Assembly (NCBI GenBank): GCA_002731275.1 | Contig: PCBK01000033.1 | Location: 24,752-88,751, forward strand | DNA from: Deltaproteobacteria bacterium | Lineage (GTDB): Bacteria; Myxococcota_C; UBA6777 | DNA: 64,000 nt | Direction of reading: 5' to 3' | Shown here: positions 1-64,000 of the stretch, piece after piece | How positions within the stretch are numbered: position 1 is the stretch's first letter | Layout of the letters: each line of letters begins with the position of its first letter | Notes under the pieces: generated by a model | What the model was told of the DNA's origin: nothing | What the model saw: the letters and a program-made list of their open reading frames with translations, nothing else | Databases searched by the model: none | Program-made: the position numbers and the translations under genes

Positions 1-157
1 TGTGCATCGCTCCCCTTGCCGACGAAGTCGAGTAGGGGGAGCTGGCGGGCGAAGCCCGTCTGAGGGGGTTTTGCAGCCCCTCTTGTGCATCGCTCCCCTT
101 GCCGACGAAGTCGAGTAGAGGGAGCTGGCGGGCGAAACCCGTCTGATGGGGTTTTGC
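1..157. repeat. Tandem pair of REP-like double-hairpin repeats
   Basis: Two copies of a 74-base unit lie at 1-74 and 84-157, separated by nine bases, and differ at only a few positions. Each unit contains two hairpins: one with a CTCCCC/GGGGAG-type outer stem closed over GACGAAGTC, the other with GGCGGGC and GCCCGTC arms around a GAA loop. The block starts at the window edge, so further copies may lie upstream. It sits just downstream of the stop codon of the NtrC-type gene, the usual place for REP-like intergenic elements. It is non-coding as far as can be seen; whether it is mobile, a transcription barrier or a nucleoid site is not decided by the sequence. Confidence 0.8.
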
Positions 158-174
158 TTTCCAATATAGCTCAC

Positions 175-1569
175 TTAGGAGATGTCGTACTTTTCCAGCT
201 TGTAGTAAAGCGCGGAGGTTTTGATTCCGAGTACACGGGCCGTTTCAGCTTTCACCTTGTTGGAGCGCTCGTAGGCTTTCAAGATCAGCTGTTTTTCGAT
301 ATCATCGAGGATTTGGGGAAGAGAGCGCATCCCAAGCGCACCAAAGAGATCGGTATCAATCGTCTTCGGCGGCGTATCATTTTGTGTGATGTGGTGGGGA
401 AGATCGAGGGTGGTCAGCTCCTCTTCTTCAGCAAACACCAACGCCTGCTCCATCACATTTTCAAGTTCACGAATGTTCCCAGGCCAGGGATAGTGACGAA
501 AGATCTTTACGACATCATCGTGGACCTTTTTGACCTCGTGTCGTGTGCGTGCGCGTAGCTTTTCAAGAAAGTGCTGCACGAGGATATCGAGATCGTCGAG
601 GCGTTCACGTAGTGGGGGCAGTGTCAGTGGGAGGATGTGCAATCGGTAGAATAGATCTTCTCGAAAACGCCCTGCCTCCATCTCCTTTTGCAGGTCTTTG
701 TTGGTCGCGCTGATGATCCGCACGTCGACGCGGACAGGGGCTTCACCTCCGACACGTTCAAACTCTTTCTCTTGCAAGACGCGCAACAACTTAACCTGCA
801 CGGCTGGGGAGATATCTCCAATCTCATCGAGAAACAGCGATCCTCCATCGGCCAACTCAAAACGCCCAAGTTTACGCTTGACGGCGTTGGTAAAGGCCCC
901 TTTCTCGTGCCCAAAGAGTTCGCTTTCGAGCAAGGTTTCGGGCAAGGCGCTACAGTTGATTTTGATGAAGGGTCCATCTTTCCGGGGACTTAGATCGTGA
1001 ATGGCCCGCGCGGCCAACTCCTTCCCTGTCCCGCTCTCACCAAAGATATGAACTGTGGAATCCGATCCAGCGACGCGTTCGATCTTTTTGAACACGCGCT
1101 TCATCTTGTCACACTCGCCGACGATGGTTTTTTGCGCGTACGGCTGGACAATCTCATCCCGAAGGACACGGTTCTCCTCGACCAGACGATCATTTCTGAT
1201 TTGGAGTTGACGTGCGTTGACAGCTTTTTCGACCTTAACGCGCAACAGCTCCATCGAGAAGGGTTTGGTGATAAAGTCAAACGCCCCGGCTTTCATAGCC
1301 TCGACCGCGACTTCGATCGTGCCAAACGCTGTCACCACCATCACGATCGCATCGGGTCTTTGCTCTTTGATCGACTTGAGGACCTGCAAACCGTCAAGAT
1401 CGTCCATCTTGAGATCGGTGATGACAAAATCCGTCTCGTCTGCGCGAAAGAGACTGAGCCCCTGCCGACCTCCAGAAGCTGTATCCACAGTATGCCCCAT
1501 CTTTTTGATGGTGTACGCCATACCTTCTCGCATTGTCTCATTGTCATCGATGACAAGAATCCGACTCAT
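175..1569 (-). CDS. NtrC-family sigma-54 dependent response regulator
   Basis: A 464-residue response regulator that should activate sigma-54 promoters when phosphorylated by a partner kinase. The receiver domain (about 1-120) has the acidic pair D8/D9, phospho-acceptor D52 and conserved K102. The AAA+ domain (about 140-380) has Walker A GESGTGKE and Walker B FLDEIGD. The sigma-54 contact loop reads GAFTNA instead of GAFTGA. A Fis-type helix-turn-helix ends the protein. The start was moved from the in-frame TTG at 1578 to ATG 1569, because a GGAGG at 1580-1584 is ten bases from the ATG but only one from the TTG. No cognate histidine kinase lies beside it; the upstream neighbour on the same strand is a Ser/Thr kinase. 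The regulated promoters are unknown. Family assignment is firm. Confidence 0.95.
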
Positions 1570-1675
1570 GTGGTTCAAACCTCCTCATATGAGAGTGATG
1601 GTGATTGTAGAGTATAGAGGGCCAAGTGACAGACTGTCCTTTGGGATTGCAGGCGGGCAAGTAAGGGGAAGCGTC

Positions 1676-3661
1676 CTATTTTTTGAGACAATACCCCTCA
1701 GAGAGAACACTCAGCTCCTTTGAGCGACGAAGGCGAATGTGGAGCCGTGAGCGTCGATGCCGAATACGAAACACACAATCAGTGTAACCATTTCGATCGA
1801 CGGAAACGCGCTTTGCGTAAGGAGGAATACAAAAACCTTTCGCGACGCGTTTGGCTTTGACGGACTTTCTGTTTCGCAGCTCGTACTCGACGTTGGCTTT
1901 GTGTGGAGAGACCGTCAAGTACGTCCAAGACGATTTACACTTGTGCACTTTGCGTCTGGCTTTGTGCTTACGTACAAGACGGCGACGGTGGGTTTTTCGA
2001 CGACGGAGCTTTTTTCGTCGCCTGGACTTTCGACGCCTTGGACGAGGCTGTGGGCGGATCTCAGGTACGACAGCCCGTTTCGCATGTCTTTTTTCCTTCA
2101 TTTGATTTGAATGTCGTTCGAAAGATCCCCCCTTTTTGAGGGCCTCGATCTTCTTCTGGAGACCTTTGAGGCCGGCGCCGTACTGCACCTCCCCCTCTTT
2201 CGCTGGAATAATCGGCTCTTCAGGGGCAAATGGGCCGAGCTTTTGGACGTACAAAAAGGCGAACACACCACCACCAAGCAAAAGAAGCAAGAAGAGAGGC
2301 AGTAGACGTTTTGCCAGAGAGGGCCTCGCGAAAGTAGGATCGACCAACTCGCCATTTTCGAGCGCTTCACCGAAGACATCGGCGGCCTTGATCTCTTGAT
2401 TGGCGATCGTCTCTTGGGCCTCTGGAGGGAGCATTGTCTGGAGGGAGGCATCCGAATCTGTCGAAGGAATAGACATTGGTCCTTCGAGTCGATGTTGTGG
2501 GACCGGTGTCTCCACTCGCGAAGTCGTGAGCTTTGGAATGCTCCCAGCATCAAGCTGCAGACTTGGCGGCCCCGCAGTGGGAGCATTACTCAAATAGTTT
2601 CCGGAGCGATTGATGGGGGGTTGTTCAGGAGCGATCTGTGCAGTTGCAGCCGTGAGATGGTGCTCGGCAGCAGGCTCTTCTGCGAGGGGGCCCGCCGCTT
2701 CTTTGATCTCCAACCAAAACGCCTCGGCTGTTTGAATCCGATCGGCAGGCTCGCGTGTCAATGCTTTCAGGACGACATCACCGAGGGCCCGAGGGATATT
2801 TCGATCGGGTCGAACATCGCAAGGGTGCGCAGGTTGCTTCATAAGCTTGGAGGTCATGACCTCCAGCGCAGAGATGTCATTTTCGCGACCTTCTGGCACA
2901 AAAGGAATACGGCCGGTCAACAGCTCAAAGAGAATCACACCCATGCTGTAGATGTCAGCGCGTTTATCGGCACCTTTGTTCATCCCTTGTTCGGGAGACA
3001 TGTAGAAAGGTGTTCCCACAGCACCTTGTGTCAAGCGAGTGTCAGTACCGTCAGCTCCCACAGGCTTTGCGATACCGAAATCGAGGACTTTCACGAAGTA
3101 GGGTTGGCGGCGTCGTTTGATCAACAACAAGTTATCGGGCTTCAAGTCCCTGTGGACGACACCTTCTTCGTGGGCAGCCCACATCGCATCACAGAGCTGC
3201 TTGAAGATCGAGAGGCTCCACTGGATCGCAGGCAAACGATCAGCCACGATGTAATGGGTCAGTGGCTCGCCTTGCAGATACTCCATGACGTAAAAATGAC
3301 CGAGATTGGGGATCTCACCAAAGTCGTCGTAGATCCGGACGATGTGTTCGTTTCTTTGGGAGATGTCTGAGGTCACCTGGACTTCGCGTACAAAGCGTCG
3401 ATCCATCCCAGAGACAGCGAACACCTCTGGTTTGATGATTTTGACGACACGTTCAGCGTTACGGTGAAGATTTACGTGCTCGGCCTTGTACACTGTACCA
3501 AAGCCACCTTCGCCAAGAACGGAACTAAGACGGTACTTTCCAGCGACGAGCATGAGTGGAAATTTACATTGGATACAGAAAGCCAAAGGGGTAGGCTGCC
3601 CATGAAATGGGGTCAGGTCGGTGTGACATTGTGGACACTGATCTAACAGAATGTTGGACAT
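1676..3661 (-). CDS. Membrane Ser/Thr protein kinase with N-terminal zinc ribbon
   Basis: A 661-residue eukaryotic-type kinase. Residues 1-35 hold two CxxC pairs (C9/C12 and C29/C32), likely a zinc ribbon. The kinase domain (about 43-325) has the glycine loop GEGGFGTV (50-57), lysine K74, the catalytic loop HRDLKPDN (170-177), D194 of DFG and SPEQ near 222. After a Pro/Ser/Thr-rich linker, one membrane helix lies at about 453-472. The extracytoplasmic part is strikingly basic (runs of Arg and Lys) and ends in a beta-rich region with four cysteines that vaguely resembles PEGA. All catalytic residues are present, so activity is expected. The ATG start has a GAGGA 12 bases upstream. It could be co-transcribed with the downstream NtrC-type regulator (about 100 bases), but the link is only positional. 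Confidence 0.93.
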   Translation of the reverse strand: MSNILLDQCPQCHTDLTPFHGQPTPLAFCIQCKFPLMLVAGKYRLSSVLGEGGFGTVYKAEHVNLHRNAERVVKIIKPEVFAVSGMDRRFVREVQVTSDISQRNEHIVRIYDDFGEIPNLGHFYVMEYLQGEPLTHYIVADRLPAIQWSLSIFKQLCDAMWAAHEEGVVHRDLKPDNLLLIKRRRQPYFVKVLDFGIAKPVGADGTDTRLTQGAVGTPFYMSPEQGMNKGADKRADIYSMGVILFELLTGRIPFVPEGRENDISALEVMTSKLMKQPAHPCDVRPDRNIPRALGDVVLKALTREPADRIQTAEAFWLEIKEAAGPLAEEPAAEHHLTAATAQIAPEQPPINRSGNYLSNAPTAGPPSLQLDAGSIPKLTTSRVETPVPQHRLEGPMSIPSTDSDASLQTMLPPEAQETIANQEIKAADVFGEALENGELVDPTFARPSLAKRLLPLFLLLLLGGGVFAFLYVQKLGPFAPEEPIIPAKEGEVQYGAGLKGLQKKIEALKKGGSFERHSNQMKEKRHAKRAVVPEIRPQPRPRRRKSRRRKKLRRRKTHRRRLVRKHKARRKVHKCKSSWTYLTVSPHKANVEYELRNRKSVKAKRVAKGFCIPPYAKRVSVDRNGYTDCVFRIRHRRSRLHIRLRRSKELSVLSEGYCLKK

Positions 3662-4052
3662 GCCCGAGGCTTCCTCATAAACACAAAGTCAAAAGGTTTG
3701 TTGCGGTGAATACACGTTCAACAGCAAACAAAGAGGCTCCAAAATGGATACGAACAAACACTATACCACTTTTACGGTGCCTGTTTCCAGCACCTATTTT
3801 AACTTTTCTCACAAGCAAAGGCAAAGGTGGATGAAGGGATGTAAAACCCCTCCCCACCCCACTAGGGCTGTCGGATGAAAAACAGCGAAGACAAGAGGGT
3901 AGTGGATGAGGCCTCAGGCAAGGCATGAGAAGGAGCCGTGGCATCGCCACTGCGACGACGAATCACGAAGCCTGTGGTTTCAGCAACAACCTCCTGTCTT
4001 CGTCTCATGTTCCGTTTCCTTTTTTTCCATCCAACGGCCTTCGTCAAAAGGC
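3662..4052. other. Intergenic region with a structured dispersed repeat
   Basis: No convincing gene was found here; the open frames on either strand lack ribosome sites and family resemblance. The stretch 3911-3984 is one copy of a dispersed element whose other copy lies inverted at 25482-25555. The left part (3662-3910) should hold the promoter of the minus-strand kinase gene, but no clear -35/-10 pair was recognised. Confidence 0.6.
3911..3984 (+). repeat. Dispersed structured repeat, copy A
   Basis: This copy matches 25482-25555 on the opposite strand over about 70 bases, with the shared blocks CAGGCAAGGCATGAG, CGACGACGAATCACG and GGTTTCAG. It folds as an outer CAGGC/GCCTG stem (3915-3919 with 3970-3974) enclosing a GTGGC-ATC-GCCAC hairpin (3938-3950). 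In copy B the inner stem is CATGGC/GCCATG, so a G-C pair is replaced by A-T, and the outer stem keeps pairing through a G-U. That pattern suggests the folded form is maintained. The element is intergenic in both places. What it does is unknown. Confidence 0.7.
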
Positions 4053-4304
4053 TCACTCTGCGTCTGCATTGTCGCCTGTGGGATCTGTCTCAGCAGGATA
4101 CACACACACGGTGTAGATTTTGTCCGCACGGAACAACCATGTGTGTTGATCCAGATCGGTGAACTGCAACAACGCTGGAGCCTGCTTCTCCATAGATGCG
4201 TGGATGTCCGCGACGAGTTCTTCCTGGGTCTTTTCCGAACGAAGCTTGAACCAAGTAGGTTGGGCTTCTGACTCATGACGAATAAAGATACGGTAGATGC
4301 TCAC
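4053..4304 (-). CDS. Small conserved-looking protein of unknown function
   Basis: An 83-residue soluble, acidic protein without signal peptide, membrane segment or recognised motif. It begins with a beta-like stretch (SIYRIFIRH) and contains WFKLRSEKTQEEL and a second beta-like stretch near KIYTVCVYP. A GTG start at 4304 is preceded by GGAG with seven bases between, and this together with the lack of a better alternative frame supports it as a real gene. It lies upstream of the kinase gene on the same strand, about 390 bases away, and downstream of pdxH. I do not recognise the family. Confidence 0.65.
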   Translation of the reverse strand: MSIYRIFIRHESEAQPTWFKLRSEKTQEELVADIHASMEKQAPALLQFTDLDQHTWLFRADKIYTVCVYPAETDPTGDNADAE

Positions 4305-4493
4305 GTCTGCTCTCCTTCAATCAACCAGCAGGGACACTGCCGAAACCATGCGATACGAATAATGAAAGAATGGTCTGCATTATACAAGACTTCTATCACA
4401 ATGCAAAAAATGCTCGCATCACCCGAAAAAACCGCGACAATGCAGGACGCAGCTCGACCAAACCAGCACACCAACCGACTCTATCCTCACACC

Positions 4494-5099
4494 CTATGGT
4501 GCCATACGTGAGAGGGTCCAGCTCGCCCCCTCGCGTACATAGCAAAAACGATCGTGGTATCGGTGGACACCATCACTCCAAAACTCGAAGCGCTCTGGTG
4601 TCAAGCGAAACCCTCCCCAAAAAGGAGGTAGCGGGATCGTCCCTTCGGGGTATGTTTTCATGATCTCTGCTCTCATCTCTTCGAGCTTGTGGCGACTCTC
4701 AACCACCTCACTCTGTGGCGAAGCCCACGCGCTCCACTGACTCTCTTTCGGACGTGAGTGAAAATAGGTCTCGGATTCCTCTCGTGAGGTCTTCTCGACA
4801 GTCCCTCGTATCCGGACCTGTCGATCCAGAGGCGCCCAATAAAAGTGAAACTCCGCACGCGGATTCTCCTGAAGCTGCCGTCCCTTCTCACTGTCGTAGT
4901 GGGTGTAAAAGACAAACCCACGGTCGTCAAAAGACTTGAGCAGCACCATCCTGACAGACGGCACACCGTCACGGCTTGCGGAGGCAACAGCCATCGCGTT
5001 TGGCAGCGCGATATCTGCGCGCCCTGCGTCTTCAAACCACAGCGAAAACTGTTCAAATGGATCGCTCTTCAGATCGCGTTTGTGCAAAATTGATGTCAC
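4494..5099 (-). CDS. pdxH: Pyridoxamine 5'-phosphate oxidase
   Basis: A 201-residue FMN enzyme that oxidises pyridoxine or pyridoxamine 5'-phosphate to pyridoxal 5'-phosphate, the last step of PLP making and salvage in the cytoplasm. Length and order of motifs match the family: SVRMVLLKSFDDRGFVFYT (FMN-binding strands), the SEKGRQLQENPRAEFHFYW segment, SRPKESQWSAWAS, the PPFWGGFRLTPERFEFW block and a C-terminal RYHDR followed by SRMAP (usually RLAP or RLSP). The GTG start at 5099 has AAGGA seven bases upstream. It stands alone as a metabolic gene among surface-protein genes; the next gene upstream ends only 27 bases away, so it may be the last member of that transcript. Confidence 0.95.
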   Translation of the reverse strand: MTSILHKRDLKSDPFEQFSLWFEDAGRADIALPNAMAVASASRDGVPSVRMVLLKSFDDRGFVFYTHYDSEKGRQLQENPRAEFHFYWAPLDRQVRIRGTVEKTSREESETYFHSRPKESQWSAWASPQSEVVESRHKLEEMRAEIMKTYPEGTIPLPPFWGGFRLTPERFEFWSDGVHRYHDRFCYVREGASWTLSRMAP

Positions 5100-5126
5100 G
5101 CTACATTCCTTTCGGTATTGTGAGGT

Positions 5127-7313
5127 TTATTGAGGTGAGAGAACCAATGTTTTTCCAAGCTCAGGGGTCGGGATCTCCCGCTTTTGACCATCGGACCAAA
5201 CGATCGTGAGATCGCCAGCAGCTTCGACGTCTCCCAAACCAATCGGTAGCAAGAGTTCACTCTGATCGGGACTTGTACTCGAAATCCCCACCTCCCGCAA
5301 GAAAGTTCGAGCGCCGCTCTTGAGCAAGATCTTCGTTCCAATCGCGCTACGATTCCCGCGATTCCCACGAATCACCAAGCGTATAAACTTCCCCCTTGGA
5401 GGCTCCGAAAAGAGACGCAGAAAACCATTGCGCCCCCACACGGCAAACGAAGGAAACCCAACACGGGAAAGGTCGCCCATCGCCATCGGCCCTGCATCTG
5501 GCCAGGAGAGACCCACAGCGCTCGTCGCGTCGAGCAGGCTCTCTCCCAAGATATTCTTCATCCACAACGTGCCACCTGTCTTACCGACCAGACCAAGATC
5601 TGGATAGCCATCCAGATCCGGATCCGAGAGCATCACACCGCGCAGCTCTCGATCCAACACCTCCGTTGTAAACACCCTCTTCCATCCCTGACCAGTGAGT
5701 TGATGCAACATGACGACAAACAAGACCTTCACAGTGGATGTCTCTTCTTTGCGACCGCGCCCCACGAGCACCAAGTCAAGATCACCGTCAGCGTCCACAT
5801 CGGTCCTCGCCGCCCAACGCCACTCCACGTCGACGCCGACGTTCTCCAACACCCCCTTCAAGGTGTACGCCTGAAACCCGCCCTTTCCATCACCGTACAA
5901 AAGATAAGGAAGCTTTGTCCCTCCAGGAAGGATCAAAAGGTCCGCCTTTCGATCGTCATTCCAATCTCCAGAGAGCGCGTCAAATGCCCCCGCCTCGACC
6001 TCCCGAAGAGCATCCTTTTGCGGCGAAAAACGCCCTGCAGATTGCTTCCAGAGGCGACTCTCCCCCTGACGAGCGTCCAACACAAACAGATCCAAAACCC
6101 CATCACCATCCGCATCCAGAGGAACAACGGCCTGCACTTTGGCATCACTCCCGACAGCAAACACACCTGTCTCTTTTTTGATCGAGGTCCGCGTCTGTGT
6201 CGCAAAGTAATGCAATTGTCCCTGCTGATCTCGCAACAGGATATCAGCGAGACCATCTCCATCAAAATCCCAACTCCTCACCCAATCCACAGAGGAAGGG
6301 CTGTTCGCGAGTTTGATAGGTTCCTTTGGTCCGGTAGACGTAAAAGGCAAGACAGAGATCTGTTGTTCACCGATCAAAAAGCAACTGGGCTCACCAAAGA
6401 GCTCAAGATCGTTGACAAACATCACCTGTGGCGGATCGTATCCAACACGAATATCACCTCTTTTGAGGGGTGTGACCAACCCATAACGTAGCTCGATGGG
6501 TTCGGACTTCGCCTGCCCTTGATCGACAGCCTGTACTTGCAAGATCGTATCCTGACTGATCCGCAGTGGCGTCCCATATTGAATCCATATATCAGGAGAT
6601 ATGTTGGCAATTTTATAGAAGATATTCCCGCTCTCTCCAGTCCGCAAATACAAGATCAACTCTTTGCTCTCGTACACACCGGGTGGTGGCCAAACAGAGA
6701 CTTGAGGCGGAAAGTTGAAGAAGGCGCGCTGTGGGGCTTCGCGGTTGCCGAATCGATCGACAGCCATATAGCGAAGTGAAGTATCAGAGGTAAATTTCAA
6801 CGGTTTTTCATACAGAGAAGACTGTGGGGTGGGTTCGCTGCCGTCTATCGTGTAGTAGATCTGCGCAGGCTCATCGCTCGAAAGCGTCACCTCGATGCTG
6901 CCCTCGTAGTTCCCAGGGGACGGCTCCACAGTGCTCACAGGCGCGAGCACATCCACATCGTACTCCCAACGTGAAGGCGAACCTTGATGACCATGTTCGT
7001 CAAACGCAACGGCCCGAAGGACGACAGAGGACCACAGCGCGATCGGCTGTGTATACACCTCCGCGTTGCGGTCGGGCGTTGTGCCGTCTGTCGTGTAGTA
7101 GATCGTGGCCTGAGAAGACGCGCTCAAGGTGATCTTCTCGCCAGCCTTCACCTTTCCAGGTAACGGAAAAGAGACGACGATCAAACCATCAGCAGGAGGA
7201 GCAGGTGGACCGAGCAAACCGCTACAAGCAGAGAGCACAAAGAGCAACAGACAAAAGATCAGGGGGATGCTTTGTGAGAGGAGGCGAGAGAGAGAGGAGG
7301 TCTTGCGCGACAT
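5127..7313 (-). CDS. Lipoprotein with chitobiase-type, FG-GAP and UnbV-like domains
   Basis: About 728 residues, secreted and lipid-anchored: a short signal peptide ends in the lipobox LSAC. Then come two or three copies of the chitobiase/beta-hexosaminidase C-terminal type beta domain, recognisable from ATIYYTTDGTTP and QIYYTIDGSEP. The middle has FG-GAP/VCBS-like repeats with calcium-type loops (DFDGDGLADI, DADGDGVLDL, DVDADGDLDL, DPDLDGYPDL), typical of a beta propeller. The end resembles the ASPIC/UnbV domain (SAIGTKILL ... TIVWSDGQ). ATG 7313 is preferred over TTG 7322; neither has a strong ribosome site, and the upstream gene ends nine bases away, so coupling with the nucleotidase gene is likely. 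A surface binding role for sugar or protein is an inference. Confidence 0.85.
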   Translation of the reverse strand: MSRKTSSLSRLLSQSIPLIFCLLLFVLSACSGLLGPPAPPADGLIVVSFPLPGKVKAGEKITLSASSQATIYYTTDGTTPDRNAEVYTQPIALWSSVVLRAVAFDEHGHQGSPSRWEYDVDVLAPVSTVEPSPGNYEGSIEVTLSSDEPAQIYYTIDGSEPTPQSSLYEKPLKFTSDTSLRYMAVDRFGNREAPQRAFFNFPPQVSVWPPPGVYESKELILYLRTGESGNIFYKIANISPDIWIQYGTPLRISQDTILQVQAVDQGQAKSEPIELRYGLVTPLKRGDIRVGYDPPQVMFVNDLELFGEPSCFLIGEQQISVLPFTSTGPKEPIKLANSPSSVDWVRSWDFDGDGLADILLRDQQGQLHYFATQTRTSIKKETGVFAVGSDAKVQAVVPLDADGDGVLDLFVLDARQGESRLWKQSAGRFSPQKDALREVEAGAFDALSGDWNDDRKADLLILPGGTKLPYLLYGDGKGGFQAYTLKGVLENVGVDVEWRWAARTDVDADGDLDLVLVGRGRKEETSTVKVLFVVMLHQLTGQGWKRVFTTEVLDRELRGVMLSDPDLDGYPDLGLVGKTGGTLWMKNILGESLLDATSAVGLSWPDAGPMAMGDLSRVGFPSFAVWGRNGFLRLFSEPPRGKFIRLVIRGNRGNRSAIGTKILLKSGARTFLREVGISSTSPDQSELLLPIGLGDVEAAGDLTIVWSDGQKREIPTPELGKTLVLSPQ

Positions 7314-7322
7314 GTGCGGCAA

Positions 7323-9239
7323 TTACTGGAGTCGACGACGGATACGTCCGTCCTCTCCACCCAAAATACAGGGAAGATTTTCGAACTGTGCGTCCACTGT
7401 GTAGAGCGGTTTTCCTTCGGCTTTGCGCTTCTCGTTGACCTCTTTACACGTAGGCAATGCTTCGATGTATTCGATCAATGCGCTACGTAGAGAGACACCT
7501 GTGTCGCTCTGTGTTGTGTTGCGTTGGAGGACAGAGAATCCCGATCCACCGTTGGCAATATAGTCGTTGGCTGCGAGGCGATAGACGGAGAAGTCGTTGA
7601 TCGGCTTGCCGTATACACATGCTCGTTCACCGGTCGTCGCGAGTGGGTCAAAGCACCCCTTTTGATCATCCGATGTACACAGAGGATTGCGTTGGCTACC
7701 GATGCAGATCGCCTCAGCTTTTCTCTTGGCGCAGTTCATGATGAAGCTGATCCCTGCGACCTGTGCCTGTGATTGACAACCACGTCCCGACGAACGATCG
7801 GTCACAAAGTCGAGCATCTCCTGGACTTCTCGACCAGAGAGACTCAACGTCGCGACGCTGTTTTCAAAGGGGAAGATCTCATAAAACTGCTCGATCGAGA
7901 CTGGTCCAGCCTGCAAATCCGTACGAATACCGAGTGAGTTGGTCAACGCAAAGTCAGCTTCAACGCGGCGACGCTCTTGCATCGATGTCGCGACGAGGTT
8001 ACCAAGCGCAGAGTCCCCTGTTCCTCGTCCAAAGCGAGGGACCAAGACGGGCGCATACGCGAAGACACGAGTCGTATCGATCGCGCGGTTAAGACCGAGA
8101 CGATACTTTTCGAGCATACGATTGACTTCAACGTCGTCTTTGACCTTGTCGTCGATGGGGATCGCTTGGAAACGGTGCGACTGGACCTCACCATTTCGCA
8201 CGACAACATCGAGACGTCCCACAAACTTGGAGAATGCCCCTGAGTGTACAAGCAGCACCTCTCTGGGTTCCTTGGTTTGGTCTTTTCGACAATGATCACC
8301 TTCTTTGAGGATCTTGGGAGGGTTGAGCACGACGTGGTGGTGTCCACCGATGATCACGTCGAGTCCACAGACACCGTGAATCCAACTCTTCTCGTACTCA
8401 TTGTGCCCGTCGTTGTTGACCTTTTTGATCTTGTCGTTTCTGTAGTAGCCTGTCACCATGAGCTGGTCTTCGGTCAAACCGATGTGTGTCAGCCCCACGA
8501 GCAGATCGACTTCACCACGGATCGTGTTGATATAGCGCTGCATCGTCTCGTTAGGTTCGAGAGGTGTGATCCCAAGGGAGTTACCGCCCTCACGAAGGGA
8601 GTTGAGTGAGCTTGTGTTGGAGAGTCCAATCACACCGACACGCAATCCCTGTACGTTCAAGATCACGTACGGTTGGGAGAGCCGTTTGAGCATCTCAGGT
8701 GTCGGGCGTCTGGAGTCATTCATAAAGATATAGTTTGCAGACAACATGGGCAGCGCAGCCCACAACGCGATCTGCTTGGAGAGGACGACACCACCGTTAT
8801 CGAAGTCGTGGTTACCGATCACATACGCGTCGAGTCTCAGAGCACCAAGAGAGCGAAGCTCTGGTTCACCTTCGAAGATGTTGAAGATGGGCGCGCCCTG
8901 GAACAGATCACCTGAGTCGAGATGAATGGCTCGATCGGATTTCGCACGCTCCTGCTTCAGGACCGTCGCGATCCGCGCGACACCTCCAACAGAGGTCGCG
9001 TCAGGATCGATCCCAAGCAAGGTGTCTGTACGCAAGGGTGTCAATCTGTAAGACAACAATCGAGAGTGGATATCACTGGTATGAAGGATCGTCAGGTGAA
9101 CATCCTGATCCTTGAGGTCTGGAAGGGGTGTACCTTCTCGACCACATGCGACAAGAACGAGGGAGAGACACACAAGGACAATGACCAACAAAAGGTGTAT
9201 TCGAGTAAATGCCGAGTGTGAGCCCGAGTTGCGTTGCAT
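7323..9239 (-). CDS. 5'-nucleotidase / UshA-type metallophosphatase lipoprotein
   Basis: A 638-residue member of the bifunctional UDP-sugar hydrolase / 5'-nucleotidase family, which removes phosphate from extracellular nucleotides. The signal peptide ends in LVAC with C32 as the lipidated cysteine. The N-terminal metallophosphatase domain has LHTSDIHSR, DSGDLFQG, GNHDFDNG and LTHIG, and a GGHHH motif for the second metal site. The C-terminal 5'-nucleotidase domain starts near NSLGIRTDL and includes EIFPFENSV. Compared with classic enzymes there are Cys-rich insertions near the end (MNCAKRKAEA and CTSDDQKGC). The ATG at 9239 follows AGGAAA with good spacing. It appears to head a two- or three-gene transcript with the next lipoprotein gene and perhaps pdxH. 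The exact substrate cannot be told. Confidence 0.93.
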   Translation of the reverse strand: MQRNSGSHSAFTRIHLLLVIVLVCLSLVLVACGREGTPLPDLKDQDVHLTILHTSDIHSRLLSYRLTPLRTDTLLGIDPDATSVGGVARIATVLKQERAKSDRAIHLDSGDLFQGAPIFNIFEGEPELRSLGALRLDAYVIGNHDFDNGGVVLSKQIALWAALPMLSANYIFMNDSRRPTPEMLKRLSQPYVILNVQGLRVGVIGLSNTSSLNSLREGGNSLGITPLEPNETMQRYINTIRGEVDLLVGLTHIGLTEDQLMVTGYYRNDKIKKVNNDGHNEYEKSWIHGVCGLDVIIGGHHHVVLNPPKILKEGDHCRKDQTKEPREVLLVHSGAFSKFVGRLDVVVRNGEVQSHRFQAIPIDDKVKDDVEVNRMLEKYRLGLNRAIDTTRVFAYAPVLVPRFGRGTGDSALGNLVATSMQERRRVEADFALTNSLGIRTDLQAGPVSIEQFYEIFPFENSVATLSLSGREVQEMLDFVTDRSSGRGCQSQAQVAGISFIMNCAKRKAEAICIGSQRNPLCTSDDQKGCFDPLATTGERACVYGKPINDFSVYRLAANDYIANGGSGFSVLQRNTTQSDTGVSLRSALIEYIEALPTCKEVNEKRKAEGKPLYTVDAQFENLPCILGGEDGRIRRRLQ

Positions 9240-9429
9240 AATGGTGTTTCCTGTTTATGTAACAAACGAAGTTGGGTTTACGAAAACATTCAGGCATCGA
9301 TATAAGGAAGAGTTGGGGGAACGTCAACAAGCGGAGAGATGCCGGACATCAAAAAGAAGAAGAAAACGACCATGTATCCGCACACTTTGTGCCGAGACAT
9401 GGTCCCCTATATAGAGGAAGAAGAGGCAC

Positions 9430-10707
9430 TCAAGACGCGACGCACTTTTTCACGCCAGAAGCATCTTTGGTACATTTTGCACCGTCACCACAGGGTTTAT
9501 CTCCCTCTTCATCCACCTCACCATCACAGTCATCGTCGAGATCGTTGCACTTCTCTTGGATGGGAGGGCTTCCTTTGCAGTCGCCCCACTTCGCATTTTC
9601 GCAAGTACGGACGGCACCATCTTTACAGATCCCTTTGGCTGTCGATTCGCTTGAGCAACCTTTGATGATGGGGTTGTCATTGCCGTTTTGGTTGTCAATT
9701 TTCCCATCACAATCATCATCGATGCCGTTACACTCTTCGACACTTTTGGGGAGATCGGCGTCACAATCCTTCCACTTCCCTTCTTTGCAGTACTCGGTAC
9801 CTTTGAAGCAGACGTTGAGACACTGACGTGTGAGCTTTTCGGTGCCACCTTTGACGTTGTCGATCTCGCCATCACAGTCGTTGTCGAGACCATCACAGAC
9901 GTCTTCGCTGGGCTTGGAAGCGACACACTCGCCCCACTCTGTACCGCCACCACCGGGCTTGGCGTTACATGAACGAAGTCCTGCGCAACCATTGCTGGCC
10001 TTGCACTTTTCAGTTTGACCGGGTTTACATGCACATCCTTCGTTGGTTTTTCCGTCGCAGTTGTCGTCTTCTTGGTTGTCACAACGCTCAGGAACGGGGA
10101 GCACCTGACCATTACACTGACTCCAATCGGCTTTCCCATTGGCGTCATTCTCGCAGACCTGCTCACCACCAACACAACGCCCGACACCTTTGGTCTCTGC
10201 GGGGGCTGTGTAACAAGGACGCTTTTGACCGAGTGTACAGACGGTCACGTTGCACTGGTCATCCACTTTACCGTTGCAGTCGTCATCTTCGTTGTTGCAG
10301 ATCTCAGAAGACGGCTTCACTTCATCGACACACTCGCCCCATTTTCCATCGTCATTACAGGTTTTTGTTCCTGTTTTGCAGACACCTGTGCCTGCTGTTC
10401 CATCGGGTCCAGTGTAACAATCATCTGTTTCGCCGGGATTACACTCTGTTTGGACCTCAGGTGTTCCAGAGTCAGGAATCACAGCACCACCACAGATGCT
10501 GTCAATGCACTTTTGCCCACCACACTCAATATCGTTCTTGCAGGTGAGCTGGCAGACTTTGTGTAGACAGGTGTATCCTGACGCAGTATCACAGTCCGAG
10601 CGGATTTTGCAGGGCTTGAGCTCTGAGGAGCAGCCCCATGTGCTGAAAATGGCCACCAAAGATGTGATGAATAAAAATAACGTTATGTTCTTGAATGTAC
10701 TCAACAT
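9430..10707 (-). CDS. Cys-rich lipoprotein with five DCDG-type metal-binding repeats
   Basis: A 425-residue lipoprotein-like protein. The start was moved 25 codons in, to ATG 10707, because GGAGG precedes it and it yields a clean signal peptide ending in FSTWGC. Two short Cys-rich modules follow (KIRSDCDT and CKNDIECGG). The rest is built from five repeats of the MopE-like putative metal-binding motif: EICNNEDDDCNGKVDD, ERCDNQEDDNCDGKTN, DVCDGLDNDCDGEID, EECNGIDDDCDGKID and EKCNDLDDDCDGEVD. They alternate with CY-rich linkers of the 'RPCYTAP' kind. Such repeats are common in Myxococcota surface proteins and are thought to bind calcium or another divalent ion. Spare cysteines suggest disulfides, fitting an outer-surface location. 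The function is unknown. Confidence 0.88.
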   Translation of the reverse strand: MLSTFKNITLFLFITSLVAIFSTWGCSSELKPCKIRSDCDTASGYTCLHKVCQLTCKNDIECGGQKCIDSICGGAVIPDSGTPEVQTECNPGETDDCYTGPDGTAGTGVCKTGTKTCNDDGKWGECVDEVKPSSEICNNEDDDCNGKVDDQCNVTVCTLGQKRPCYTAPAETKGVGRCVGGEQVCENDANGKADWSQCNGQVLPVPERCDNQEDDNCDGKTNEGCACKPGQTEKCKASNGCAGLRSCNAKPGGGGTEWGECVASKPSEDVCDGLDNDCDGEIDNVKGGTEKLTRQCLNVCFKGTEYCKEGKWKDCDADLPKSVEECNGIDDDCDGKIDNQNGNDNPIIKGCSSESTAKGICKDGAVRTCENAKWGDCKGSPPIQEKCNDLDDDCDGEVDEEGDKPCGDGAKCTKDASGVKKCVAS

Positions 10708-10815
10708 ACAACCTCCAAAAATACCTTTGTTCTCAATATATTTACTACTTTCATCAAGAAAAAACAAGCACCTGTGTCGCAAAATTCGCGCCCCACAGGT
10801 AGGTACAAGAACACA

Positions 10816-11466
10816 TCAGAGGAAGGGATTGTATTGCTTCTCTCGGCCAATCGACGTCACAGGTCCGTGCCCTGAGAAGACGAGCGTTTCTTCGGGAAGT
10901 TCGGTGAGTGTTTGCAGGGAGTGCATCAACACAGCGTGGTCTCCACCTGGCAGATCAGTCCGCCCGATTGAGCCAGCGAACAGTGTATCTCCACCGAACA
11001 AAAATCCATCGAGCAGGAAGGAGATCCCACCAGGCGTATGTCCAGGCGTTTCAATCACGACGGCCTCAAGCTCACCAAAGGTGATGCGGTCACCTTCTGC
11101 GATCATCTTGTCAGGCGCAGGTGGAACATCCATCGGTGGTAAGCCAAAGAGTTGACATTGCATGGGAACACTTTCGTACAACGGCATCTCCGCCTCGTGG
11201 ATCAAAATGGGCGCGCCTGTGAGGTCCTTCAGGAACCCTAACGCGCCGACATGGTCAAGGTGCGCGTGTGTTTGCAAAAGATAGCGAACGTCAGCACCAT
11301 GCGCTTTGATCATCTGTTGGAGGACTTCGCCTTCAGCGGACGAGTCGACAATGACAGCCTCTTTTGTCTTTTGGCACATGACCAGAAAGCTGTTGGTCAT
11401 AAATGGACCGACTGTTCGCCAGTCGATGAGCAAAGTCTCAGTCTGATGGGGTGGGTTCACACGCAT
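10816..11466 (-). CDS. Metallo-beta-lactamase-fold hydrolase (glyoxalase II-like)
   Basis: A 216-residue soluble hydrolase of the MBL fold. The metal motif THAHLDH is intact, followed by GHTPGG (third metal histidine), GGDTLFAGSIGRTDL (bridging aspartate) and SGHGP (last histidine). The GRTDLPGGD segment is typical of the small glyoxalase II-like / YcbL group, which act on thioesters or persulfides; the substrate cannot be fixed here. The start at ATG 11466 (25 codons inside the longest frame) has AGGAG about 11 bases upstream and places the protein start at the fold's first strand. It is divergent from the FHA gene at 11621, with 154 bases between for both promoters. Confidence 0.9.
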   Translation of the reverse strand: MRVNPPHQTETLLIDWRTVGPFMTNSFLVMCQKTKEAVIVDSSAEGEVLQQMIKAHGADVRYLLQTHAHLDHVGALGFLKDLTGAPILIHEAEMPLYESVPMQCQLFGLPPMDVPPAPDKMIAEGDRITFGELEAVVIETPGHTPGGISFLLDGFLFGGDTLFAGSIGRTDLPGGDHAVLMHSLQTLTELPEETLVFSGHGPVTSIGREKQYNPFL

Positions 11467-11620
11467 GTTGTCTTCTTCTCCTATCCTTAGGCCGTCTTGT
11501 GTGGCGTGGTTGGGCCAGTACACGTGCATTCTGTACACCAACCTTCCCTACGCCAGAAGCTTGCATTCTTATGGAAGATCCTATAGGCTTTCATCCAAAG
11601 AAAGACAAGGAGAAAAGTCG

Positions 11621-12529
11621 ATGGCTGGAAATCCCATATTCGTCAAATTGCTTGTAGAAGAACCAGAAAAAGACCCCTATGTCCTGACTTTTGAAAAAAA
11701 GATGATCAAAATCGGGCGTGGGGCACGTAAGGGCGTAGACGTAGCCCTTGATGATCCAAAAGTCGCACGGATGCACGCGACCATCACGGCCAAAGAAAAA
11801 GGTGCCTCGATCATGTCTATGGGGACGCCCATCGAAGTCGACGGCAAGACCCCCAAAGGCAAAGGGAAGCTCGCAAACGGCACGATCATTCAGATAGGAA
11901 ACACTCAACTGACCTCCTATGTCGGTGCAGAGGCTGAATACATCGACCCACTCGCCTCAATGTCCACTGGTGATGATGCCCCAGGCACGATCCTCGAACA
12001 CCCACCCATTGAAGGAAGCCTCCCCCCTGCACACGGTCTCCACGAAGGTGCTCCCGTAGAACAAGGCACTATGGAACAAGCACCTGTCCAAGGAGCAGAC
12101 CCCACAGCGAGTGCCTTCACTCAACCACAAAATGTCGATCAGATGTCCTCTCCCTTCGCAGCTCCAGGTGGGCACCCAACAACGCCCTCCTCCGAAGAGT
12201 ACGAAGACGGTGGATACGAGATCGAAGAAGAACAGCAGCTCAACACCTCACAACCTGTTGAACAGACTGCACCGCCGACCAATCATGGATTCCAACAATC
12301 CCAGGGGATGGCACCTCCAAGCGCGCCTCCCCCCACACAGGGATTTGACACCTCCACGGCCAATCACAACCTCTACCCGATGCACGGCACCGCGACCATC
12401 GCGTTCGGACCGTGGGGACCACCACCACCTGCACTCCCAGAACAATTCACGCCTTCGATCTCCAGCCTCCTCGAAGTCTTTGACCGGTTAGGAAAAGAGA
12501 GCTGGTACACACAAGAGAACCTCTGGTAG
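11621..12529 (+). CDS. FHA-domain protein with Pro/Gln-rich tail
   Basis: A 302-residue cytoplasmic protein. An N-terminal FHA domain spans about 5-95, with KIGRGARKGVDVAL and RMHATI as the phosphothreonine-binding loops, in the family's usual order, and the strand LANGTIIQIGNTQL. The remainder is a low-complexity region rich in Pro, Gln, Glu and Ser, ending with a short predicted helical segment (ISSLLEVFDRLGKESWY). The ATG at 11621 is preceded by AAGGAG with eight bases spacing; the longer in-frame extension upstream overlaps the divergent gene and was rejected. FHA domains read phosphothreonine made by Ser/Thr kinases, of which this window has four. It is convergent with the FHA/CpaF-like gene, which also carries an FHA domain. 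The binding partner is unknown. Confidence 0.9.
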   Translation: MAGNPIFVKLLVEEPEKDPYVLTFEKKMIKIGRGARKGVDVALDDPKVARMHATITAKEKGASIMSMGTPIEVDGKTPKGKGKLANGTIIQIGNTQLTSYVGAEAEYIDPLASMSTGDDAPGTILEHPPIEGSLPPAHGLHEGAPVEQGTMEQAPVQGADPTASAFTQPQNVDQMSSPFAAPGGHPTTPSSEEYEDGGYEIEEEQQLNTSQPVEQTAPPTNHGFQQSQGMAPPSAPPPTQGFDTSTANHNLYPMHGTATIAFGPWGPPPPALPEQFTPSISSLLEVFDRLGKESWYTQENLW

Positions 12530-12853
12530 CCTTCACGATCACTCCACTCCGTTCAGCCTCTCCTAGCTCTGACAACACCCCATCAAGACCCAAATTTGGA
12601 TCGAGCACTTTTCTCCCTGCAAATTGGGGGCAAAATTCACTCAAACCTTCAAAGGCATCAGCCTTGTCCTCGAACGCACAAACTCGAAACATAATTTGTT
12701 GTGCATCTCTCCTCTTACCGACCAAACGAAATGCTGGCTGTATAGGGGAAAGAGTCGGCGGATTCGCCGACAGAGTGGGTTCTTCTCTCTTCTAATGCAA
12801 GACAATGATGTATCGGATGATGTCAGGGATGAAGTTGTGGTGGGATAGGAGGC
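12530..12853. other. Convergent intergenic region with one hairpin
   Basis: No supported gene. A perfect seven-base inverted repeat GTCGGCG-GATT-CGCCGAC lies at 12754-12771. On the minus-strand side it is followed by TCTTTCCCC and on the plus side by AGAGTGGGTTC, so it is at best a weak terminator between the two convergent genes. The rest is featureless. Confidence 0.5.
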
Positions 12854-15800
12854 TTAGGCATCGAAGATGGAGCGTTCGACAGCGACACCACGTGCTTCGA
12901 GTTGGTCATAAAAGGCAGGTTGTTCTCCGGTCGCCTTGAAGCGGCCTTTTACAACACCATCTTCATCAACACCTTCTCTCTCAAAGAAGAACAACGGACG
13001 AAGTTGCGCGCTGTCGATACCGTTGTACAATTCAAAGATCCCTGTCACTTTGCGTGTACCACAGACAAACTCTTCTGTCTGCACAACAATATCAACAGCC
13101 TCAGCGAGAACACCTTCGACGAATTGCTTTTGGGTTTGTTGGGAGTACAACATCCCATCAAGTTGGAAGCCACCGAGCAGCGTAAGCTTTCCGAGCAATT
13201 GCCCCGCAGAATGTGCTTGCCCAAGCAACATCACACCTTCGAGGCCAGCGGCCATACGCTGCAACAACGTACCAAGCCCACGACCAGAGGTGTCACCCAT
13301 CAACAACCAACTCGGTTGTGTACGAAGAGCGTGCTCAAGCAGCTCCTCGACATCTGAGGGATATGTTCCAGGTGAGAGGGAAGTGGTCTCAAGGCCGATC
13401 CACAGAGGATGAGGAAGCTCAAGCTCACCAACCTCTTCGACACTCACAACGCGTTCATTTTCGGGGATACGCATACCGAGCGCGTTGAGAAGAGAGCTTC
13501 GTCCACTACCACGGGCACCAGAGACAACGATGTTGCGACGGTTCTCCACACAAGAGGCCAAGAAGGTCGCGATACGACCGTCAATGACTTCTTCTTCGAG
13601 CAATTGTTCGAGTGTCCAGGTCGCGCTTCGAGAAGGTCGAAGTGTGACGACTGTCCCACGACGAGAGAGAGGAGACATGATCACATGCATCCACAACCCG
13701 TCAGGCAACCGAAGCTCAAAGGTCGCGGGCATATCTTTCAGTTGATGACCAGCCTTGGCGACAAGATGCCCCAATGTGCTCTTGAGCGCGTTCTCACCAG
13801 AGAAGAGACCCTCAACAGGCTCCAGCAATCCATCGCGCTCAACAGAGATTTGATAACAACCGTTGATCACGATGCGCTCAACATCCTGGGCGAGTAGCTC
13901 GTCGAGAGGACCGTATCCGGTGAGCTCTTGGACGACAGCCTTTCCAATCTCCTCAGGTGAGAATGCATCTGTAAGCTTCTTCACTCGCTGAAGTTTACTC
14001 GCGATACGTCTCGCTTGTTTGATCGCGTCGGAGCGCAACATGTCATCCACATGGACAGGCTCAATATCCCGCAACTCTTGCATTTTGGTGAGCAGCTCTG
14101 TCCGCACGATGCGCATAGCTTCAGCAAACGCGAGCTTTTTGTCCATATCCGGTGGCGTCAGTTGGACCGATGCAGCCGCACGACGAACCTTCTTCGGCTT
14201 TTGTGGCGGTGCAGGTGTACGCGCTGGTGGAGGTTTCGGGATAGGAATACTCTCGACAGGTTTCTGCTCTGGCTGCTTGTTCGGCGCCAGTGCGTTTTTC
14301 AACTGCTCATTCACCTGACGAGGAGGCTCTGTTGACGCTTCGACCTGCTCCTCGACGTCTTCGACGATCTCTTCTTCGACGACCTCAACACTCTCCTCAA
14401 TGACCACTTCATCAGCGGGAGGCTCTTCAACAGGTGACGCTTGTGCGGGAAGCTCTTCTGCAGGAAGTTCTTCTACAGGCAACTCTTCTGCAGGGAGTTT
14501 TTCCGCAGGAAGTTCTTCTTCCCCCATCTCCAGACCATTGAGCGCCAACTCGACCTCATCTTCTTGTCCAGCAGGATCAGAAGTTTCGGCTTGTTCTGGT
14601 TCACTCTCTTCCAGCCGAAACTCCTCTACAGGAAGCTCTTCTGGGAGCGCTTCAGATGGACTCTCTTCGGCGGCGGGTTCGTCCTGATCAATATCATCAG
14701 GAGGAACCTCCATCGACGCAGGAAGTCCTTCAGGTGGAGTGGGTGTGCCATCGTCTCCATCGGGATCATCAGGAAGATCTGGCACTTCAAGGAGTGATGG
14801 ATCATCCAAGCCAAGCGCCTCGGCATTCTCGTCTCCTGACGAGGAATCGACGTTGTCCCCCTGAAGCCCTGGAGGCATCGGCGGCATATCCGGCGACGAA
14901 GGTTCATTCGCCAGCGCAGGCTCTTCCATTCCTCCAGAGCTTGGAGGTCCGGGAGGAATAGGAGGCATGGCACCGGGACCACCCATCGGTGGAGGTCCAC
15001 CGGGACCACCCATTCCTGGAGGTCCTGGGGGGATGGATGGAGGCGCGCCTGGACCGCTCATTGGCGGGGGCGTACCGGGGCCGCCCATTCGTGGAGGTGC
15101 GCCGGGTCCGCCCATTGGAGGCGGTGCACCGGGACCACCCATCGGTGGAGGACCACCGGGACCACCCATTCCTGGAGGTCCTGGAGGCTTGGGGGGAGGT
15201 GTATTTGGGCCACTCATTGGCAACATTCCGCCCATCGAAGGAGGTCCTGGAGGGACAGGAGGCATGTTGCCAGGACCGCCCATTGGAGGCGGGGCACCGG
15301 GACCACCCATTGAAGGGGGACCGCCGGGGCCTCCCATTCGTGGAGGTCCACCAGGACCACCCATTGGAGGCGGTGCACCAGGACCACCCATTGGAGGCGG
15401 TGCGCCAGGACCACCGGGACCACCCATTCCTGGAGGTCCTGGAGGTATGGATGGAGGTGCGCCAGGTCCACCCATTGGAGGCGGTGCGCCCGGACCACCC
15501 ATTGAGGGGGGACCACCGGGACCACCCATCGGTGGAGGTGCGCCGGGGCCGCCCATTGGTGGAGGCGCGCTTGGTCCGCCAGGAACGGGTGGAGGCTGAC
15601 TTCCATCGAGCATTTCGAATTGTAGTAAGAAATCACCGATAATCACTTGATCTGTCGGTGTAATACGGTGTTGTTTGACTTGATCTCCGTTGACAAACGT
15701 ACCGTTGGTACTTCCCAAGTCAATCAGCTCCCAACCGCTGTCGGTACGGGCGATCTTGGCGTGTCTTTTGGAGACGTTATTTTTGGGCAAAGCCAAGTCG

Positions 15801-15892
15801 TTGATAGGTACACGACCAATCGTAAATTCGGCTTTGTCTGTTTGGATTTCTTGGCGATTTCCGCCTTTTTCTTGAATGATTATGCGCAACAT
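12854..15892 (-). CDS. FHA - Gly/Pro repeat - CpaF-like pseudo-ATPase fusion
   Basis: About 1012 residues. An FHA domain comes first (about 1-95: FTIGRVPIND, SKRHAKI, IDLGSTNGTFVNG). Next is a roughly 210-residue repeat of GGPGAPPPM type, then an acidic Glu/Pro region with EELPAEELPVEEL repeats, then a Pro-rich basic segment, and last a CpaF/VirB11-type secretion ATPase (about 640-1012, beginning near YGPLDELL). The ATPase has lost its key residues: Walker A reads GARGSGRSS (Lys to Arg), the Walker B region MGDTSG in place of the usual GEVRG, and the histidine box GQAHSAG in place of TIHANSP. The fold seems intact, so a scaffold or regulator is more likely than a motor. The start at ATG 15892 fits the FHA boundary; its ribosome site is weak, and an in-frame extension to 16219 exists but looks non-coding. 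No pilus or secretion genes lie nearby. Confidence 0.85.
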   Translation of the reverse strand: MLRIIIQEKGGNRQEIQTDKAEFTIGRVPINDLALPKNNVSKRHAKIARTDSGWELIDLGSTNGTFVNGDQVKQHRITPTDQVIIGDFLLQFEMLDGSQPPPVPGGPSAPPPMGGPGAPPPMGGPGGPPSMGGPGAPPPMGGPGAPPSIPPGPPGMGGPGGPGAPPPMGGPGAPPPMGGPGGPPRMGGPGGPPSMGGPGAPPPMGGPGNMPPVPPGPPSMGGMLPMSGPNTPPPKPPGPPGMGGPGGPPPMGGPGAPPPMGGPGAPPRMGGPGTPPPMSGPGAPPSIPPGPPGMGGPGGPPPMGGPGAMPPIPPGPPSSGGMEEPALANEPSSPDMPPMPPGLQGDNVDSSSGDENAEALGLDDPSLLEVPDLPDDPDGDDGTPTPPEGLPASMEVPPDDIDQDEPAAEESPSEALPEELPVEEFRLEESEPEQAETSDPAGQEDEVELALNGLEMGEEELPAEKLPAEELPVEELPAEELPAQASPVEEPPADEVVIEESVEVVEEEIVEDVEEQVEASTEPPRQVNEQLKNALAPNKQPEQKPVESIPIPKPPPARTPAPPQKPKKVRRAAASVQLTPPDMDKKLAFAEAMRIVRTELLTKMQELRDIEPVHVDDMLRSDAIKQARRIASKLQRVKKLTDAFSPEEIGKAVVQELTGYGPLDELLAQDVERIVINGCYQISVERDGLLEPVEGLFSGENALKSTLGHLVAKAGHQLKDMPATFELRLPDGLWMHVIMSPLSRRGTVVTLRPSRSATWTLEQLLEEEVIDGRIATFLASCVENRRNIVVSGARGSGRSSLLNALGMRIPENERVVSVEEVGELELPHPLWIGLETTSLSPGTYPSDVEELLEHALRTQPSWLLMGDTSGRGLGTLLQRMAAGLEGVMLLGQAHSAGQLLGKLTLLGGFQLDGMLYSQQTQKQFVEGVLAEAVDIVVQTEEFVCGTRKVTGIFELYNGIDSAQLRPLFFFEREGVDEDGVVKGRFKATGEQPAFYDQLEARGVAVERSIFDA
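14960..15598 (-). repeat. Gly-Pro-Met coding repeat inside the FHA/CpaF-like gene
   Basis: About 640 bases of short degenerate tandem repeats, roughly 27 bases per unit, encoding GGPGAPPPM variants with occasional SIPPGPPGM spacers. Unit order is irregular, as expected from slippage and unequal exchange. The opposite strand is open through the same stretch and reads as GPPIGGGAPGPP, which is a by-product of the repeat and not a gene. The protein segment should be a disordered, extended linker between the phosphothreonine-reading and ATPase-like parts. Confidence 0.85.
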
Positions 15893-16285
15893 CAGCGTTT
15901 TTTCCCATTTTCGAGTCATCAGCATCAAATGCGAGACATGGTCGATACCATTTGTCCATCCTTTTACAGCATCTATACGTGCAAAAGCAAATTTCGGGAA
16001 GAAATAGAGGCGCTCTTTTGGTGCTTCTCTCCGAAAACATGACCACTTTTCGCTCGCAACAAAGACCGCTCGTGAAGTCTTCATGGCGCAATAAATTGAA
16101 CGACCATTCAGGCGTGATTGTGAAGATGTACATATTGGAAATATTTGAAAAATGGAGTCAAAAGCGGCCTTGTTTGTGAGCGGTTGTAGGTCTTTACACA
16201 CAATGGCGCTTGACCGCACCTTGAAATCTATCTATGATGCCCCCGTCTTTTCGTATCTGTCATCCTCAACGAAGAGGTTTATTTT
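15893..16285. other. Divergent intergenic region
   Basis: This region separates the FHA/CpaF-like gene (minus) from the HdrD-like gene (plus). The minus strand stays open as far as 16219, but the translation is Cys/Phe-rich and unlike the downstream domain, so I treat it as non-coding leader. A good plus-strand promoter is at 16210-16238. No matching minus-strand promoter was recognised. Confidence 0.55.
16210..16238 (+). promoter_or_regulatory. Sigma-70 type promoter for the HdrD-like / M28 peptidase pair
   Basis: TTGACC at 16210-16215 and TATGAT at 16233-16238 are separated by 17 bases, each matching five of six consensus positions. The start codon at 16286 is 48 bases after the -10 box, a normal leader length. 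Confidence 0.6.
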
Positions 16286-18346
16286 ATGAGTGTATTCACC
16301 AATCCGATGACCTATCTCCTGTTAGTTGCTTTGGGCGTGTTTTCAACGTTGATGTACAGACGTATGTTCATCTTTTTGAAGATGCGACACAACCCCAATT
16401 ACTTCAAAGATGTCCTGACTCGACTCAAAAAACTCTTTGAGTTTGGTTTTGGTCAAAAGCGCCTGCTCAACCCAGAAGAGTTTCTTCCGGGTCTGGCCCA
16501 CGTCCTCGTGTTTAGTGCCTTTATGGTGCTCTCACTGCGGACCATCACACTGTTTTTTATGGCTTACTTTGGGTTTGACTTCGCGCTCCCCTTCTTGGGA
16601 CACGACAACCCTGTCGGCGTGACCTACGGATTTCTCAAAGAGCTCGTCTTGATCACGGCCTTCTTTGGTTCAGGTTACTTTTTGATCCTGAGACTCTTTG
16701 TCAAACCCGAACGAATGAGTATGTCAGGTGAAGCCGTCTTGATCTTGTTCTTCATCCAAGGGTTGATGATCACGGACATGATGTTTGAGGCGGGCCTCTC
16801 CGTCCATCCAATCTACGGAAAACACTTCCACCCAAGTGTCCTACATCCCGTCGCGACGATGGGTTACTTCCTCGTCAAGAGCCTGGGAATGAGTCAATCA
16901 CAAGCCTGGACTTTCGGGATGATTGGTTACTGGACCCACTGCGCCATTATCTTGACCTTCCTCAACCTGCTCCCCATCGGAAAGCACTTTCACGTCATTA
17001 CGGGCCTCGGCACCGTCTTTTTACAACGTCTCAACCAGGGGCAATTGCCACGTCTTGAGATCGACATGGAGAGTGAAGACTTCGACGAAGAGCAAAGCTT
17101 TGGTATCCGAAAAGCCACAGACTTCACCTGGAAGATGGCGATGGACACCTACAGCTGTACAGAGTGTGGGCGATGCCTGACCAACTGCCCCACATACATC
17201 ACAGAGAAGCCTCTCACCCATAAAGGCCTCAACCTCACCATTCGTGAGCACTTGATGGACAACGTGGACAATATCCTCAGCGGCAAAGATGAAGCCCTCC
17301 CCAACGTCGTCCCAGACATCATCTCAGAAGACACGATCTGGGCTTGTACGACATGTGGTTGGTGTGAAACCGCCTGCCCCGTCTTTATCGAGAACGTGCC
17401 ACGTATCGTCGATATGAGGCGTGACAGCGTGATGGGACGAGGTGAGTTCCCCAGCGAAGCGATCACAGTCTTCAAGAACATGGAGTCACAAGGAAACCCT
17501 TGGGGGATCGACTCTGGTGCGCGTGAAGATTGGGCTGCTGGCCTAGATATCCCAGTCGCGAGAGACAAAGAGAGCTTCGATTACCTCTGGTACGTCGGTT
17601 GTGCTTCTGCATACGACGATCGCCAAAAGAAAGTCGCGCAAGCCCTCGCCAAGATCCTCAACGCTGCAGGTGTCGACTACGCCATCCTCGGTAAAGAAGA
17701 GTCTTGTAACGGTGACAGCGCCCGACGCCTCGGAAACGAAGTCCTCTTTGAGCAGCTCGCCACACACAACATCGAAAACTTCAAAAAGTACGGTGTACGC
17801 AAGATCTTCTCACAATGTCCACACTGCTTCAACATGTTCAAAAACGAATACACGCAGTTTGACGTCCAATACGAAGTCTATCACCACAGTGAGCTGATCT
17901 CTCAGCTCCTGAAAGACAGACGTATTCGACCAAGTCGAGAGCTTGATGAGCTTATCACGTTCCACGACTCCTGCTACATGGGTCGATACAACGACGTCTA
18001 CGATGAACCACGCTTCGATCTCAAGAGCGTCCCCGGCGTTGAGTTGGTCGAGATGCCTCGCCATAAGCGTGAGAGCTTCTGCTGTGGTGCAGGTGGTGGT
18101 CGTATGTGGCTCGAAGAGCACATCGGTGAGCGTATCAACCAAAACCGCGTGAAAGAAGCGGTTGAGACAGGCGCAACAACGATCGCGACGAACTGTCCCT
18201 TCTGTACAACGATGATCAGTGATGGTCTCAACGAGCTGGGTATCGAGAATATCCAAACGAAGGACATCGCCGAGATTGTCGCAGACAGCCTTGAGCTTCC
18301 TCCTCAAGACAACGACAACACAGAAGAGACCTCACAGGAGGCGTAA
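16286..18346 (+). CDS. HdrD-like membrane iron-sulfur oxidoreductase
   Basis: A 686-residue electron-transfer protein. About 240 N-terminal residues form a membrane part with five or so helices, resembling the nitrate-reductase gamma / HdrE type. Two 4Fe-4S motifs follow (CTECGRCLTNCP near residue 291 and CTTCGWCETACP near 354). The C-terminal half has two CCG cysteine-rich domains of the heterodisulfide reductase subunit D type, with SQCPHCFNMFK and SCYMGRYNDVYDEPR ... SFCCGAGGGRMW. The architecture is known from many aerobes as a quinone-linked oxidoreductase of unknown substrate, sometimes next to electron-transfer flavoprotein genes; none is present here. AGAGG is eight bases before the ATG. 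It is followed after three bases by a peptidase gene, so the two are very likely one transcript from the 16210 promoter. Confidence 0.92.
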   Translation: MSVFTNPMTYLLLVALGVFSTLMYRRMFIFLKMRHNPNYFKDVLTRLKKLFEFGFGQKRLLNPEEFLPGLAHVLVFSAFMVLSLRTITLFFMAYFGFDFALPFLGHDNPVGVTYGFLKELVLITAFFGSGYFLILRLFVKPERMSMSGEAVLILFFIQGLMITDMMFEAGLSVHPIYGKHFHPSVLHPVATMGYFLVKSLGMSQSQAWTFGMIGYWTHCAIILTFLNLLPIGKHFHVITGLGTVFLQRLNQGQLPRLEIDMESEDFDEEQSFGIRKATDFTWKMAMDTYSCTECGRCLTNCPTYITEKPLTHKGLNLTIREHLMDNVDNILSGKDEALPNVVPDIISEDTIWACTTCGWCETACPVFIENVPRIVDMRRDSVMGRGEFPSEAITVFKNMESQGNPWGIDSGAREDWAAGLDIPVARDKESFDYLWYVGCASAYDDRQKKVAQALAKILNAAGVDYAILGKEESCNGDSARRLGNEVLFEQLATHNIENFKKYGVRKIFSQCPHCFNMFKNEYTQFDVQYEVYHHSELISQLLKDRRIRPSRELDELITFHDSCYMGRYNDVYDEPRFDLKSVPGVELVEMPRHKRESFCCGAGGGRMWLEEHIGERINQNRVKEAVETGATTIATNCPFCTTMISDGLNELGIENIQTKDIAEIVADSLELPPQDNDNTEETSQEA

Positions 18347-18349
18347 AAC

Positions 18350-19405
18350 ATGACTCCCCCTCCCCTCACACTCCCCCAGCGCCTCAAGCGAATCACCACC
18401 CTCCTTATCATCACTTTGTCTGTGCTTTTGCTCGCGTCTTTTGGCGCGGGCTACGTTGGATTGACAAATCCAACCATGCGCACAGCCAAAGCACTCAAGG
18501 TAAAGCCAATTGTGTCGCCTAAGCGTTTGAAAACACTCGTCTTGGCCTTAACGCAGACAAAGAAGCCTCGTAACCACGCCAATCTCAAGTCTCTGAACCA
18601 AGCGGCTGACTACATCAAGTCGCAGTGGCAAGCGATGAAGCTGCCGGTGAAAGAGCAAACTTACAAGGTTGGAAAAGGAACTGAGGTGTACCGCAATCTG
18701 ATCACCTCCTTTGGCCCAAAAAACGCCAAACAGGTGATCGTTGTCGGTGCTCATTACGATGTCTGTGGGGATACGCCGGGGGCAGATGACAACGCGAGTG
18801 GTGTCGCAGGATTGCTCGAAGTCAGCCGCTTGTTGCAACAACACAAACCGACCTTAGCGCATAGGATCGAGCTCGTCGCGTACACTCTCGAAGAGCCTCC
18901 TTACTTTCGCAGCAAATGGATGGGGAGTGCTGTCCATGCTCGCTCGTTGGTCCAAAAGAAGATCCGCGTGAAGGCGATGATTTGTCTTGAAATGTTGGGC
19001 TACTTCACGGACAAACCCAACACACAATCGTTTCCCTTTACGCCTCTGCGCTTCCTTTACCCAACGACAGGGAATTTCCTTGCGATTGTTGGCAGGATGG
19101 ACCAAGGACGGGCACTCACGCGAGAGATCAAGATCGCGATGAGAGCGAACACAACACTTAAAATAGAGTCCATCAACGCCCCCGCCGCGCTTCCAGGGAT
19201 CGACTTTTCAGACCACCTCAACTACTGGAAATACAAGATCCCTGCGGTGATGTTGACAGATACATCCTTCTTCAGAAACAAACACTACCACAAGAAAACA
19301 GACACCCCAGACACCCTCAACTACAAGAAAATGGCAGAGGTCGTCAAAGCAACCTACGCTGCGCTCGTACACATTGCCAAAATCCCAACCAAATCCAGCA
19401 AGTAA
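18350..19405 (+). CDS. M28-family zinc aminopeptidase, membrane anchored
   Basis: A 351-residue metallopeptidase. A hydrophobic segment at about 15-35 serves as signal anchor, so the catalytic part is outside the cytoplasm. The metal-binding residues are visible in order: GAHYDV (His), GADDNASG (bridging Asp, followed by the family's NxSG), LEEPPY (Glu pair) and the late His in NKHYHKK. The FSDH motif before the end also fits family M28. Ribosome site GGAGG lies inside the end of the preceding gene, eight bases from the ATG, and the intergenic gap is three bases, so translation is coupled to the iron-sulfur protein. Why a peptidase accompanies that protein is unclear. Assignment to the family is firm; specificity is unknown. 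Confidence 0.92.
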   Translation: MTPPPLTLPQRLKRITTLLIITLSVLLLASFGAGYVGLTNPTMRTAKALKVKPIVSPKRLKTLVLALTQTKKPRNHANLKSLNQAADYIKSQWQAMKLPVKEQTYKVGKGTEVYRNLITSFGPKNAKQVIVVGAHYDVCGDTPGADDNASGVAGLLEVSRLLQQHKPTLAHRIELVAYTLEEPPYFRSKWMGSAVHARSLVQKKIRVKAMICLEMLGYFTDKPNTQSFPFTPLRFLYPTTGNFLAIVGRMDQGRALTREIKIAMRANTTLKIESINAPAALPGIDFSDHLNYWKYKIPAVMLTDTSFFRNKHYHKKTDTPDTLNYKKMAEVVKATYAALVHIAKIPTKSSK

Positions 19406-19439
19406 GGCTATCCCACTTTTGCAGAGAACAGCCAGTCTT

Positions 19440-20792
19440 TCAGGTGAGTGTGCGGTATGCGTCGGCGATCAGCGCAAACACCTCTTCGACACTTTTGGTC
19501 ACCTCGGAGTGTGAACCGGGAGGAAGCTGGTCAGGGTGATAACGCTTGGCGAGCTTGAGATAGACATTGCGAATCTCTCTCTCCGACGCTCCACCATCCA
19601 GCCCAAGACGCTCCAGGCGAGTTTGTTTTTCGAGGCGCTTGGTGAGCTTCTGCAACTCTTCAATTTGTTTCTGTGTACGTGTCCCCATCAACTCTTCGCC
19701 CATCTTGAGCAGATCGACCTGCCACAGCAAGTAGACCACCCGTAACGCATCTCCCTCGGACAAAATCCCCTGCTCGACGGCTGAACCACACAAATCGTTG
19801 AGTGGATCTTGGTTGGAGATGTGTTCGTAAAATTTGAGTTGTTCGGGCGACAGTTGGAAGTCTTCGACAGAGATCTTGGGGTGGAGCAGGCGCGCAACAC
19901 GTCGACTTCGATGTTGCATCAAGGAGTCAACCACAACGGACTGTGGTGTATGTTTTAGCGCCCCCTCAGCCATCAACAAAAAAGGATTGGGTTCTGTCGG
20001 GAAAGAGCATCCAGTCACCTGTCCTTCATAGAAGCGATAGATGCCTTTCCTCCACTCAAAGACCTCAAAGAGACGTTGTTTGAGTTGTTCGAGGAAGGCG
20101 GTCTTGATATCGCCAGCAGAGACGCTCTTTCTTTCGAGCAAGACCTGACCGAGAGGCCGGTTCTTTTTTTTGGCGACTTGCAAGACCTCTGTGAGGGTCT
20201 CGCGAGAGATCAGATGCTGGTTTACCAACAGCTCTCCCAAACGCGTCTCATTGCGCTCGGAGACAGCATAGGCTGGCTGACCATACTCGAAGAATACATC
20301 CACAGTATGACGTCCGGAGCGAAAGTGCATACGCCCTGTTTTTCCAGCGAGGTACAAACTGTACATCATCTTGAGCGGTGAGTTTTTTTCGAGATTTCCA
20401 GCGTAGTTGGGGTTGGGGCCAGGAGGTAACACCTTGCCTCTGTAGAAGACAACTCGCCCCGGAACGCCTGTTGTCCGCCGAGCGACCCTCGCAGTAGGTT
20501 TGGTCGGAACCTTTGGGATGGTCCCCATTCCACCCGTGGGATGGGCGATACGTTGATGTCCGCCTGTGGGACGAATGGATTGTCTTTGTTGCTGCTTTTG
20601 TTGTTGTTTACCCCAGAAATCAGCCAACTCGTCCAACCGAGCAAGTGTGGTCGTTGCTCCACTTGGAGAGACTACCCGATCACTGTAAGTGAATTTCCCG
20701 GCAACAATAAACGCCTTGACGACACGTAAATTGTACGGACCGTGTGTCAGGCCATCTCTTGTTTGAATGGTAAACCCGCGCTTTTCTTGCAT
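19440..20792 (-). CDS. DUF4388 (PatA-like) protein with C-terminal J domain
   Basis: A 450-residue cytoplasmic protein of three parts. Residues 1-65 look like a GYF_2-type small domain (TRDGLTHGPYNLRVVKAFI). A Gln-rich linker follows. The DUF4388/PATAN-like region (about 130-265) begins at NLEKNSPLKMMYSLYLAGKTG and includes the HLISRETLTEVL helix block. The last 60 residues are a J domain with the HPD motif in RYHPDQL, so it can probably recruit DnaK. This combination is typical of Myxococcota and related groups and is thought to link signalling modules to chaperones. The weak ribosome site GAAGAT precedes the ATG. It is convergent with the peptidase gene, with 34 bases between and no terminator visible. 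Confidence 0.88.
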   Translation of the reverse strand: MQEKRGFTIQTRDGLTHGPYNLRVVKAFIVAGKFTYSDRVVSPSGATTTLARLDELADFWGKQQQKQQQRQSIRPTGGHQRIAHPTGGMGTIPKVPTKPTARVARRTTGVPGRVVFYRGKVLPPGPNPNYAGNLEKNSPLKMMYSLYLAGKTGRMHFRSGRHTVDVFFEYGQPAYAVSERNETRLGELLVNQHLISRETLTEVLQVAKKKNRPLGQVLLERKSVSAGDIKTAFLEQLKQRLFEVFEWRKGIYRFYEGQVTGCSFPTEPNPFLLMAEGALKHTPQSVVVDSLMQHRSRRVARLLHPKISVEDFQLSPEQLKFYEHISNQDPLNDLCGSAVEQGILSEGDALRVVYLLWQVDLLKMGEELMGTRTQKQIEELQKLTKRLEKQTRLERLGLDGGASEREIRNVYLKLAKRYHPDQLPPGSHSEVTKSVEEVFALIADAYRTLT

Positions 20793-21066
20793 CTATCTTC
20801 GCTCATACCCATCAGATCGTTTACTCCGATGAGGTGTTTCGTGTTTTTGAAAGGTTGTACGTTGTGGGTATCTTTATGACTCGATCAAGATTGCAGGATA
20901 GTCGATTAAGCAAAGGACTTCAAGGAAAACACTCTACCAAAAGCAATTGAGTGTCTCCCTCCCCTTTTTGTCATGCCCCCTTGCTCCCCAAAGAGCAACG
21001 AATATACCGCGACACGTCCATAGATTTTGACGCTCGGTGATCCAGAATCCCTCCTTTCGGAGTACG

Positions 21067-21390
21067 TCAATCTTCCTTTTTGTCATCAGCTTCCTTGGAA
21101 GCTGACACCTTCTCCTTTTCTTCGGCCTCTTTGCGTGCAGCCTCGCGTTCTTCTTGTTCGGCGCGCTCGGCTTCAAGTTCCATTTGACGGAGTTCATCAC
21201 GAAGCTCACGTCTCTTCTTGGCTGGATCAGAGACGGTTTTCTTCCACCACCAGATACGCAACCCACCTAAGGCGATCACGATCCAACCCAGATCGAGATT
21301 GATGTGAGGGATGATAAAGCCTCCCTGTCCCGTGAAGGTCAGGTACAGAAAAAAGAACCCCAAACCAATCCAAAAAATCCCCATAACCAT
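21067..21390 (-). CDS. Small membrane protein with charged coiled-coil tail
   Basis: A 107-residue protein. Two hydrophobic segments (about 3-20 and 33-47, the second ending in IWWWKK) are followed by a highly charged Glu/Lys/Arg/Ala helix (about 58-100) that should form a coiled coil in the cytoplasm. ATG 21390 has GAGGAG nine bases upstream; a second in-frame ATG two codons later is also possible. Only 14 bases separate it from the START-like gene upstream, so the pair is likely one operon. I do not recognise a named family; similar small proteins are common and uncharacterised. The downstream region 20793-21066 (274 bases) shows no gene. Confidence 0.75.
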   Translation of the reverse strand: MVMGIFWIGLGFFFLYLTFTGQGGFIIPHINLDLGWIVIALGGLRIWWWKKTVSDPAKKRRELRDELRQMELEAERAEQEEREAARKEAEEKEKVSASKEADDKKED

Positions 21391-21404
21391 GGACGTCTAC
21401 TCCT

Positions 21405-21944
21405 CTATTTTGTTTGTTGCGTTTCAAAATATCGCACCAACCCTTTGCCGAGACTGGTCAAGTTGGGCTGGATCATCTTTTTGATCATGCTCTCAATCGT
21501 TGGCCGTAAGCGCTTCGCCACAAAGGAAGGCATCCCAGGGAGGCGCTCCGGGTAAATCTCCACATCACAGCATACATACAGCCTCGTCTTGGTCGGGTCT
21601 TGCTCCCACGGTCCAAAGGAGTTGGTCCCTTTGACTGTGAACAGATCCTTTGCTGCGTATGGTTCGTGGTAAAAATCCACCTTGTAATGTTCATCATCCC
21701 ACGTCGCATGATCAATCCAGGAGAAGGTCTCTGGCTTGACGAACTTTTTGGCGACAGAAGGGATCTCCACTTTGGGATGCCAGCGACACACAATGCGCGG
21801 CCCACCTTCAAGTTCCTCTCGCTCGATCGGTTCGATTTTTTCAACATTTTGAAGGTAAGGGACCAACTTACTCATGTTGTCGCGTACAAGTGGATAGATC
21901 ACATCTGCAGGTTGGTCGATGATATCTTCGCTCTCAAGGTGCAT
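21405..21944 (-). CDS. START/SRPBCC-like protein (DUF2505 type)
   Basis: A 179-residue soluble protein with the order of elements expected for a helix-grip fold: an N-terminal strand and helix (PADVIYPLVRDNMSKLVPYL), several beta strands through TFSWIDHATW, HYKVDFYHEPY and FTVKGTNSFGPW, and a long C-terminal helix (MPSFVAKRLRPTIESMIKKMI). Such proteins bind hydrophobic ligands such as lipids. There is no signal peptide. AGGAG precedes the ATG at 21944 by eight bases. It is the first gene of a probable pair with the small membrane protein, which could place it at the inner membrane. Ligand and role cannot be told. Confidence 0.75.
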   Translation of the reverse strand: MHLESEDIIDQPADVIYPLVRDNMSKLVPYLQNVEKIEPIEREELEGGPRIVCRWHPKVEIPSVAKKFVKPETFSWIDHATWDDEHYKVDFYHEPYAAKDLFTVKGTNSFGPWEQDPTKTRLYVCCDVEIYPERLPGMPSFVAKRLRPTIESMIKKMIQPNLTSLGKGLVRYFETQQTK

Positions 21945-22196
21945 CGCTTACGCTCCTTTGTCAGGGAAAATGAGGAGAGCCAGACAGGACACTGTCCTTT
22001 CTCGCTGTCCACCATCATATAGATAGAACGCCTGGACGCAAGAGAGTTCCAAACAAATGCAAAAGAAGGCCCTAACCACCCATGACGGGTCGGACGAGAA
22101 TCACCATGGGAGGGGATGAAAGGACAAAGAAAGGAGCGAAGGAAGGGAGTCGACAGGAGAAGAGTTTGTTTTGTGGATGTTTTGGCTCAGATGAGC

Positions 22197-24086
22197 TTAG
22201 CGGAAGCGGACGAGGTCGGAAGCGTTGATCTTCAGATCGTCGTTGGACTCTGCGTCGCTGTAACGAGCTTGGATTTTGAACCAGATATCCGCGTATTTGC
22301 GAAGTTCATTGTACACCATGAAGGTCGCGCCATCTTGGTACATGATCTTGTTGCCCCAGCGGTCAGCAGGTGCATCATCGATGTGCTGTGTTTGGTTGGG
22401 GTTACCGAGGTTAATCTCAGTCACACCGACTTCTGCAAAGCGACGATCTTCTTCGGAGGTGATACCACCGACACGCATACGCATACCGAGCTCTTCTTCG
22501 AGGAACGCGAGGTCACCAGCGTCGAGGAATTGCTTGCTGTCGTTGACGAGTTTGTAGTGTTCACACACTGCGCGGAGAGCCTGGAATCCGTCTTTGAAGT
22601 TTCCGTCTTGTGTATCTGCTTTGATACCGTAGTGGCTCAGGTCAGTGTTATCACCGAACATATCGCGACCAGTGATGTCTTCATCATCGGATTTGGAGTC
22701 GAAGATCAACAGGCCGAGCTCTGCGTCGAGGTCTGTGATCATCTCTTTTTTGCCATCGCCATCGATGTCCACAGCGATCATGCCGCCATCACGCAGGTCG
22801 AGTCCTGTGCCTTCGAGGTCGAAGATGAGTGGGGAAGCGAGCTTGCCTGTTTCTTTCGCGGGCTCTGTAAACTCGCCGAGGTCGATGCTGATGTCAGTAG
22901 GCTCGTTGGGGATCGTCTGGACTTGACCGGGGACGTGCCAGATGAATCCACCGCCAGTGATACCAGTTCCACACCAGGGGGGATTGGTGACCGTCTCGGG
23001 ACCTTCTGCGCCGATGACTTCTTCGCCCATGGGGTACTCAGCGCCAGGTGTTTGTGCGAGTGTGTTGCCAACAGGCGCGAGGTTACCAGTGTTGCCCATG
23101 AATCCGTATCCAGACATGCCTGGGCTTTGGACTTGTGTGGAGCCGAAGGAGCCACCACGGACACTTTTGACGATCGACTCAGCCATGGAGCTGAGTGTGA
23201 GGCTGGAGACGGAGTTCTTTTCACGTCCACGACGAATGTTGGTTCCGAGCAGCTTGTTCAAAGCGTTGCGCGCTTTGTCGTTGCGGATACCATTTTTGTC
23301 GTTCATGTTGATGTCGCCAACGTTGACACCAGTTTGTTTGCTGATCGCTTTGTAAACGACCTTCATCGCTTCTTTTTCGTTGGGCGCATTTTGAATCGCT
23401 TCAACGTCTGCGGCGGAGAGGTTCAGCTTGGACTTTCCGCTGCTCTTCCCTGTTGTGATCTTGGGTTTGGAGGTCTTGAGCATCCCGACGACGTTTTGTG
23501 CGATCTTCTCATCACGGCTACCGCTGACGTTCAATGCGCGAGCGATACCACGTCTGCTGTTGGGGAGTGTCTCGATGAAGGATGTTCCGACTTGACCAGG
23601 GAAGGACGCTGTGCCACTCGCTGCAGTTGTCGAAGTTTGCGCAAAACCGGGGCGGACCTGGTTGTTGATCGCGTTGGACATCTGCATGTTGGGGGACATT
23701 TGGTTCATCATGTTTGCGATGTTTTGCATCGCACCCATGAGCTCTTGCATTTTCGCGTTCATCAGGCTCTGTTGCATGCTCTGCATGAAGATATTCCCAA
23801 GAGAGTTCCAGGAGTTGCTCATGGAGTCAAGCTGGGAAGTAGCCTGTTGGTTGAACATGTTCATTGGGGACTGTGCAGGTGCGGAGAGGAAACCGGGAAC
23901 GTTGGACTGTCCACCTTGCAAGAAGGGTGCATTGCTTCCTGTGGAGAAGGTGCTTTGGTTTGCAATGGTTTCGAGGTTTTGGAACGCAGGCGTTTGCAGA
24001 ACTTGTGCGCCTTCGTTCAGAGCATTGCTGGACCAGAAGTTGTTCAAGGCAGTTTGGGCGAGATTGTTAAATCCTACACTACTCAT
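22197..24086 (-). CDS. Asn/Gln/Met-rich protein with RTX-type DLDGDG domain, no signal peptide
   Basis: A 629-residue protein. The first 200 residues are low in charge and rich in Asn, Gln, Ser and Met (for example MQNIANMMNQMSPNMQMSN), with no signal peptide. A middle segment has Ser/Lys-rich linkers and an EF-hand-like loop (INMNDKNGIRND). The C-terminal half (about 390-560) resembles the domain that ends many RTX and large secreted proteins: LIFDLEGTGLDL, VDIDGDGKKEMI, LLIFDSKSDDED, MFGDNTDL and DGFQALRAV match its usual FDLDGDG / LLVLDRNGNG / LFGD order. AAGGAG is six bases before the ATG. Export without a signal peptide (type I or type III route) is inferred from this make-up; no secretion genes are nearby. 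A long antisense open frame across it lacks support. Confidence 0.82.
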   Translation of the reverse strand: MSSVGFNNLAQTALNNFWSSNALNEGAQVLQTPAFQNLETIANQSTFSTGSNAPFLQGGQSNVPGFLSAPAQSPMNMFNQQATSQLDSMSNSWNSLGNIFMQSMQQSLMNAKMQELMGAMQNIANMMNQMSPNMQMSNAINNQVRPGFAQTSTTAASGTASFPGQVGTSFIETLPNSRRGIARALNVSGSRDEKIAQNVVGMLKTSKPKITTGKSSGKSKLNLSAADVEAIQNAPNEKEAMKVVYKAISKQTGVNVGDINMNDKNGIRNDKARNALNKLLGTNIRRGREKNSVSSLTLSSMAESIVKSVRGGSFGSTQVQSPGMSGYGFMGNTGNLAPVGNTLAQTPGAEYPMGEEVIGAEGPETVTNPPWCGTGITGGGFIWHVPGQVQTIPNEPTDISIDLGEFTEPAKETGKLASPLIFDLEGTGLDLRDGGMIAVDIDGDGKKEMITDLDAELGLLIFDSKSDDEDITGRDMFGDNTDLSHYGIKADTQDGNFKDGFQALRAVCEHYKLVNDSKQFLDAGDLAFLEEELGMRMRVGGITSEEDRRFAEVGVTEINLGNPNQTQHIDDAPADRWGNKIMYQDGATFMVYNELRKYADIWFKIQARYSDAESNDDLKINASDLVRFR

Positions 24087-24319
24087 AGCTTCTCTCCTTT
24101 AACGATAAATAGGTATATTTTGTATTTGCTTCACCGTCTCGCGGTGGAAAAATGTCGATTTTATCATCCGTCTGTTTTCAAACGAATTTTCTCAAGACAA
24201 CACCATCATCGTCATCAGAGACACAAAAGTTGCCTGTTTTTTCGGACTTTTTTCATTTCACATTTAAAACAATCCAAGAACAAACATGTAACAAAAACCT
24301 ATACTCTTATGATTTCTCA

Positions 24320-25414
24320 TTATTTAGCGAGCAAGCGTAAGACATTTTCTCCAAGCATCGCGCTGAGCTGTCGCCGAGAGAAGCCACTTCCTCTCAAAGA
24401 AGCTGTCAGTATGGGAAGGTAACCGATATGCTGGAGTCCTTTTGGCTTGGTGATCAAACCATCGTAATCGCTCCCCAAGGCGAGGTGACGCACGCCTATC
24501 TTCTTTTTGATGTAGAGGACATGGCGGAGCAGATCGCGAATGGTTGCCTTGCGGTGGTTGTGACGTCGTAGGTACGCCGTGTAGAAGTTGATACCAACAA
24601 CGCCACCACATTTCTTGATCGCGAGCAGCTGCTTGTCCGTGAGATTGCGAAAGTGTTTTCGTAAGCGGTACGCGTTGCTGTGGGAGGCGATAAAGGGTCT
24701 CTTTGCGATCTTCGCGACGTCCCAGAATGTTTGCCTTCCGGCGTGGGAGAGGTCAACGAGGACGCGATGTTTTTCGAGCAGCCGGACGAGCCTGCGGCCT
24801 TTGCGTGTGAGCCCCTTCCGCTTCCTTCGTCTATAGCGCTCATCAAGAGCCGAGGTCGCGAAGGCGTTGCTGTTGTTCCACGTCAATCCGACGTAAGTCA
24901 GTCCCCATTTGATCGCGGTGCGTGCGTGACTGAGCTTGCCTTCAAAGGGATGTGCTCCTTCGATCGCGAGCAGCGCTGCGATCTTCCCCTTCTTTTGGAT
25001 GCGCCGAATATCGTGCGCCCACTTCGCGTGCTCAAAGACATCAGCATGTTCACGAAGCATCCGACGATATGCAGCGTACATCTTCTTGATATACTGCCAC
25101 CCCTGCCCTCTCCCACGGGTCTTTTTTGGTGGCACCCACATCACAAACACCTGCGCGCTGACACCTCCTCTTCTCAACTTGGGAATATCGAGATCACGTG
25201 CTCGCTGAAACCGACCGAGATCGACCCACCCACGCATCATTTGATAGAGCGTATCGGCGTGCAGATCCAACACGACATGGTGTTTGTGAAAACGCTGAGC
25301 CTGTCGAAAGGACCAACCCTTCTTTTTCGTGGCAGATGACGCGCTGTCCGCTCCCACAAGGCCAACGAGTCCAAAGACACCACACATCCATAACCAACAT
25401 ATCCGTCTCTTCAT
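24320..25414 (-). CDS. Membrane dipeptidase (peptidase M19, renal dipeptidase family)
   Basis: A 364-residue zinc dipeptidase. A signal peptide covers about the first 28 residues and lacks a lipobox, so the enzyme is periplasmic or secreted. Metal and active-site motifs are all present: VLDLHADT, AIEGAHPF (bridging Glu), LTWNNSNAFA, VDLSHAG, ASHSNAY and LGSDYDG. Length is slightly below typical (about 400). The mature part is unusually rich in Arg and Lys (for example RYRRRKRKG). The start is ATG 25414 and not the adjacent TTG 25417, since GGGAG sits five bases before the ATG. Known family members cleave dipeptides, including some with D-residues at the C-terminus; the substrate here is unknown. 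Neighbours give no clue. Confidence 0.93.
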   Translation of the reverse strand: MKRRICWLWMCGVFGLVGLVGADSASSATKKKGWSFRQAQRFHKHHVVLDLHADTLYQMMRGWVDLGRFQRARDLDIPKLRRGGVSAQVFVMWVPPKKTRGRGQGWQYIKKMYAAYRRMLREHADVFEHAKWAHDIRRIQKKGKIAALLAIEGAHPFEGKLSHARTAIKWGLTYVGLTWNNSNAFATSALDERYRRRKRKGLTRKGRRLVRLLEKHRVLVDLSHAGRQTFWDVAKIAKRPFIASHSNAYRLRKHFRNLTDKQLLAIKKCGGVVGINFYTAYLRRHNHRKATIRDLLRHVLYIKKKIGVRHLALGSDYDGLITKPKGLQHIGYLPILTASLRGSGFSRRQLSAMLGENVLRLLAK

Positions 25415-25777
25415 CAAAGCTCCCTTAGGCTACTGCAAGAAAAAAAGTACACAGGAAAAAGAAACGCACGTGGAGGTTGAAGCTGAAACCGCAAGCATCG
25501 TGATTCGTCGTCGACATGGCCCTGCCATGACTTCTCCTCATGCCTTGCCTGAGGCTCCATCTCCAGCCCTCCCTCGTGCGCTTTTTTCCTTGCAGTAGCC
25601 TTACACACAAAAGTATCCTCATTTGCGCAACACATTAACATTATATAGATGCAACGTTCTCTGTACATGGCGGTCGTCGTTGCCCCCTTTCTATCTCTGT
25701 CTATACTGGCTATGATAGAAGATAACACGAACGCACCCATGACAGGGTTTCTAGCGCAGTTTCTCGGAGAAGATCTT
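25415..25777. other. Divergent intergenic region carrying the second structured repeat
   Basis: Separates the dipeptidase gene (minus) and the protease/propeller gene (plus). The repeat copy at 25482-25555 is the only clear structure. The plus strand is open from ATG 25649, but that upstream part has no ribosome site, whereas TTG 25778 does, so it is treated as leader. No confident promoter was found. Confidence 0.5.
25482..25555 (-). repeat. Dispersed structured repeat, copy B
   Basis: Inverted relative to copy A at 3911-3984. The outer arms are CAAGC (25492-25496) and GCCTG (25547-25551), pairing with one G-U on the transcribed strand. The inner hairpin is CATGGC-CCT-GCCATG (25515-25529). 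Sequence blocks CTGAAACC, CGTGATTCGTCGTCG and CTCATGCCTTGCCTG correspond to those of copy A. It lies between divergent genes. Confidence 0.7.
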
Positions 25778-28693
25778 TTGTACCCACCCCAAGGTAGACA
25801 CATCCCTTTTTGGTACACACATACAGTCAAAGCATGTGGGTATCTGCTGCTACTGTTGCTTGGACAGTTTGGGAGCGCTCCTGCTTTTGCAGCGGACCCA
25901 GATTTGCGTTGGCGAGAATTGCAAACCCCCCATTTTCGCATTTACTACCATCAAAGGACGTACAGATTTGCGCTCCGAGCAGCGCGCATCGCCGAAGAAG
26001 CCCACACCCTCCTCGTCCCCTACGCCGCACATAAACCCAAAGAGATCACACACATTGTCATCTACGACAACACGGACAGCGCCAATGGTTCCGCGACTGT
26101 CCTCCCGAGGAACGTGATCAACCTCTTAACAGCCCCGCCAGCCGAACGAGACTCACTCAACGACAGCGACGATTGGCTCCGCGTCCTCATCTACCACGAG
26201 TATCTGCATATCCTACACATGGACACAATGTCAGGCATTCACCCTATCGTCAACACATTGATTGGAAAGACCTTTGCGCCGAACGCGCTGATGCCTCGTT
26301 GGTGGTTGGAAGGTTGGGCTGTTTTTGTCGAGACCCACTTCACAGGCGGTGGACGAAACCACTCCAGCTACACCGATATGTTCTTACGCACAGCCGTCCT
26401 CAACAAGCTAATGCCGAGCCTATCGCGGGTCTCCAACGGTACATATCGCTTTCCACAAGGCACAACGGCCTATCTCTATGGTGCCTTCTTTATCGATTAC
26501 ATCGCCAAAACGTACGGAAAAGACAAGCTCACAGAGCTCAGTCATCGACACGGCAGCTCACTCATCCCCTACGACCTCAACATCCAACTCAAGAACGCGG
26601 TCAAAAAAAACTACGCACAACTGTGGAAGGAGTGGAAACGCCACCTACGCCAACGTTACGGCAAGTGGGCGAAACAAATCAAGCGCCACCCGCTCACCCC
26701 CTCAAGAGCCCTGACGCACAAAGGAGAACGTATCGCGAGTCCCCGCTACAGCGCTGATGGGAAAAAAATACTGCTGTACAGAAACGATGGCCGACAGCTC
26801 CCACATATGGAGTGGTTGGACCGCAAAACACTGCGTAGAAAACGATTCTTTTTGAGCAACGGTAGCGCACACTTTGGCATGTCACGTCATACAGATGCCG
26901 GTGTCCTCTCACAGATCAAGATCCACAGGGGACTTTACTACTACAACGATCTCTTCTGGTTCTCCCCAAAAACAGGAGTACACAAGCGACTGACCCACGG
27001 TCTTCGTGCACACCAACCTGATATCTCCTCCGATGGGACGCTGATTACATATGTGAAGATGGTCGCTGGAGGCTCTTCTCTCTGGACATACAACCTCAAG
27101 CACAAAAAACACACAAAACTCTACCAACCACCACGCTTTTCCACCATCTCCTCTCCCCGCTTTTCTCCAGACGGTAAGTGGATCGTTTGCAGTGAATGGA
27201 GCACCGGGGGACATCGCGATATCTTGTTGATGGACAGAGATGGTAAAAAGCGGCGTAAACTTACAAATGACCGGGCGCTGGACATCGAGCCAACCTTCTC
27301 GTCAGACGGTAAACAAATCCTTTTTGCCTCCGACTACGACGGAATTTACAACATCTATGCGATCGATCTCAAATCACACAAACGCACACGCCTGACCAAC
27401 GAGCTGTTTGGTGCGTTTGCGCCAGCGATGTCACCTGATGGCAAACATCTACTCTATGTTCAATTTGGCAAGCGTGGCTTTAACCTCGCAGAGGTCGCAC
27501 TCTCAACGCTCCCTAAGTACCCCATCTCCACACGCCCAAAGACCTGGAAGAAGGTCACCTACCACACCCCCCAACAGATCTACCCCACACAATCGTATAA
27601 CGCCCTGTCCACGCTCGTCCCGCTCAACTGGACCCCAGTACTTGGAACCGACTACCTCGGTCAAACGTATGGTTTGCGGTTGAGCGGAAACGACATTTTG
27701 GGGTTCCATCGTTACCAGCTTGGGCTTTGGTATGGAACAGACAGCCAAGAAGTCTCTTACCAGCTGAGCTACAGCTACAACCAACTTTACCCGAGCTTTC
27801 GCCTCAGCCACGGACGTTATACGAGATATGCACGGAATGTCCTCTTTATCGATGGTCAGGAGACGCCCTTCCCGGAACGCGTCACACAGACGACCCTGTC
27901 CATGACGATCCCCATCCCGATTATCCGTAATTACAACAGCATCTCCATCTCCTACGAGGCGACACATCTGGGCTCTCTACTTGAGCGCGTCCCACTTCGA
28001 CCTGCGGCGAAACCTCCGGTCATTCCAGAGACGGGATGGCTCAGCGGATTCACCCTGACGTACCTGTATTCGAGCACACAGTACTACACCTACTCATTTA
28101 GCGCCGAAGAAGGCCGCACCATCTGGCTGCGTTTTCGCCTCCTTCATGAGGCCTTAGGGAGCATCGCAAACAACTGGGAGCTGACGATGAGTTGGGCAGA
28201 ATTTATCCCCATGCCGTGGCACCATCACGTCATCGCGATGCGGCTTGACGGCGGCGTAGGTGGCAGCAGTTGGCGTGCACGTCCCCTCTTCTATTTGGGG
28301 GGGATTCCCTTCCAAGATGTCATTCAGTCGGCGATCAGCGGCGCACAGATCGGCTCATCCTATCTTCGTGGCTATGCCCCCTACTCTCTTTATGGCAACG
28401 CCTATGTGCTGGGAAAAATCGAGTATCGTTTGCCGATGTTCTTGCTCGAACGTGGCATCGCGACGGCTCCTTTTCAGATATCGCGTATGCACTTCGCGTT
28501 CTTTGCAGACGTTGGGCATGCCTTCACAGGGGCCTTTGACCCGACGCAATTACGTGTTGGTGTGGGTGGTGAATTTCGGCTAGAGATGAGCGTGGGATAC
28601 TATCTTCCGCTTTCGTTTCGGGCGGGCTTTGCGAAGGGTTTGATGCAAGGAGGTGTGGATCAACTCTACCTCGCGGTTGGTGCACCCTTTTGA
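25778..28693 (+). CDS. Outer-membrane fusion: gluzincin-like protease, TolB/PD40 propeller, beta barrel
   Basis: About 971 residues. After a signal peptide (hydrophobic core LLLLLLG, cleavage near AFA) comes a domain with HEYLH (about H140, E141, H144) and, 37 residues on, WWLEGWAVF whose Glu would be the third zinc ligand, as in gluzincin peptidases. The middle has TolB/PD40-type propeller repeats (IASPRYSADGKKILL, ISSPRFSPDGKWIV, DIEPTFSSDGKQIL, FAPAMSPDGKHLL). From about 600 to the end the protein is rich in alternating strands with aromatic residues and ends in VGAPF, a typical outer-membrane barrel with terminal Phe. The start is TTG 25778, with GGAG eight bases upstream; ATG 25649 would add a 43-residue piece before the signal peptide. 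The combination implies a surface protease or assembly factor. It is convergent with a kinase gene. Confidence 0.85.
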   Translation: MYPPQGRHIPFWYTHTVKACGYLLLLLLGQFGSAPAFAADPDLRWRELQTPHFRIYYHQRTYRFALRAARIAEEAHTLLVPYAAHKPKEITHIVIYDNTDSANGSATVLPRNVINLLTAPPAERDSLNDSDDWLRVLIYHEYLHILHMDTMSGIHPIVNTLIGKTFAPNALMPRWWLEGWAVFVETHFTGGGRNHSSYTDMFLRTAVLNKLMPSLSRVSNGTYRFPQGTTAYLYGAFFIDYIAKTYGKDKLTELSHRHGSSLIPYDLNIQLKNAVKKNYAQLWKEWKRHLRQRYGKWAKQIKRHPLTPSRALTHKGERIASPRYSADGKKILLYRNDGRQLPHMEWLDRKTLRRKRFFLSNGSAHFGMSRHTDAGVLSQIKIHRGLYYYNDLFWFSPKTGVHKRLTHGLRAHQPDISSDGTLITYVKMVAGGSSLWTYNLKHKKHTKLYQPPRFSTISSPRFSPDGKWIVCSEWSTGGHRDILLMDRDGKKRRKLTNDRALDIEPTFSSDGKQILFASDYDGIYNIYAIDLKSHKRTRLTNELFGAFAPAMSPDGKHLLYVQFGKRGFNLAEVALSTLPKYPISTRPKTWKKVTYHTPQQIYPTQSYNALSTLVPLNWTPVLGTDYLGQTYGLRLSGNDILGFHRYQLGLWYGTDSQEVSYQLSYSYNQLYPSFRLSHGRYTRYARNVLFIDGQETPFPERVTQTTLSMTIPIPIIRNYNSISISYEATHLGSLLERVPLRPAAKPPVIPETGWLSGFTLTYLYSSTQYYTYSFSAEEGRTIWLRFRLLHEALGSIANNWELTMSWAEFIPMPWHHHVIAMRLDGGVGGSSWRARPLFYLGGIPFQDVIQSAISGAQIGSSYLRGYAPYSLYGNAYVLGKIEYRLPMFLLERGIATAPFQISRMHFAFFADVGHAFTGAFDPTQLRVGVGGEFRLEMSVGYYLPLSFRAGFAKGLMQGGVDQLYLAVGAPF

Positions 28694-28713
28694 GGTGCTT
28701 TTGCTCGTGTCTG

Positions 28714-31152
28714 TCACTTCAACTTTTGTGTGATGCGCGTCTTTAGACCGGCGTGGATCACGACAGCTCGCTTCTGGCGGGTTTGTCCATTCGGAAAGAC
28801 AAAGCGCACAGCGTAGCGTCCTGCCGGGACAACGTAGGGAGGGCGATTTGAGGGACCGAGCAGTGAGCCATTGAGATAGACTTTCGCGCGAGGACGTGTG
28901 AGGACCCAAAGACGCCCCTTGCGAAAGCGATGAAGGACCTTGGTCGTCCCCTTGCCGATCTTGATCGGTCTCGTGTGAACGGCACCAAACTTGCGCGTCA
29001 CGATCCGCAGAGAGTGGGAACCAACAGGCACCTTGGCTCCCCACAGAGGGGTCACACCGAGGAGCTTTCCATCCACATAGACCTTCGATGAAGGAAACGC
29101 ACCGACCTGTAATTTTCCGAGCTTTTGGCGAGTCGGTGCAAATTTGGGGGCACCAGAACGAAGCGCAACCATCCGGGCGCGTACAAATTCACGCTCGCCA
29201 CCTTCGACACGGACGCTTTTTGTCAACGTGCGATATCCTCGCTTCTTAAACATCACGAGATACGTTCCCGGACGAAGCTTCCGAGACAATGGAGCACGGC
29301 CTCGGTAACGGCCATTGATATACACAGCGACCCCACGAATATTCACACGTACAGAGATCCGACCTTTTCGACGGCGCGCCCCACGACGTCGCCGTTGCTT
29401 CTTCTTTGGGTTTTTCTTTTCTTTTTGCAGTTGGATATCAAACGTCGTGCGTTGATCCGCAGGGATCTTGAAGGTGTTGAGATAGGGAACATACCCCGGT
29501 TGCTGGACGATCAGCGTGTGTCCTCTTTGGGCGCGAATGCGCTCCGTGTAAAATCCTCCCGAGATCGCCTTGAGCATCTTTCCATTCAGAACAACCTCAG
29601 AGCCTTCGGGTTTGACAGCGAGCACAAGCGTCCCGTAGCGAACTTCTTTGAGCTTCTGTATCTTCTTCATCGGGACGACAAGAGGCTGACTCGTGATGGA
29701 CTCATCGATCGCGTTGATCTGCTTATAAAAAGGCTCGAATCCTCGCTTGTACAGACGGATGATGTACCGTTCTCCAACGAGGAAGGGGAGCATTTTTGGC
29801 GTGCGCCCTTTCTTCTCACCGTTCACAAAGATGTCGACATTGGGGGGTGTGCTGCGAATTAACCAAAGAATTTGTTGTTTTGAAGGTTCGACAGGAGGCC
29901 GAAAGAGATCCGTCGCAAAGTAGACGCCAGCTCCGACACCTGCAACGAGCAACAACATCATAAAAATGAGAAAAATCGAGAGCCCCAAAGAGCCCTTCTT
30001 TTTTGGTTGATCCACGTCAGGGAGGCTTATTTCAGAGAGATCAACTTCCTCAGTAGGGGCAGATCGACGAGGAGCAGAGGGAGGGTTTCCGATCGGCGTC
30101 AGCCCTGAGTTTGTAGGATGCGTCGTCACAATGCGGCCAGGCGGTGGAGTGATCAGGCCGGACTCACTTCTATCGAAGGTCACACCAAGCTGCGATGAGA
30201 GCTCTTTGGGCGCGGGAGTCTCGTCGTCAGATGTGATCCAGCGGACGTAGTGTGCGAGCCTCTTGCTTCCAGCCGCCATCCCATGACGCAGCAAAAAATC
30301 TTCGAGCGCGATCTGCAGCTCACCTGCATCTTGAAAGCGCTCATTGACATTGACAGCGAGGGCCTTCATCACGATGAGTTCGAGTTCTGGGGGATAGTCA
30401 TCGCGAAACGATGAAGGTGGATCGTAATCACCACCGATGATCTTGTGAAGTGTCGCGATTTCGTTTTCAGCCCGGAACAGTCGATGTCCAGTCGTCATCT
30501 CCCAGAGGACAATACCGAGCGCGAAGACATCACTGCGCCCATCGAGAGTGTGTCCAGCCGCTTGCTCTGGCGACATGTAGGCGTACTTCCCCTTCAACAC
30601 ACCGACTTGTGTATGGTGGACCTGTGTCGCAGCTTTTGCGATCCCAAAATCGACGACTTTCACAGTGCCGTTGTATGTGATCATGATGTTTTGTGGAGAG
30701 ATGTCACGATGCACGAGATTGAGGGGGTTACCGTTGGGGTCTTTGCAGGAGTGTGCGTAATCAAGTCCGGCACAAGCACCGATCAGGACCTGACAACAAT
30801 GTTGAAAAGGGATGAATACGCCGCGACGAGAGGCTTCTCGCAAAATCGAGCTCAGCCCAACTCCATCGATAAACTCCATCGCCATATAGTAGAAGTCATC
30901 AGTCGCGCCGAGCTTGTACACTTGGCAAATATTGGAGTGGTTGAGTTGCGCCGCAAGCCTCCCCTCATCGAGAAACATATGTATGAAGTCATCATTTTCG
31001 TTGAGATGGGGCAAGATGACCTTGACCGCGAGACGCTTTTCGAACCCCTTAACTCCGACCTGACGAGCTTCCCACACTTCGGCCATGCCGCCCGTCGCGA
31101 TCTTTCGAACCAACCGCAAATCGTCCAATTGGATCGTATCCATCATCCTCAC
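28714..31152 (-). CDS. Membrane Ser/Thr protein kinase with five PEGA domains
   Basis: An 812-residue kinase. The catalytic domain (about 10-295) has a glycine loop IATGGMAEVW, lysine K44, catalytic loop HRDISPQN (148-155), D168 of DFG and SPEQ near 194. A Pro/Ser-rich linker leads to one membrane helix (about 389-411). The outer part carries five PEGA-type beta domains, seen from the spaced motifs VDIFVNGEKKGRTP, EVVLNGKML, VAVYINGRYRGRAP, SKVYVDGKLLGVTP and AKVYLNGSLLG, with a very basic stretch (KKKQRRRRGARRRKGR) between the second and third. All catalytic residues are present. The start is GTG 31152 or one of the two ATG codons just after; AAGG is close upstream. PEGA domains are proposed to bind cell-envelope material, so envelope sensing is an inference. 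Confidence 0.93.
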   Translation of the reverse strand: MRMMDTIQLDDLRLVRKIATGGMAEVWEARQVGVKGFEKRLAVKVILPHLNENDDFIHMFLDEGRLAAQLNHSNICQVYKLGATDDFYYMAMEFIDGVGLSSILREASRRGVFIPFQHCCQVLIGACAGLDYAHSCKDPNGNPLNLVHRDISPQNIMITYNGTVKVVDFGIAKAATQVHHTQVGVLKGKYAYMSPEQAAGHTLDGRSDVFALGIVLWEMTTGHRLFRAENEIATLHKIIGGDYDPPSSFRDDYPPELELIVMKALAVNVNERFQDAGELQIALEDFLLRHGMAAGSKRLAHYVRWITSDDETPAPKELSSQLGVTFDRSESGLITPPPGRIVTTHPTNSGLTPIGNPPSAPRRSAPTEEVDLSEISLPDVDQPKKKGSLGLSIFLIFMMLLLVAGVGAGVYFATDLFRPPVEPSKQQILWLIRSTPPNVDIFVNGEKKGRTPKMLPFLVGERYIIRLYKRGFEPFYKQINAIDESITSQPLVVPMKKIQKLKEVRYGTLVLAVKPEGSEVVLNGKMLKAISGGFYTERIRAQRGHTLIVQQPGYVPYLNTFKIPADQRTTFDIQLQKEKKNPKKKQRRRRGARRRKGRISVRVNIRGVAVYINGRYRGRAPLSRKLRPGTYLVMFKKRGYRTLTKSVRVEGGEREFVRARMVALRSGAPKFAPTRQKLGKLQVGAFPSSKVYVDGKLLGVTPLWGAKVPVGSHSLRIVTRKFGAVHTRPIKIGKGTTKVLHRFRKGRLWVLTRPRAKVYLNGSLLGPSNRPPYVVPAGRYAVRFVFPNGQTRQKRAVVIHAGLKTRITQKLK

Positions 31153-31416
31153 TAAGCCTTTTTGTTCAACTTTGAGCCGTCATGTTCGCCTGTTTCGAGA
31201 CAAACATCGATATGGTTTTCACCACATGACCTCACAAGAGTGACTTTGTACCACAAAACACCTACAAACACCACAATCCACACAAAAGCTGCGCGTCCTT
31301 AGAACAAAAATGCGCTCATCGTGGTTATACAGGTGGATAGAGCACAAAAGCGCTCGACGAAACCCTGTAAAGATCTTATGTTGGAGAGGGAGACGCGACT
31401 GCGAAGGAGATACACG

Positions 31417-33258
31417 ATGCAAGTGGGTGACATCCTCAACCAAAGATTCAAGCTCGACCGGTACATAGGTAGAGGCTCACGTGGCGAGTGTTGGCAGGTC
31501 CTCGACACCAACACCCAAAAGAAATGTCTCGCCAAGCTCTACCACATCAACCAAGGAAATTGGAATCGTTACGACTTACTCGAACGAGAGGCTACCTTAC
31601 TCGGACAACTCGACCATCCCATGATCCCCAAATTCCACGCGCTCTTTGTCACCGAACAAAACGACGCCTTGTGTCTCGTCCGTGAATGGATCCCAGGGAC
31701 CAACCTCGAACAGTACATCGAGGAGAAACGACTCTCAGAGGTCGATGTCCGCCTGATTGCACGTAAACTCCTGAAGGTCCTTCACTACATCCACGGCCTG
31801 TCGCCTGCAGTGCTCCATCGCGATATCAAACCCTCCAATATCATTCTGACTCCTGATGACTCCATCAGCCTACTCGACTTTGGTTCTGTGAGGGACTCGA
31901 TCAACGCAGAGGAAGGCCTCTCTGTGATGGGCACTTACGGATACACACCACCTGAGCAGTTTTTGGGACGTCCTGTCAAAGCGTCTGATTTGTACGCACT
32001 CGGCGCGACGCTTGTCTTTTTGCTTTCACGCCACCACCCAGTCCACCTGCCCTTTGAACGCAACCGTATCCAGTTTGAGTCCTACATTAACGTGCAGCCC
32101 CGTTTTCTTCGTATTTTACAAAAGCTGCTCGCCCCCAACGTCGAAGATCGCTTTCACGACGCAGGCCAGGTCCTTCAGGCACTCAAACGCTGTGAACCTA
32201 CAGACCATCTCCCCGCGACCTCAACGATAACGCCCAAAGCCTCACCCTCAAAGACGTCCGTCGAGGCTTCTCTCAGTGAGCCCAAGCGCCCATGGCAACG
32301 CAATCGAGAACTCCCACAGCCCTGGAGTTGGGAGCGCGCAGAGGAAGAGACCCGCCCCATCGCATACCAACCCGATTTGCAAGCCGTCATCCAGACCCTC
32401 GAAGAACGATATGCCCTCGAAGGACTCGACGACACGATGGAAGCCCTCGACCTGATCAACGCGATCGACGTTCACTTTGGTTTTCACGATGAGACGGGCA
32501 GGCAGTGGTTACTACGCTTGCTCCACCCTTACGACGCTGCTGACATTCTCTTTGGCTACTACACGACAGATTTTATCCTCTCACGTTATGGAACGCTGTT
32601 TATGGAGCGCTTCGCCCTCCTCCACACACATGACGACGACAACGCGATCAACCAATGGATCTTGCTCTACTTTTTACACAAGCATGGTTGGCAACCACAG
32701 GATCTTTGGTACGAAAATGAACAGCTCCCCTTTCGATACTCGTTCCATCGACTATTTGGAACCCTCCAAAAGACACGTCGCTTTGTCGACCAGTTCCAGG
32801 CTGCCTCCATCGGCGCACAAGCCAAACAATTTGAAAAGCTAGAGCAACACAGCGAAGAGATCGCGAGGTTGTACCATTTGTGCGTCTCTCTGCGTCCGGC
32901 TCACCTCGACATCATCGTAGAGAAGGGGCTCACGATGTTCGAAGAATCGGCGCTCTCCACTTACAGCTCTACTCTTCAACACGACTGGCGACAGATCACC
33001 TCTTTACGATGGGCTGTTCGACGCTTGCTGCTTTGGCCCCCACGTTGGCTTCCCTTTCGGCATTGGTTGGGTAAAGATTCGACTTACTACCACAAACTCG
33101 GCGCCTATATCAGCGGGATCTACTTCCTTTATCACGATCTCGATCTCTTGCGCATACGCCTTCAGCAAGAGTATCACTGGCTGCTCCCCAAACAAACCCA
33201 ACACAAAGCCCTCCCCACGTTCACCACACACACCTCCCCCTCCAAAGAAGATACGTGA
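31417..33258 (+). CDS. Ser/Thr protein kinase with large unknown C-terminal domain
   Basis: A 613-residue kinase without a clear membrane helix. The catalytic domain (about 10-275) has glycine loop IGRGSRGECW, K40, HRDIKPSN (134-141), D154 of DFG and PPEQF as the activation-segment end. The activation segment is short, as in the group of kinases near cyanobacterial SpkB-like forms. After an acidic/Pro linker, residues 315-610 form a predominantly helical region that I do not recognise; it is rich in Trp, His and Tyr and has repeated short motifs such as LLRLLHPYDAADILFGYY and LLYFLHKHGWQPQDLWYEN. ATG 31417 has AAGGAG seven bases upstream, which excludes the 32-codon extension. It is divergent from the PEGA kinase gene and 120 bases upstream of the RecX-like gene. 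Confidence 0.9.
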   Translation: MQVGDILNQRFKLDRYIGRGSRGECWQVLDTNTQKKCLAKLYHINQGNWNRYDLLEREATLLGQLDHPMIPKFHALFVTEQNDALCLVREWIPGTNLEQYIEEKRLSEVDVRLIARKLLKVLHYIHGLSPAVLHRDIKPSNIILTPDDSISLLDFGSVRDSINAEEGLSVMGTYGYTPPEQFLGRPVKASDLYALGATLVFLLSRHHPVHLPFERNRIQFESYINVQPRFLRILQKLLAPNVEDRFHDAGQVLQALKRCEPTDHLPATSTITPKASPSKTSVEASLSEPKRPWQRNRELPQPWSWERAEEETRPIAYQPDLQAVIQTLEERYALEGLDDTMEALDLINAIDVHFGFHDETGRQWLLRLLHPYDAADILFGYYTTDFILSRYGTLFMERFALLHTHDDDNAINQWILLYFLHKHGWQPQDLWYENEQLPFRYSFHRLFGTLQKTRRFVDQFQAASIGAQAKQFEKLEQHSEEIARLYHLCVSLRPAHLDIIVEKGLTMFEESALSTYSSTLQHDWRQITSLRWAVRRLLLWPPRWLPFRHWLGKDSTYYHKLGAYISGIYFLYHDLDLLRIRLQQEYHWLLPKQTQHKALPTFTTHTSPSKEDT

Positions 33259-33378
33259 ACATCCCTCTCCTCCCCGACTGAATCAGTCATACCCCATAGA
33301 CAAACATCCAGACACGTGACGAGATATGACGTGAGAGGAGGACATACTCCACATGTACATAAGCCGAGAGGAAACAAT

Positions 33379-34671
33379 ATGCGCTCAGACGAACCGTACT
33401 TCGAACATGATGAACCGTACTTCGAGCCTGATGAACCGACACCATCAGCCAATCGAAAGAAACGCAAGAGACGAAAAAAGCGACCAGAGACAAAAGTCGA
33501 GTCCGTCGGTCCTATCCTTCAAGAAGGCACCATCACGCGGATCACCACACAGCGCAAAGACCCAACGAGAGCGTCTGTGTACATCGATGGCGAGTTTGCG
33601 TTTGGTTTGCCCAAAGAGGTCATCGGCAAGCAATCACTACAAAAAGGTCAAGTGCTCAACACAGAAGCACAAAAAGCGCTGATCAAGGCCGACCAACTCA
33701 TGCGCGCCAAGATCATGACCCTCGAATACATCTCGTATAAACCACGCACTGAGCACGAGGTCCGTAAAAAGCTCAAGGGAAAAGAGTTTGCAGCGTGGAT
33801 CATCAATGATGTCGTCGCCCGCTTCATCGATTTGGGGTATATCAACGACGAGAGTTATGCGCGCGCCTATGTCCGCTCACGGCTCAAAAACCAGGGCTAT
33901 GGCCCCCAACGCATCCGCATGGATCTCAAAAAGAAAGGTGTCGCAGAAGATCTCGTCGAGCAAGGACTTGAAACCTACCAACACGACGATGACGCCCTCG
34001 ACACAGCCAAACGACACGCCAGCCGTCGCTGGATGAATCTCCTTCAAAAAGAACGCGACCCAAGAAAACGCAGCAAAAAACTCATGGACTTTTTGGTCCG
34101 CCGAGGTTTTGACTTCGAGACCACCAGAAACATCCTCGACGAGATCAAACAACAAGAAGGCGCAGCCCCTTCCCACTGGTCCGACGACATGATCTCCACA
34201 GAAGAACACAATCCCGCTCAACCTCCTCCAGAAGAACCTGTGGATGAAGAGACCCTAATCCAAGAAGCCACAGTACTCGCAGAGAAACGCTGGAGGCGTC
34301 TTGAGAGCGAGAAAAACCCGGCCAAACGCCGCAAAAAACTACAAGAACACTTGATGAGAAAAGGATTCAAGTTCGACATCATCAAACAAGTCACCAAAAC
34401 ACTTGAAGAATCCAGGGAGACTGAAGACATGCAAGAAGAAGAACTCACGCCAGAAGAAGCGTTCGCACAACAACAGGCCGAAGAAGAAGCACTCTACGAC
34501 GAAGCTCGTAGACTCGCGGCCAAACGATGGCGCAAACTCCAAAGCGAAAAGAGCAAAGCCAAACGCCGCAAAAAGCTACAAGAGCACTTGATGAGAAAAG
34601 GGTTTCGATTCGACGTGATCAAACCTATCACAGAAGAAGCTGAGTGCGGCGCACTTGATGATGTCTACTAG
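33379..34671 (+). CDS. Enlarged RecX-family protein
   Basis: A 430-residue RecX relative, more than twice the usual length of about 150-200. The N-terminal 45 residues are acidic then basic (tandem DEPYFE, then KKRKRRKK). A small beta domain follows (TRITTQRKDPTRASVYIDGEFAFGL). The canonical RecX helical repeats run from about 115 to 255 (MTLEYISYKPRTEHEVRKKL, FIDLGYINDESYARAYV, QGYGPQRIRMDLKKKGV). The last repeat, of the type KRWRRLESEKNPAKRRKKL, then recurs twice more, near 290-345 and 370-425, linked by acidic Gln/Glu-rich spacers. RecX proteins bind inside the RecA filament groove and modulate it, so extra repeats could lengthen the contact. AGAGG precedes ATG 33379. recA is not in the window. 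Confidence 0.88.
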   Translation: MRSDEPYFEHDEPYFEPDEPTPSANRKKRKRRKKRPETKVESVGPILQEGTITRITTQRKDPTRASVYIDGEFAFGLPKEVIGKQSLQKGQVLNTEAQKALIKADQLMRAKIMTLEYISYKPRTEHEVRKKLKGKEFAAWIINDVVARFIDLGYINDESYARAYVRSRLKNQGYGPQRIRMDLKKKGVAEDLVEQGLETYQHDDDALDTAKRHASRRWMNLLQKERDPRKRSKKLMDFLVRRGFDFETTRNILDEIKQQEGAAPSHWSDDMISTEEHNPAQPPPEEPVDEETLIQEATVLAEKRWRRLESEKNPAKRRKKLQEHLMRKGFKFDIIKQVTKTLEESRETEDMQEEELTPEEAFAQQQAEEEALYDEARRLAAKRWRKLQSEKSKAKRRKKLQEHLMRKGFRFDVIKPITEEAECGALDDVY

Positions 34672-34718
34672 AGCGATGTCGAGCCCCCACATTTCGTCCC
34701 CCTGCCGTCAAACAAACC

Positions 34719-37646
34719 TCAATATTTCAAGCGAATCCACGCCATAAAATCGAGCTTCTTTTGAGGCATCAACAACTCATCGTTTGCATCGTATATATCG
34801 GCGTTGAGGAAGTTGGAGACCCGAAAGACGACATCCATATGTCCAAGAACGCGCAAAAACTGCAGCGTCGCGTACGTGTGTACGTACATAGGTGTCTCCG
34901 TCGTAGGATCGTTATCAGCCCCCCAGGTCGGCGAGAGACATGTCCATGTGCTCCCATCCCGTTTGGTGCACAGAGGGTGTGTCGTGCGATCTTGACTGAC
35001 GTTCTCCTCAGGCAAAACACCGTTGATGTTAAAGGCCTTGTTGGGGACGACCTTTGGACCAACAAAGAGCGCTCCCACCGCGACCTGAATCCCGATCTTT
35101 TGCACCTTGATCGCGTAGGACGCCTGAAGAGAACCCGTCCAACGTGCCGCGAAGTTCAGAGGGTTCACGTAATTGCCTTGTGGTTGGTTTTCCTCTTCGC
35201 CGAAAAAGACCCCAAAGCCACCTCGGATATTTAAGCCTCTTATTGGAAACAGTCGAATCTCCAACTCACCGCCATAGGTGTTCAAGACGCCACTGTTCTC
35301 CCGCTGCTCGTATATGCTGCTCCCATCAGGCGCGAGTGCGTCGGGGAAACTCTTTTGTTTTTGCTCCGCTGTCAAATCCGCAAGACCTTTGAGAGGATCA
35401 CCTGGATTGCGGATTGCGTAGTAAATCAGGTCGCTAAAGCGCGAATAAAAGCCATTCACACTCACCGCCATCAGACGGTTGCGAATCCAACCGACTTGTA
35501 GCTCAAAAGTGTGGACAGATTCAGGCCGGAGGTTGGGGTTACCATACGTCTCATTGCGACGAGAGTAGAACAAGTCAAAATACGCAGGCGCCTTAAACGC
35601 GTTACCGTAAAGTGCTTTGGCGAAAAAGCCTCCGCCAGGCGTCCACACAACAGCAGCACGAGGTGTCGCGACAACACCGTAAATCTGGTCATAATCAACA
35701 CGTGCACCTGCCGTCAATTCGAGGACATTGCCCACCGTGTACTGAAGCTGCGCAAATGCACTGAAGTGGATGTTGGTATACTCCGGGATTTGCAGGTTGA
35801 GCTGTGACCACACATCGGGTGAGTGAATTTGCACGAGTGAGAGGTATTCAAAGTCGACCCCTGCAGAGAGATACAACGTATCGACGATTGGAACAGAGAG
35901 CTGTATCCCCGCGAGAAAACGGTGATCAAAACCTCGAATCGCCCGTGTATATTGACCTTTTTGGTAACTGGGCGCACAGAACTTGGACGTCTTAGGGGTC
36001 GTCACAGGGATGGGGTACTCACCGAGGATGGTCGTCTGTTCGTTTGGACTCTTCACAAATTGGCAGGTCCGCGTCGAAACCACCTGATTGGAGGAATCAA
36101 GCGTTGGCTTGGAGACAAGCACGATACAAGGGATCTGACTGCCCGCTGCGTCTGTCCTGACGGTGTGGCAGAGAGGAAAATACCCTTTGAATTGATGGCC
36201 GGCCTTGGGGTTTTGTGGATCGATCTCATACAACCCAAAGTGATCGGAGGCACCATCGAGTACGGACTCACTTTTTTGAGGAGAGATGGGATTGGCTTCG
36301 TATTGGGATGTCGGTCCAAAACCGTAGTAGTCGTAGGAACCATACACGAGCAATTGAGCACGCCCGATCAAGCCGACCCAAGAGAGCTTGGCGATGTACC
36401 GCTCCCCAACAAAGTTGGTCTCATCTCCACCGATGACACTAAAGTTACTCAAAGGAAACGTGCCACTATAGCGGTTCTGGTACAACGAAAGGTTAAAACC
36501 ACGCCAACTCAACTGACCGTAGAAAAACTGGTTGGTCTCTCTTTGGGACAGAGGTGTGTAGTGGATGCCTTCTTTGGTCAAGAACTCCTTAATCGGCGCG
36601 AGCAAGGCTCCTTGGTTGTCCTGGTACAAAGAGAATGACCCGCGAAATGTCAACCCACCAATCAACTCTTGCCCACCTTGCAGCGTGACAAAGTAGCTTT
36701 GACTGAGAGGGCTCCCTCCCGCTGTCGATGAGAACCCTTTAAGCGAACCGCTCGACTTGGTGATGATGTTGATCACACCGCTGAGTGCGTTGGCCCCCCA
36801 CAATGTCGAACCAGGTCCCCTGATCACCTCGACTTGCTTGATCATGTCGATACTGACAGGGACAGAGTTCCTGTTGAGTTGTCGAAAAGACATGTTGTGT
36901 CCATCGACGAGGACGACGATCTTGTCACCAAAGCTGAGTCGTGGATTGATCCCACGAAGCCCAATGTCAGGAGACAAACCGTTGTAATTGACATCAAAGC
37001 CCACGATATAGCGAAGCAAGCTGATCAGGTCTCGAAACCCTGCAGCCCGTATCTCCTCTTCGGTGATGACCGTAACGACACCGGGCGCTTTTTGCACGAG
37101 CTGTTCTTTACGAGACGCCGAGAAGATCTTCCCTTCTTGATCAGGAATGGTGTAACCATCGCCGATGTCTTCATCTTTGTCTTTGTCTTTATCTTTGTCC
37201 TTGCTCTTTTGGGGTGCGTGGACCTTCAAAGAAGCAGGTTTGGTGGGAGCCGCGTACAACATCAACTGCTTTTTATCGAGATCGACACCAAGGACGTAAA
37301 ATTCGATCGCTGAGCCGGTCAAGATGGAGGCAGGGAGCGTCGCCTTGTAGCGAAATCCCTTGTAGATAGACATCTTCACCTTGGTATATGCGGTCTTCCC
37401 TGCTGGACGATAGAACAAATACACCTGCTCCAGATCGTCATTTTCGGCGACCATCCCGTCAAGCACAAAAGGCTTACCGACATAGGCTTTCTTTTTGATC
37501 TCTGGTTTGAAGGTGACTTTGGAGGACGCTTGTGCAGGGGTGATGTGACAAAGCACCCAAAAGGAAAGGAGAAGGACAGACAAAAGGGTCCGATATCCCT
37601 GATGTACAACCCGTCGACAGCCGGTGAGTTTACTTCCTACCACCAC
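34719..37646 (-). CDS. TonB-dependent outer-membrane receptor
   Basis: About 975 residues. The start is placed at GTG 37646 (or the next GTG), because GGAG lies five to eight bases upstream and the product then begins with a standard signal peptide (core LLSVLLLSFWVL, cleavage near AQA). Before the plug there is an extra domain of about 110 residues with immunoglobulin-like strands (YVGKPFVLDGMVAENDDLEQVYLFYRP) and a KDKDKDKDED linker. The plug domain follows (VVTVITEEEIRAAGFRDLI, VNYNGLSPDIGLRG, IKQVEVIRGPGSTLWGANA, VINIITK). The barrel fills the rest and ends in WIRLKY. The DLISLLRYIVGFDV and VRGPGSTLWG-like motifs fit iron-siderophore, vitamin or colicin-I-type receptors; the ligand is unknown. 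Neighbours are a RecX-like gene (convergent) and a kinase gene upstream. Confidence 0.92.
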   Translation of the reverse strand: MVVGSKLTGCRRVVHQGYRTLLSVLLLSFWVLCHITPAQASSKVTFKPEIKKKAYVGKPFVLDGMVAENDDLEQVYLFYRPAGKTAYTKVKMSIYKGFRYKATLPASILTGSAIEFYVLGVDLDKKQLMLYAAPTKPASLKVHAPQKSKDKDKDKDKDEDIGDGYTIPDQEGKIFSASRKEQLVQKAPGVVTVITEEEIRAAGFRDLISLLRYIVGFDVNYNGLSPDIGLRGINPRLSFGDKIVVLVDGHNMSFRQLNRNSVPVSIDMIKQVEVIRGPGSTLWGANALSGVINIITKSSGSLKGFSSTAGGSPLSQSYFVTLQGGQELIGGLTFRGSFSLYQDNQGALLAPIKEFLTKEGIHYTPLSQRETNQFFYGQLSWRGFNLSLYQNRYSGTFPLSNFSVIGGDETNFVGERYIAKLSWVGLIGRAQLLVYGSYDYYGFGPTSQYEANPISPQKSESVLDGASDHFGLYEIDPQNPKAGHQFKGYFPLCHTVRTDAAGSQIPCIVLVSKPTLDSSNQVVSTRTCQFVKSPNEQTTILGEYPIPVTTPKTSKFCAPSYQKGQYTRAIRGFDHRFLAGIQLSVPIVDTLYLSAGVDFEYLSLVQIHSPDVWSQLNLQIPEYTNIHFSAFAQLQYTVGNVLELTAGARVDYDQIYGVVATPRAAVVWTPGGGFFAKALYGNAFKAPAYFDLFYSRRNETYGNPNLRPESVHTFELQVGWIRNRLMAVSVNGFYSRFSDLIYYAIRNPGDPLKGLADLTAEQKQKSFPDALAPDGSSIYEQRENSGVLNTYGGELEIRLFPIRGLNIRGGFGVFFGEEENQPQGNYVNPLNFAARWTGSLQASYAIKVQKIGIQVAVGALFVGPKVVPNKAFNINGVLPEENVSQDRTTHPLCTKRDGSTWTCLSPTWGADNDPTTETPMYVHTYATLQFLRVLGHMDVVFRVSNFLNADIYDANDELLMPQKKLDFMAWIRLKY

Positions 37647-37795
37647 AATATCTCCTCTTATTCGCATCAGTACAAAGGCAGGTTGTTGGGGCACACGAGC
37701 AGGCTACCGGAAGAGAGGCGACTGGATGGTATCATGGCGCACCAAAGCATCCAAAAGCCGATGAAAATGCAGGTTGGGAGATGTCCGACAGCCGG

Positions 37796-40459
37796 TTATT
37801 TATTGCGATATCTTTTGAATCGTTTTCGATACTCGTAGGACACAAGCAGCTGTGCAACACGCTTCTTTGAGCGTCCCTTCAAGAGGTTGCGATAGATCAC
37901 GTAGGCGACAGCGCGAGGGTAAAACACTTTTGTCTCACGGCTTTGTCGACGAGACATATCGAGCACCAAACGTTGCCAGGGTCGCGTAACGCCACGCACA
38001 GCAAAAGACGAACCCATCACCCGACGAACTTCTCGCTCGATACTTTTGCAGAGCTTGCGATGTTGGAGTGTGTAATGTCGTCCAGCGATACCACGGCGAT
38101 CACCGATAAACAAACGCAGTGTTTTTTGTCGAGGCAAGCGTATCGAAGAGAATTTCATCGCAGCCTTTGGGCGCGAATCACGTCTCGGTGGAGGTGCAAC
38201 GCGACGGACCACAACAGCGCGGCGAACAACAGCGCGCAAAGATCTGAGCTCCAAATCAAGCTCAGTGGGGCGCCCTTCGCGGATCTGAATGCGTTTGGTG
38301 ATCGTTTTGTGACCTTTACGCGTAATCCGCACGGTGTAGGAGCCGACCTTCACCTTTCTGTTGTTAATCGGTGTAAATCCAAGCAACTTACCATTTAGCT
38401 CGACACGTCCGGAGGGGGTCGCGCTCACATACAGACTTCCTTTGGGGATCTCGCGAGGTGTTGGAGGCTCAACACGTTCAACAATATCTTTTCGGCGCGC
38501 TGGAGGTCGAGTGACAACTTTTCTTCGACGGGGCCAACGTCTCCTCGTCCTGTATCGACGTCGCACAGGTCGACGGATAGTAGGAGCTTTACGACGTTCA
38601 ACAGGTGGCGTCTCGGGCGTCTCTCCACGACGTTCGGGGGGCTTATTCGCCTCCAACGCACGTTTCGCGCGCGCCAAGTAGTCTTCGATCTCATGGATGT
38701 CAGGGGCTTTTTTGCGAAGAGACTCGAACAAGGGGATGCTGTCTTTGTATTGTTTGTTGGCAAACTTTTGGCGCGCAAAATCAAACTGCGGGCCGATCGA
38801 GATCAGTTCTTGTGTTCGAGTCACCCACTCGGGATAGAGTTCACCGGCGTGTTTGCGGAAGGTGCGCAGGGCAGCCTCGGCTTTGACGTACTGTTTGGTG
38901 TTCACCAACCCAAGGATGCGCTTCTTTTCAGCCACAGGTTTGAATGTTTTCTGTTGGCCTCCACGCACAAACACAAAGTAATACGCGGCGCCGCCGCCTC
39001 CAAGAAGCAGCAGCAAAAACAATACGAGGAACAAACGCCCAGATGACGAAGGTTTCGCTGTATGTGGAGCAGAGGTTTGTGGTGGGAGCAGAGCGTTGGA
39101 TTGATGCGGAGATTGTTCATGACCCAAAATCGCCGCAGCCGGGATGGTCATATCGTGCTCTTGTCCACCCTGCAATTGGTTGAGCAGAGCAGCATCTTGG
39201 GATGCTTGGGAGGTCTGGGAGAACGAGCCACTTCCATCAGGAAGATGTGGTCTGGTAGGTCCCTCATTGTGTTGATTGGCGCTGTACATCCCCGACGCAG
39301 AAGCCGCGAAGTGGCCTGAGCCAGAGATCGCGCCAGGATCAAAAGGAGAACCAGCGCCAGGTGCAGCTGTAGGGAAGCTCGACCCACTCGAAGACACGGC
39401 GTGTCGTGCGCCCGTCCCGTGTGCCGCAAACTGCCCGGTTCCATGTGCAGTCCCCATGAAGCGCGCCAGTTCATGTGGCGCAAGAGGCGTGTGGAGGACT
39501 CCAGAGCGCTCTCCAGTCTTCTCTTCGGAGAACAACTCCTGCATCACTTCGGCGATCTGTGCCTGCCCCAGGTGTCCCCCCATACTCCGCATAAAGAGTT
39601 CGAGGTCGAGACGAAACTCATCACCGGATTGGTAACGGCGTGCAGGGTCGCGAGAGAGCGCTTTGAGGACAATTCGTTCGAGCTCTGGTGGATAATCTTT
39701 GCGAAACTTGGTGGGAGGAATCACGCGCACTTCGCGCACAGCGTCGATCACTTCCATCTCACTGCGTCGTGCAAACAGGCCACGGTTTGCGGACAGCTCG
39801 TACAACACAATACCTAACGAGAACAAATCCGAGCGGGCATCCAATTCATGTCCACGGATCTGCTCGGGGGACATGTAGCGGTATTTCCCTTTGATCGTAC
39901 CTGCGGTGGTGTGGTGTTGTTGGTTGGTCGCCTTGGCCACGCCGAAGTCCACAACCTTAACGGTCCCGTTGTAGCCGACGATTAAGTTGGTCGGACTGAT
40001 GTCGCGGTGTACCAACTCAAGAGGCTGCCCGTCGTCATCAATCGCGGTGTGTGCGTAATACAAACCACCGGCGACTTGCGAGACAATGCCAGCCGCGATC
40101 AGGTAAGGATTGACGCGAGAGTGTTGGCGGTATAGCCGCTTGCGAAAGACTTTGAGGTTTTGCCCACGAATGTACTCCATCACGATGTAGTACATTCCAG
40201 TGGCTTCGCCAATCTCGTAAATATGGATAATGTTTGGATGATCAAGAGGAGCGACGACACGCGCTTCATCCAAGAACATCGTGATGAATTCGTCGTCGTT
40301 GGCCAGATGGGGCAGGATGCACTTTAAGACAACGGTTTTACTAAAACCACCAATTCCCGGCTGTTTAGCGAGATACAACTCTGCCATCCCACCAACTGCC
40401 AACTTGGCAAAGATCTGGTATTTGCCAAATTGAACACCGAGTTCATCTTGTTTTTGCAT
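37796..40459 (-). CDS. Membrane Ser/Thr protein kinase with PEGA domain
   Basis: An 887-residue kinase. The catalytic domain (about 12-290) has LAVGGMAELYLA, K46, HRDISPTN (151-158), D171 of DFG and SPEQ near 197, close in sequence to the PEGA kinase at 28.7 kb. A long Ser/Gly/His/Pro-rich linker (about 325-470) leads to a membrane helix at about 475-498. Outside the membrane are a helical, TPR-like stretch (about 510-610), a very basic Arg-rich segment (RRPVRRRYRTRRRWPRRRKV), one PEGA domain (VELNGKLLGFTP) and a C-terminal basic region of unknown fold with RQKTLRLFIGDRRG. Catalytic residues are intact. A good minus-strand promoter lies 71 bases upstream of the ATG (40530-40558). Confidence 0.93.
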   Translation of the reverse strand: MQKQDELGVQFGKYQIFAKLAVGGMAELYLAKQPGIGGFSKTVVLKCILPHLANDDEFITMFLDEARVVAPLDHPNIIHIYEIGEATGMYYIVMEYIRGQNLKVFRKRLYRQHSRVNPYLIAAGIVSQVAGGLYYAHTAIDDDGQPLELVHRDISPTNLIVGYNGTVKVVDFGVAKATNQQHHTTAGTIKGKYRYMSPEQIRGHELDARSDLFSLGIVLYELSANRGLFARRSEMEVIDAVREVRVIPPTKFRKDYPPELERIVLKALSRDPARRYQSGDEFRLDLELFMRSMGGHLGQAQIAEVMQELFSEEKTGERSGVLHTPLAPHELARFMGTAHGTGQFAAHGTGARHAVSSSGSSFPTAAPGAGSPFDPGAISGSGHFAASASGMYSANQHNEGPTRPHLPDGSGSFSQTSQASQDAALLNQLQGGQEHDMTIPAAAILGHEQSPHQSNALLPPQTSAPHTAKPSSSGRLFLVLFLLLLLGGGGAAYYFVFVRGGQQKTFKPVAEKKRILGLVNTKQYVKAEAALRTFRKHAGELYPEWVTRTQELISIGPQFDFARQKFANKQYKDSIPLFESLRKKAPDIHEIEDYLARAKRALEANKPPERRGETPETPPVERRKAPTIRRPVRRRYRTRRRWPRRRKVVTRPPARRKDIVERVEPPTPREIPKGSLYVSATPSGRVELNGKLLGFTPINNRKVKVGSYTVRITRKGHKTITKRIQIREGRPTELDLELRSLRAVVRRAVVVRRVAPPPRRDSRPKAAMKFSSIRLPRQKTLRLFIGDRRGIAGRHYTLQHRKLCKSIEREVRRVMGSSFAVRGVTRPWQRLVLDMSRRQSRETKVFYPRAVAYVIYRNLLKGRSKKRVAQLLVSYEYRKRFKRYRNK

Positions 40460-40529
40460 ATCGCCAATCCTACCCGCTCACTTCGGGCTTATCGCAATCC
40501 GGACAAGCACATCGTTGAAAAGTCACATC

Positions 40530-40558
40530 ATCATAACAGAAACAATTTTTCATGTCAC
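40530..40558 (-). promoter_or_regulatory. Sigma-70 type promoter for the PEGA kinase at 37.8-40.5 kb
   Basis: On the minus strand GTGACA (40558-40553) and TATGAT (40535-40530) are 17 bases apart, each matching five of six consensus positions. The spacing to ATG 40459 is 70 bases. Confidence 0.5.
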
Positions 40559-40602
40559 CCCTTTGTCACATTCCTTTCTACAGGTACACACCAAAGCGAC
40601 GG

Positions 40603-42027
40603 TCATTCCTCTGCGCTTTCGTCAGATGGTTGACCCACCACATCATCAAAAGATGCGGTGTCTTCGCTTGGATTCTCGTGCGAAACAGGCTGTACATCTT
40701 GTACAGAGCGCAACACATTGCGCAAACCTGAGACCAACCCGATGACAGAAGCCATTGAGTCAGGGAGCGCCCCATCAGAAGAGATGTGGACACGTTGTAA
40801 ATGTTCGGGACTTGGAAGCTGCCCAACCAAGTCGGGCAATGACTCCAACAAGCGCTCCTGAAGTTGCCCCGCAGAGACAACGCTCTCAATCTCGCGACGC
40901 AATCGCAACAGCTCAAGCTCCAACTGCTCAGATTGGTATGCGGCTTTGTCCCGCAGCGCGTCGCGTTCAATTTGGCGCGTCAACGCCTGTTTTTCAAGCT
41001 CACCGGCCAACGCATCAAACTCGGCTTGCTTGGCCAACTCCTCGGACTTCGCTTGCAACTCTTCGATCAAAAACTCCGCCGCACGAAGCTGGTACGCGAC
41101 CTCTTTCTCTCTCTTCAACAGCTCCGTTTGATGGACCTCTTCGAGCTGCTTTCTTTCCGTCTCCGCAATGATGGACAGACGTTTGCGCTCGTTCTCCTGC
41201 TCCACCTCGTGCCGACGAAGATCCTCTCTCACACGTGAATCAAAGGACTCTGATTCATACGTTTGACGACGTGTATCGATCTCTCGCTTTGTCTCCAACG
41301 CCAACAACTCAGCCTCTTTCTGGTTAGCCGTCTCTTGGGCACGAATGGTCTTTTCACTCGCGATCTCTGCGAGCCGTGCGGTCTCTTCCTTCTGTGCACG
41401 AAATGGCTTCTGAAGGTTTTTCCACAATCGTGTCGAGCTTACGACCGCTTCCTTGATCTGGACCGTCACGATCTTGAGACCAAGGCCGGACTCCTTCCCT
41501 TCGACGACCTCCCGCAAACGAAGTGTCAGCTCCTCCATAATCGACTGCTTATCCGACAACACCTCATCGATCTCCATCGTCGTGACCTTGTCTTTGATCG
41601 CAGCCTCGGCCTGTTCACGAAGCTGCTCGTTGACGATCCTCATCGGGTCGTATGGATCGGAGAAGTTGAGTTTGCGGTAAGCTGTCTCCACATCATCAAT
41701 GATCCATTGAACATACGCCTGCACCAAAATACCTTGTCGCTCTGCACAGATGCATCTCGCATTGATCATGATCGTCTGCATCGCCGCCGGCACCAACAAA
41801 AATGAGTCGCGGTAGGGATTGTAACGAAATGAGATCCCCACACCGATATTGACGGGCTCTTTAAACCCTTGGCGTGTGTGGATCACATACACATTAGGTG
41901 GAACGATCACACGCTTCCAACGCCAAAACCCTGTGATCCGAAAGTCAATAGGATGACTCCTCGTCTCTGTCGTGTCTTGTAACACCTCTTCGAGGTAAAT
42001 GTTCTTGAGTGAGGATACATCTTTCAT
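40603..42027 (-). CDS. SPFH/band-7 domain protein with long coiled coil
   Basis: A 474-residue protein. An N-terminal region of about 40 residues contains no membrane helix. The band-7/SPFH domain follows (about 45-230: GFWRWKRVIVPPNVYVIHT, YVQWIIDDVETAYRKL, LREVVEGKESGLGLKIVTVQIKEAVV). Residues 230-400 form a charged Glu/Arg/Gln-rich coiled coil of the flotillin kind (REVEAL-like AELLALETKREID). The end is Ser/Asp-rich and includes a short ASVIGLVSGLRNVL segment. SPFH proteins oligomerise at membranes and organise complexes or proteolysis; without an anchor this one would need a partner. ATG 42027 is preceded by AAGGG with six-base spacing, better than the longer frame. It is upstream of the PEGA kinase and may have its own promoter at 42095-42123. 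Confidence 0.85.
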   Translation of the reverse strand: MKDVSSLKNIYLEEVLQDTTETRSHPIDFRITGFWRWKRVIVPPNVYVIHTRQGFKEPVNIGVGISFRYNPYRDSFLLVPAAMQTIMINARCICAERQGILVQAYVQWIIDDVETAYRKLNFSDPYDPMRIVNEQLREQAEAAIKDKVTTMEIDEVLSDKQSIMEELTLRLREVVEGKESGLGLKIVTVQIKEAVVSSTRLWKNLQKPFRAQKEETARLAEIASEKTIRAQETANQKEAELLALETKREIDTRRQTYESESFDSRVREDLRRHEVEQENERKRLSIIAETERKQLEEVHQTELLKREKEVAYQLRAAEFLIEELQAKSEELAKQAEFDALAGELEKQALTRQIERDALRDKAAYQSEQLELELLRLRREIESVVSAGQLQERLLESLPDLVGQLPSPEHLQRVHISSDGALPDSMASVIGLVSGLRNVLRSVQDVQPVSHENPSEDTASFDDVVGQPSDESAEE

Positions 42028-42393
42028 CTTCATCCCTTCCCTACGACGCAACGAAGACGTCGATTCCTGAACCAGATTGTCTGTGTATGTGCGTATCGTA
42101 CAAACCACACATCACATTTGCAAAGGAATTTTTCAGTTGTTTGCTTTTTTTCATCTCCTCCTGGAACTTTCTCGCTCCTCGTTGTCCATACTATACAGGC
42201 AAGCGAGACATGTCACTTCCTATCGAACCAACTAAAAAGAAACATCTTTTTTTCGCGAAAAGACACCCGCAAGGTGTAGCTGCGCCCGTGTATCTTTCAG
42301 CGGAAAAAGAATGAATCTTTTACGTTTCAAGAATAAATCTTTACGCAGTCCAAGAGCAAACACACGAACAACGGTCGATATTAGGAGCAAAAG
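42028..42393. other. Divergent intergenic region with palindromes and a possible promoter
   Basis: No supported gene. On the minus strand TTGCAA (42123-42118) and TACGAT (42100-42095), 17 bases apart, form a modest promoter for the band-7 gene. Toward the plus-strand gene there is a 12-base perfect palindrome TTTTCGCGAAAA at 42250-42261 and, next to it, a small hairpin ACACC-CGCAA-GGTGT at 42263-42277, either of which could be a protein-binding site. Confidence 0.45.
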
Positions 42394-43764
42394 ATGTTAC
42401 AAACCCACACTTCAACAAAACACCCCCCACAGCCACAGCCCTCGACCGAACAAAAGATCTTGCAAGTCCGCATTTTGTGGCAGGGAACAACGATCGATGT
42501 AGGTCACTTTTCGCGCCCCAAGCGCGTCACGATGGGAAGTCATCCACTCAATGACTTCCAATTCCCCGCTCCCGAGGAAGTTGAGCTGACCAATATCCCC
42601 ATCATCATTCCCTATCTCGACGGTTTTGGCGTCTTTTGCCCGGAAGGTATGACTGGTGAATACATCAAACAAGGCGGCTCCATCGAAGATCTGTTCGCAC
42701 ACGGACAAAAGCAGTATGTCGACGGCTGCAAAGGTGTCGTCTACTTGATCGAGGATGACGAAGAGATCCTTGTCAGGACGGACTCGATCGATATCGAATG
42801 CAAGTTCGTCGAATCATCAGCACAACAGTCCCTCCCAAAAACGAAACGCATTGACTACATGTTCTGGCGTATTCTCTCATTCTCTGCGATTCTCCACTTC
42901 GCGTTCATCTTGTGCTTTCAGTTTGCACCCAAAGAGCTCAACGCGAGCATCATCCAAAAAGGGAAATACGCCACACTCATCATCGCTCCACAGCCCGACA
43001 AAAAACCCGTCAAAAACGAAACCCTCGATCGGCCCAAAGAACCGACAAACACCAAGCCGAAACAAACGACCACCAACCAACGCGAGTCCACAAATGACAC
43101 AGAGACTCCCACTGAGAAAAATATCGGAAAAAAAGGAATGATGGGGCTGATCAACTCCATGAGTATGACTGGCAGCAACACGAACTTGTTCTCCATGAAG
43201 ACCAGCAGCAACTTGCTCAACGCTCTAGGTGCTTCCAGCCAGGGGGCAGGCCCCGACCAACCTTCTATTTGGGGACGCTACAAACAGGATGGACCAGGTG
43301 GTGGTGGAGGCGTCGGTGGTTCCTATGGATTGCAAGGTACTTGGGGATGCACTGGAAAACATTGCAAAAAAGGGACGTACTCAAGACACAACATTTCACA
43401 CTCCAAGCTGCGACGTCGCAAAAAGCGCATCATGCTCGTCACAGACGGTGGTTATGTCCTCAAAGGTTCATTGGATAAGGGCGAAATCGCTCGTGTTGTG
43501 CGCAGAGGCTGGATCCAGATCCGCTACTGTTACGAAAGACAACTCCGCAAAGACCCCAAACTCGCAGGAAAAGTGACTTTGCGTTGGATTATTGGAAGAG
43601 ACGGAAATGTCCAACATGTTTCGATCTTGCAGACGACGCTCAACAATGAACGCGTCGAGAACTGTATCGCAAGACGCGTATACAGATGGCGCTTTCCACA
43701 ACCGCGTGGAGGCGGCAAAGTCACAATCCGCTATCCACTCATCTTCAAGAATGTCAGTCGCTAA
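42394..43764 (+). CDS. AgmX/PglI C-terminal domain (TonB-like) protein
   Basis: A 456-residue inner-membrane protein. The cytoplasmic N-terminal 145 residues include an FHA-like or forkhead-resembling beta region (RILWQGTTIDVGHFSRPKRVTMGSH) without clear phosphothreonine-binding residues. One membrane helix lies near 153-172 (WRILSFSAILHFAFILCF). A Thr/Lys/Pro-rich periplasmic linker, a Gly-rich part and a Cys pair (WGCTGKHCKKG) lead to a C-terminal domain of the AgmX/PglI and TonB type (GEIARVVRRGWIQIRYCYERQLRKDP ... GKVTLRWIIGRDGNV). This layout is the standard one for Myxococcota AgmX/PglI proteins, some of which belong to gliding machinery; a specific role is not shown. AGGAG is six bases before the ATG. 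No ExbB/ExbD-type genes are adjacent. Confidence 0.88.
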   Translation: MLQTHTSTKHPPQPQPSTEQKILQVRILWQGTTIDVGHFSRPKRVTMGSHPLNDFQFPAPEEVELTNIPIIIPYLDGFGVFCPEGMTGEYIKQGGSIEDLFAHGQKQYVDGCKGVVYLIEDDEEILVRTDSIDIECKFVESSAQQSLPKTKRIDYMFWRILSFSAILHFAFILCFQFAPKELNASIIQKGKYATLIIAPQPDKKPVKNETLDRPKEPTNTKPKQTTTNQRESTNDTETPTEKNIGKKGMMGLINSMSMTGSNTNLFSMKTSSNLLNALGASSQGAGPDQPSIWGRYKQDGPGGGGGVGGSYGLQGTWGCTGKHCKKGTYSRHNISHSKLRRRKKRIMLVTDGGYVLKGSLDKGEIARVVRRGWIQIRYCYERQLRKDPKLAGKVTLRWIIGRDGNVQHVSILQTTLNNERVENCIARRVYRWRFPQPRGGGKVTIRYPLIFKNVSR

Positions 43765-43931
43765 AGCCTGTCTTTTTCCCGGAGCAGCCTGAGACGAAAA
43801 AAGAACACGTCAAGCTCAAACTTTCCTCAACGCTTATCGTCTGCTATATTGAATGAAGGAAAGTATCATTTTATTTTTGAGATGCGATGAGAAACCTGTC
43901 ATCAAAACGCATCGATAGGAGCTTGACAATT

Positions 43932-46814
43932 ATGTATCGACCACCCTCCTGGTTTACCAAGGTCACGTATCTCACCCTTCTCTTTGCTGGTTTCCTCGCT
44001 TGGACCGCGTGTGGAAGACAGCTCGCAAAAGAAGGCGACGCATGTACATACAAAACGGATTGTGAAGGGAATCTCGACTGCATCGAATCACAATGCCGAT
44101 ACAACGGGATTGAGGGGTTTCCCTGCACACTCAGTACGGAGTGTGGTAAGGGACTCAACTGCATCAGCGGTCGCTGCTCCTCTGGACCACTCACATGTAA
44201 AGAACAAGCTGATTGCCCCGCAGAACAACGCTGTAGCAACGGCTCCTGCGTCTCACCAGGACAAGAAGGTGCTCCCTGTGAAGACTCCGCAGCGTGCGCA
44301 AGTGAGCTCGTCTGCGCACGCGCCGGTTCTTGCCAACAAAAAGGCGCCAAAGGCACAGCCGGAGAAAAAGAGACTTGTGCAACAGACGATGACTGCCAAA
44401 AGGGTCTCGGATGCAACGACAAGTTAAAAGCCTGTATGAAAGATGGTACTGAGAACATGCCCTGCCTGACAGGGTTTAAATGTGAGGGCGAGCTCGTCTG
44501 TAACAGAGATGAAGTGTGTGTCAAAGATGGTGAGCCCGGAACAGGTGGTCCGAACAGCGCCTGCCAAAAAGCAGCCGAGTGTCGCAAAGGTTACACTTGT
44601 GGCTCACAAGGCAAATGTGCTCCACAAGGTGTTGGCGTCGAAGGCGATCAATGTGCCGGTAATGAAAATTGTCGTGAAGGGCTCGTGTGTGGGACAGTCA
44701 AAGGTCTCAGTCTCGGAAAATGCACGAAAGACGGAGAGACAGGAACAAAGCAAACAGGCGAAGAATGTGCCGGACCACTCGAATGTGGATTTGGTATGAT
44801 CTGTGGTTTGTTTGGTAAGTGCCAAATCCCACAGACCTTTGCCGGTGTCACCTGTGAAGACCCAGGTGTGACCCCCGGTCCTTTCAGGATTTTCTTCGAA
44901 GTCCCCCGCAAAGATAAAGCCGTAAAAGAGTTTTATCGCCTGCCCTTCCCAAACAACATCCGCATCAAAAATGGCAAGGTCGATTTGACAGGGCACCCCA
45001 ACCCCGCCGGAGAAGCACGTGACGATCTGATCGGGTCATACCTGAAGGCCATCGAGGCTGAGCTTGACGCCTTCGGAAATAACCAAGCCATCTATTTCCG
45101 CTTTAGCCAATCACTCGACTTCAGCACACTTGAGCTCAATGGCGACAAGCCTGCGATCGTCTTTGTCAACCTCGATACAGGTCAACGTCTCGGGATTTCC
45201 GTCACTTACAACGCAGGAAAGGGAGCCTACATCTGCTACAACTCGCTGAGCATCAAGACCTTCTCAGGACTCCCCCTTGAACACGGCGCCAATTACGCCG
45301 TGATCATCACCAACATCCTGAAAAATAAGGTCGGCGACCCTGTTCAGGCCGATGACGACTTCAAAGCGATGATCGCAGAGAACGCACCACAAGATGAGGA
45401 TCTCAAGACCGCATATCCAAAATATCAGGGACTGCGGGATTATCTCGCCAAAAACAAGACAGATGACAAATGGCCCAAAGCCGCTGACATCGTTGGGGCG
45501 ACAGTCTTTACGACACAAAATCCAGACAAACACATCGAGCAATTCAGGAACGTCGCGCAAGGACAACCTGCCCCGACACTCAAATCGTTGACACTGTGTG
45601 ATGGAAAGAACACATCTCCTTGTGCAACAGACGGAGATGATAGCCGCAAGTGTGGTGCTCCAAACGACAAGTTCTACGAGTTTCACGCGAAAGTCACGCT
45701 GCCCATTTTCCAAAAAGGTGACGCTCCCTACGAGACAACAGGTGGTGGGATCGACTATGCGAGTGATGGGACTCCACAAGTTGTGCGCAAGGAAGACGTC
45801 TGTGTCTCGTTGACAATCCCCAAAGGAACAGCACCCGTAGACGGGTGGCCGATCATGTTGTACTCACATGGTACAGGAGGCAACTACCGCGGACACGTGG
45901 TAAATCAGACAGCTTTGCGTGCGAGCAACATAGAACTCCCTGATGGGAAAAAGGTCGGATTTGCGACCATCGGTTTTGATCAGGTCCTTCACGGTCCGAG
46001 AAAGAAAGACTCCAAGACACACCCCAACTTTTTGTTCTTCAACTTTAAGAACCCCATCGCGGCAAAAAACAACACGATACAAGGTGCCGCCGATCACTTC
46101 ACGATGGTCCGCCTGATCAAGAGTCTCGTGATCGCAAAAGAGCAATCCCCCACACAAGCGGAGATCAAAATGGACGGTAAGCACATCGTCTTCTTTGGTC
46201 ACTCACAAGGTGGCGTCGTCGGCCCGGTATTCCTTCCTTTTGAGCCCGACATCAAGACCGTCATCCTCAGTGGTGCAGGTGGAAACCTCGTGCAATCTCT
46301 GCTCAACAAAACAGAGCCAGTAAACGTCAAAGATGGCGTGAAGCTCGCTGTCGGACAACCAGGTTCAACAGGACTGGGTAACCGCCACCCCATCCTCAAT
46401 CTCTTGCAGATGTACTTTGAACGCTCAGACGCGATCAACTATGGACACATGATCACACAAACCCCCAACAAGGACATCACACCAAAACACGCTCTGTTGA
46501 CATACGGTATCGACGACACCTTCACCCCCAACAAAACGACTGACCTGCTCGCGCTCTCTATGGGTGTGACGATGGCACGTCCTGTGCTCAAGTCGATCAG
46601 CGGTCTATCGAGTAACGCGGTTGAGCCTCCCATCCAAGGCAATGTGACAGTTGAGACCGTCAAGTACACGTCTGCCCTTGCGCAGTACAAGCCGACAGAG
46701 GGCTCCGATGGCCACTTCGTGATCTTCCAAAACACAGATGCACAACGCCAGTGGACGCGCTTCTTGGGGACATACCTGACCGATCCAGACAACATCCCCA
46801 CGCTGCTCAAATAA
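43932..46814 (+). CDS. Cys-rich lipoprotein with alpha/beta-hydrolase lipase domain
   Basis: About 960 residues. The start at ATG 43932 follows AGGAG (ten bases) and gives a clean signal peptide with lipobox WTAC; the longer frame from 43887 would bury it. Residues 30-310 hold about ten short Cys-rich modules of Dickkopf-like spacing (CTYKTDCEGNLDC, CTLSTECGKGLNC, CAGNENCREGLVC). The remainder resembles the virulence-factor lipase family (Pla-1/cef): an Ig-like N-terminal part (RLPFPNNIRI) and a hydrolase with oxyanion HGTGGNYRG, nucleophile elbow GHSQGG, acid in YGIDDTF and His in SDGHFVIF. A cell-surface esterase or lipase is likely. The Cys-rich modules may bind partners. A weak terminator follows at 46861. 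Confidence 0.88.
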   Translation: MYRPPSWFTKVTYLTLLFAGFLAWTACGRQLAKEGDACTYKTDCEGNLDCIESQCRYNGIEGFPCTLSTECGKGLNCISGRCSSGPLTCKEQADCPAEQRCSNGSCVSPGQEGAPCEDSAACASELVCARAGSCQQKGAKGTAGEKETCATDDDCQKGLGCNDKLKACMKDGTENMPCLTGFKCEGELVCNRDEVCVKDGEPGTGGPNSACQKAAECRKGYTCGSQGKCAPQGVGVEGDQCAGNENCREGLVCGTVKGLSLGKCTKDGETGTKQTGEECAGPLECGFGMICGLFGKCQIPQTFAGVTCEDPGVTPGPFRIFFEVPRKDKAVKEFYRLPFPNNIRIKNGKVDLTGHPNPAGEARDDLIGSYLKAIEAELDAFGNNQAIYFRFSQSLDFSTLELNGDKPAIVFVNLDTGQRLGISVTYNAGKGAYICYNSLSIKTFSGLPLEHGANYAVIITNILKNKVGDPVQADDDFKAMIAENAPQDEDLKTAYPKYQGLRDYLAKNKTDDKWPKAADIVGATVFTTQNPDKHIEQFRNVAQGQPAPTLKSLTLCDGKNTSPCATDGDDSRKCGAPNDKFYEFHAKVTLPIFQKGDAPYETTGGGIDYASDGTPQVVRKEDVCVSLTIPKGTAPVDGWPIMLYSHGTGGNYRGHVVNQTALRASNIELPDGKKVGFATIGFDQVLHGPRKKDSKTHPNFLFFNFKNPIAAKNNTIQGAADHFTMVRLIKSLVIAKEQSPTQAEIKMDGKHIVFFGHSQGGVVGPVFLPFEPDIKTVILSGAGGNLVQSLLNKTEPVNVKDGVKLAVGQPGSTGLGNRHPILNLLQMYFERSDAINYGHMITQTPNKDITPKHALLTYGIDDTFTPNKTTDLLALSMGVTMARPVLKSISGLSSNAVEPPIQGNVTVETVKYTSALAQYKPTEGSDGHFVIFQNTDAQRQWTRFLGTYLTDPDNIPTLLK

Positions 46815-46860
46815 TCTCCCCCTCACTCCTTCTCGCTCCCCCCTCATATCACCTGCACAG

Positions 46861-46882
46861 AGACGACACGAGGCGTCTTTTT
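46861..46882 (+). terminator. Weak intrinsic terminator after the lipase gene
   Basis: AGACG (46861-46865) and CGTCT (46874-46878) pair around an eight-base loop and run directly into TTTTT (46878-46882), 46 bases past the stop codon. The stem is only five pairs, so efficiency is doubtful. Confidence 0.4.
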
Positions 46883-46885
46883 CGC

Positions 46886-46913
46886 TTGACAATTTAGCGA
46901 CAGGCTCTATATT
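46886..46913 (+). promoter_or_regulatory. Sigma-70 type promoter for the aromatic-degradation pair
   Basis: A perfect TTGACA at 46886-46891 and TATATT (five of six) at 46908-46913 are 16 bases apart. The next start codon is at 47072, which leaves a leader of about 150 bases with no recognised structure. Confidence 0.55.
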
Positions 46914-47071
46914 TTGCGTGCTTTTGACCTGCTCGATCAACAACCACCTGTAGCGACACATCTACGCAGCGCACAAGGGGTAACGCTCGCCACCTGCATG
47001 TGTCTGACAAAGACATGATGTCATAGGCATCCATCCCCTATCCATACCCATACAAAGAAGAGGTTTTTACG

Positions 47072-48058
47072 ATGAAATTTGCAACCCTGAATGATGGCTC
47101 TAGAGATGGCGTTCTTTTGGTCGTAGACAAGGCCGGCACAAACGCCGTCAAAGCAACAACGATCGCGCCCAATCTCCAAGACGCTCTCGAACGTTGGGAC
47201 GAAGTCAGCGGTGCATTGCAGGCGCTCTCAGACACACTCAACGCAGGCACCTGTGAGGACAGCTTCGAGATCGACTTCACACAGCTCGCATCTCCTCTTC
47301 CGCGCTCCTACCAATGGCTCGACGGCTCGGCCTTCCTCAACCACGTGCAACTCGTACGCAAGGCCCGCAACGCAGAGATGCCCCCCTCCTATTACCACGA
47401 TCCACTCGTTTACCAAGGCGGCTCCGATCACTTCCTCGGGCCACGTCAGGACATCGTCCACAAAACAACCGACTGGGGCATCGACTTCGAAGCAGAGATC
47501 GCAGTCATCACAGGTGATGTCCCCTACCAAGCGACACCAGAACAAGTCGAACCAAACATCCGCTTGCTTATGCTCGTAAACGACGTCTCCTTACGCAGCT
47601 TGATCCCCTCAGAGCTGGCAAAAAGCTTTGGCTTTGTCGTCTCCAAGCCCCCAACAGCCTTCTCACCTTTCGCGATCACACCTGATGAGCTCGGTGACTC
47701 GTGGAAAGATGGCCGTGTCTGGCTTCCGCTTGAAGTCGAGTACAACGGCGAATTTTTCGGCAACCCAGAAGCCGGTGAGGAGATGCAATTCTCCTTCTAT
47801 CAGATCATCTCTCACATCGCCCAAACAAGATCCCTTCGTGCCGGTACAATTGTAGGCTCAGGAACAGTCTCAAACGAAGACCGTAGCCGCGGCAGTTGTT
47901 GTCTCGCAGAAAAGCGCATGATCGAAAAGATCGACACAGGTGAATTCAAAACACCCTTCATGCAATTTGGCGACACAGTGCGCATCGAGATGAAAAAAGA
48001 CGGTCAATCGCTCTTTGGCAGCATCGAACAAAAAGTCGTCCAGTGGGAGGGTGAATGA
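47072..48058 (+). CDS. Fumarylacetoacetate hydrolase family protein
   Basis: A 328-residue enzyme of the FAH superfamily, in the two-domain form with an N-terminal FAA_hydrolase_N_2-like part (about 1-75) and the catalytic beta domain. Metal-binding and active-site segments include YYHDPLVYQGG, DWGIDFEAEIAVI and SFYQIISHIAQ, and GTIVGSGTVSNED near the end. The next gene is a maleylacetoacetate isomerase, overlapping by four bases (ATGA), so the pair carries out the last two steps of tyrosine/phenylalanine breakdown: maleylacetoacetate to fumarylacetoacetate, then hydrolysis to fumarate and acetoacetate. This context makes fumarylacetoacetase the best call. GAAGAGG precedes the ATG. Homogentisate dioxygenase and HPPD are not in the window. 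Confidence 0.9.
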   Translation: MKFATLNDGSRDGVLLVVDKAGTNAVKATTIAPNLQDALERWDEVSGALQALSDTLNAGTCEDSFEIDFTQLASPLPRSYQWLDGSAFLNHVQLVRKARNAEMPPSYYHDPLVYQGGSDHFLGPRQDIVHKTTDWGIDFEAEIAVITGDVPYQATPEQVEPNIRLLMLVNDVSLRSLIPSELAKSFGFVVSKPPTAFSPFAITPDELGDSWKDGRVWLPLEVEYNGEFFGNPEAGEEMQFSFYQIISHIAQTRSLRAGTIVGSGTVSNEDRSRGSCCLAEKRMIEKIDTGEFKTPFMQFGDTVRIEMKKDGQSLFGSIEQKVVQWEGE

Positions 48059-48747
48059 GTACGCCAACCCTCGGGATGAAGCTCTACAGCTACTTTCGCT
48101 CAAGTTGCTCATACCGCGTACGCATTGCCCTCTATCACAAGGGACTCGACTTCTCTTACGTGCCTGTTCACCTCGTCAAAGATGGCGGGCAACAACACGC
48201 AGAGACGTACAAACAACGCAACTCTATGGGACAAGTTCCGACACTTGAGTTGATCGATAATGACGGTTCCATCAGCGCAACACTCACGCAATCAGTCGCG
48301 ATCCTCGAATATCTCGAAGAGGTTTACCCCGATCCCCCTTTGCTACCAAAGGACTCGATCGAGCGAGCCAAGGTCCGACAGATCGTTGAGATCGTCAACA
48401 GCGGCATCCAACCCATCCAAAATCTCCATGTCATGCAAAAGATCTCTTCTTCGTTTGATGTGGAGATGGCTGAAGCCAAAAAGTGGGCCGCATTTTGGGT
48501 TGCGCACGGATTTCGTGGACTGGAACCTGTCCTCGCCCAAACATCCGGACAGTTTGCGTTTGGTGATCAGGTCACTCTCGCCGACGCCTTTATCGTCCCC
48601 CAACACTACAACGCAAAGCGCTTTGGCATCGACATGACGCCTTTTCCAAACATCGCCAAAGTTGTGGACAACGCGCTCTCTCTCGACGCCTTCCAACGTG
48701 CTCGCCCCGAAGTCCAGCCAGACACCCCCGACGATCTTCGCCTCTGA
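48055..48747 (+). CDS. maiA: Maleylacetoacetate isomerase
   Basis: A 230-residue glutathione-transferase of the zeta class. The signature SSCSYRVRIAL near residue 17-27 holds the zeta-class active-site Ser/Cys, followed by NSMGQVPTLEL and the SVAILEYLEE helix. The C-terminal helical domain has the FAFGDQVTLADAFIVPQ motif. It needs glutathione and turns maleylacetoacetate into fumarylacetoacetate in the cytoplasm. The ATG overlaps the stop of the FAH-family gene as ATGA, giving translational coupling. Nine residues precede the first strand (KLYSYFRSS), longer than usual; an ATG seven codons in (MKLYSY) is an alternative start but would lose the overlap. Confidence 0.94.
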   Translation: MSTPTLGMKLYSYFRSSCSYRVRIALYHKGLDFSYVPVHLVKDGGQQHAETYKQRNSMGQVPTLELIDNDGSISATLTQSVAILEYLEEVYPDPPLLPKDSIERAKVRQIVEIVNSGIQPIQNLHVMQKISSSFDVEMAEAKKWAAFWVAHGFRGLEPVLAQTSGQFAFGDQVTLADAFIVPQHYNAKRFGIDMTPFPNIAKVVDNALSLDAFQRARPEVQPDTPDDLRL

Positions 48748-49141
48748 GCCAATCCTCTTGAACGAGTCCTCAAAGACCCACTGCATCGACACATCGATCA
48801 GAATTTTTCCAGTCTTTTTTCAAAAAAAATTTTTCATTCAAGATCAAGAGACTAGAAAGACATTTCCATTTCAAGCGTAGCAAAAAAGCTATCTTTTCAT
48901 AAACTTGCATTCAAGAAATCAAAGGAACATGTCGTACATTGTAGTACAAAAATCGTATCTCTTTTTTGTAATTGATTTGTGTTTTCGCCCAATAGTTTAT
49001 TGAGAGGTTTTTGATCTTTGCATCAGCCTTTCGATCGTTGCCTTTGGACGCAAGGTGTATCTTTTTTGTACCGTGTGACGTTTGGCTGTGTCTTTCCGCC
49101 CACACAAACCAAACCAACACAAGTGAACTCAACACGCAGAC
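48748..49141. other. AT-rich intergenic region
   Basis: No supported gene. The first 100 bases hold a small hairpin ATCGA-CACA-TCGAT (48785-48798) with TTTTT six bases on, a possible weak terminator for maiA, then A/T runs. The rest is clearly more AT-rich than the neighbours. A minus-strand frame across it has only a TTG start and no ribosome site. No convincing promoter for the histidine kinase gene was found. Confidence 0.5.
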
Positions 49142-51040
49142 ATGAACATAGCCAAAAAAAACCAAGTGAGTCGACAAACATCATCAGACCCAGCAACAGA
49201 GCTGCCTTCCATCAGCAGTCAGAGCTCCCACCTCAACATCCGATTTGATGAAGTGGAGATGCTCACCAACGCTGGCATGTGGATGCTCGATCTACACAAC
49301 ATGTTGTTCCATGCTTCGGAGAGAACAAACAAGTTGTTGGGTACCAACGCTCCTCACAACACGATCGAATACTACCTACAAAACGTTCACCCTGAAGATC
49401 GCAAACGCATCCACGCCTCATATCAAGCAAGTACTCTCCCCAAACAGAACTATGTCTCCGAAACCTTTCGTGTCCATATCTCCGGACAAGAGACTATCCT
49501 CAAAAGCAGAATCAAGCTGGATCTCGACAACGAAGGCAAGATCTCTCGATTGTTTGGCACACTCGAAGACGTCACAAACGTCCAAAAAACGGAGCGCCTG
49601 CAAAACGAACTGATCTCCATCGTCAGCCACGAACTACGAACCCCCTTGACGTCGATCAAAGGTTCGATCGGGTTGTTGCTCGGTGGGATTGGAGGTAGCC
49701 TTCCAGCCCAAGCGACGAAGCTCCTTAAACTCGCGAGTAACAACACAGAGAGGCTGCTCGCGTTGGTCAACGACCTGCTGGATCTGGAGAAGATCGAAGC
49801 TGGAAAGATCGCTTTTGATATCAAAGCAGTACACCTCAACGAATTGATCGAGAAGGCCATCGAAGAGAACGAGGGCTTTGGTCAACAATTCAACGTCTCG
49901 TTCAATCTCGAAAGCACAAAGAAGACATACATCTGGGCCGATCCTGCGCGTCTGATACAAGTGATCAACAACTTGCTCTCCAACGCTGCAAAATTCTCTC
50001 CCACACAGGGACACGTCGACATCAAAATAGAGACCACGGAGAACATCGCGACGGTCATGATCCTCGACCGTGGTCCAGGCGTTCCAAAGTCATTTCGTCA
50101 AAAGATCTTCGAAAAGTTCACACAAGTGGAGAAGTCTTCCACACGAAAAAGAGAGGGCACAGGGTTGGGCTTGAGCATCTCTCGCGCCCTGATCGAAAAA
50201 CAATCGGGCACCTTAGAGTATGCGCCAAGAGAGGGAGGTGGGAGCTGCTTTCACTTCTCTTTACCTCTCGCACCTCTTCCAGTCCAAGAGAAGACCCTCG
50301 TCGTCCAAGATCGCCGCGTGCTGATTATCGAAGACAACGAAGACGTCTCCCACTTACTTCAGCACCAATTAAAGCGCGCAAAGATGAAGGTCGATCTCGC
50401 GACAACGGCAGACGAAGCAAAAGATATACTCCGTGGCAACGACACCCCCTACGATATCATCCTTCTCGATATCCACCTCGCAGGCGAAGATGGCATTACA
50501 CTGTTTAAGGAGATGAGAGATGAAGGTCGCCTACGCCGCACCCCCGTTCTCATCCTCTCAGCGAGCGCTGATGTCGTCAAAAACCAATACAAAAATACAA
50601 ACGAAGACCTGACAGGGATCGCGGAGTGGCTTCAAAAACCCATTGGCGGAAAGCTATTGAGGCTTAAAGTGCAAGAAACCATTGAGCGTAACAACCTCCC
50701 CAAAGTACTGCACATCGAAAAAAATCTCGACAACCAACAGACCGTCGCGATCTCTCTTCAAAAAGAAGCCAACGTCGTGTTCTCCTCAAACCCCGTACAA
50801 GCGAGGAAGATGATCGAGCACTACGACTTCGACTTTGTCTTGCTAAACTACGACAAACGAGACACAAACAGTCGCCAACTCCTCGGAGAGCTGCGCTCGC
50901 TCCTTCCCACTTCGCAGGTGATCTTGTTATCAGAACACAATCTCGACGAACCGACCACACAACAAGCGGACGCGGTGTTATCGATGTCAGACCTCAAAAA
51001 CGACAACCTGATGGACTATATCCGCACAGCGTTAATCTAG
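49142..51040 (+). CDS. Hybrid histidine kinase with PAS, receiver and pseudo-receiver
   Basis: A 632-residue soluble kinase. A PAS/PAC domain spans about 38-150 (LTNAGMWMLDL ... VHPEDRKRI ... LFGTLEDVT). The dimerisation domain has phospho-acceptor H163 in SHELRTPLTS, and the ATP domain follows (N-box VINNLLSNAAKF, DRGPGVP, GTGLGLS). The first receiver (about 391-510) has E397/D398, phospho-acceptor D443 and K499. The second receiver-like domain (about 520-632) has lost the site: N569 stands where Asp is expected (VLLNYD), and the acidic pair is HIEKN. It probably mediates contacts. There is no membrane segment, so the signal is cytoplasmic. The ribosome site is weak. The neighbours do not include a separate output regulator. 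Confidence 0.92.
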   Translation: MNIAKKNQVSRQTSSDPATELPSISSQSSHLNIRFDEVEMLTNAGMWMLDLHNMLFHASERTNKLLGTNAPHNTIEYYLQNVHPEDRKRIHASYQASTLPKQNYVSETFRVHISGQETILKSRIKLDLDNEGKISRLFGTLEDVTNVQKTERLQNELISIVSHELRTPLTSIKGSIGLLLGGIGGSLPAQATKLLKLASNNTERLLALVNDLLDLEKIEAGKIAFDIKAVHLNELIEKAIEENEGFGQQFNVSFNLESTKKTYIWADPARLIQVINNLLSNAAKFSPTQGHVDIKIETTENIATVMILDRGPGVPKSFRQKIFEKFTQVEKSSTRKREGTGLGLSISRALIEKQSGTLEYAPREGGGSCFHFSLPLAPLPVQEKTLVVQDRRVLIIEDNEDVSHLLQHQLKRAKMKVDLATTADEAKDILRGNDTPYDIILLDIHLAGEDGITLFKEMRDEGRLRRTPVLILSASADVVKNQYKNTNEDLTGIAEWLQKPIGGKLLRLKVQETIERNNLPKVLHIEKNLDNQQTVAISLQKEANVVFSSNPVQARKMIEHYDFDFVLLNYDKRDTNSRQLLGELRSLLPTSQVILLSEHNLDEPTTQQADAVLSMSDLKNDNLMDYIRTALI

Positions 51041-51064
51041 CCCTTACCAAGTCGTCAACGGAAT

Positions 51065-52045
51065 CTACAGAGGAAAGATCGCCAGATTTGTCAGCTTGAG
51101 CTCGTGATCGGACCAGCGGCGTTTGTAGTCCATAGCCATCCCCAGATCGTAATTCTCGATCCCCTCATCGGCCAAGCGCTTGATCATCTCCCACTGCACC
51201 AGATGCCCAAGACTCAGAGAGGACAGTTCCTGATCGTAGCTGAGCTGAAATCCCCTGTAGACCTGTCCAATGATCCCACCGAAGACGTACGCCACGTCTT
51301 TGTCTCCTTGACGGGCAAACAAGACACGCAATGCTCCCTTCTTTGCGAGACGCTCCATGAGCATCGTATAAAACTTGACGTAACGAGGCATCGAAAAGAT
51401 GCTGCTCTCCTGTTGAAACTTCCACGAGCGCTGTTCAATCTCCCATATACGCTGGTAGAGAGCGTCAGCGGAGAGATCATCTCGACACCACTCAAAGGTA
51501 ATGCCAGCGGCATTTGCCTGTTTCTCTGCGCGTCGTAAGTTGTTGCGAAATTTGGACGTTCGCTTGGCCAAAAACGCATCGCTCCCCCCAGATAGATCTG
51601 CCTGCATGCAGTGCGTCCCCTCAAAGGTCTCGACGTAGTAATGACGGGCAATCCGATCCATCAAAGGAGCCCACCAAGGCGAAGAGACAGGAATCCCTGA
51701 GAGCAAAGTCAGCTGCCATGTCCCTCGCAATTCATCGAGGGCCTGAAGTAGCAAGGCACAACTATCATCAAAGGATGCACCGATCATAGGGCATCCAAAC
51801 CCCCATGCAAATTCAAGCGGTTGGAGCACCCTCTCAAAAGAAGACAAAGGCCCACAGCAGAGCCCCAGCCATGCGCGATCAGATCTTCTAATGACAGGTT
51901 CACGCGAGTCGTGTAGGGTGTGGTGTGCGGCAAGGAGCCAATCACTGCTCGAACAAAAAGCAGCGATGTCATTGGTACGAAGCACATCCCGATCAAACGA
52001 ATCGACGAGTGCTTCCCATTCAGCAAGTGAAAGTGCCTGATACAC
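51065..52045 (-). CDS. GNAT/FemAB-like acyltransferase (BioF2-like domain)
   Basis: A 326-residue protein of the BioF2-like GNAT_acetyltran_6 type. The N-terminal half (about 1-150) is a degenerate GNAT unit (RAWLGLCCGP, LLSGIPVSSPWWAPLM). The second half has the typical KRTSKFRNNLRRAEKQA segment, the IWEIEQRSWKFQQES motif, MPRYVKFYTMLMERLAKKGALRVLFA and a final YDLGMAMDYKRRW segment that match the family. Such proteins transfer acyl or aminoacyl groups in polysaccharide or peptidoglycan-related pathways, but substrates are seldom known. GTG 52045 has AAGG eight bases upstream. It is convergent with the histidine kinase gene and divergent from thiE. Confidence 0.8.
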   Translation of the reverse strand: MYQALSLAEWEALVDSFDRDVLRTNDIAAFCSSSDWLLAAHHTLHDSREPVIRRSDRAWLGLCCGPLSSFERVLQPLEFAWGFGCPMIGASFDDSCALLLQALDELRGTWQLTLLSGIPVSSPWWAPLMDRIARHYYVETFEGTHCMQADLSGGSDAFLAKRTSKFRNNLRRAEKQANAAGITFEWCRDDLSADALYQRIWEIEQRSWKFQQESSIFSMPRYVKFYTMLMERLAKKGALRVLFARQGDKDVAYVFGGIIGQVYRGFQLSYDQELSSLSLGHLVQWEMIKRLADEGIENYDLGMAMDYKRRWSDHELKLTNLAIFPL

Positions 52046-52095
52046 AGAGTATGCCTTTCATTGGATTGATTTGCATTCTAAAGGGAGCGATTTAC

Positions 52096-52764
52096 ATGAA
52101 CAATCATACTACATCCAGCCCCTCAGGTAGAACGAAGGGCAGCGCGCTTGATCTGTCTCTTTACTACGTACTCGATCTTCCTGCATCAAGAGAACCGTTG
52201 TATCTGGCTGAGTCGGCTATCGAAGGGGGCGTCACAGCCATACAACTGCGAGGGAAGCGAGAAAGCGCAGCCTCACTCTACCAATTCGCACAACAACTGC
52301 AACCACTTTTGCAACAAAAAGGCGTGGCCCTGATCATCAACGACAGGTTGGATGTGGCGCTCGCAGTGGGTGCAGACGGTGTTCACCTTGGAAAGGATGA
52401 CCTCCCCCTCACAGAAGCCCGCCGCCTTGCGCCCTCCTTGCATATCGGGGTCTCTTGCTATGACGACCTCCAGAGAGCCAAGGATGCTGTACATGGTGAC
52501 GCTGACTACATCGCATTTGGTGCGTTTTATGTAAGCGAGAGTAAGCCAGAGGCGACGCCTGTCTCGATAGATATTTTGCCCCAAGCCAAGGCCTTGGGCT
52601 GTCCGATCGTCGCCATTGGCGGCATTACCCCCGAGAAGAGCGAGCCACTGTGGCGTGCAGGCGTTGACGGTGTTGCGGTGATCTCCGCGATCCAAAACGC
52701 AGAAGCCCCAGACGCTGCAGCACGTTCATTCCGAAAAGTGATGCAAAAGGCGCGCTTCTCTTGA
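52096..52764 (+). CDS. thiE: Thiamine-phosphate synthase
   Basis: A 222-residue TIM-barrel enzyme that joins HMP pyrophosphate and thiazole phosphate to thiamine phosphate. Family motifs in order: VTAIQLRGK, LIINDRLDVALAVGADGVHLG (pyrophosphate site), IGVSCYD, DYIAFGAFYVSESKPEA (a variant of the usual GPxFPTxTK loop), IVAIGGI and GVDGVAVISAI. ATG 52096 follows AAGGGAG with eight bases spacing; the longer frame upstream overlaps the divergent gene. Other thiamine genes are absent here, and no TPP riboswitch fits in the 50-base upstream gap. Its stop codon overlaps the -35 box of the next promoter. The variant loop leaves a little doubt between ThiE and the TenI group. Confidence 0.9.
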   Translation: MNNHTTSSPSGRTKGSALDLSLYYVLDLPASREPLYLAESAIEGGVTAIQLRGKRESAASLYQFAQQLQPLLQQKGVALIINDRLDVALAVGADGVHLGKDDLPLTEARRLAPSLHIGVSCYDDLQRAKDAVHGDADYIAFGAFYVSESKPEATPVSIDILPQAKALGCPIVAIGGITPEKSEPLWRAGVDGVAVISAIQNAEAPDAAARSFRKVMQKARFS

Positions 52765-52788
52765 CAACAACGCCAAGACAATTATTAT
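52761..52788 (+). promoter_or_regulatory. Sigma-70 type promoter for the ferredoxin genes
   Basis: TTGACA at 52761-52766, overlapping the thiE stop codon, and TATTAT (five of six) at 52783-52788 are 16 bases apart. The ferredoxin start codon at 52867 is 78 bases further on. Confidence 0.55.
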
Positions 52789-52866
52789 GCAACGAAGTAA
52801 TCTTCGTTGTTCCCCGAGCCTACATCACGTGATGGGGCGCAGTTACTATACTTGAGGAGAATGTTC

Positions 52867-53160
52867 ATGAGCTACATCATTGCTGAACCGTGCGTGAGCG
52901 TTTGTGATACAGCATGTGTTGATGTCTGTCCTGTTGACTGTATTCACGGACCTATCGATAAAGAAGGACGCGGAGAAGAAGTCAAAGGCATGTCCGATGA
53001 GGACAAAAACGGTAAACAACTTTATATCGATCCAGACGAGTGCATCGATTGTGGAGCATGTGAGCCTGAGTGCCCAGTCCAAGCGATCTTTGAAGAGAGC
53101 GAAGTTCCCTCCGAATGGAAAGACTTCGTCAAGAAAAACTACGACTTCTTCGGTAGATAA
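52867..53160 (+). CDS. Ferredoxin, FdxA-like (first of a tandem pair)
   Basis: A 97-residue electron carrier. The N-terminal cluster motif is [19 protein letters not shown], the second [12 protein letters not shown], with an insert of acidic residues between ([19 protein letters not shown]). This resembles the 7Fe/8Fe FdxA class. The protein has an extra run of cysteines in its first motif, so one cluster may be 3Fe-4S or 4Fe-4S. ATG 52867 is preceded by GAGGAG with seven bases, better than the ATG six bases earlier. It is followed after 26 bases by a paralogue with about 65% similar residues. Both are upstream of the transhydrogenase genes (gap 130 bases), so joint use with NAD(P)H metabolism is possible. 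Confidence 0.92.
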
Positions 53161-53186
53161 GGCCTATCCCCAACCAGGATCCTTCC

Positions 53187-53477
53187 ATGACCTATATCAT
53201 CGCAGATCCATGTGTGGGTACTTGTGATACGGCCTGCCTCGACGTTTGTCCGGTAGATTGTATTCACGGCCCCCTATACACAGACCGAGCCGGTGCAGAG
53301 CTCCGGGACATCAAGCAACGTGAAGGGCACCAACTCTACATCGACCCAGACGAATGTATCGACTGTGGCGCGTGTGAGCCTGAGTGCCCTGTTGACGCGA
53401 TCTTTGAAGAGAGTGACGTCCCTGAAAAGTGGAAACATTTCATAGAAAAAAATGCTGCTTTCTTTCAAAAGGATTGA
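53187..53477 (+). CDS. Ferredoxin, FdxA-like (second of a tandem pair)
   Basis: A 96-residue paralogue of the preceding gene. Motifs are [19 protein letters not shown] and [12 protein letters not shown], with a shorter inter-cluster insert ([20 protein letters not shown]) and the shared [12 protein letters not shown] near the end. AGGAT lies six bases before the ATG. The pair probably arose by tandem duplication, and differences are concentrated in the insert and the last 15 residues, the surfaces that would define partners. A separate promoter was not found in the 26-base gap, so both ferredoxins are expected from one transcript. Confidence 0.92.
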
Positions 53478-53606
53478 TCTCCTTCCCCTCGCTCCCCATC
53501 CTCATACACAGTTCCTTCTACACGCACCTCCTGGCGCGTGAATCAACCCATCTCACAACTATATATCCGATTGCTTTCACCCCAGGTGATATACAGGAGC
53601 GACATC

Positions 53607-54854
53607 ATGTCGATCATTTTTGTTCCTAAAGAAGTTACGCCTGACGAGACACGCGTCGCGGCCACTCCAGAGACTGTTAAGCAGCTCGTTAAGCGCGGAT
53701 TTCGTGTCCTTGTCCAACATGACGCGGGAAAAGGTTCCTTTCACTCCGACAACGACTACATCGACGCAGGCGCCGAGATTTGTCGCGAAGTCGAAGAAGG
53801 GTACAAGACCGCAGACGTCTTGTTGAAATTTCACGCCCCACAAGAGCACCCAGACTTCGGAAAACACGAGGTCTCTATGCTCAAAAAAGGCGCACTTGTC
53901 ATCTCATTCTTGTGGCCCTTGCAAGAACACGAAGATGTCAAACGACTCCAATCACACAACGTCACCAGCTTCGCGATGGATCAAATCCCCAGGATCTCGC
54001 GCGCACAAGACATGGACGCGCTCAGCTCACAGAGCAACATCGCCGGTTACAAAGCAGCCTTGATGGCAGCAGAAGCCCTGCCCAAACTGCTCCCCCTGAT
54101 GATGACCGCAGCGGGAACCATCAAGCCCGCCAAGATCGTGATCATGGGCGCTGGCGTCGCCGGTCTTCAGGCCATCGCGACAGCCAAACGACTCGGCGCA
54201 GTTGTCGAAGTCTCGGACATCCGCCCCGCTGTCAAAGAGCAAGTCCAGAGCCTCGGCGCCAAATTCATCGAAGTCGAGAGCGACGAAGCCCTCGAAGATG
54301 AAGGCGGATACGCCAAAGAAGTCTCCAAAGACTTCCTGCAAAAACAACAAGAAGTCGTCCGTCAACACGTCGTCGCTGCAGACGCGGTGATCACCACAGC
54401 GCTCGTCCCCGGAAAGCGCGCGCCTGTCCTGATCACCAAAGATATGGTCGAAGAGATGAAGCCCGGCAGCGTCATCGTCGACCTCGCAGCAGAGCAAGGC
54501 GGAAACTGCGAAGTCACAACGCTCAACCGACAGATCGTCCACAACGGCGTCATGGTCATCGGACACGCACAGCTCGCAGCCAAACTCCCCAAAGATGCTT
54601 CGGAGATGTACGCACGCAACATCCTCACTGTGCTCAAACACCTCTTCGACAAAGAGGCCAACTTGACACTCGACTTTGAAGACGAGATCACCGCAGGCTC
54701 GATCGTCACACATGACGGAGAGATCGTCTCTGCCCGTGTCCGTGAAGCGATGGAACTACCAGAACTAAAAAAAGAAGAAGCTCCCTCTGAAGATGAGTCT
54801 TCCACAGACGAAACAGACGGCAAAGCGTCCGAAGATGCTTCGAAGAAATCATAG
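53607..54854 (+). CDS. pntAA: NAD(P) transhydrogenase, alpha-1 subunit
   Basis: A 415-residue NAD(H)-binding subunit (domain I) of the proton-translocating transhydrogenase, which makes NADPH from NADH at the cost of proton-motive force. Visible motifs: the RAQDMDALSSQSNIAGYKA loop, the Rossmann GAGVAGLQAIATAKRLGAVVEVSDIRP and LITKDMVEEMKPGSVIVDLAAEQGGN. The end is acidic and Ser/Glu/Lys-rich and lacks membrane helices, as in other three-subunit enzymes. ATG 53607 has AGGAG with seven-base spacing; the longer in-frame start is unsupported. It is followed by the alpha-2 and beta subunits in order, a complete enzyme. Confidence 0.95.
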   Translation: MSIIFVPKEVTPDETRVAATPETVKQLVKRGFRVLVQHDAGKGSFHSDNDYIDAGAEICREVEEGYKTADVLLKFHAPQEHPDFGKHEVSMLKKGALVISFLWPLQEHEDVKRLQSHNVTSFAMDQIPRISRAQDMDALSSQSNIAGYKAALMAAEALPKLLPLMMTAAGTIKPAKIVIMGAGVAGLQAIATAKRLGAVVEVSDIRPAVKEQVQSLGAKFIEVESDEALEDEGGYAKEVSKDFLQKQQEVVRQHVVAADAVITTALVPGKRAPVLITKDMVEEMKPGSVIVDLAAEQGGNCEVTTLNRQIVHNGVMVIGHAQLAAKLPKDASEMYARNILTVLKHLFDKEANLTLDFEDEITAGSIVTHDGEIVSARVREAMELPELKKEEAPSEDESSTDETDGKASEDASKKS

Positions 54855-54916
54855 ACAATCACACCACTTTGTCCCTGCTCCCTCGCACACAAAGTGACGT
54901 ACTTTTGGAGTTATCC

Positions 54917-55486
54917 ATGCAAGACATGACACCCAAGATAACAACACTCTTTCTCGGAGTGATCGGGCTCTTCTCGGTGCTTTTCATGACACCGACATTG
55001 CACACAGCCCACGCTGACACTGCAAAGAGCCGCCCTGCAACCACGACAACAAAGACACAAGCCCCTCCAACACGCGCGAAGACCACAAAAGCCGCGAAGA
55101 CCACAAAAGCCGCGAAGACCACAAAAGCCGCGAAGACTACAAAAGCCGCGAAGACTACAAAAGCCGCGAAGACCACAAAAGCCAAAGGCAAGAGCAATGA
55201 AAGTCAAATGCCTTCATTTCTCTTTGGTTTGTATGTCTTTTTGCTCGCGGTCTTTGTCGGCTTTGAGTTGATTACCAAGGTCCCCCCTACACTGCACACA
55301 CCGCTGATGTCGGGTGCAAACGCGATTTCTGGGATCACAATCGTCGGTGCGCTTTACTGCGCACGTTCAAGTCAATTTACAGCTGCGAAGATCCTCGGTC
55401 TCTTTGCGGTCATCTGCGCCATGATCAACGTCGTCGGGGGCTTCCTCGTCACAGATCGCATGTTGCAGATGTTCAAAAAACGATAA
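54917..55486 (+). CDS. pntAB: NAD(P) transhydrogenase, alpha-2 subunit with signal peptide and KTTKAA repeat
   Basis: A 189-residue version of a subunit that is normally about 100 residues. The C-terminal 95 residues are the expected membrane part (LFGLYVFLLAVFVGFELI, PPTLHTPLMSGANAISGITIVGAL, three helices). In front is a signal peptide-like segment (ITTLFLGVIGLFSVLFM, cleavage near AHA) and then a Lys/Thr/Ala tandem repeat (about residues 54-92). In three-subunit transhydrogenases the alpha-2 N-terminus is expected outside the cytoplasm, so the extension should sit in the periplasm. ATG 54917 has TTGGAG six bases upstream, and no start exists between the repeat and the first normal helix that has a ribosome site. 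The repeat may bind the wall or outer membrane; this is inference. Confidence 0.9.
   Translation: MQDMTPKITTLFLGVIGLFSVLFMTPTLHTAHADTAKSRPATTTTKTQAPPTRAKTTKAAKTTKAAKTTKAAKTTKAAKTTKAAKTTKAKGKSNESQMPSFLFGLYVFLLAVFVGFELITKVPPTLHTPLMSGANAISGITIVGALYCARSSQFTAAKILGLFAVICAMINVVGGFLVTDRMLQMFKKR
55076..55183 (+). repeat. Six tandem 18-base units encoding KTTKAA
   Basis: Six consecutive copies of GCGAAGACCACAAAAGCC or a close variant (copies four and five have ACT for ACC), in frame within the transhydrogenase alpha-2 gene. The near identity implies recent expansion, and copy number may vary between strains. Confidence 0.95.
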
Positions 55487-55501
55487 GAAGGGACACATAC
55501 A

Positions 55502-56938
55502 ATGACTTGGATACATTTGTCTTATATGTTGGCTTCGGTCATCTTTATTTTGGGGATCAAACGTCTCTCCTCTGTTAAGACCGCACGCCAAGGGAATATC
55601 ATGGCCTCCGTCGCCATGCTCATCGCCATCGCGACGACCCTGATCGAGCTGCGACTCTTTCAAACGCCCTTTGATTTTGGGCTGATCATCATCGGTATCA
55701 TCGTCGGTACAGCGATCGGAGCCTGGATGGCGCTCAAAGTCGAAATGACTGAAATGCCCCAAATGGTCGCGATGTTTAACGGACTTGGTGGTGGCGCTTC
55801 TTTGCTCGTCGCCCTCTCCTACTTTTGGGAGAAACTGCTAGAATCCCCAGCAAACGCCAACCTCGCGCCCTACCAGGTGCTCGGGACAGACGGCGCCATC
55901 TCGATGCTCTTGTCCATCTTGATCGGTGGCGTCACGCTGACAGGTTCGGTGATCGCATACGGAAAACTGCAAGGGGTCAAATGGGTTCCCGACAAACCCG
56001 TGCTGTTCCCCGGTCGCCACGCGCTCAACGCCGCCCTCTTTTTCGGTTCCTTTGGGCTCGGTTACCTGACCTTCTTCGGTAGCACATCAAGCGCGTCGAT
56101 GATCATCTTCCTGCTCTTGATGTCCATCGTCTGCTTGATCCTCGGTGTGTTGCTCGTCGTCTCGATCGGTGGTGCCGATATGCCCGTCGTCATCTCTCTG
56201 CTCAACTCCTACTCAGGACTCGCAGCCGCGATGACAGGTTTTATCATCAGCAACAACGTCTTGATCATCAGTGGTTCGCTCGTCGGAGCCTCAGGTATCA
56301 TCCTGACCAACATTATGTGCAAAGCGATGAACCGTTCACTCACCAACGTCCTCTTCGGTGGCTTTGGTGGAGAAGACTCTGGCTCTGCTGACAACCGCGA
56401 ATACTCCTCGATCAAAAGCACAGGTGCAGAAGAGGTCGCGATGGTTCTCGACGCTTGCACCTCTGTGATCGTTGTCCCTGGATACGGAATGGCCGTTGCC
56501 CAAGCACAACACGCAGTCAGAGAGCTCGGCGACTTGCTCCAAAAACGTGGATGCTCCGTCAAATACGCAATCCACCCCGTCGCAGGTAGGATGCCTGGAC
56601 ACATGAACGTCCTCCTCGCAGAGGCGAGCATCCCCTACGAACAACTCGTTGAAATGGACGATATCAACAGCGAATTCAAGAACACGGATATGGCGATCAT
56701 TTTGGGCGCCAACGATGTCGTCAACCCCGACGCGCTCGACAAAAAGGACAGCCCGATTTACGGAATGCCCATCCTCCACGTGCACGAAGCCAAGTCCGTT
56801 GTCGTGATCAAACGAAGCCTCTCACCAGGATTCGCCAAGATCCGTAACCCACTGTTCGAAGCGCCTAACGCGATGATGTTCTTTAGTGATGGCCGCAAAG
56901 CCATAGAAGACCTCGTACGGGAAGTCAAAGACCTCTAA
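55502..56938 (+). CDS. pntB: NAD(P) transhydrogenase, beta subunit
   Basis: A 478-residue membrane subunit with about nine helices in the first 270 residues (domain II, the proton channel) and the NADP(H)-binding domain III at the end. Recognisable motifs: FNGLGGGAS, the SLLNSYSGLAAAMTGF helix, VIVVPGYGMAVAQAQHAV (the NADP fingerprint), HPVAGRMPGHMNVLLAEA, GANDVVNP and VVVIKRSLSPGFA. AAGGG is nine bases before the ATG and the gap to the alpha-2 gene is only 15 bases. Together with pntAA and pntAB this is a complete and apparently functional enzyme. Confidence 0.96.
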   Translation: MTWIHLSYMLASVIFILGIKRLSSVKTARQGNIMASVAMLIAIATTLIELRLFQTPFDFGLIIIGIIVGTAIGAWMALKVEMTEMPQMVAMFNGLGGGASLLVALSYFWEKLLESPANANLAPYQVLGTDGAISMLLSILIGGVTLTGSVIAYGKLQGVKWVPDKPVLFPGRHALNAALFFGSFGLGYLTFFGSTSSASMIIFLLLMSIVCLILGVLLVVSIGGADMPVVISLLNSYSGLAAAMTGFIISNNVLIISGSLVGASGIILTNIMCKAMNRSLTNVLFGGFGGEDSGSADNREYSSIKSTGAEEVAMVLDACTSVIVVPGYGMAVAQAQHAVRELGDLLQKRGCSVKYAIHPVAGRMPGHMNVLLAEASIPYEQLVEMDDINSEFKNTDMAIILGANDVVNPDALDKKDSPIYGMPILHVHEAKSVVVIKRSLSPGFAKIRNPLFEAPNAMMFFSDGRKAIEDLVREVKDL

Positions 56939-56971
56939 TCCCCTCCCCTCACAGTTTCCCCCCAAAGCAGC

Positions 56972-58798
56972 TTACTGACAATATCCCATCGAGTTGCGGT
57001 TCTTGTCCTGGAGTGGAAAATTCACACATCCAAGTGTCCCACAATCTCGCCTTGGAAAATCCTGATCACAGAGCTTGTAACACCTACCTTGGCTTCCATT
57101 TCCAATGGGCACACAACCATACCCATCCCGACAACCTCTGGTGGATGAACAACTATACGGAGTACACGACGTTCCACGCCCTCCCCCGCCAATGGGCAAA
57201 CATACAAATGAGGCCTTGCCCCAAGGCACACATTGCTGTCCTTTCTCGCAATTGAGTGTAAACGGGCTACATGGATCACTCGGAAAACACACAGGCTTGC
57301 CACTCTTTTGGGGCAAGCAAAAGTAGCCATTTGGACAGGCCGAGGTGTCACAAGGTTGACGGCAGATCCCAATCTTCACCTTCGCACACCACGCGGTCCC
57401 GCCGCGATAACAGACCAATGGCGACTCACATGAAGATTCATGTTCACAGGGGTCACCGAGCTTGTGAGGGATGATGCAACGATGTCCCAGACATTGATAA
57501 GGCGGGTCATTGGCAGGACACTCGCTCGCTGTCTTGCAACCGAGGATAAACAGACGTTTGACGATCGTTTGGTTTTGGTTGATATCTGTCGCGACGACGA
57601 CCAACTTCCTCTTGCCAGCACCGTAAAGAGACACACCTGCTGGGATACTCGTCTCAAACAGTGAGCCCTGATGCTTCTCTCCTGTCGTGTGCAAGATGTT
57701 GTCGATCCGTTGTCCGTTCTCGTTTTCGAGATAGAAGTCCACTCTCCCCACGCCTGCATCATCCCACACCTTCGCCTGAAACTTCACCTCACCAGAGTAG
57801 GCAGCGTTGGTTTGTGGCAACACGATTTGTACTTCGGGTGGTTTCGCGTCCACGACGACTTCGATAGATGGTGGATCTTTGGTGATATTTCCAGCCTTGT
57901 CAATTGCAGAAGCTGTCAGTGTCACACGCCCATTGTGCGTATTACCCGTCAAGTCCACAGGGATCTGGAAGGGTGGCTTGTCGACCTGCCCAACGATTTT
58001 TTCGCCGACTTTGACCTCCACCTTTTGGATACCAAACTCATCCTCAATCTCCAGGTTCGCGGAGAACTTTACAGGGACCGTTGAACCTTCTTGGGAGGGG
58101 TACACAAACCGCAGCCGAGGTCCAAGGCGATCGATGTGCACACTGCACACAGTCGTCGCTCCACGAAAGATCCCCTTGGCAGCGACGGCTGAGATGTAAA
58201 TTTCCTCGCCATGTTTGTACTTTGAGAGATCCACTTTGAGAACATAAGGCCCCTCTTCAAGACGCGACAGCAACGTCCCTTGCACAAAGAAATCGATTGG
58301 CGTAGAAGGAAGCAGCGTGGAAAAATCGAGCCATTCGATCTTGAGCTCAACTTCATCCCTCGCGACGAGAGGCTGGTTCAGACAATTGGGGAAGCGCAAT
58401 CGCGCCGTCTGATTGACAATCCACAGCGGCTCCACCGTACGGAGCAATACACGACCGTCGTGTAGAAGGACCTGTACTTCGAGACGGTAGACACCATCCT
58501 TGTCCCGGGCTGTGTCCCAATCCAGATAAAAAGGCTCTCCCTCTTTTCGCCCAAGGAGTCGTGGCCTGATCAATGGATCATTGTCAGGAAGAGCGACAAC
58601 CTGCGCCAATATCTCTTTGACGAGTTTGGGTGAAGAGACCTTGATCTCCACACCGACCACACCACGCAAAAACTGCTTCTCAACAGGTTCACGGACCGTA
58701 ACATCAATGTCGTCGATAGGACTCCCACAAGAAGACACAACGACGCCAACCAAACACAGAAGGCAAAAAGAGACTGTCAACCAACGTACAGAGCTCAT
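56972..58798 (-). CDS. Ig-like and Cys-rich lipoprotein, third gene of a coupled triad
   Basis: A 608-residue lipoprotein with signal peptide ending in VVSSC. Residues 30-430 contain Ig-like/cadherin-like beta domains recognisable by AVDKAGN-like ends: ASAIDKAGNITKDP and VVATDINQN. The last 170 residues hold at least three Cys-rich modules (CPANDPPYQCLGHRC, CQ/CPNGYFCLPQKSGK, CRDGYGCVPIGNG). The ATG at 58798 overlaps the stop of the middle gene as ATGA. It has the same layout as the first gene of the triad (60663-62576), and their Cys-rich ends align (GxCVPIGN...G, C..P.GYFC), so they are paralogues. Both are likely attached to the outer membrane. Function is unknown. Confidence 0.85.
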   Translation of the reverse strand: MSSVRWLTVSFCLLCLVGVVVSSCGSPIDDIDVTVREPVEKQFLRGVVGVEIKVSSPKLVKEILAQVVALPDNDPLIRPRLLGRKEGEPFYLDWDTARDKDGVYRLEVQVLLHDGRVLLRTVEPLWIVNQTARLRFPNCLNQPLVARDEVELKIEWLDFSTLLPSTPIDFFVQGTLLSRLEEGPYVLKVDLSKYKHGEEIYISAVAAKGIFRGATTVCSVHIDRLGPRLRFVYPSQEGSTVPVKFSANLEIEDEFGIQKVEVKVGEKIVGQVDKPPFQIPVDLTGNTHNGRVTLTASAIDKAGNITKDPPSIEVVVDAKPPEVQIVLPQTNAAYSGEVKFQAKVWDDAGVGRVDFYLENENGQRIDNILHTTGEKHQGSLFETSIPAGVSLYGAGKRKLVVVATDINQNQTIVKRLFILGCKTASECPANDPPYQCLGHRCIIPHKLGDPCEHESSCESPLVCYRGGTAWCAKVKIGICRQPCDTSACPNGYFCLPQKSGKPVCFPSDPCSPFTLNCEKGQQCVPWGKASFVCLPIGGGGRGTSCTPYSCSSTRGCRDGYGCVPIGNGSQGRCYKLCDQDFPRRDCGTLGCVNFPLQDKNRNSMGYCQ

Positions 58799-60666
58799 GG
58801 CGTCACCGTAAATTGCCAGAGAGAACCATCTCCGGGACAAGCCACCCACACGATGCGTTGACCTTTCGCGTCGACATTCCCGATCGCCATGCCAAGAGGC
58901 CCCAACCCCACCTTGATCACACGCGCGAGTTTTTGCTTGTCCATATCAAACATCGACACTTCACTACCATCCCGATGACCGACAAACGCGACCCCATCAG
59001 CCGCGATAACATGTCCTGGTTTTCGCACCAGACCTTTTTCATCTTTGACCTGCAGAGGAGGCTGCGTCAAACCAATCGAGAAATTCAAGATCGCGACCTG
59101 TTTTTGCACAGGGTCTGCAGCGAGCGTCCTTTGGGTCTTGTCATCGACCGCAAAATACGCGTACGTCCCAGGCAGTTTGACGAACTGCGTGCTGTCCTCT
59201 TTCATATTGAGTGTATCGATAAAATGAACGCCTTTATCGGAGATAAGCAGTCCATATGTGCCCTGTTGATGAAGGCTCGCGCTGATGTGTGTCCAATCGG
59301 AAAACGCTGCACAGCTCGACCTTCCGCCAGAGGTCGGTGTCAGACAAGCCCCGAAGACATCCTTTCCAAGTAGATCCTTACCAGCATACCGCGTCAACAA
59401 ACGCCCCCCAATATCACCGATTCCTGCGGCATGAGAGGTTTGGGAAAAGAGCGTCAACCCAGTCGCGGTCGCTTTATCGACATCCAGCTTATAGAGCTTG
59501 CTCTCCGTCACGACGTAAAACGTACCACTTACAAACCGCAGCCCGTAGGGTGCTTCAGGGATGGAGATCTCTGTTTTGCGCTTGGGAGATTGTGTCGAGA
59601 TATCAAAGAGCACGACCTTTTTGTCGTCGCGTAAACTCACAGCCAAATACTTTGTTCCAACAGCAAGCTCGTGGGGAAATCCACCCAAATCAGTGACCTT
59701 GCTTGCGACAAAGGGGCACGTATTGTCGATCTGGCCATCACAATCATTGTCGATCGCGTCTCCACAGACTTCCTGGACAGGAGCTTGGTTCGATTTACAG
59801 ACGAGCGCCTTTTTCGCGACATCGCAGGCTCTCTTGCCGTCTTTACAAATCCCCCCTAAACCAGTCAGGCACACCTCCCCCAACCCTTTGACGTCGTCGA
59901 CGATACCATTGCAGTCATCGTCGATACCATTACAGCTCTCTGTTTGAGGCTGTCCATCTCCAACACATTCAAGCCACTTGCCGTCCTGACAGGCCTGGTT
60001 GCCTTCAACACACGCGCCTTTTCCCCGAAGATCCTGGGTGCCTGTAAAGCACGGGCGGACGAGAGGCTTGTCGTCGTCTCCTTCATCGATCGCACCGTCG
60101 CAGTCGCTGTCAATACTATCGCACTGTTCAGCGCTCGGAAGAATCTGCCCTTGACAGTCCCCCCAACTCCCGGTGCTATTACATGTTTGCGTTCCTTTTT
60201 TACATTGTGTACCAGGGAAAGAGAGCGTTTTCTCATTCCCATCGTAACACTCGCGGGTCGATCCAGGACGGCACTCGATGCTAATACACTCTGGTTCATC
60301 GGTCCGGCCGTCACAGTTGTCATCCTTTTTGTTTCCACAAACCTCCTGCACCGCAGGATTGATCAAGCCATCACCGTCATCACAATCGAGGGGCACAGGG
60401 AACCCATCTTTGTCATCATCTTTGAGCGCTTCGGAGCATTGATGTGCTTGGCAAAGTTGGCCTTTTGGACATTCGATACTGTACCGACATCCTTCCGCAC
60501 AGGTCCTGTCATTGCGGCAAAAATACCCCCAAGGACAATCATCATCCTCTTCACAGGCCTGTCCATACGCTCCACAAGCCAGCAGACCCAATCCGCACAA
60601 AGAGAGACCAAACAACATCATCACATACAAAATACGCATTCTCATACATCGAATCCTTACCATCAT
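58795..60666 (-). CDS. DCDG-repeat and beta-propeller lipoprotein, middle gene of a coupled triad
   Basis: A 623-residue lipoprotein with signal peptide ending in GLLAC. Cys-rich modules (CEEDDDCPWGYFC, CRYSIECPKGQLC) come first, then MopE-like metal-binding repeats (LDCDDGDGLINPAVQEVCGNKKDDNC..., QCDSIDSDCDGAID, SCNGIDDDCNGIVDD, VCGDAIDNDCDGQIDNTC). The second half is beta-rich with repeats of about 45 residues (KYLAVSLRDDKKVVLFDIS, TFYVVTESKLYKLDVDKA, GVAFVGHRDGSEVSMFDMDKQKLARVIKVG), a likely seven-bladed propeller. The ATG at 60666 overlaps the preceding stop as ATGA, which favours it over the ATG seven codons later. Overlaps on both sides suggest a fixed ratio with its two neighbours. Confidence 0.87.
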   Translation of the reverse strand: MMVRIRCMRMRILYVMMLFGLSLCGLGLLACGAYGQACEEDDDCPWGYFCRNDRTCAEGCRYSIECPKGQLCQAHQCSEALKDDDKDGFPVPLDCDDGDGLINPAVQEVCGNKKDDNCDGRTDEPECISIECRPGSTRECYDGNEKTLSFPGTQCKKGTQTCNSTGSWGDCQGQILPSAEQCDSIDSDCDGAIDEGDDDKPLVRPCFTGTQDLRGKGACVEGNQACQDGKWLECVGDGQPQTESCNGIDDDCNGIVDDVKGLGEVCLTGLGGICKDGKRACDVAKKALVCKSNQAPVQEVCGDAIDNDCDGQIDNTCPFVASKVTDLGGFPHELAVGTKYLAVSLRDDKKVVLFDISTQSPKRKTEISIPEAPYGLRFVSGTFYVVTESKLYKLDVDKATATGLTLFSQTSHAAGIGDIGGRLLTRYAGKDLLGKDVFGACLTPTSGGRSSCAAFSDWTHISASLHQQGTYGLLISDKGVHFIDTLNMKEDSTQFVKLPGTYAYFAVDDKTQRTLAADPVQKQVAILNFSIGLTQPPLQVKDEKGLVRKPGHVIAADGVAFVGHRDGSEVSMFDMDKQKLARVIKVGLGPLGMAIGNVDAKGQRIVWVACPGDGSLWQFTVTP

Positions 60667-62576
60667 GGGCTACACACCCCATACTGCAGTTTTCCGCCGC
60701 CAAAGCTCCACTGCAAAGGAGAGCATCGACTTCCTGTGGGACATCGTGGATTGTCGAGAAGACAGGCTTTCATACAAGAAGTCGTCCCTAGATTGAGCAA
60801 GTACACACACCACGAGCCACGTCGGCAATTCCCAGACGCAGAGCAATTTTCCCCACAGGCTTTACCATTGGCGACATTCCCAATAGGGACACACATGCCG
60901 GCATCATCGTCAGCAGGTACACAGTGCTTACCTGCTCCGCAGTTTTCCTTCACGAGTGGCACACATGGATCACCAGGCATACATACTTTCAGGGATTTGG
61001 AGCAATAATAGGTGGGAGGACAGGCGTCTGAGGAGACAAACTTGTTTCCGGGATTACATCGTTGACGACAAAATGAACCCTTTGCAGAGGAGCTACAAAC
61101 AGGCAGAGAGCCAGGAGTACAAGCGAGCCCAATGGCGCAGGGAGTGTTGGTATTGCAAGGTTCATTGAGTCCAGCAGGTGTCAGACATTGGTAGCGATGA
61201 CAAACTTTCCCGACAGGACAATCCGTCGAGTCACCACATCCGACCAAAAATAACCTCGTGCGCTCTGCTACGTTCCCGGACTTATCGGTTGCGCGGACGA
61301 CAAATGAATGCTTCCCATACCCAAACTTCTTGCGCACATCGGACACATCCACAGAGGGTGTAAACTCGGACTGATTGACGACTTTTTCGAGCAGCGCGAT
61401 CTTCTTTCCGCCAGCCTTCACAAATAGCTCGACTTTTTCGAGCAGATGGTTGTCCGTGATCCTTGCCGTGAAAGATGAGCTCGTCCACAAGAGCTCACTT
61501 TGTCCAGGAGAGCGGATAAAAATCTCTGGTACAACAGGATCTACCCTAACACGAAGCTGTGCGGCTGGCTCGCTGATGTTTCCAGCGAGGTCAACGGCAC
61601 GTGCGGTCAAAACAATAGGTTGCTCTGTTTTGTAGGCATCGGAGAGCGAAACTTCGATCGGAAACAGGGGTGAATCTCTCCCGACGAGAGGGGCATACCC
61701 GACTTGACACTCTCCCTGTTCTTCGCTCTGTGAGAGATTGGTGCTTTGTGTCTCGACCTTCTGACAGGCCACCCCATCCACCCACAGACGGACCTCCCGC
61801 ACACCAAAACGATCGTACGCGTCAAACTTCACCGTAAACTTTTTTCCGAGCAAGACATCGCTCTGTGCGGGTTCGCGGAATTGGACAGTTGGAGCGGTGT
61901 TATCGACGATCGGAAAGCAACGAATACGGCGGCGGTTTCCTTTGTAATCTTCCCCTTCTGCCGCGACACTCAGGCGTTCGCCATCTGCATATGTGAGCGT
62001 CGAGACCAAGAACCGATAGGGAGCTTTGGAGTCGAGTGTTTCCGGACCTTTGATGCTATTGACAAAGAGCTTGGGAGCACCACTGAGGAGGGTCTCCTGT
62101 TCACTGACAGAGACGACGAGTGAGTGGATCCCCCGGATAAATTGGCCATCGTGACAATTCACAAACCACATCCGAGGGGGTTCATTGCTCACCTGTATCA
62201 ACCGCAGGGTGGAGAGGTGCTCTCCTCCACCTTCGTCGTATGCGATGGCCTGTACACGATAAAATCCGTCGGGGACTTGAAAGCTGTTCCACTCGAAGGT
62301 GTAGGGTTTTTTGTGCAGCTCAGCGATGCGACGGGTCTCCGCGACTTTCCCAGGGAGGGCTTGCGGTGTGATCTGTACGACGACAAAGCGCGTCGCGTCG
62401 TCAGGAGACACGGAGACTTCAAAGGGAACTTTCCCCGAAACGGGTCCAGGTGTAGGTTTGAGGAGTTTGACGTCGAGTGTGACCCCCTTCAGCGCGTCGA
62501 CCCCACAATCACACGCCCCAACAGTCAAAAACAACAAGGCAAGAGAAAACCACAAATACCATAAACGTCTGTTCAT
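60663..62576 (-). CDS. Ig-like and Cys-rich lipoprotein, first gene of a coupled triad
   Basis: A 637-residue lipoprotein; signal peptide with lipobox TVGAC just before a short CDCG sequence. Ig-like beta domains run from about 35 to 430 (SVSPDDATRFVVVQITPQ, VSVSEQETLLSGAPKLFVN, LTARAVDLAGNISEP, VRATDKSGNVAE). The Cys-rich tail begins near CGDSTDCPVGKVCHRYQC and includes CPPTYYCSKSLKVC, HCVPADDDAGMCVPIGN and CPTGSRCSP. ATG 62576 follows AGGAT with eight bases. It heads a three-gene unit in which both junctions are four-base overlaps. Upstream are several AAAAAGTC repeats (62617-62690) that could be operator sites. Confidence 0.86.
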   Translation of the reverse strand: MNRRLWYLWFSLALLFLTVGACDCGVDALKGVTLDVKLLKPTPGPVSGKVPFEVSVSPDDATRFVVVQITPQALPGKVAETRRIAELHKKPYTFEWNSFQVPDGFYRVQAIAYDEGGGEHLSTLRLIQVSNEPPRMWFVNCHDGQFIRGIHSLVVSVSEQETLLSGAPKLFVNSIKGPETLDSKAPYRFLVSTLTYADGERLSVAAEGEDYKGNRRRIRCFPIVDNTAPTVQFREPAQSDVLLGKKFTVKFDAYDRFGVREVRLWVDGVACQKVETQSTNLSQSEEQGECQVGYAPLVGRDSPLFPIEVSLSDAYKTEQPIVLTARAVDLAGNISEPAAQLRVRVDPVVPEIFIRSPGQSELLWTSSSFTARITDNHLLEKVELFVKAGGKKIALLEKVVNQSEFTPSVDVSDVRKKFGYGKHSFVVRATDKSGNVAERTRLFLVGCGDSTDCPVGKVCHRYQCLTPAGLNEPCNTNTPCAIGLACTPGSLPVCSSSAKGSFCRQRCNPGNKFVSSDACPPTYYCSKSLKVCMPGDPCVPLVKENCGAGKHCVPADDDAGMCVPIGNVANGKACGENCSASGNCRRGSWCVYLLNLGTTSCMKACLLDNPRCPTGSRCSPLQWSFGGGKLQYGVCSP

Positions 62577-62616
62577 AGATGCCAATCCTGCATGATGAAA
62601 GACTCAAAAGAGAGAT

Positions 62617-62690
62617 ACTTTTTGCTCATCAGGCATGATAACAAAAAGTCACTTTCTCATAAAGGTTGCGGCACCATGAACAAAAAGTCA
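62617..62690. repeat. Direct and inverted CAAAAAGT repeats upstream of the lipoprotein triad
   Basis: CAAAAAGTCA occurs at 62642-62651 and again at 62681-62690, 39 bases apart; ACTTTTTG at 62617-62624 is the inverse of the first with a 17-base loop. The block sits between gcvH (stop at 62707) and the triad (start 62576), where the triad's promoter must lie. It could be an operator or, less likely, a gcvH terminator hairpin; no clear -35/-10 pair was recognised. Confidence 0.4.
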
Positions 62691-62706
62691 AACCCGACGA
62701 ATGGGA

Positions 62707-63084
62707 TTAACTCTCGACCTGTGTTTTGTATGTGTCGGCAGTCAGAAGACCTTCGAATTGGGAAGCATCAGAGGCTTCGATATTGACCAACCAGCCTTCA
62801 CCGTAGGGATCGCTGTTGACGGTCTCAGGTGAGGCATCGAGGGAGGTGTTGACGGAGACGATTTTTCCGGACATGGGCGCGTAGATGTCGGAGACAGTCT
62901 TGACGGATTCAATCGTCGCGATGACCTGTCCAGCTTCGACTTCTTCGCCGGGCTCAGCAGTGTATTCGATAAAAACGACGTCACCAAGTTGATCTTGCGC
63001 AAAATCTGTGATGCCGATGGTTCCAGAATCAACTTTGATCCATTCGTGTTCTTTTGTGTACTTGAGTTCTGCTGGAATATTCAT
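62707..63084 (-). CDS. gcvH: Glycine cleavage system H protein
   Basis: A 125-residue lipoyl carrier of the glycine cleavage complex, shuttling the aminomethyl group between the P, T and L proteins. The lipoylation site is K62 in ESVKTVSD, and other signatures are KYTKEHEWIKV, GITDFAQDQLGD and GWLVNIEASD. AGGAGG is close before the ATG (four to five bases). It lies 34 bases after gcvT on the same strand, as in the usual gcvT-gcvH order; gcvP would be expected further on but the next gene downstream is the lipoprotein triad, so it must be elsewhere. Confidence 0.97.
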   Translation of the reverse strand: MNIPAELKYTKEHEWIKVDSGTIGITDFAQDQLGDVVFIEYTAEPGEEVEAGQVIATIESVKTVSDIYAPMSGKIVSVNTSLDASPETVNSDPYGEGWLVNIEASDASQFEGLLTADTYKTQVES

Positions 63085-63118
63085 AAGACCTCCTGAGATT
63101 CAGATGTGTCCAGTATTG

Positions 63119-64000
63119 TTAAGGACGATAGAAAGGCGTTTTGACCACGCGGACAGATAATTTTTTGTTTCGGATCTCCACCTTCAGCTCACTGCCGGGT
63201 TTGGCAAAGTGAGGTTTGGCGGGGACATATCCAATGCCGATGGACTTGCCGAGACTTGGTGCGAACCCACCGGAGGTCAGCTCGCCGATTTCCTCGGAAC
63301 CATCAGCGCTAAAGAGTTTGTAGTGACTACGAGGTACACCTCTGTCGATCATCTCGATTCCAACGAGGCGACGAGGTGGTTTGGATTCCATTTGCTCGAC
63401 AAGCACGTCACGTCCATTGAAGTCACCTTTTTTGGGCTTCACGGTCCAGCTCAAACCTGCCTCGATGGGTGTTGTCGTCTCGTCGATATCGTTTCCATAG
63501 AGAGGATAACGCATCTCCATACGCAGGGTATCACGGGCACCCAGGCCACATGCCATGATTTGATCTTGTGCACCTTCCTCGAAGAGCGCGTTCCAAAAAT
63601 CAACAGCGCGATCAGCAGGCACAAAGACCTCAAATCCATCTTCACCAGTGTATCCTGTGCACGCCAACATACATCCGTCAATCCCTGAGAGGGTCGCTTC
63701 GACGAGGCGGTTTTTTGGGACATCGGTCAGATCTTGGCCAGCCATACGTCCAAGGACACCGCGGGCCTTTGGCCCTTGTACAGCGAGCAAAGCCCACTTG
63801 TCGCCAGCATCAGGATGGGTCAATGTGACATCTTCACCTTCGCGGATGTTGTCGCAAAACCACTTGTAGTCTTTCTCACGATTGGCACCGTTGATCACGA
63901 TCAAGAAGTCATTATCACCACGACGATAGAAGATCCCATCGTCCACGATGCCACCCTCAGGGTAACAGATAGGTGAATAACAGGCTTCTCCTTCAGCGAG
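63119..64000 (-). CDS. gcvT: Aminomethyltransferase (glycine cleavage T protein), 5' end cut by the window
   Basis: The C-terminal 293 residues of GcvT, which transfers the methylene group from H protein to tetrahydrofolate. The reading frame runs off the window edge with no stop, and the missing N-terminal part should be 70-90 residues. Motifs include EGGIVDDGIFYRRG, NREKDYKWFCDNI, VQGPKARGVLGRM, CTGYTGEDGFEVFVP, DTLRMEMRYPLYGNDID, GLSWTVKPKKGDFNGRDVL and the final GIGYVP segment. The GTG at 63946 is internal and not the start. It is followed by gcvH after 34 bases; any glycine riboswitch would be outside the window. Confidence 0.95.
   Translation of the reverse strand, partial: LAEGEACYSPICYPEGGIVDDGIFYRRGDNDFLIVINGANREKDYKWFCDNIREGEDVTLTHPDAGDKWALLAVQGPKARGVLGRMAGQDLTDVPKNRLVEATLSGIDGCMLACTGYTGEDGFEVFVPADRAVDFWNALFEEGAQDQIMACGLGARDTLRMEMRYPLYGNDIDETTTPIEAGLSWTVKPKKGDFNGRDVLVEQMESKPPRRLVGIEMIDRGVPRSHYKLFSADGSEEIGELTSGGFAPSLGKSIGIGYVPAKPHFAKPGSELKVEIRNKKLSVRVVKTPFYRP

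Follow-up and report, generated by a model that had tools for sequence, protein, structure and literature searches.

A conserved set of three predicted lipoprotein genes, coding for paralogous Ig-like proteins on either side of a stalk-and-propeller protein, in a Myxococcota-like lineage

Three neighbouring genes for predicted lipoproteins (A, B and C) lie on the minus strand of a 64,000-nucleotide stretch of DNA, hereafter the window, from contig PCBK01000033.1 of a Deltaproteobacteria bacterium (assembly GCA_002731275.1), and they raise the question of whether their products act together as one unit of the cell envelope. In minus-strand order, they are gene A (62576-60663, 637 aa), gene B (60666-58795, 623 aa, or 616 aa if translation starts at 60645) and gene C (58798-56972, 608 aa); the open reading frames, strand and coordinates given for them in the initial annotation are correct. 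The genome of the window (G000) is a 10.75-Mb assembly of 200 contigs with 5.5% contamination. Three pairs of its contigs (C71/C200, C50/C197 and C163/C194) gave identical match scores, which suggests redundant or strain-duplicated contigs in the MAG.

The three genes occur in the same order and orientation in all five genomes of the family (G000-G004), which represent three genera, so that the arrangement, which the initial annotation proposed to seek in other genomes, is not unique to the genome of the window. These five are all of the genomes sampled in the family, itself the only family sampled of its phylum-level group, and a query of the whole phylum returned the same five; in G001, contig breaks fall inside A and C, and C carries on in a second contig. 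C is present in a single copy per genome, and B is always located between A and C. Compared with the window, the orthologues of the other four genomes are 47-50% (A), 40-42% (B) and 40-47% (C) identical, a divergence that has left ample time for rearrangement. The neighbourhood of the block, on the other hand, is not kept. A is preceded by gcvT-gcvH in G000, G002 and G004, and by a carboxyltransferase gene and a 237-aa ORF in G003. C is followed by a convergent pntB-like gene in G000, by an Exo_endo_phos gene in G003, by cysteine synthase-like and radA-like genes (identified by eye) in G002 and G004, and, if its two contigs adjoin, by a kinase/regulator pair in G001. This persistence of the block in differing upstream and downstream contexts bears out the view of the three genes as one unit, and provides the main evidence for it.

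Searches outside the family found nothing that matches A or C over the full length, either in 193 genomes from the phylum of G032 (inferred to be Myxococcota), where the A3 profile matched stretches of Ig domains only, or in 381 other bacterial genomes, where the A5 profile gave only partial Ig matches; in both searches, scoring was confined to the best few candidates per genome. No relatives were found among viral contigs.

The junctions between the genes tell a different story from their order. In the window, both are ATGA overlaps, as the initial annotation reported: the stop codon of A overlaps the first possible start codon of B (60663-60666, minus strand), and the stop codon of B overlaps the start codon of C (58795-58798, minus strand). 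The further claim, that the genes are thereby locked in translational coupling, is not sustained by the relatives, in which spacing was assessed from gene starts picked by eye. The A/B overlap is found in three of the five genomes (G000, G002 and G004), whereas the two genes lie 74 nt apart in G003 and 114 nt apart in G001. The B/C overlap is found in G000 only, the other four genomes having gaps of 11, 11, 30 and 99 nt. In the window itself the start of B is ambiguous, as judged from its sequence: in-frame ATG codons are located at 60666, 60663, 60645 and 60639, of which that at 60645 has TAAGGA eight bases upstream and, if used, would abolish the A/B overlap, and that at 60666 is preceded by a stronger GGGGTG at a different spacing. 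In an approximate gene list of the window, some 25 pairs of neighbours share a strand, and three of these have overlaps of the -4 type, A/B and B/C included. Overlaps of this type rank with the most frequent spacings between prokaryotic genes, and gaps of about 20 nt nearly abolish coupling by termination-reinitiation (PMC10666635). The ATGA overlaps are thus a local feature, and lend weak support to a putative fixed stoichiometry of A, B and C.

All three proteins had been described as carrying lipoboxes, and in the window a lipobox-like Cys indeed follows a hydrophobic stretch at each N-terminus: VGAC in A (Cys22), LLAC in B (Cys31) and VSSC in C (Cys24). They are termed lipoproteins on the pattern of a signal peptide plus lipobox only, rather than by a dedicated predictor. 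A lipobox-like Cys is also present in all of the orthologues that have an N-terminus, in weaker form in those of C. In the window, the residue at position +2 is Asp in A and Gly in B and C. In E. coli, an Asp at this position is a signal for retention in the inner membrane, and the three proteins may therefore sit in different membranes. The residue varies, however, among A orthologues (Asp in the window, Arg or Gln in two others).

The sequences of A and C align as paralogues along their full length (28% identity, 189 bits, E 2e-56), in agreement with their initial description as paralogous Ig-like, Cys-rich lipoproteins flanking B. Both contain four Ig-like domains (residues ~25-446 in A), followed by a Cys-rich C-terminal region with 26 Cys residues (447-637 in A, 421-608 in C). 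The Pfam family PF17957 (Big_7) scores above its gathering cut-off of 24.1 bits in both (41.9 bits in A and 53.5 bits in C); A also matches Big_13, and DUF7107 remains below its cutoff. The AlphaFold model of A, based on an 11-sequence alignment, has a mean pLDDT of 80, with the Ig-like domains at high confidence and the Cys-rich tail at moderate confidence only. Its fold matches are modular rods of the Ig/FN3 type, including the adhesins 4p99, 6xi3 and SiiE. Like SiiE and the ice-binding adhesin 4p99, A and C possess tandem Ig-like (Big_7-type) domains; the former, however, are giant secreted adhesins, whereas A and C are lipoproteins of ~65 kDa that carry a Cys-rich tail and in which no end domain of the adhesin kind was found. 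The two proteins also have in common a weak match to the domain of leptospiral OmpL47-type proteins (NCBIfam; 25.8 bits, 1e-5 in A and 16.7 bits, 7e-3 in C), from which they differ in that the match stays under the curated cut-off of 40.

Within A and C, the Cys-rich tails rank with the best conserved regions, at 54-60% identity (46-53% without the Cys residues) among the trio orthologues that have the full tail. Additional members of this protein type are encoded elsewhere in the family. G003 contains a solo A paralogue (L040:9965-11914, 34% identity), located directly after a Sel1-repeat gene and without B or C. Further ~590-aa lipoproteins of the Ig-plus-Cys type, more distantly related to A and C, are found in G000, G002 and G004; L022:775-2544, for example, codes for a shorter, 589-aa relative with Ig-like and Cys-rich parts, and others lie in G004 and G000. 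A 975-aa predicted lipoprotein with 43 Cys residues and no Pfam match is encoded in the window itself (43887-46814).

The initial annotation of B as a DCDG-repeat/propeller lipoprotein is upheld by both Pfam and AlphaFold. Following the lipobox Cys31, the protein consists of a Cys module, four MopE/DCDG repeats (residues 81-318) and a seven-blade propeller of the YncE/YVTN type (residues about 319-623). PF11617 (MopE) matches four stretches with a score of 73.1 bits, against a gathering cut-off of 27. The AlphaFold model, based on five sequences, has a mean pLDDT of 70, with the propeller blocks mostly at 75-92 and the MopE stalk poorly modelled. The best fold match of the propeller is E. coli YncE, which aligns over 279 residues at an rmsd of 2.1 (Z 31.7) and at only ~14% identity, and the best sequence match an archaeal S-layer YVTN propeller (E 4e-18); the PQQ-associated propeller TIGR03866 scores 12.4 bits, far under its curated cut-off of 287. 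The C-terminal half of B is therefore like YncE, the archaeal S-layer protein 1l0q and the leptospiral antigen Lp49 in propeller fold or sequence. Unlike such YVTN/YncE-type proteins, B has a predicted lipid anchor, a Cys module, four MopE repeats and two Ig-rod lipoproteins as neighbours. With MopE of Methylococcus capsulatus, B shares the DCDG-type repeats and a predicted exported or surface character; MopE (2vov) is a weak PDB match over ~40 residues (~100-140 of the profile), but the rest of MopE is unmatched and the C-terminus of B is a propeller.

The two halves of B differ in their distribution. Proteins resembling its residues ~30-320 occur in 56 of the 193 genomes from the phylum of G032, and these Cys-module/MopE-stalk proteins resemble the stalk of B, although none among the matches listed spans the whole propeller. 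The propeller alone gave no match in the same 193 genomes (best few candidates per genome scored), and is present in one copy in each of the five family genomes. B thus appears to be a fusion, specific to this lineage, of a propeller with a stalk that is itself common. PF11617 repeats occur at no fewer than 150 places in dozens of ORFs of G000 and in none of 14 control genomes, and have the appearance of a generic module for stalks. One MopE motif lies in a 450-aa ORF of the window (9430-10782) with 49 Cys residues, which is 32-37% similar to the stalk-bearing B orthologues. The halves also differ in their rate of change: between genera, compared with the window, the stalk is 50-55% identical and the faster-diverging propeller 30-35%. 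Together with the conservation of the A and C tails, this fits a constrained stalk and tips and a freer propeller, though it is not proof of contact sites.

The DNA around the set contains a palindrome, ACTTTTTG-N17-CAAAAAGT, between gcvH and A (62617-62649, no strand assigned), possibly an operator or a terminator of the upstream genes. It has one exact copy in G000, plus two places with one mismatch, and 6 of 200 shuffled sequences fold as well. Among the upstream gaps read in relatives, none showed its arms, and a second ACTTTTTGTT is located ~40 nt upstream of it. Terminator- and promoter-like sites are no commoner than in shuffled sequences, and no Rfam family was found at 56500-64000 of the window. 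On the other side of the set, an ORF with a repetitive KTTKAAKTTKAA linker (54869-55486) lies between two transhydrogenase-subunit-like genes, and two similar ferredoxin-like genes are arranged in tandem (52807-53477).

The constant association of A, B and C in the Myxococcota-like lineage indicates that they probably form one cell-envelope unit, and a joint function is well supported. The explanation we prefer, tentatively and at just short of an even chance, is that they represent a co-transcribed operon of lipid-anchored exported proteins which act as such a unit in a binding role. A and C would be sister rods derived from a duplication that predates the diversification of the family, in which four Ig-like domains are topped by a disulphide-packed tip, and B a rigid stalk bearing the seven-blade propeller. 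This stalk, made up of the Cys module and the acidic DxDxDG/DCDG repeats, probably binds Ca2+ in addition to being disulphide-bonded. Most likely, the three would assemble next to one another in a single membrane, probably in the outer leaflet of the outer membrane, an outer-surface location being plausible. In a putative A-B-C complex, the stalk of B would touch A and C along their Ig rods or at their Cys-rich tips, and the faster-changing propeller would be turned to a variable partner: a ligand, a polymer, or the surface of prey or a neighbour. The whole assembly may then serve as a device for binding or adhesion, although Ig folds and propellers, being generic, point to no particular ligand. 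We consider it rather unlikely that the set is an undescribed hetero-oligomeric surface machine, universal in and private to the phylum-level Myxococcota-like lineage and dedicated to contact with cells or surfaces.

Several observations count against a single unit: the coupling is not conserved, A has an Asp at +2, unlike B and C in the window, and G003 possesses a solo A paralogue. The same observations, along with the unconserved overlaps and short spacing at the junctions, are what would be expected of envelope lipoproteins that are co-regulated without a physical complex, acting in parallel or in different membranes as part of one regulon (responding, for example, to starvation or surface contact). 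This is a serious contender, which we nevertheless place well below an even chance, since the exact order is kept across contexts with the single-copy B in the middle, a frequent mark of selection for joint assembly. That the genes are instead neighbours by chance or by operon inertia following gcvT-gcvH, which precedes A in three of the five genomes, has a slim chance: G003 retains the set behind a different upstream region, and the orthologues have diverged for long enough to allow rearrangement.

Two other proposals concern the task of B. Its propeller might bind a small ligand in the manner of the Bacteroides cobalamin-binding lipoprotein BT2095, with A and C as scaffold for the capture of a nutrient or cofactor, and a Foldseek search with B indeed lists BT2095 with cyanocobalamin (8okv) at rank 39 (E 2.9e-9). 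This structure is, however, one of over a thousand propeller matches, and in the loci read, no gene beside the trio was recognisable as coding for a TonB-dependent receptor or a transporter, which leaves the proposal a small chance. Handling of copper through the repeats is hinted at by the full name of PF11617, Cu-binding_MopE, with its four matches in B, and by the weak match to MopE itself. Yet the copper site of MopE consists of two histidines and a kynurenine derived from Trp130 rather than the repeat motif (PMC3423442), and the repeats are widespread in G000; we give metal handling a very slim chance and reject copper binding as the main role of B.

A-B-C is a real and conserved gene set, probably a lineage-specific lipoprotein operon, and is undescribed in the sources searched: no paper was found in the literature on MopE-type or cysteine-rich lipoproteins of Myxococcota or of novel Myxococcota MAGs. 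Its domains are familiar; the searchable sources appear to contain no description of their fixed combination and gene order. The uncultured, large-genome Myxococcota-like lineages have few known envelope systems. The trio, present in every sampled genome of its lineage and not found outside it, provides a lineage marker, and offers a defined target for studying how these bacteria handle surfaces or prey.
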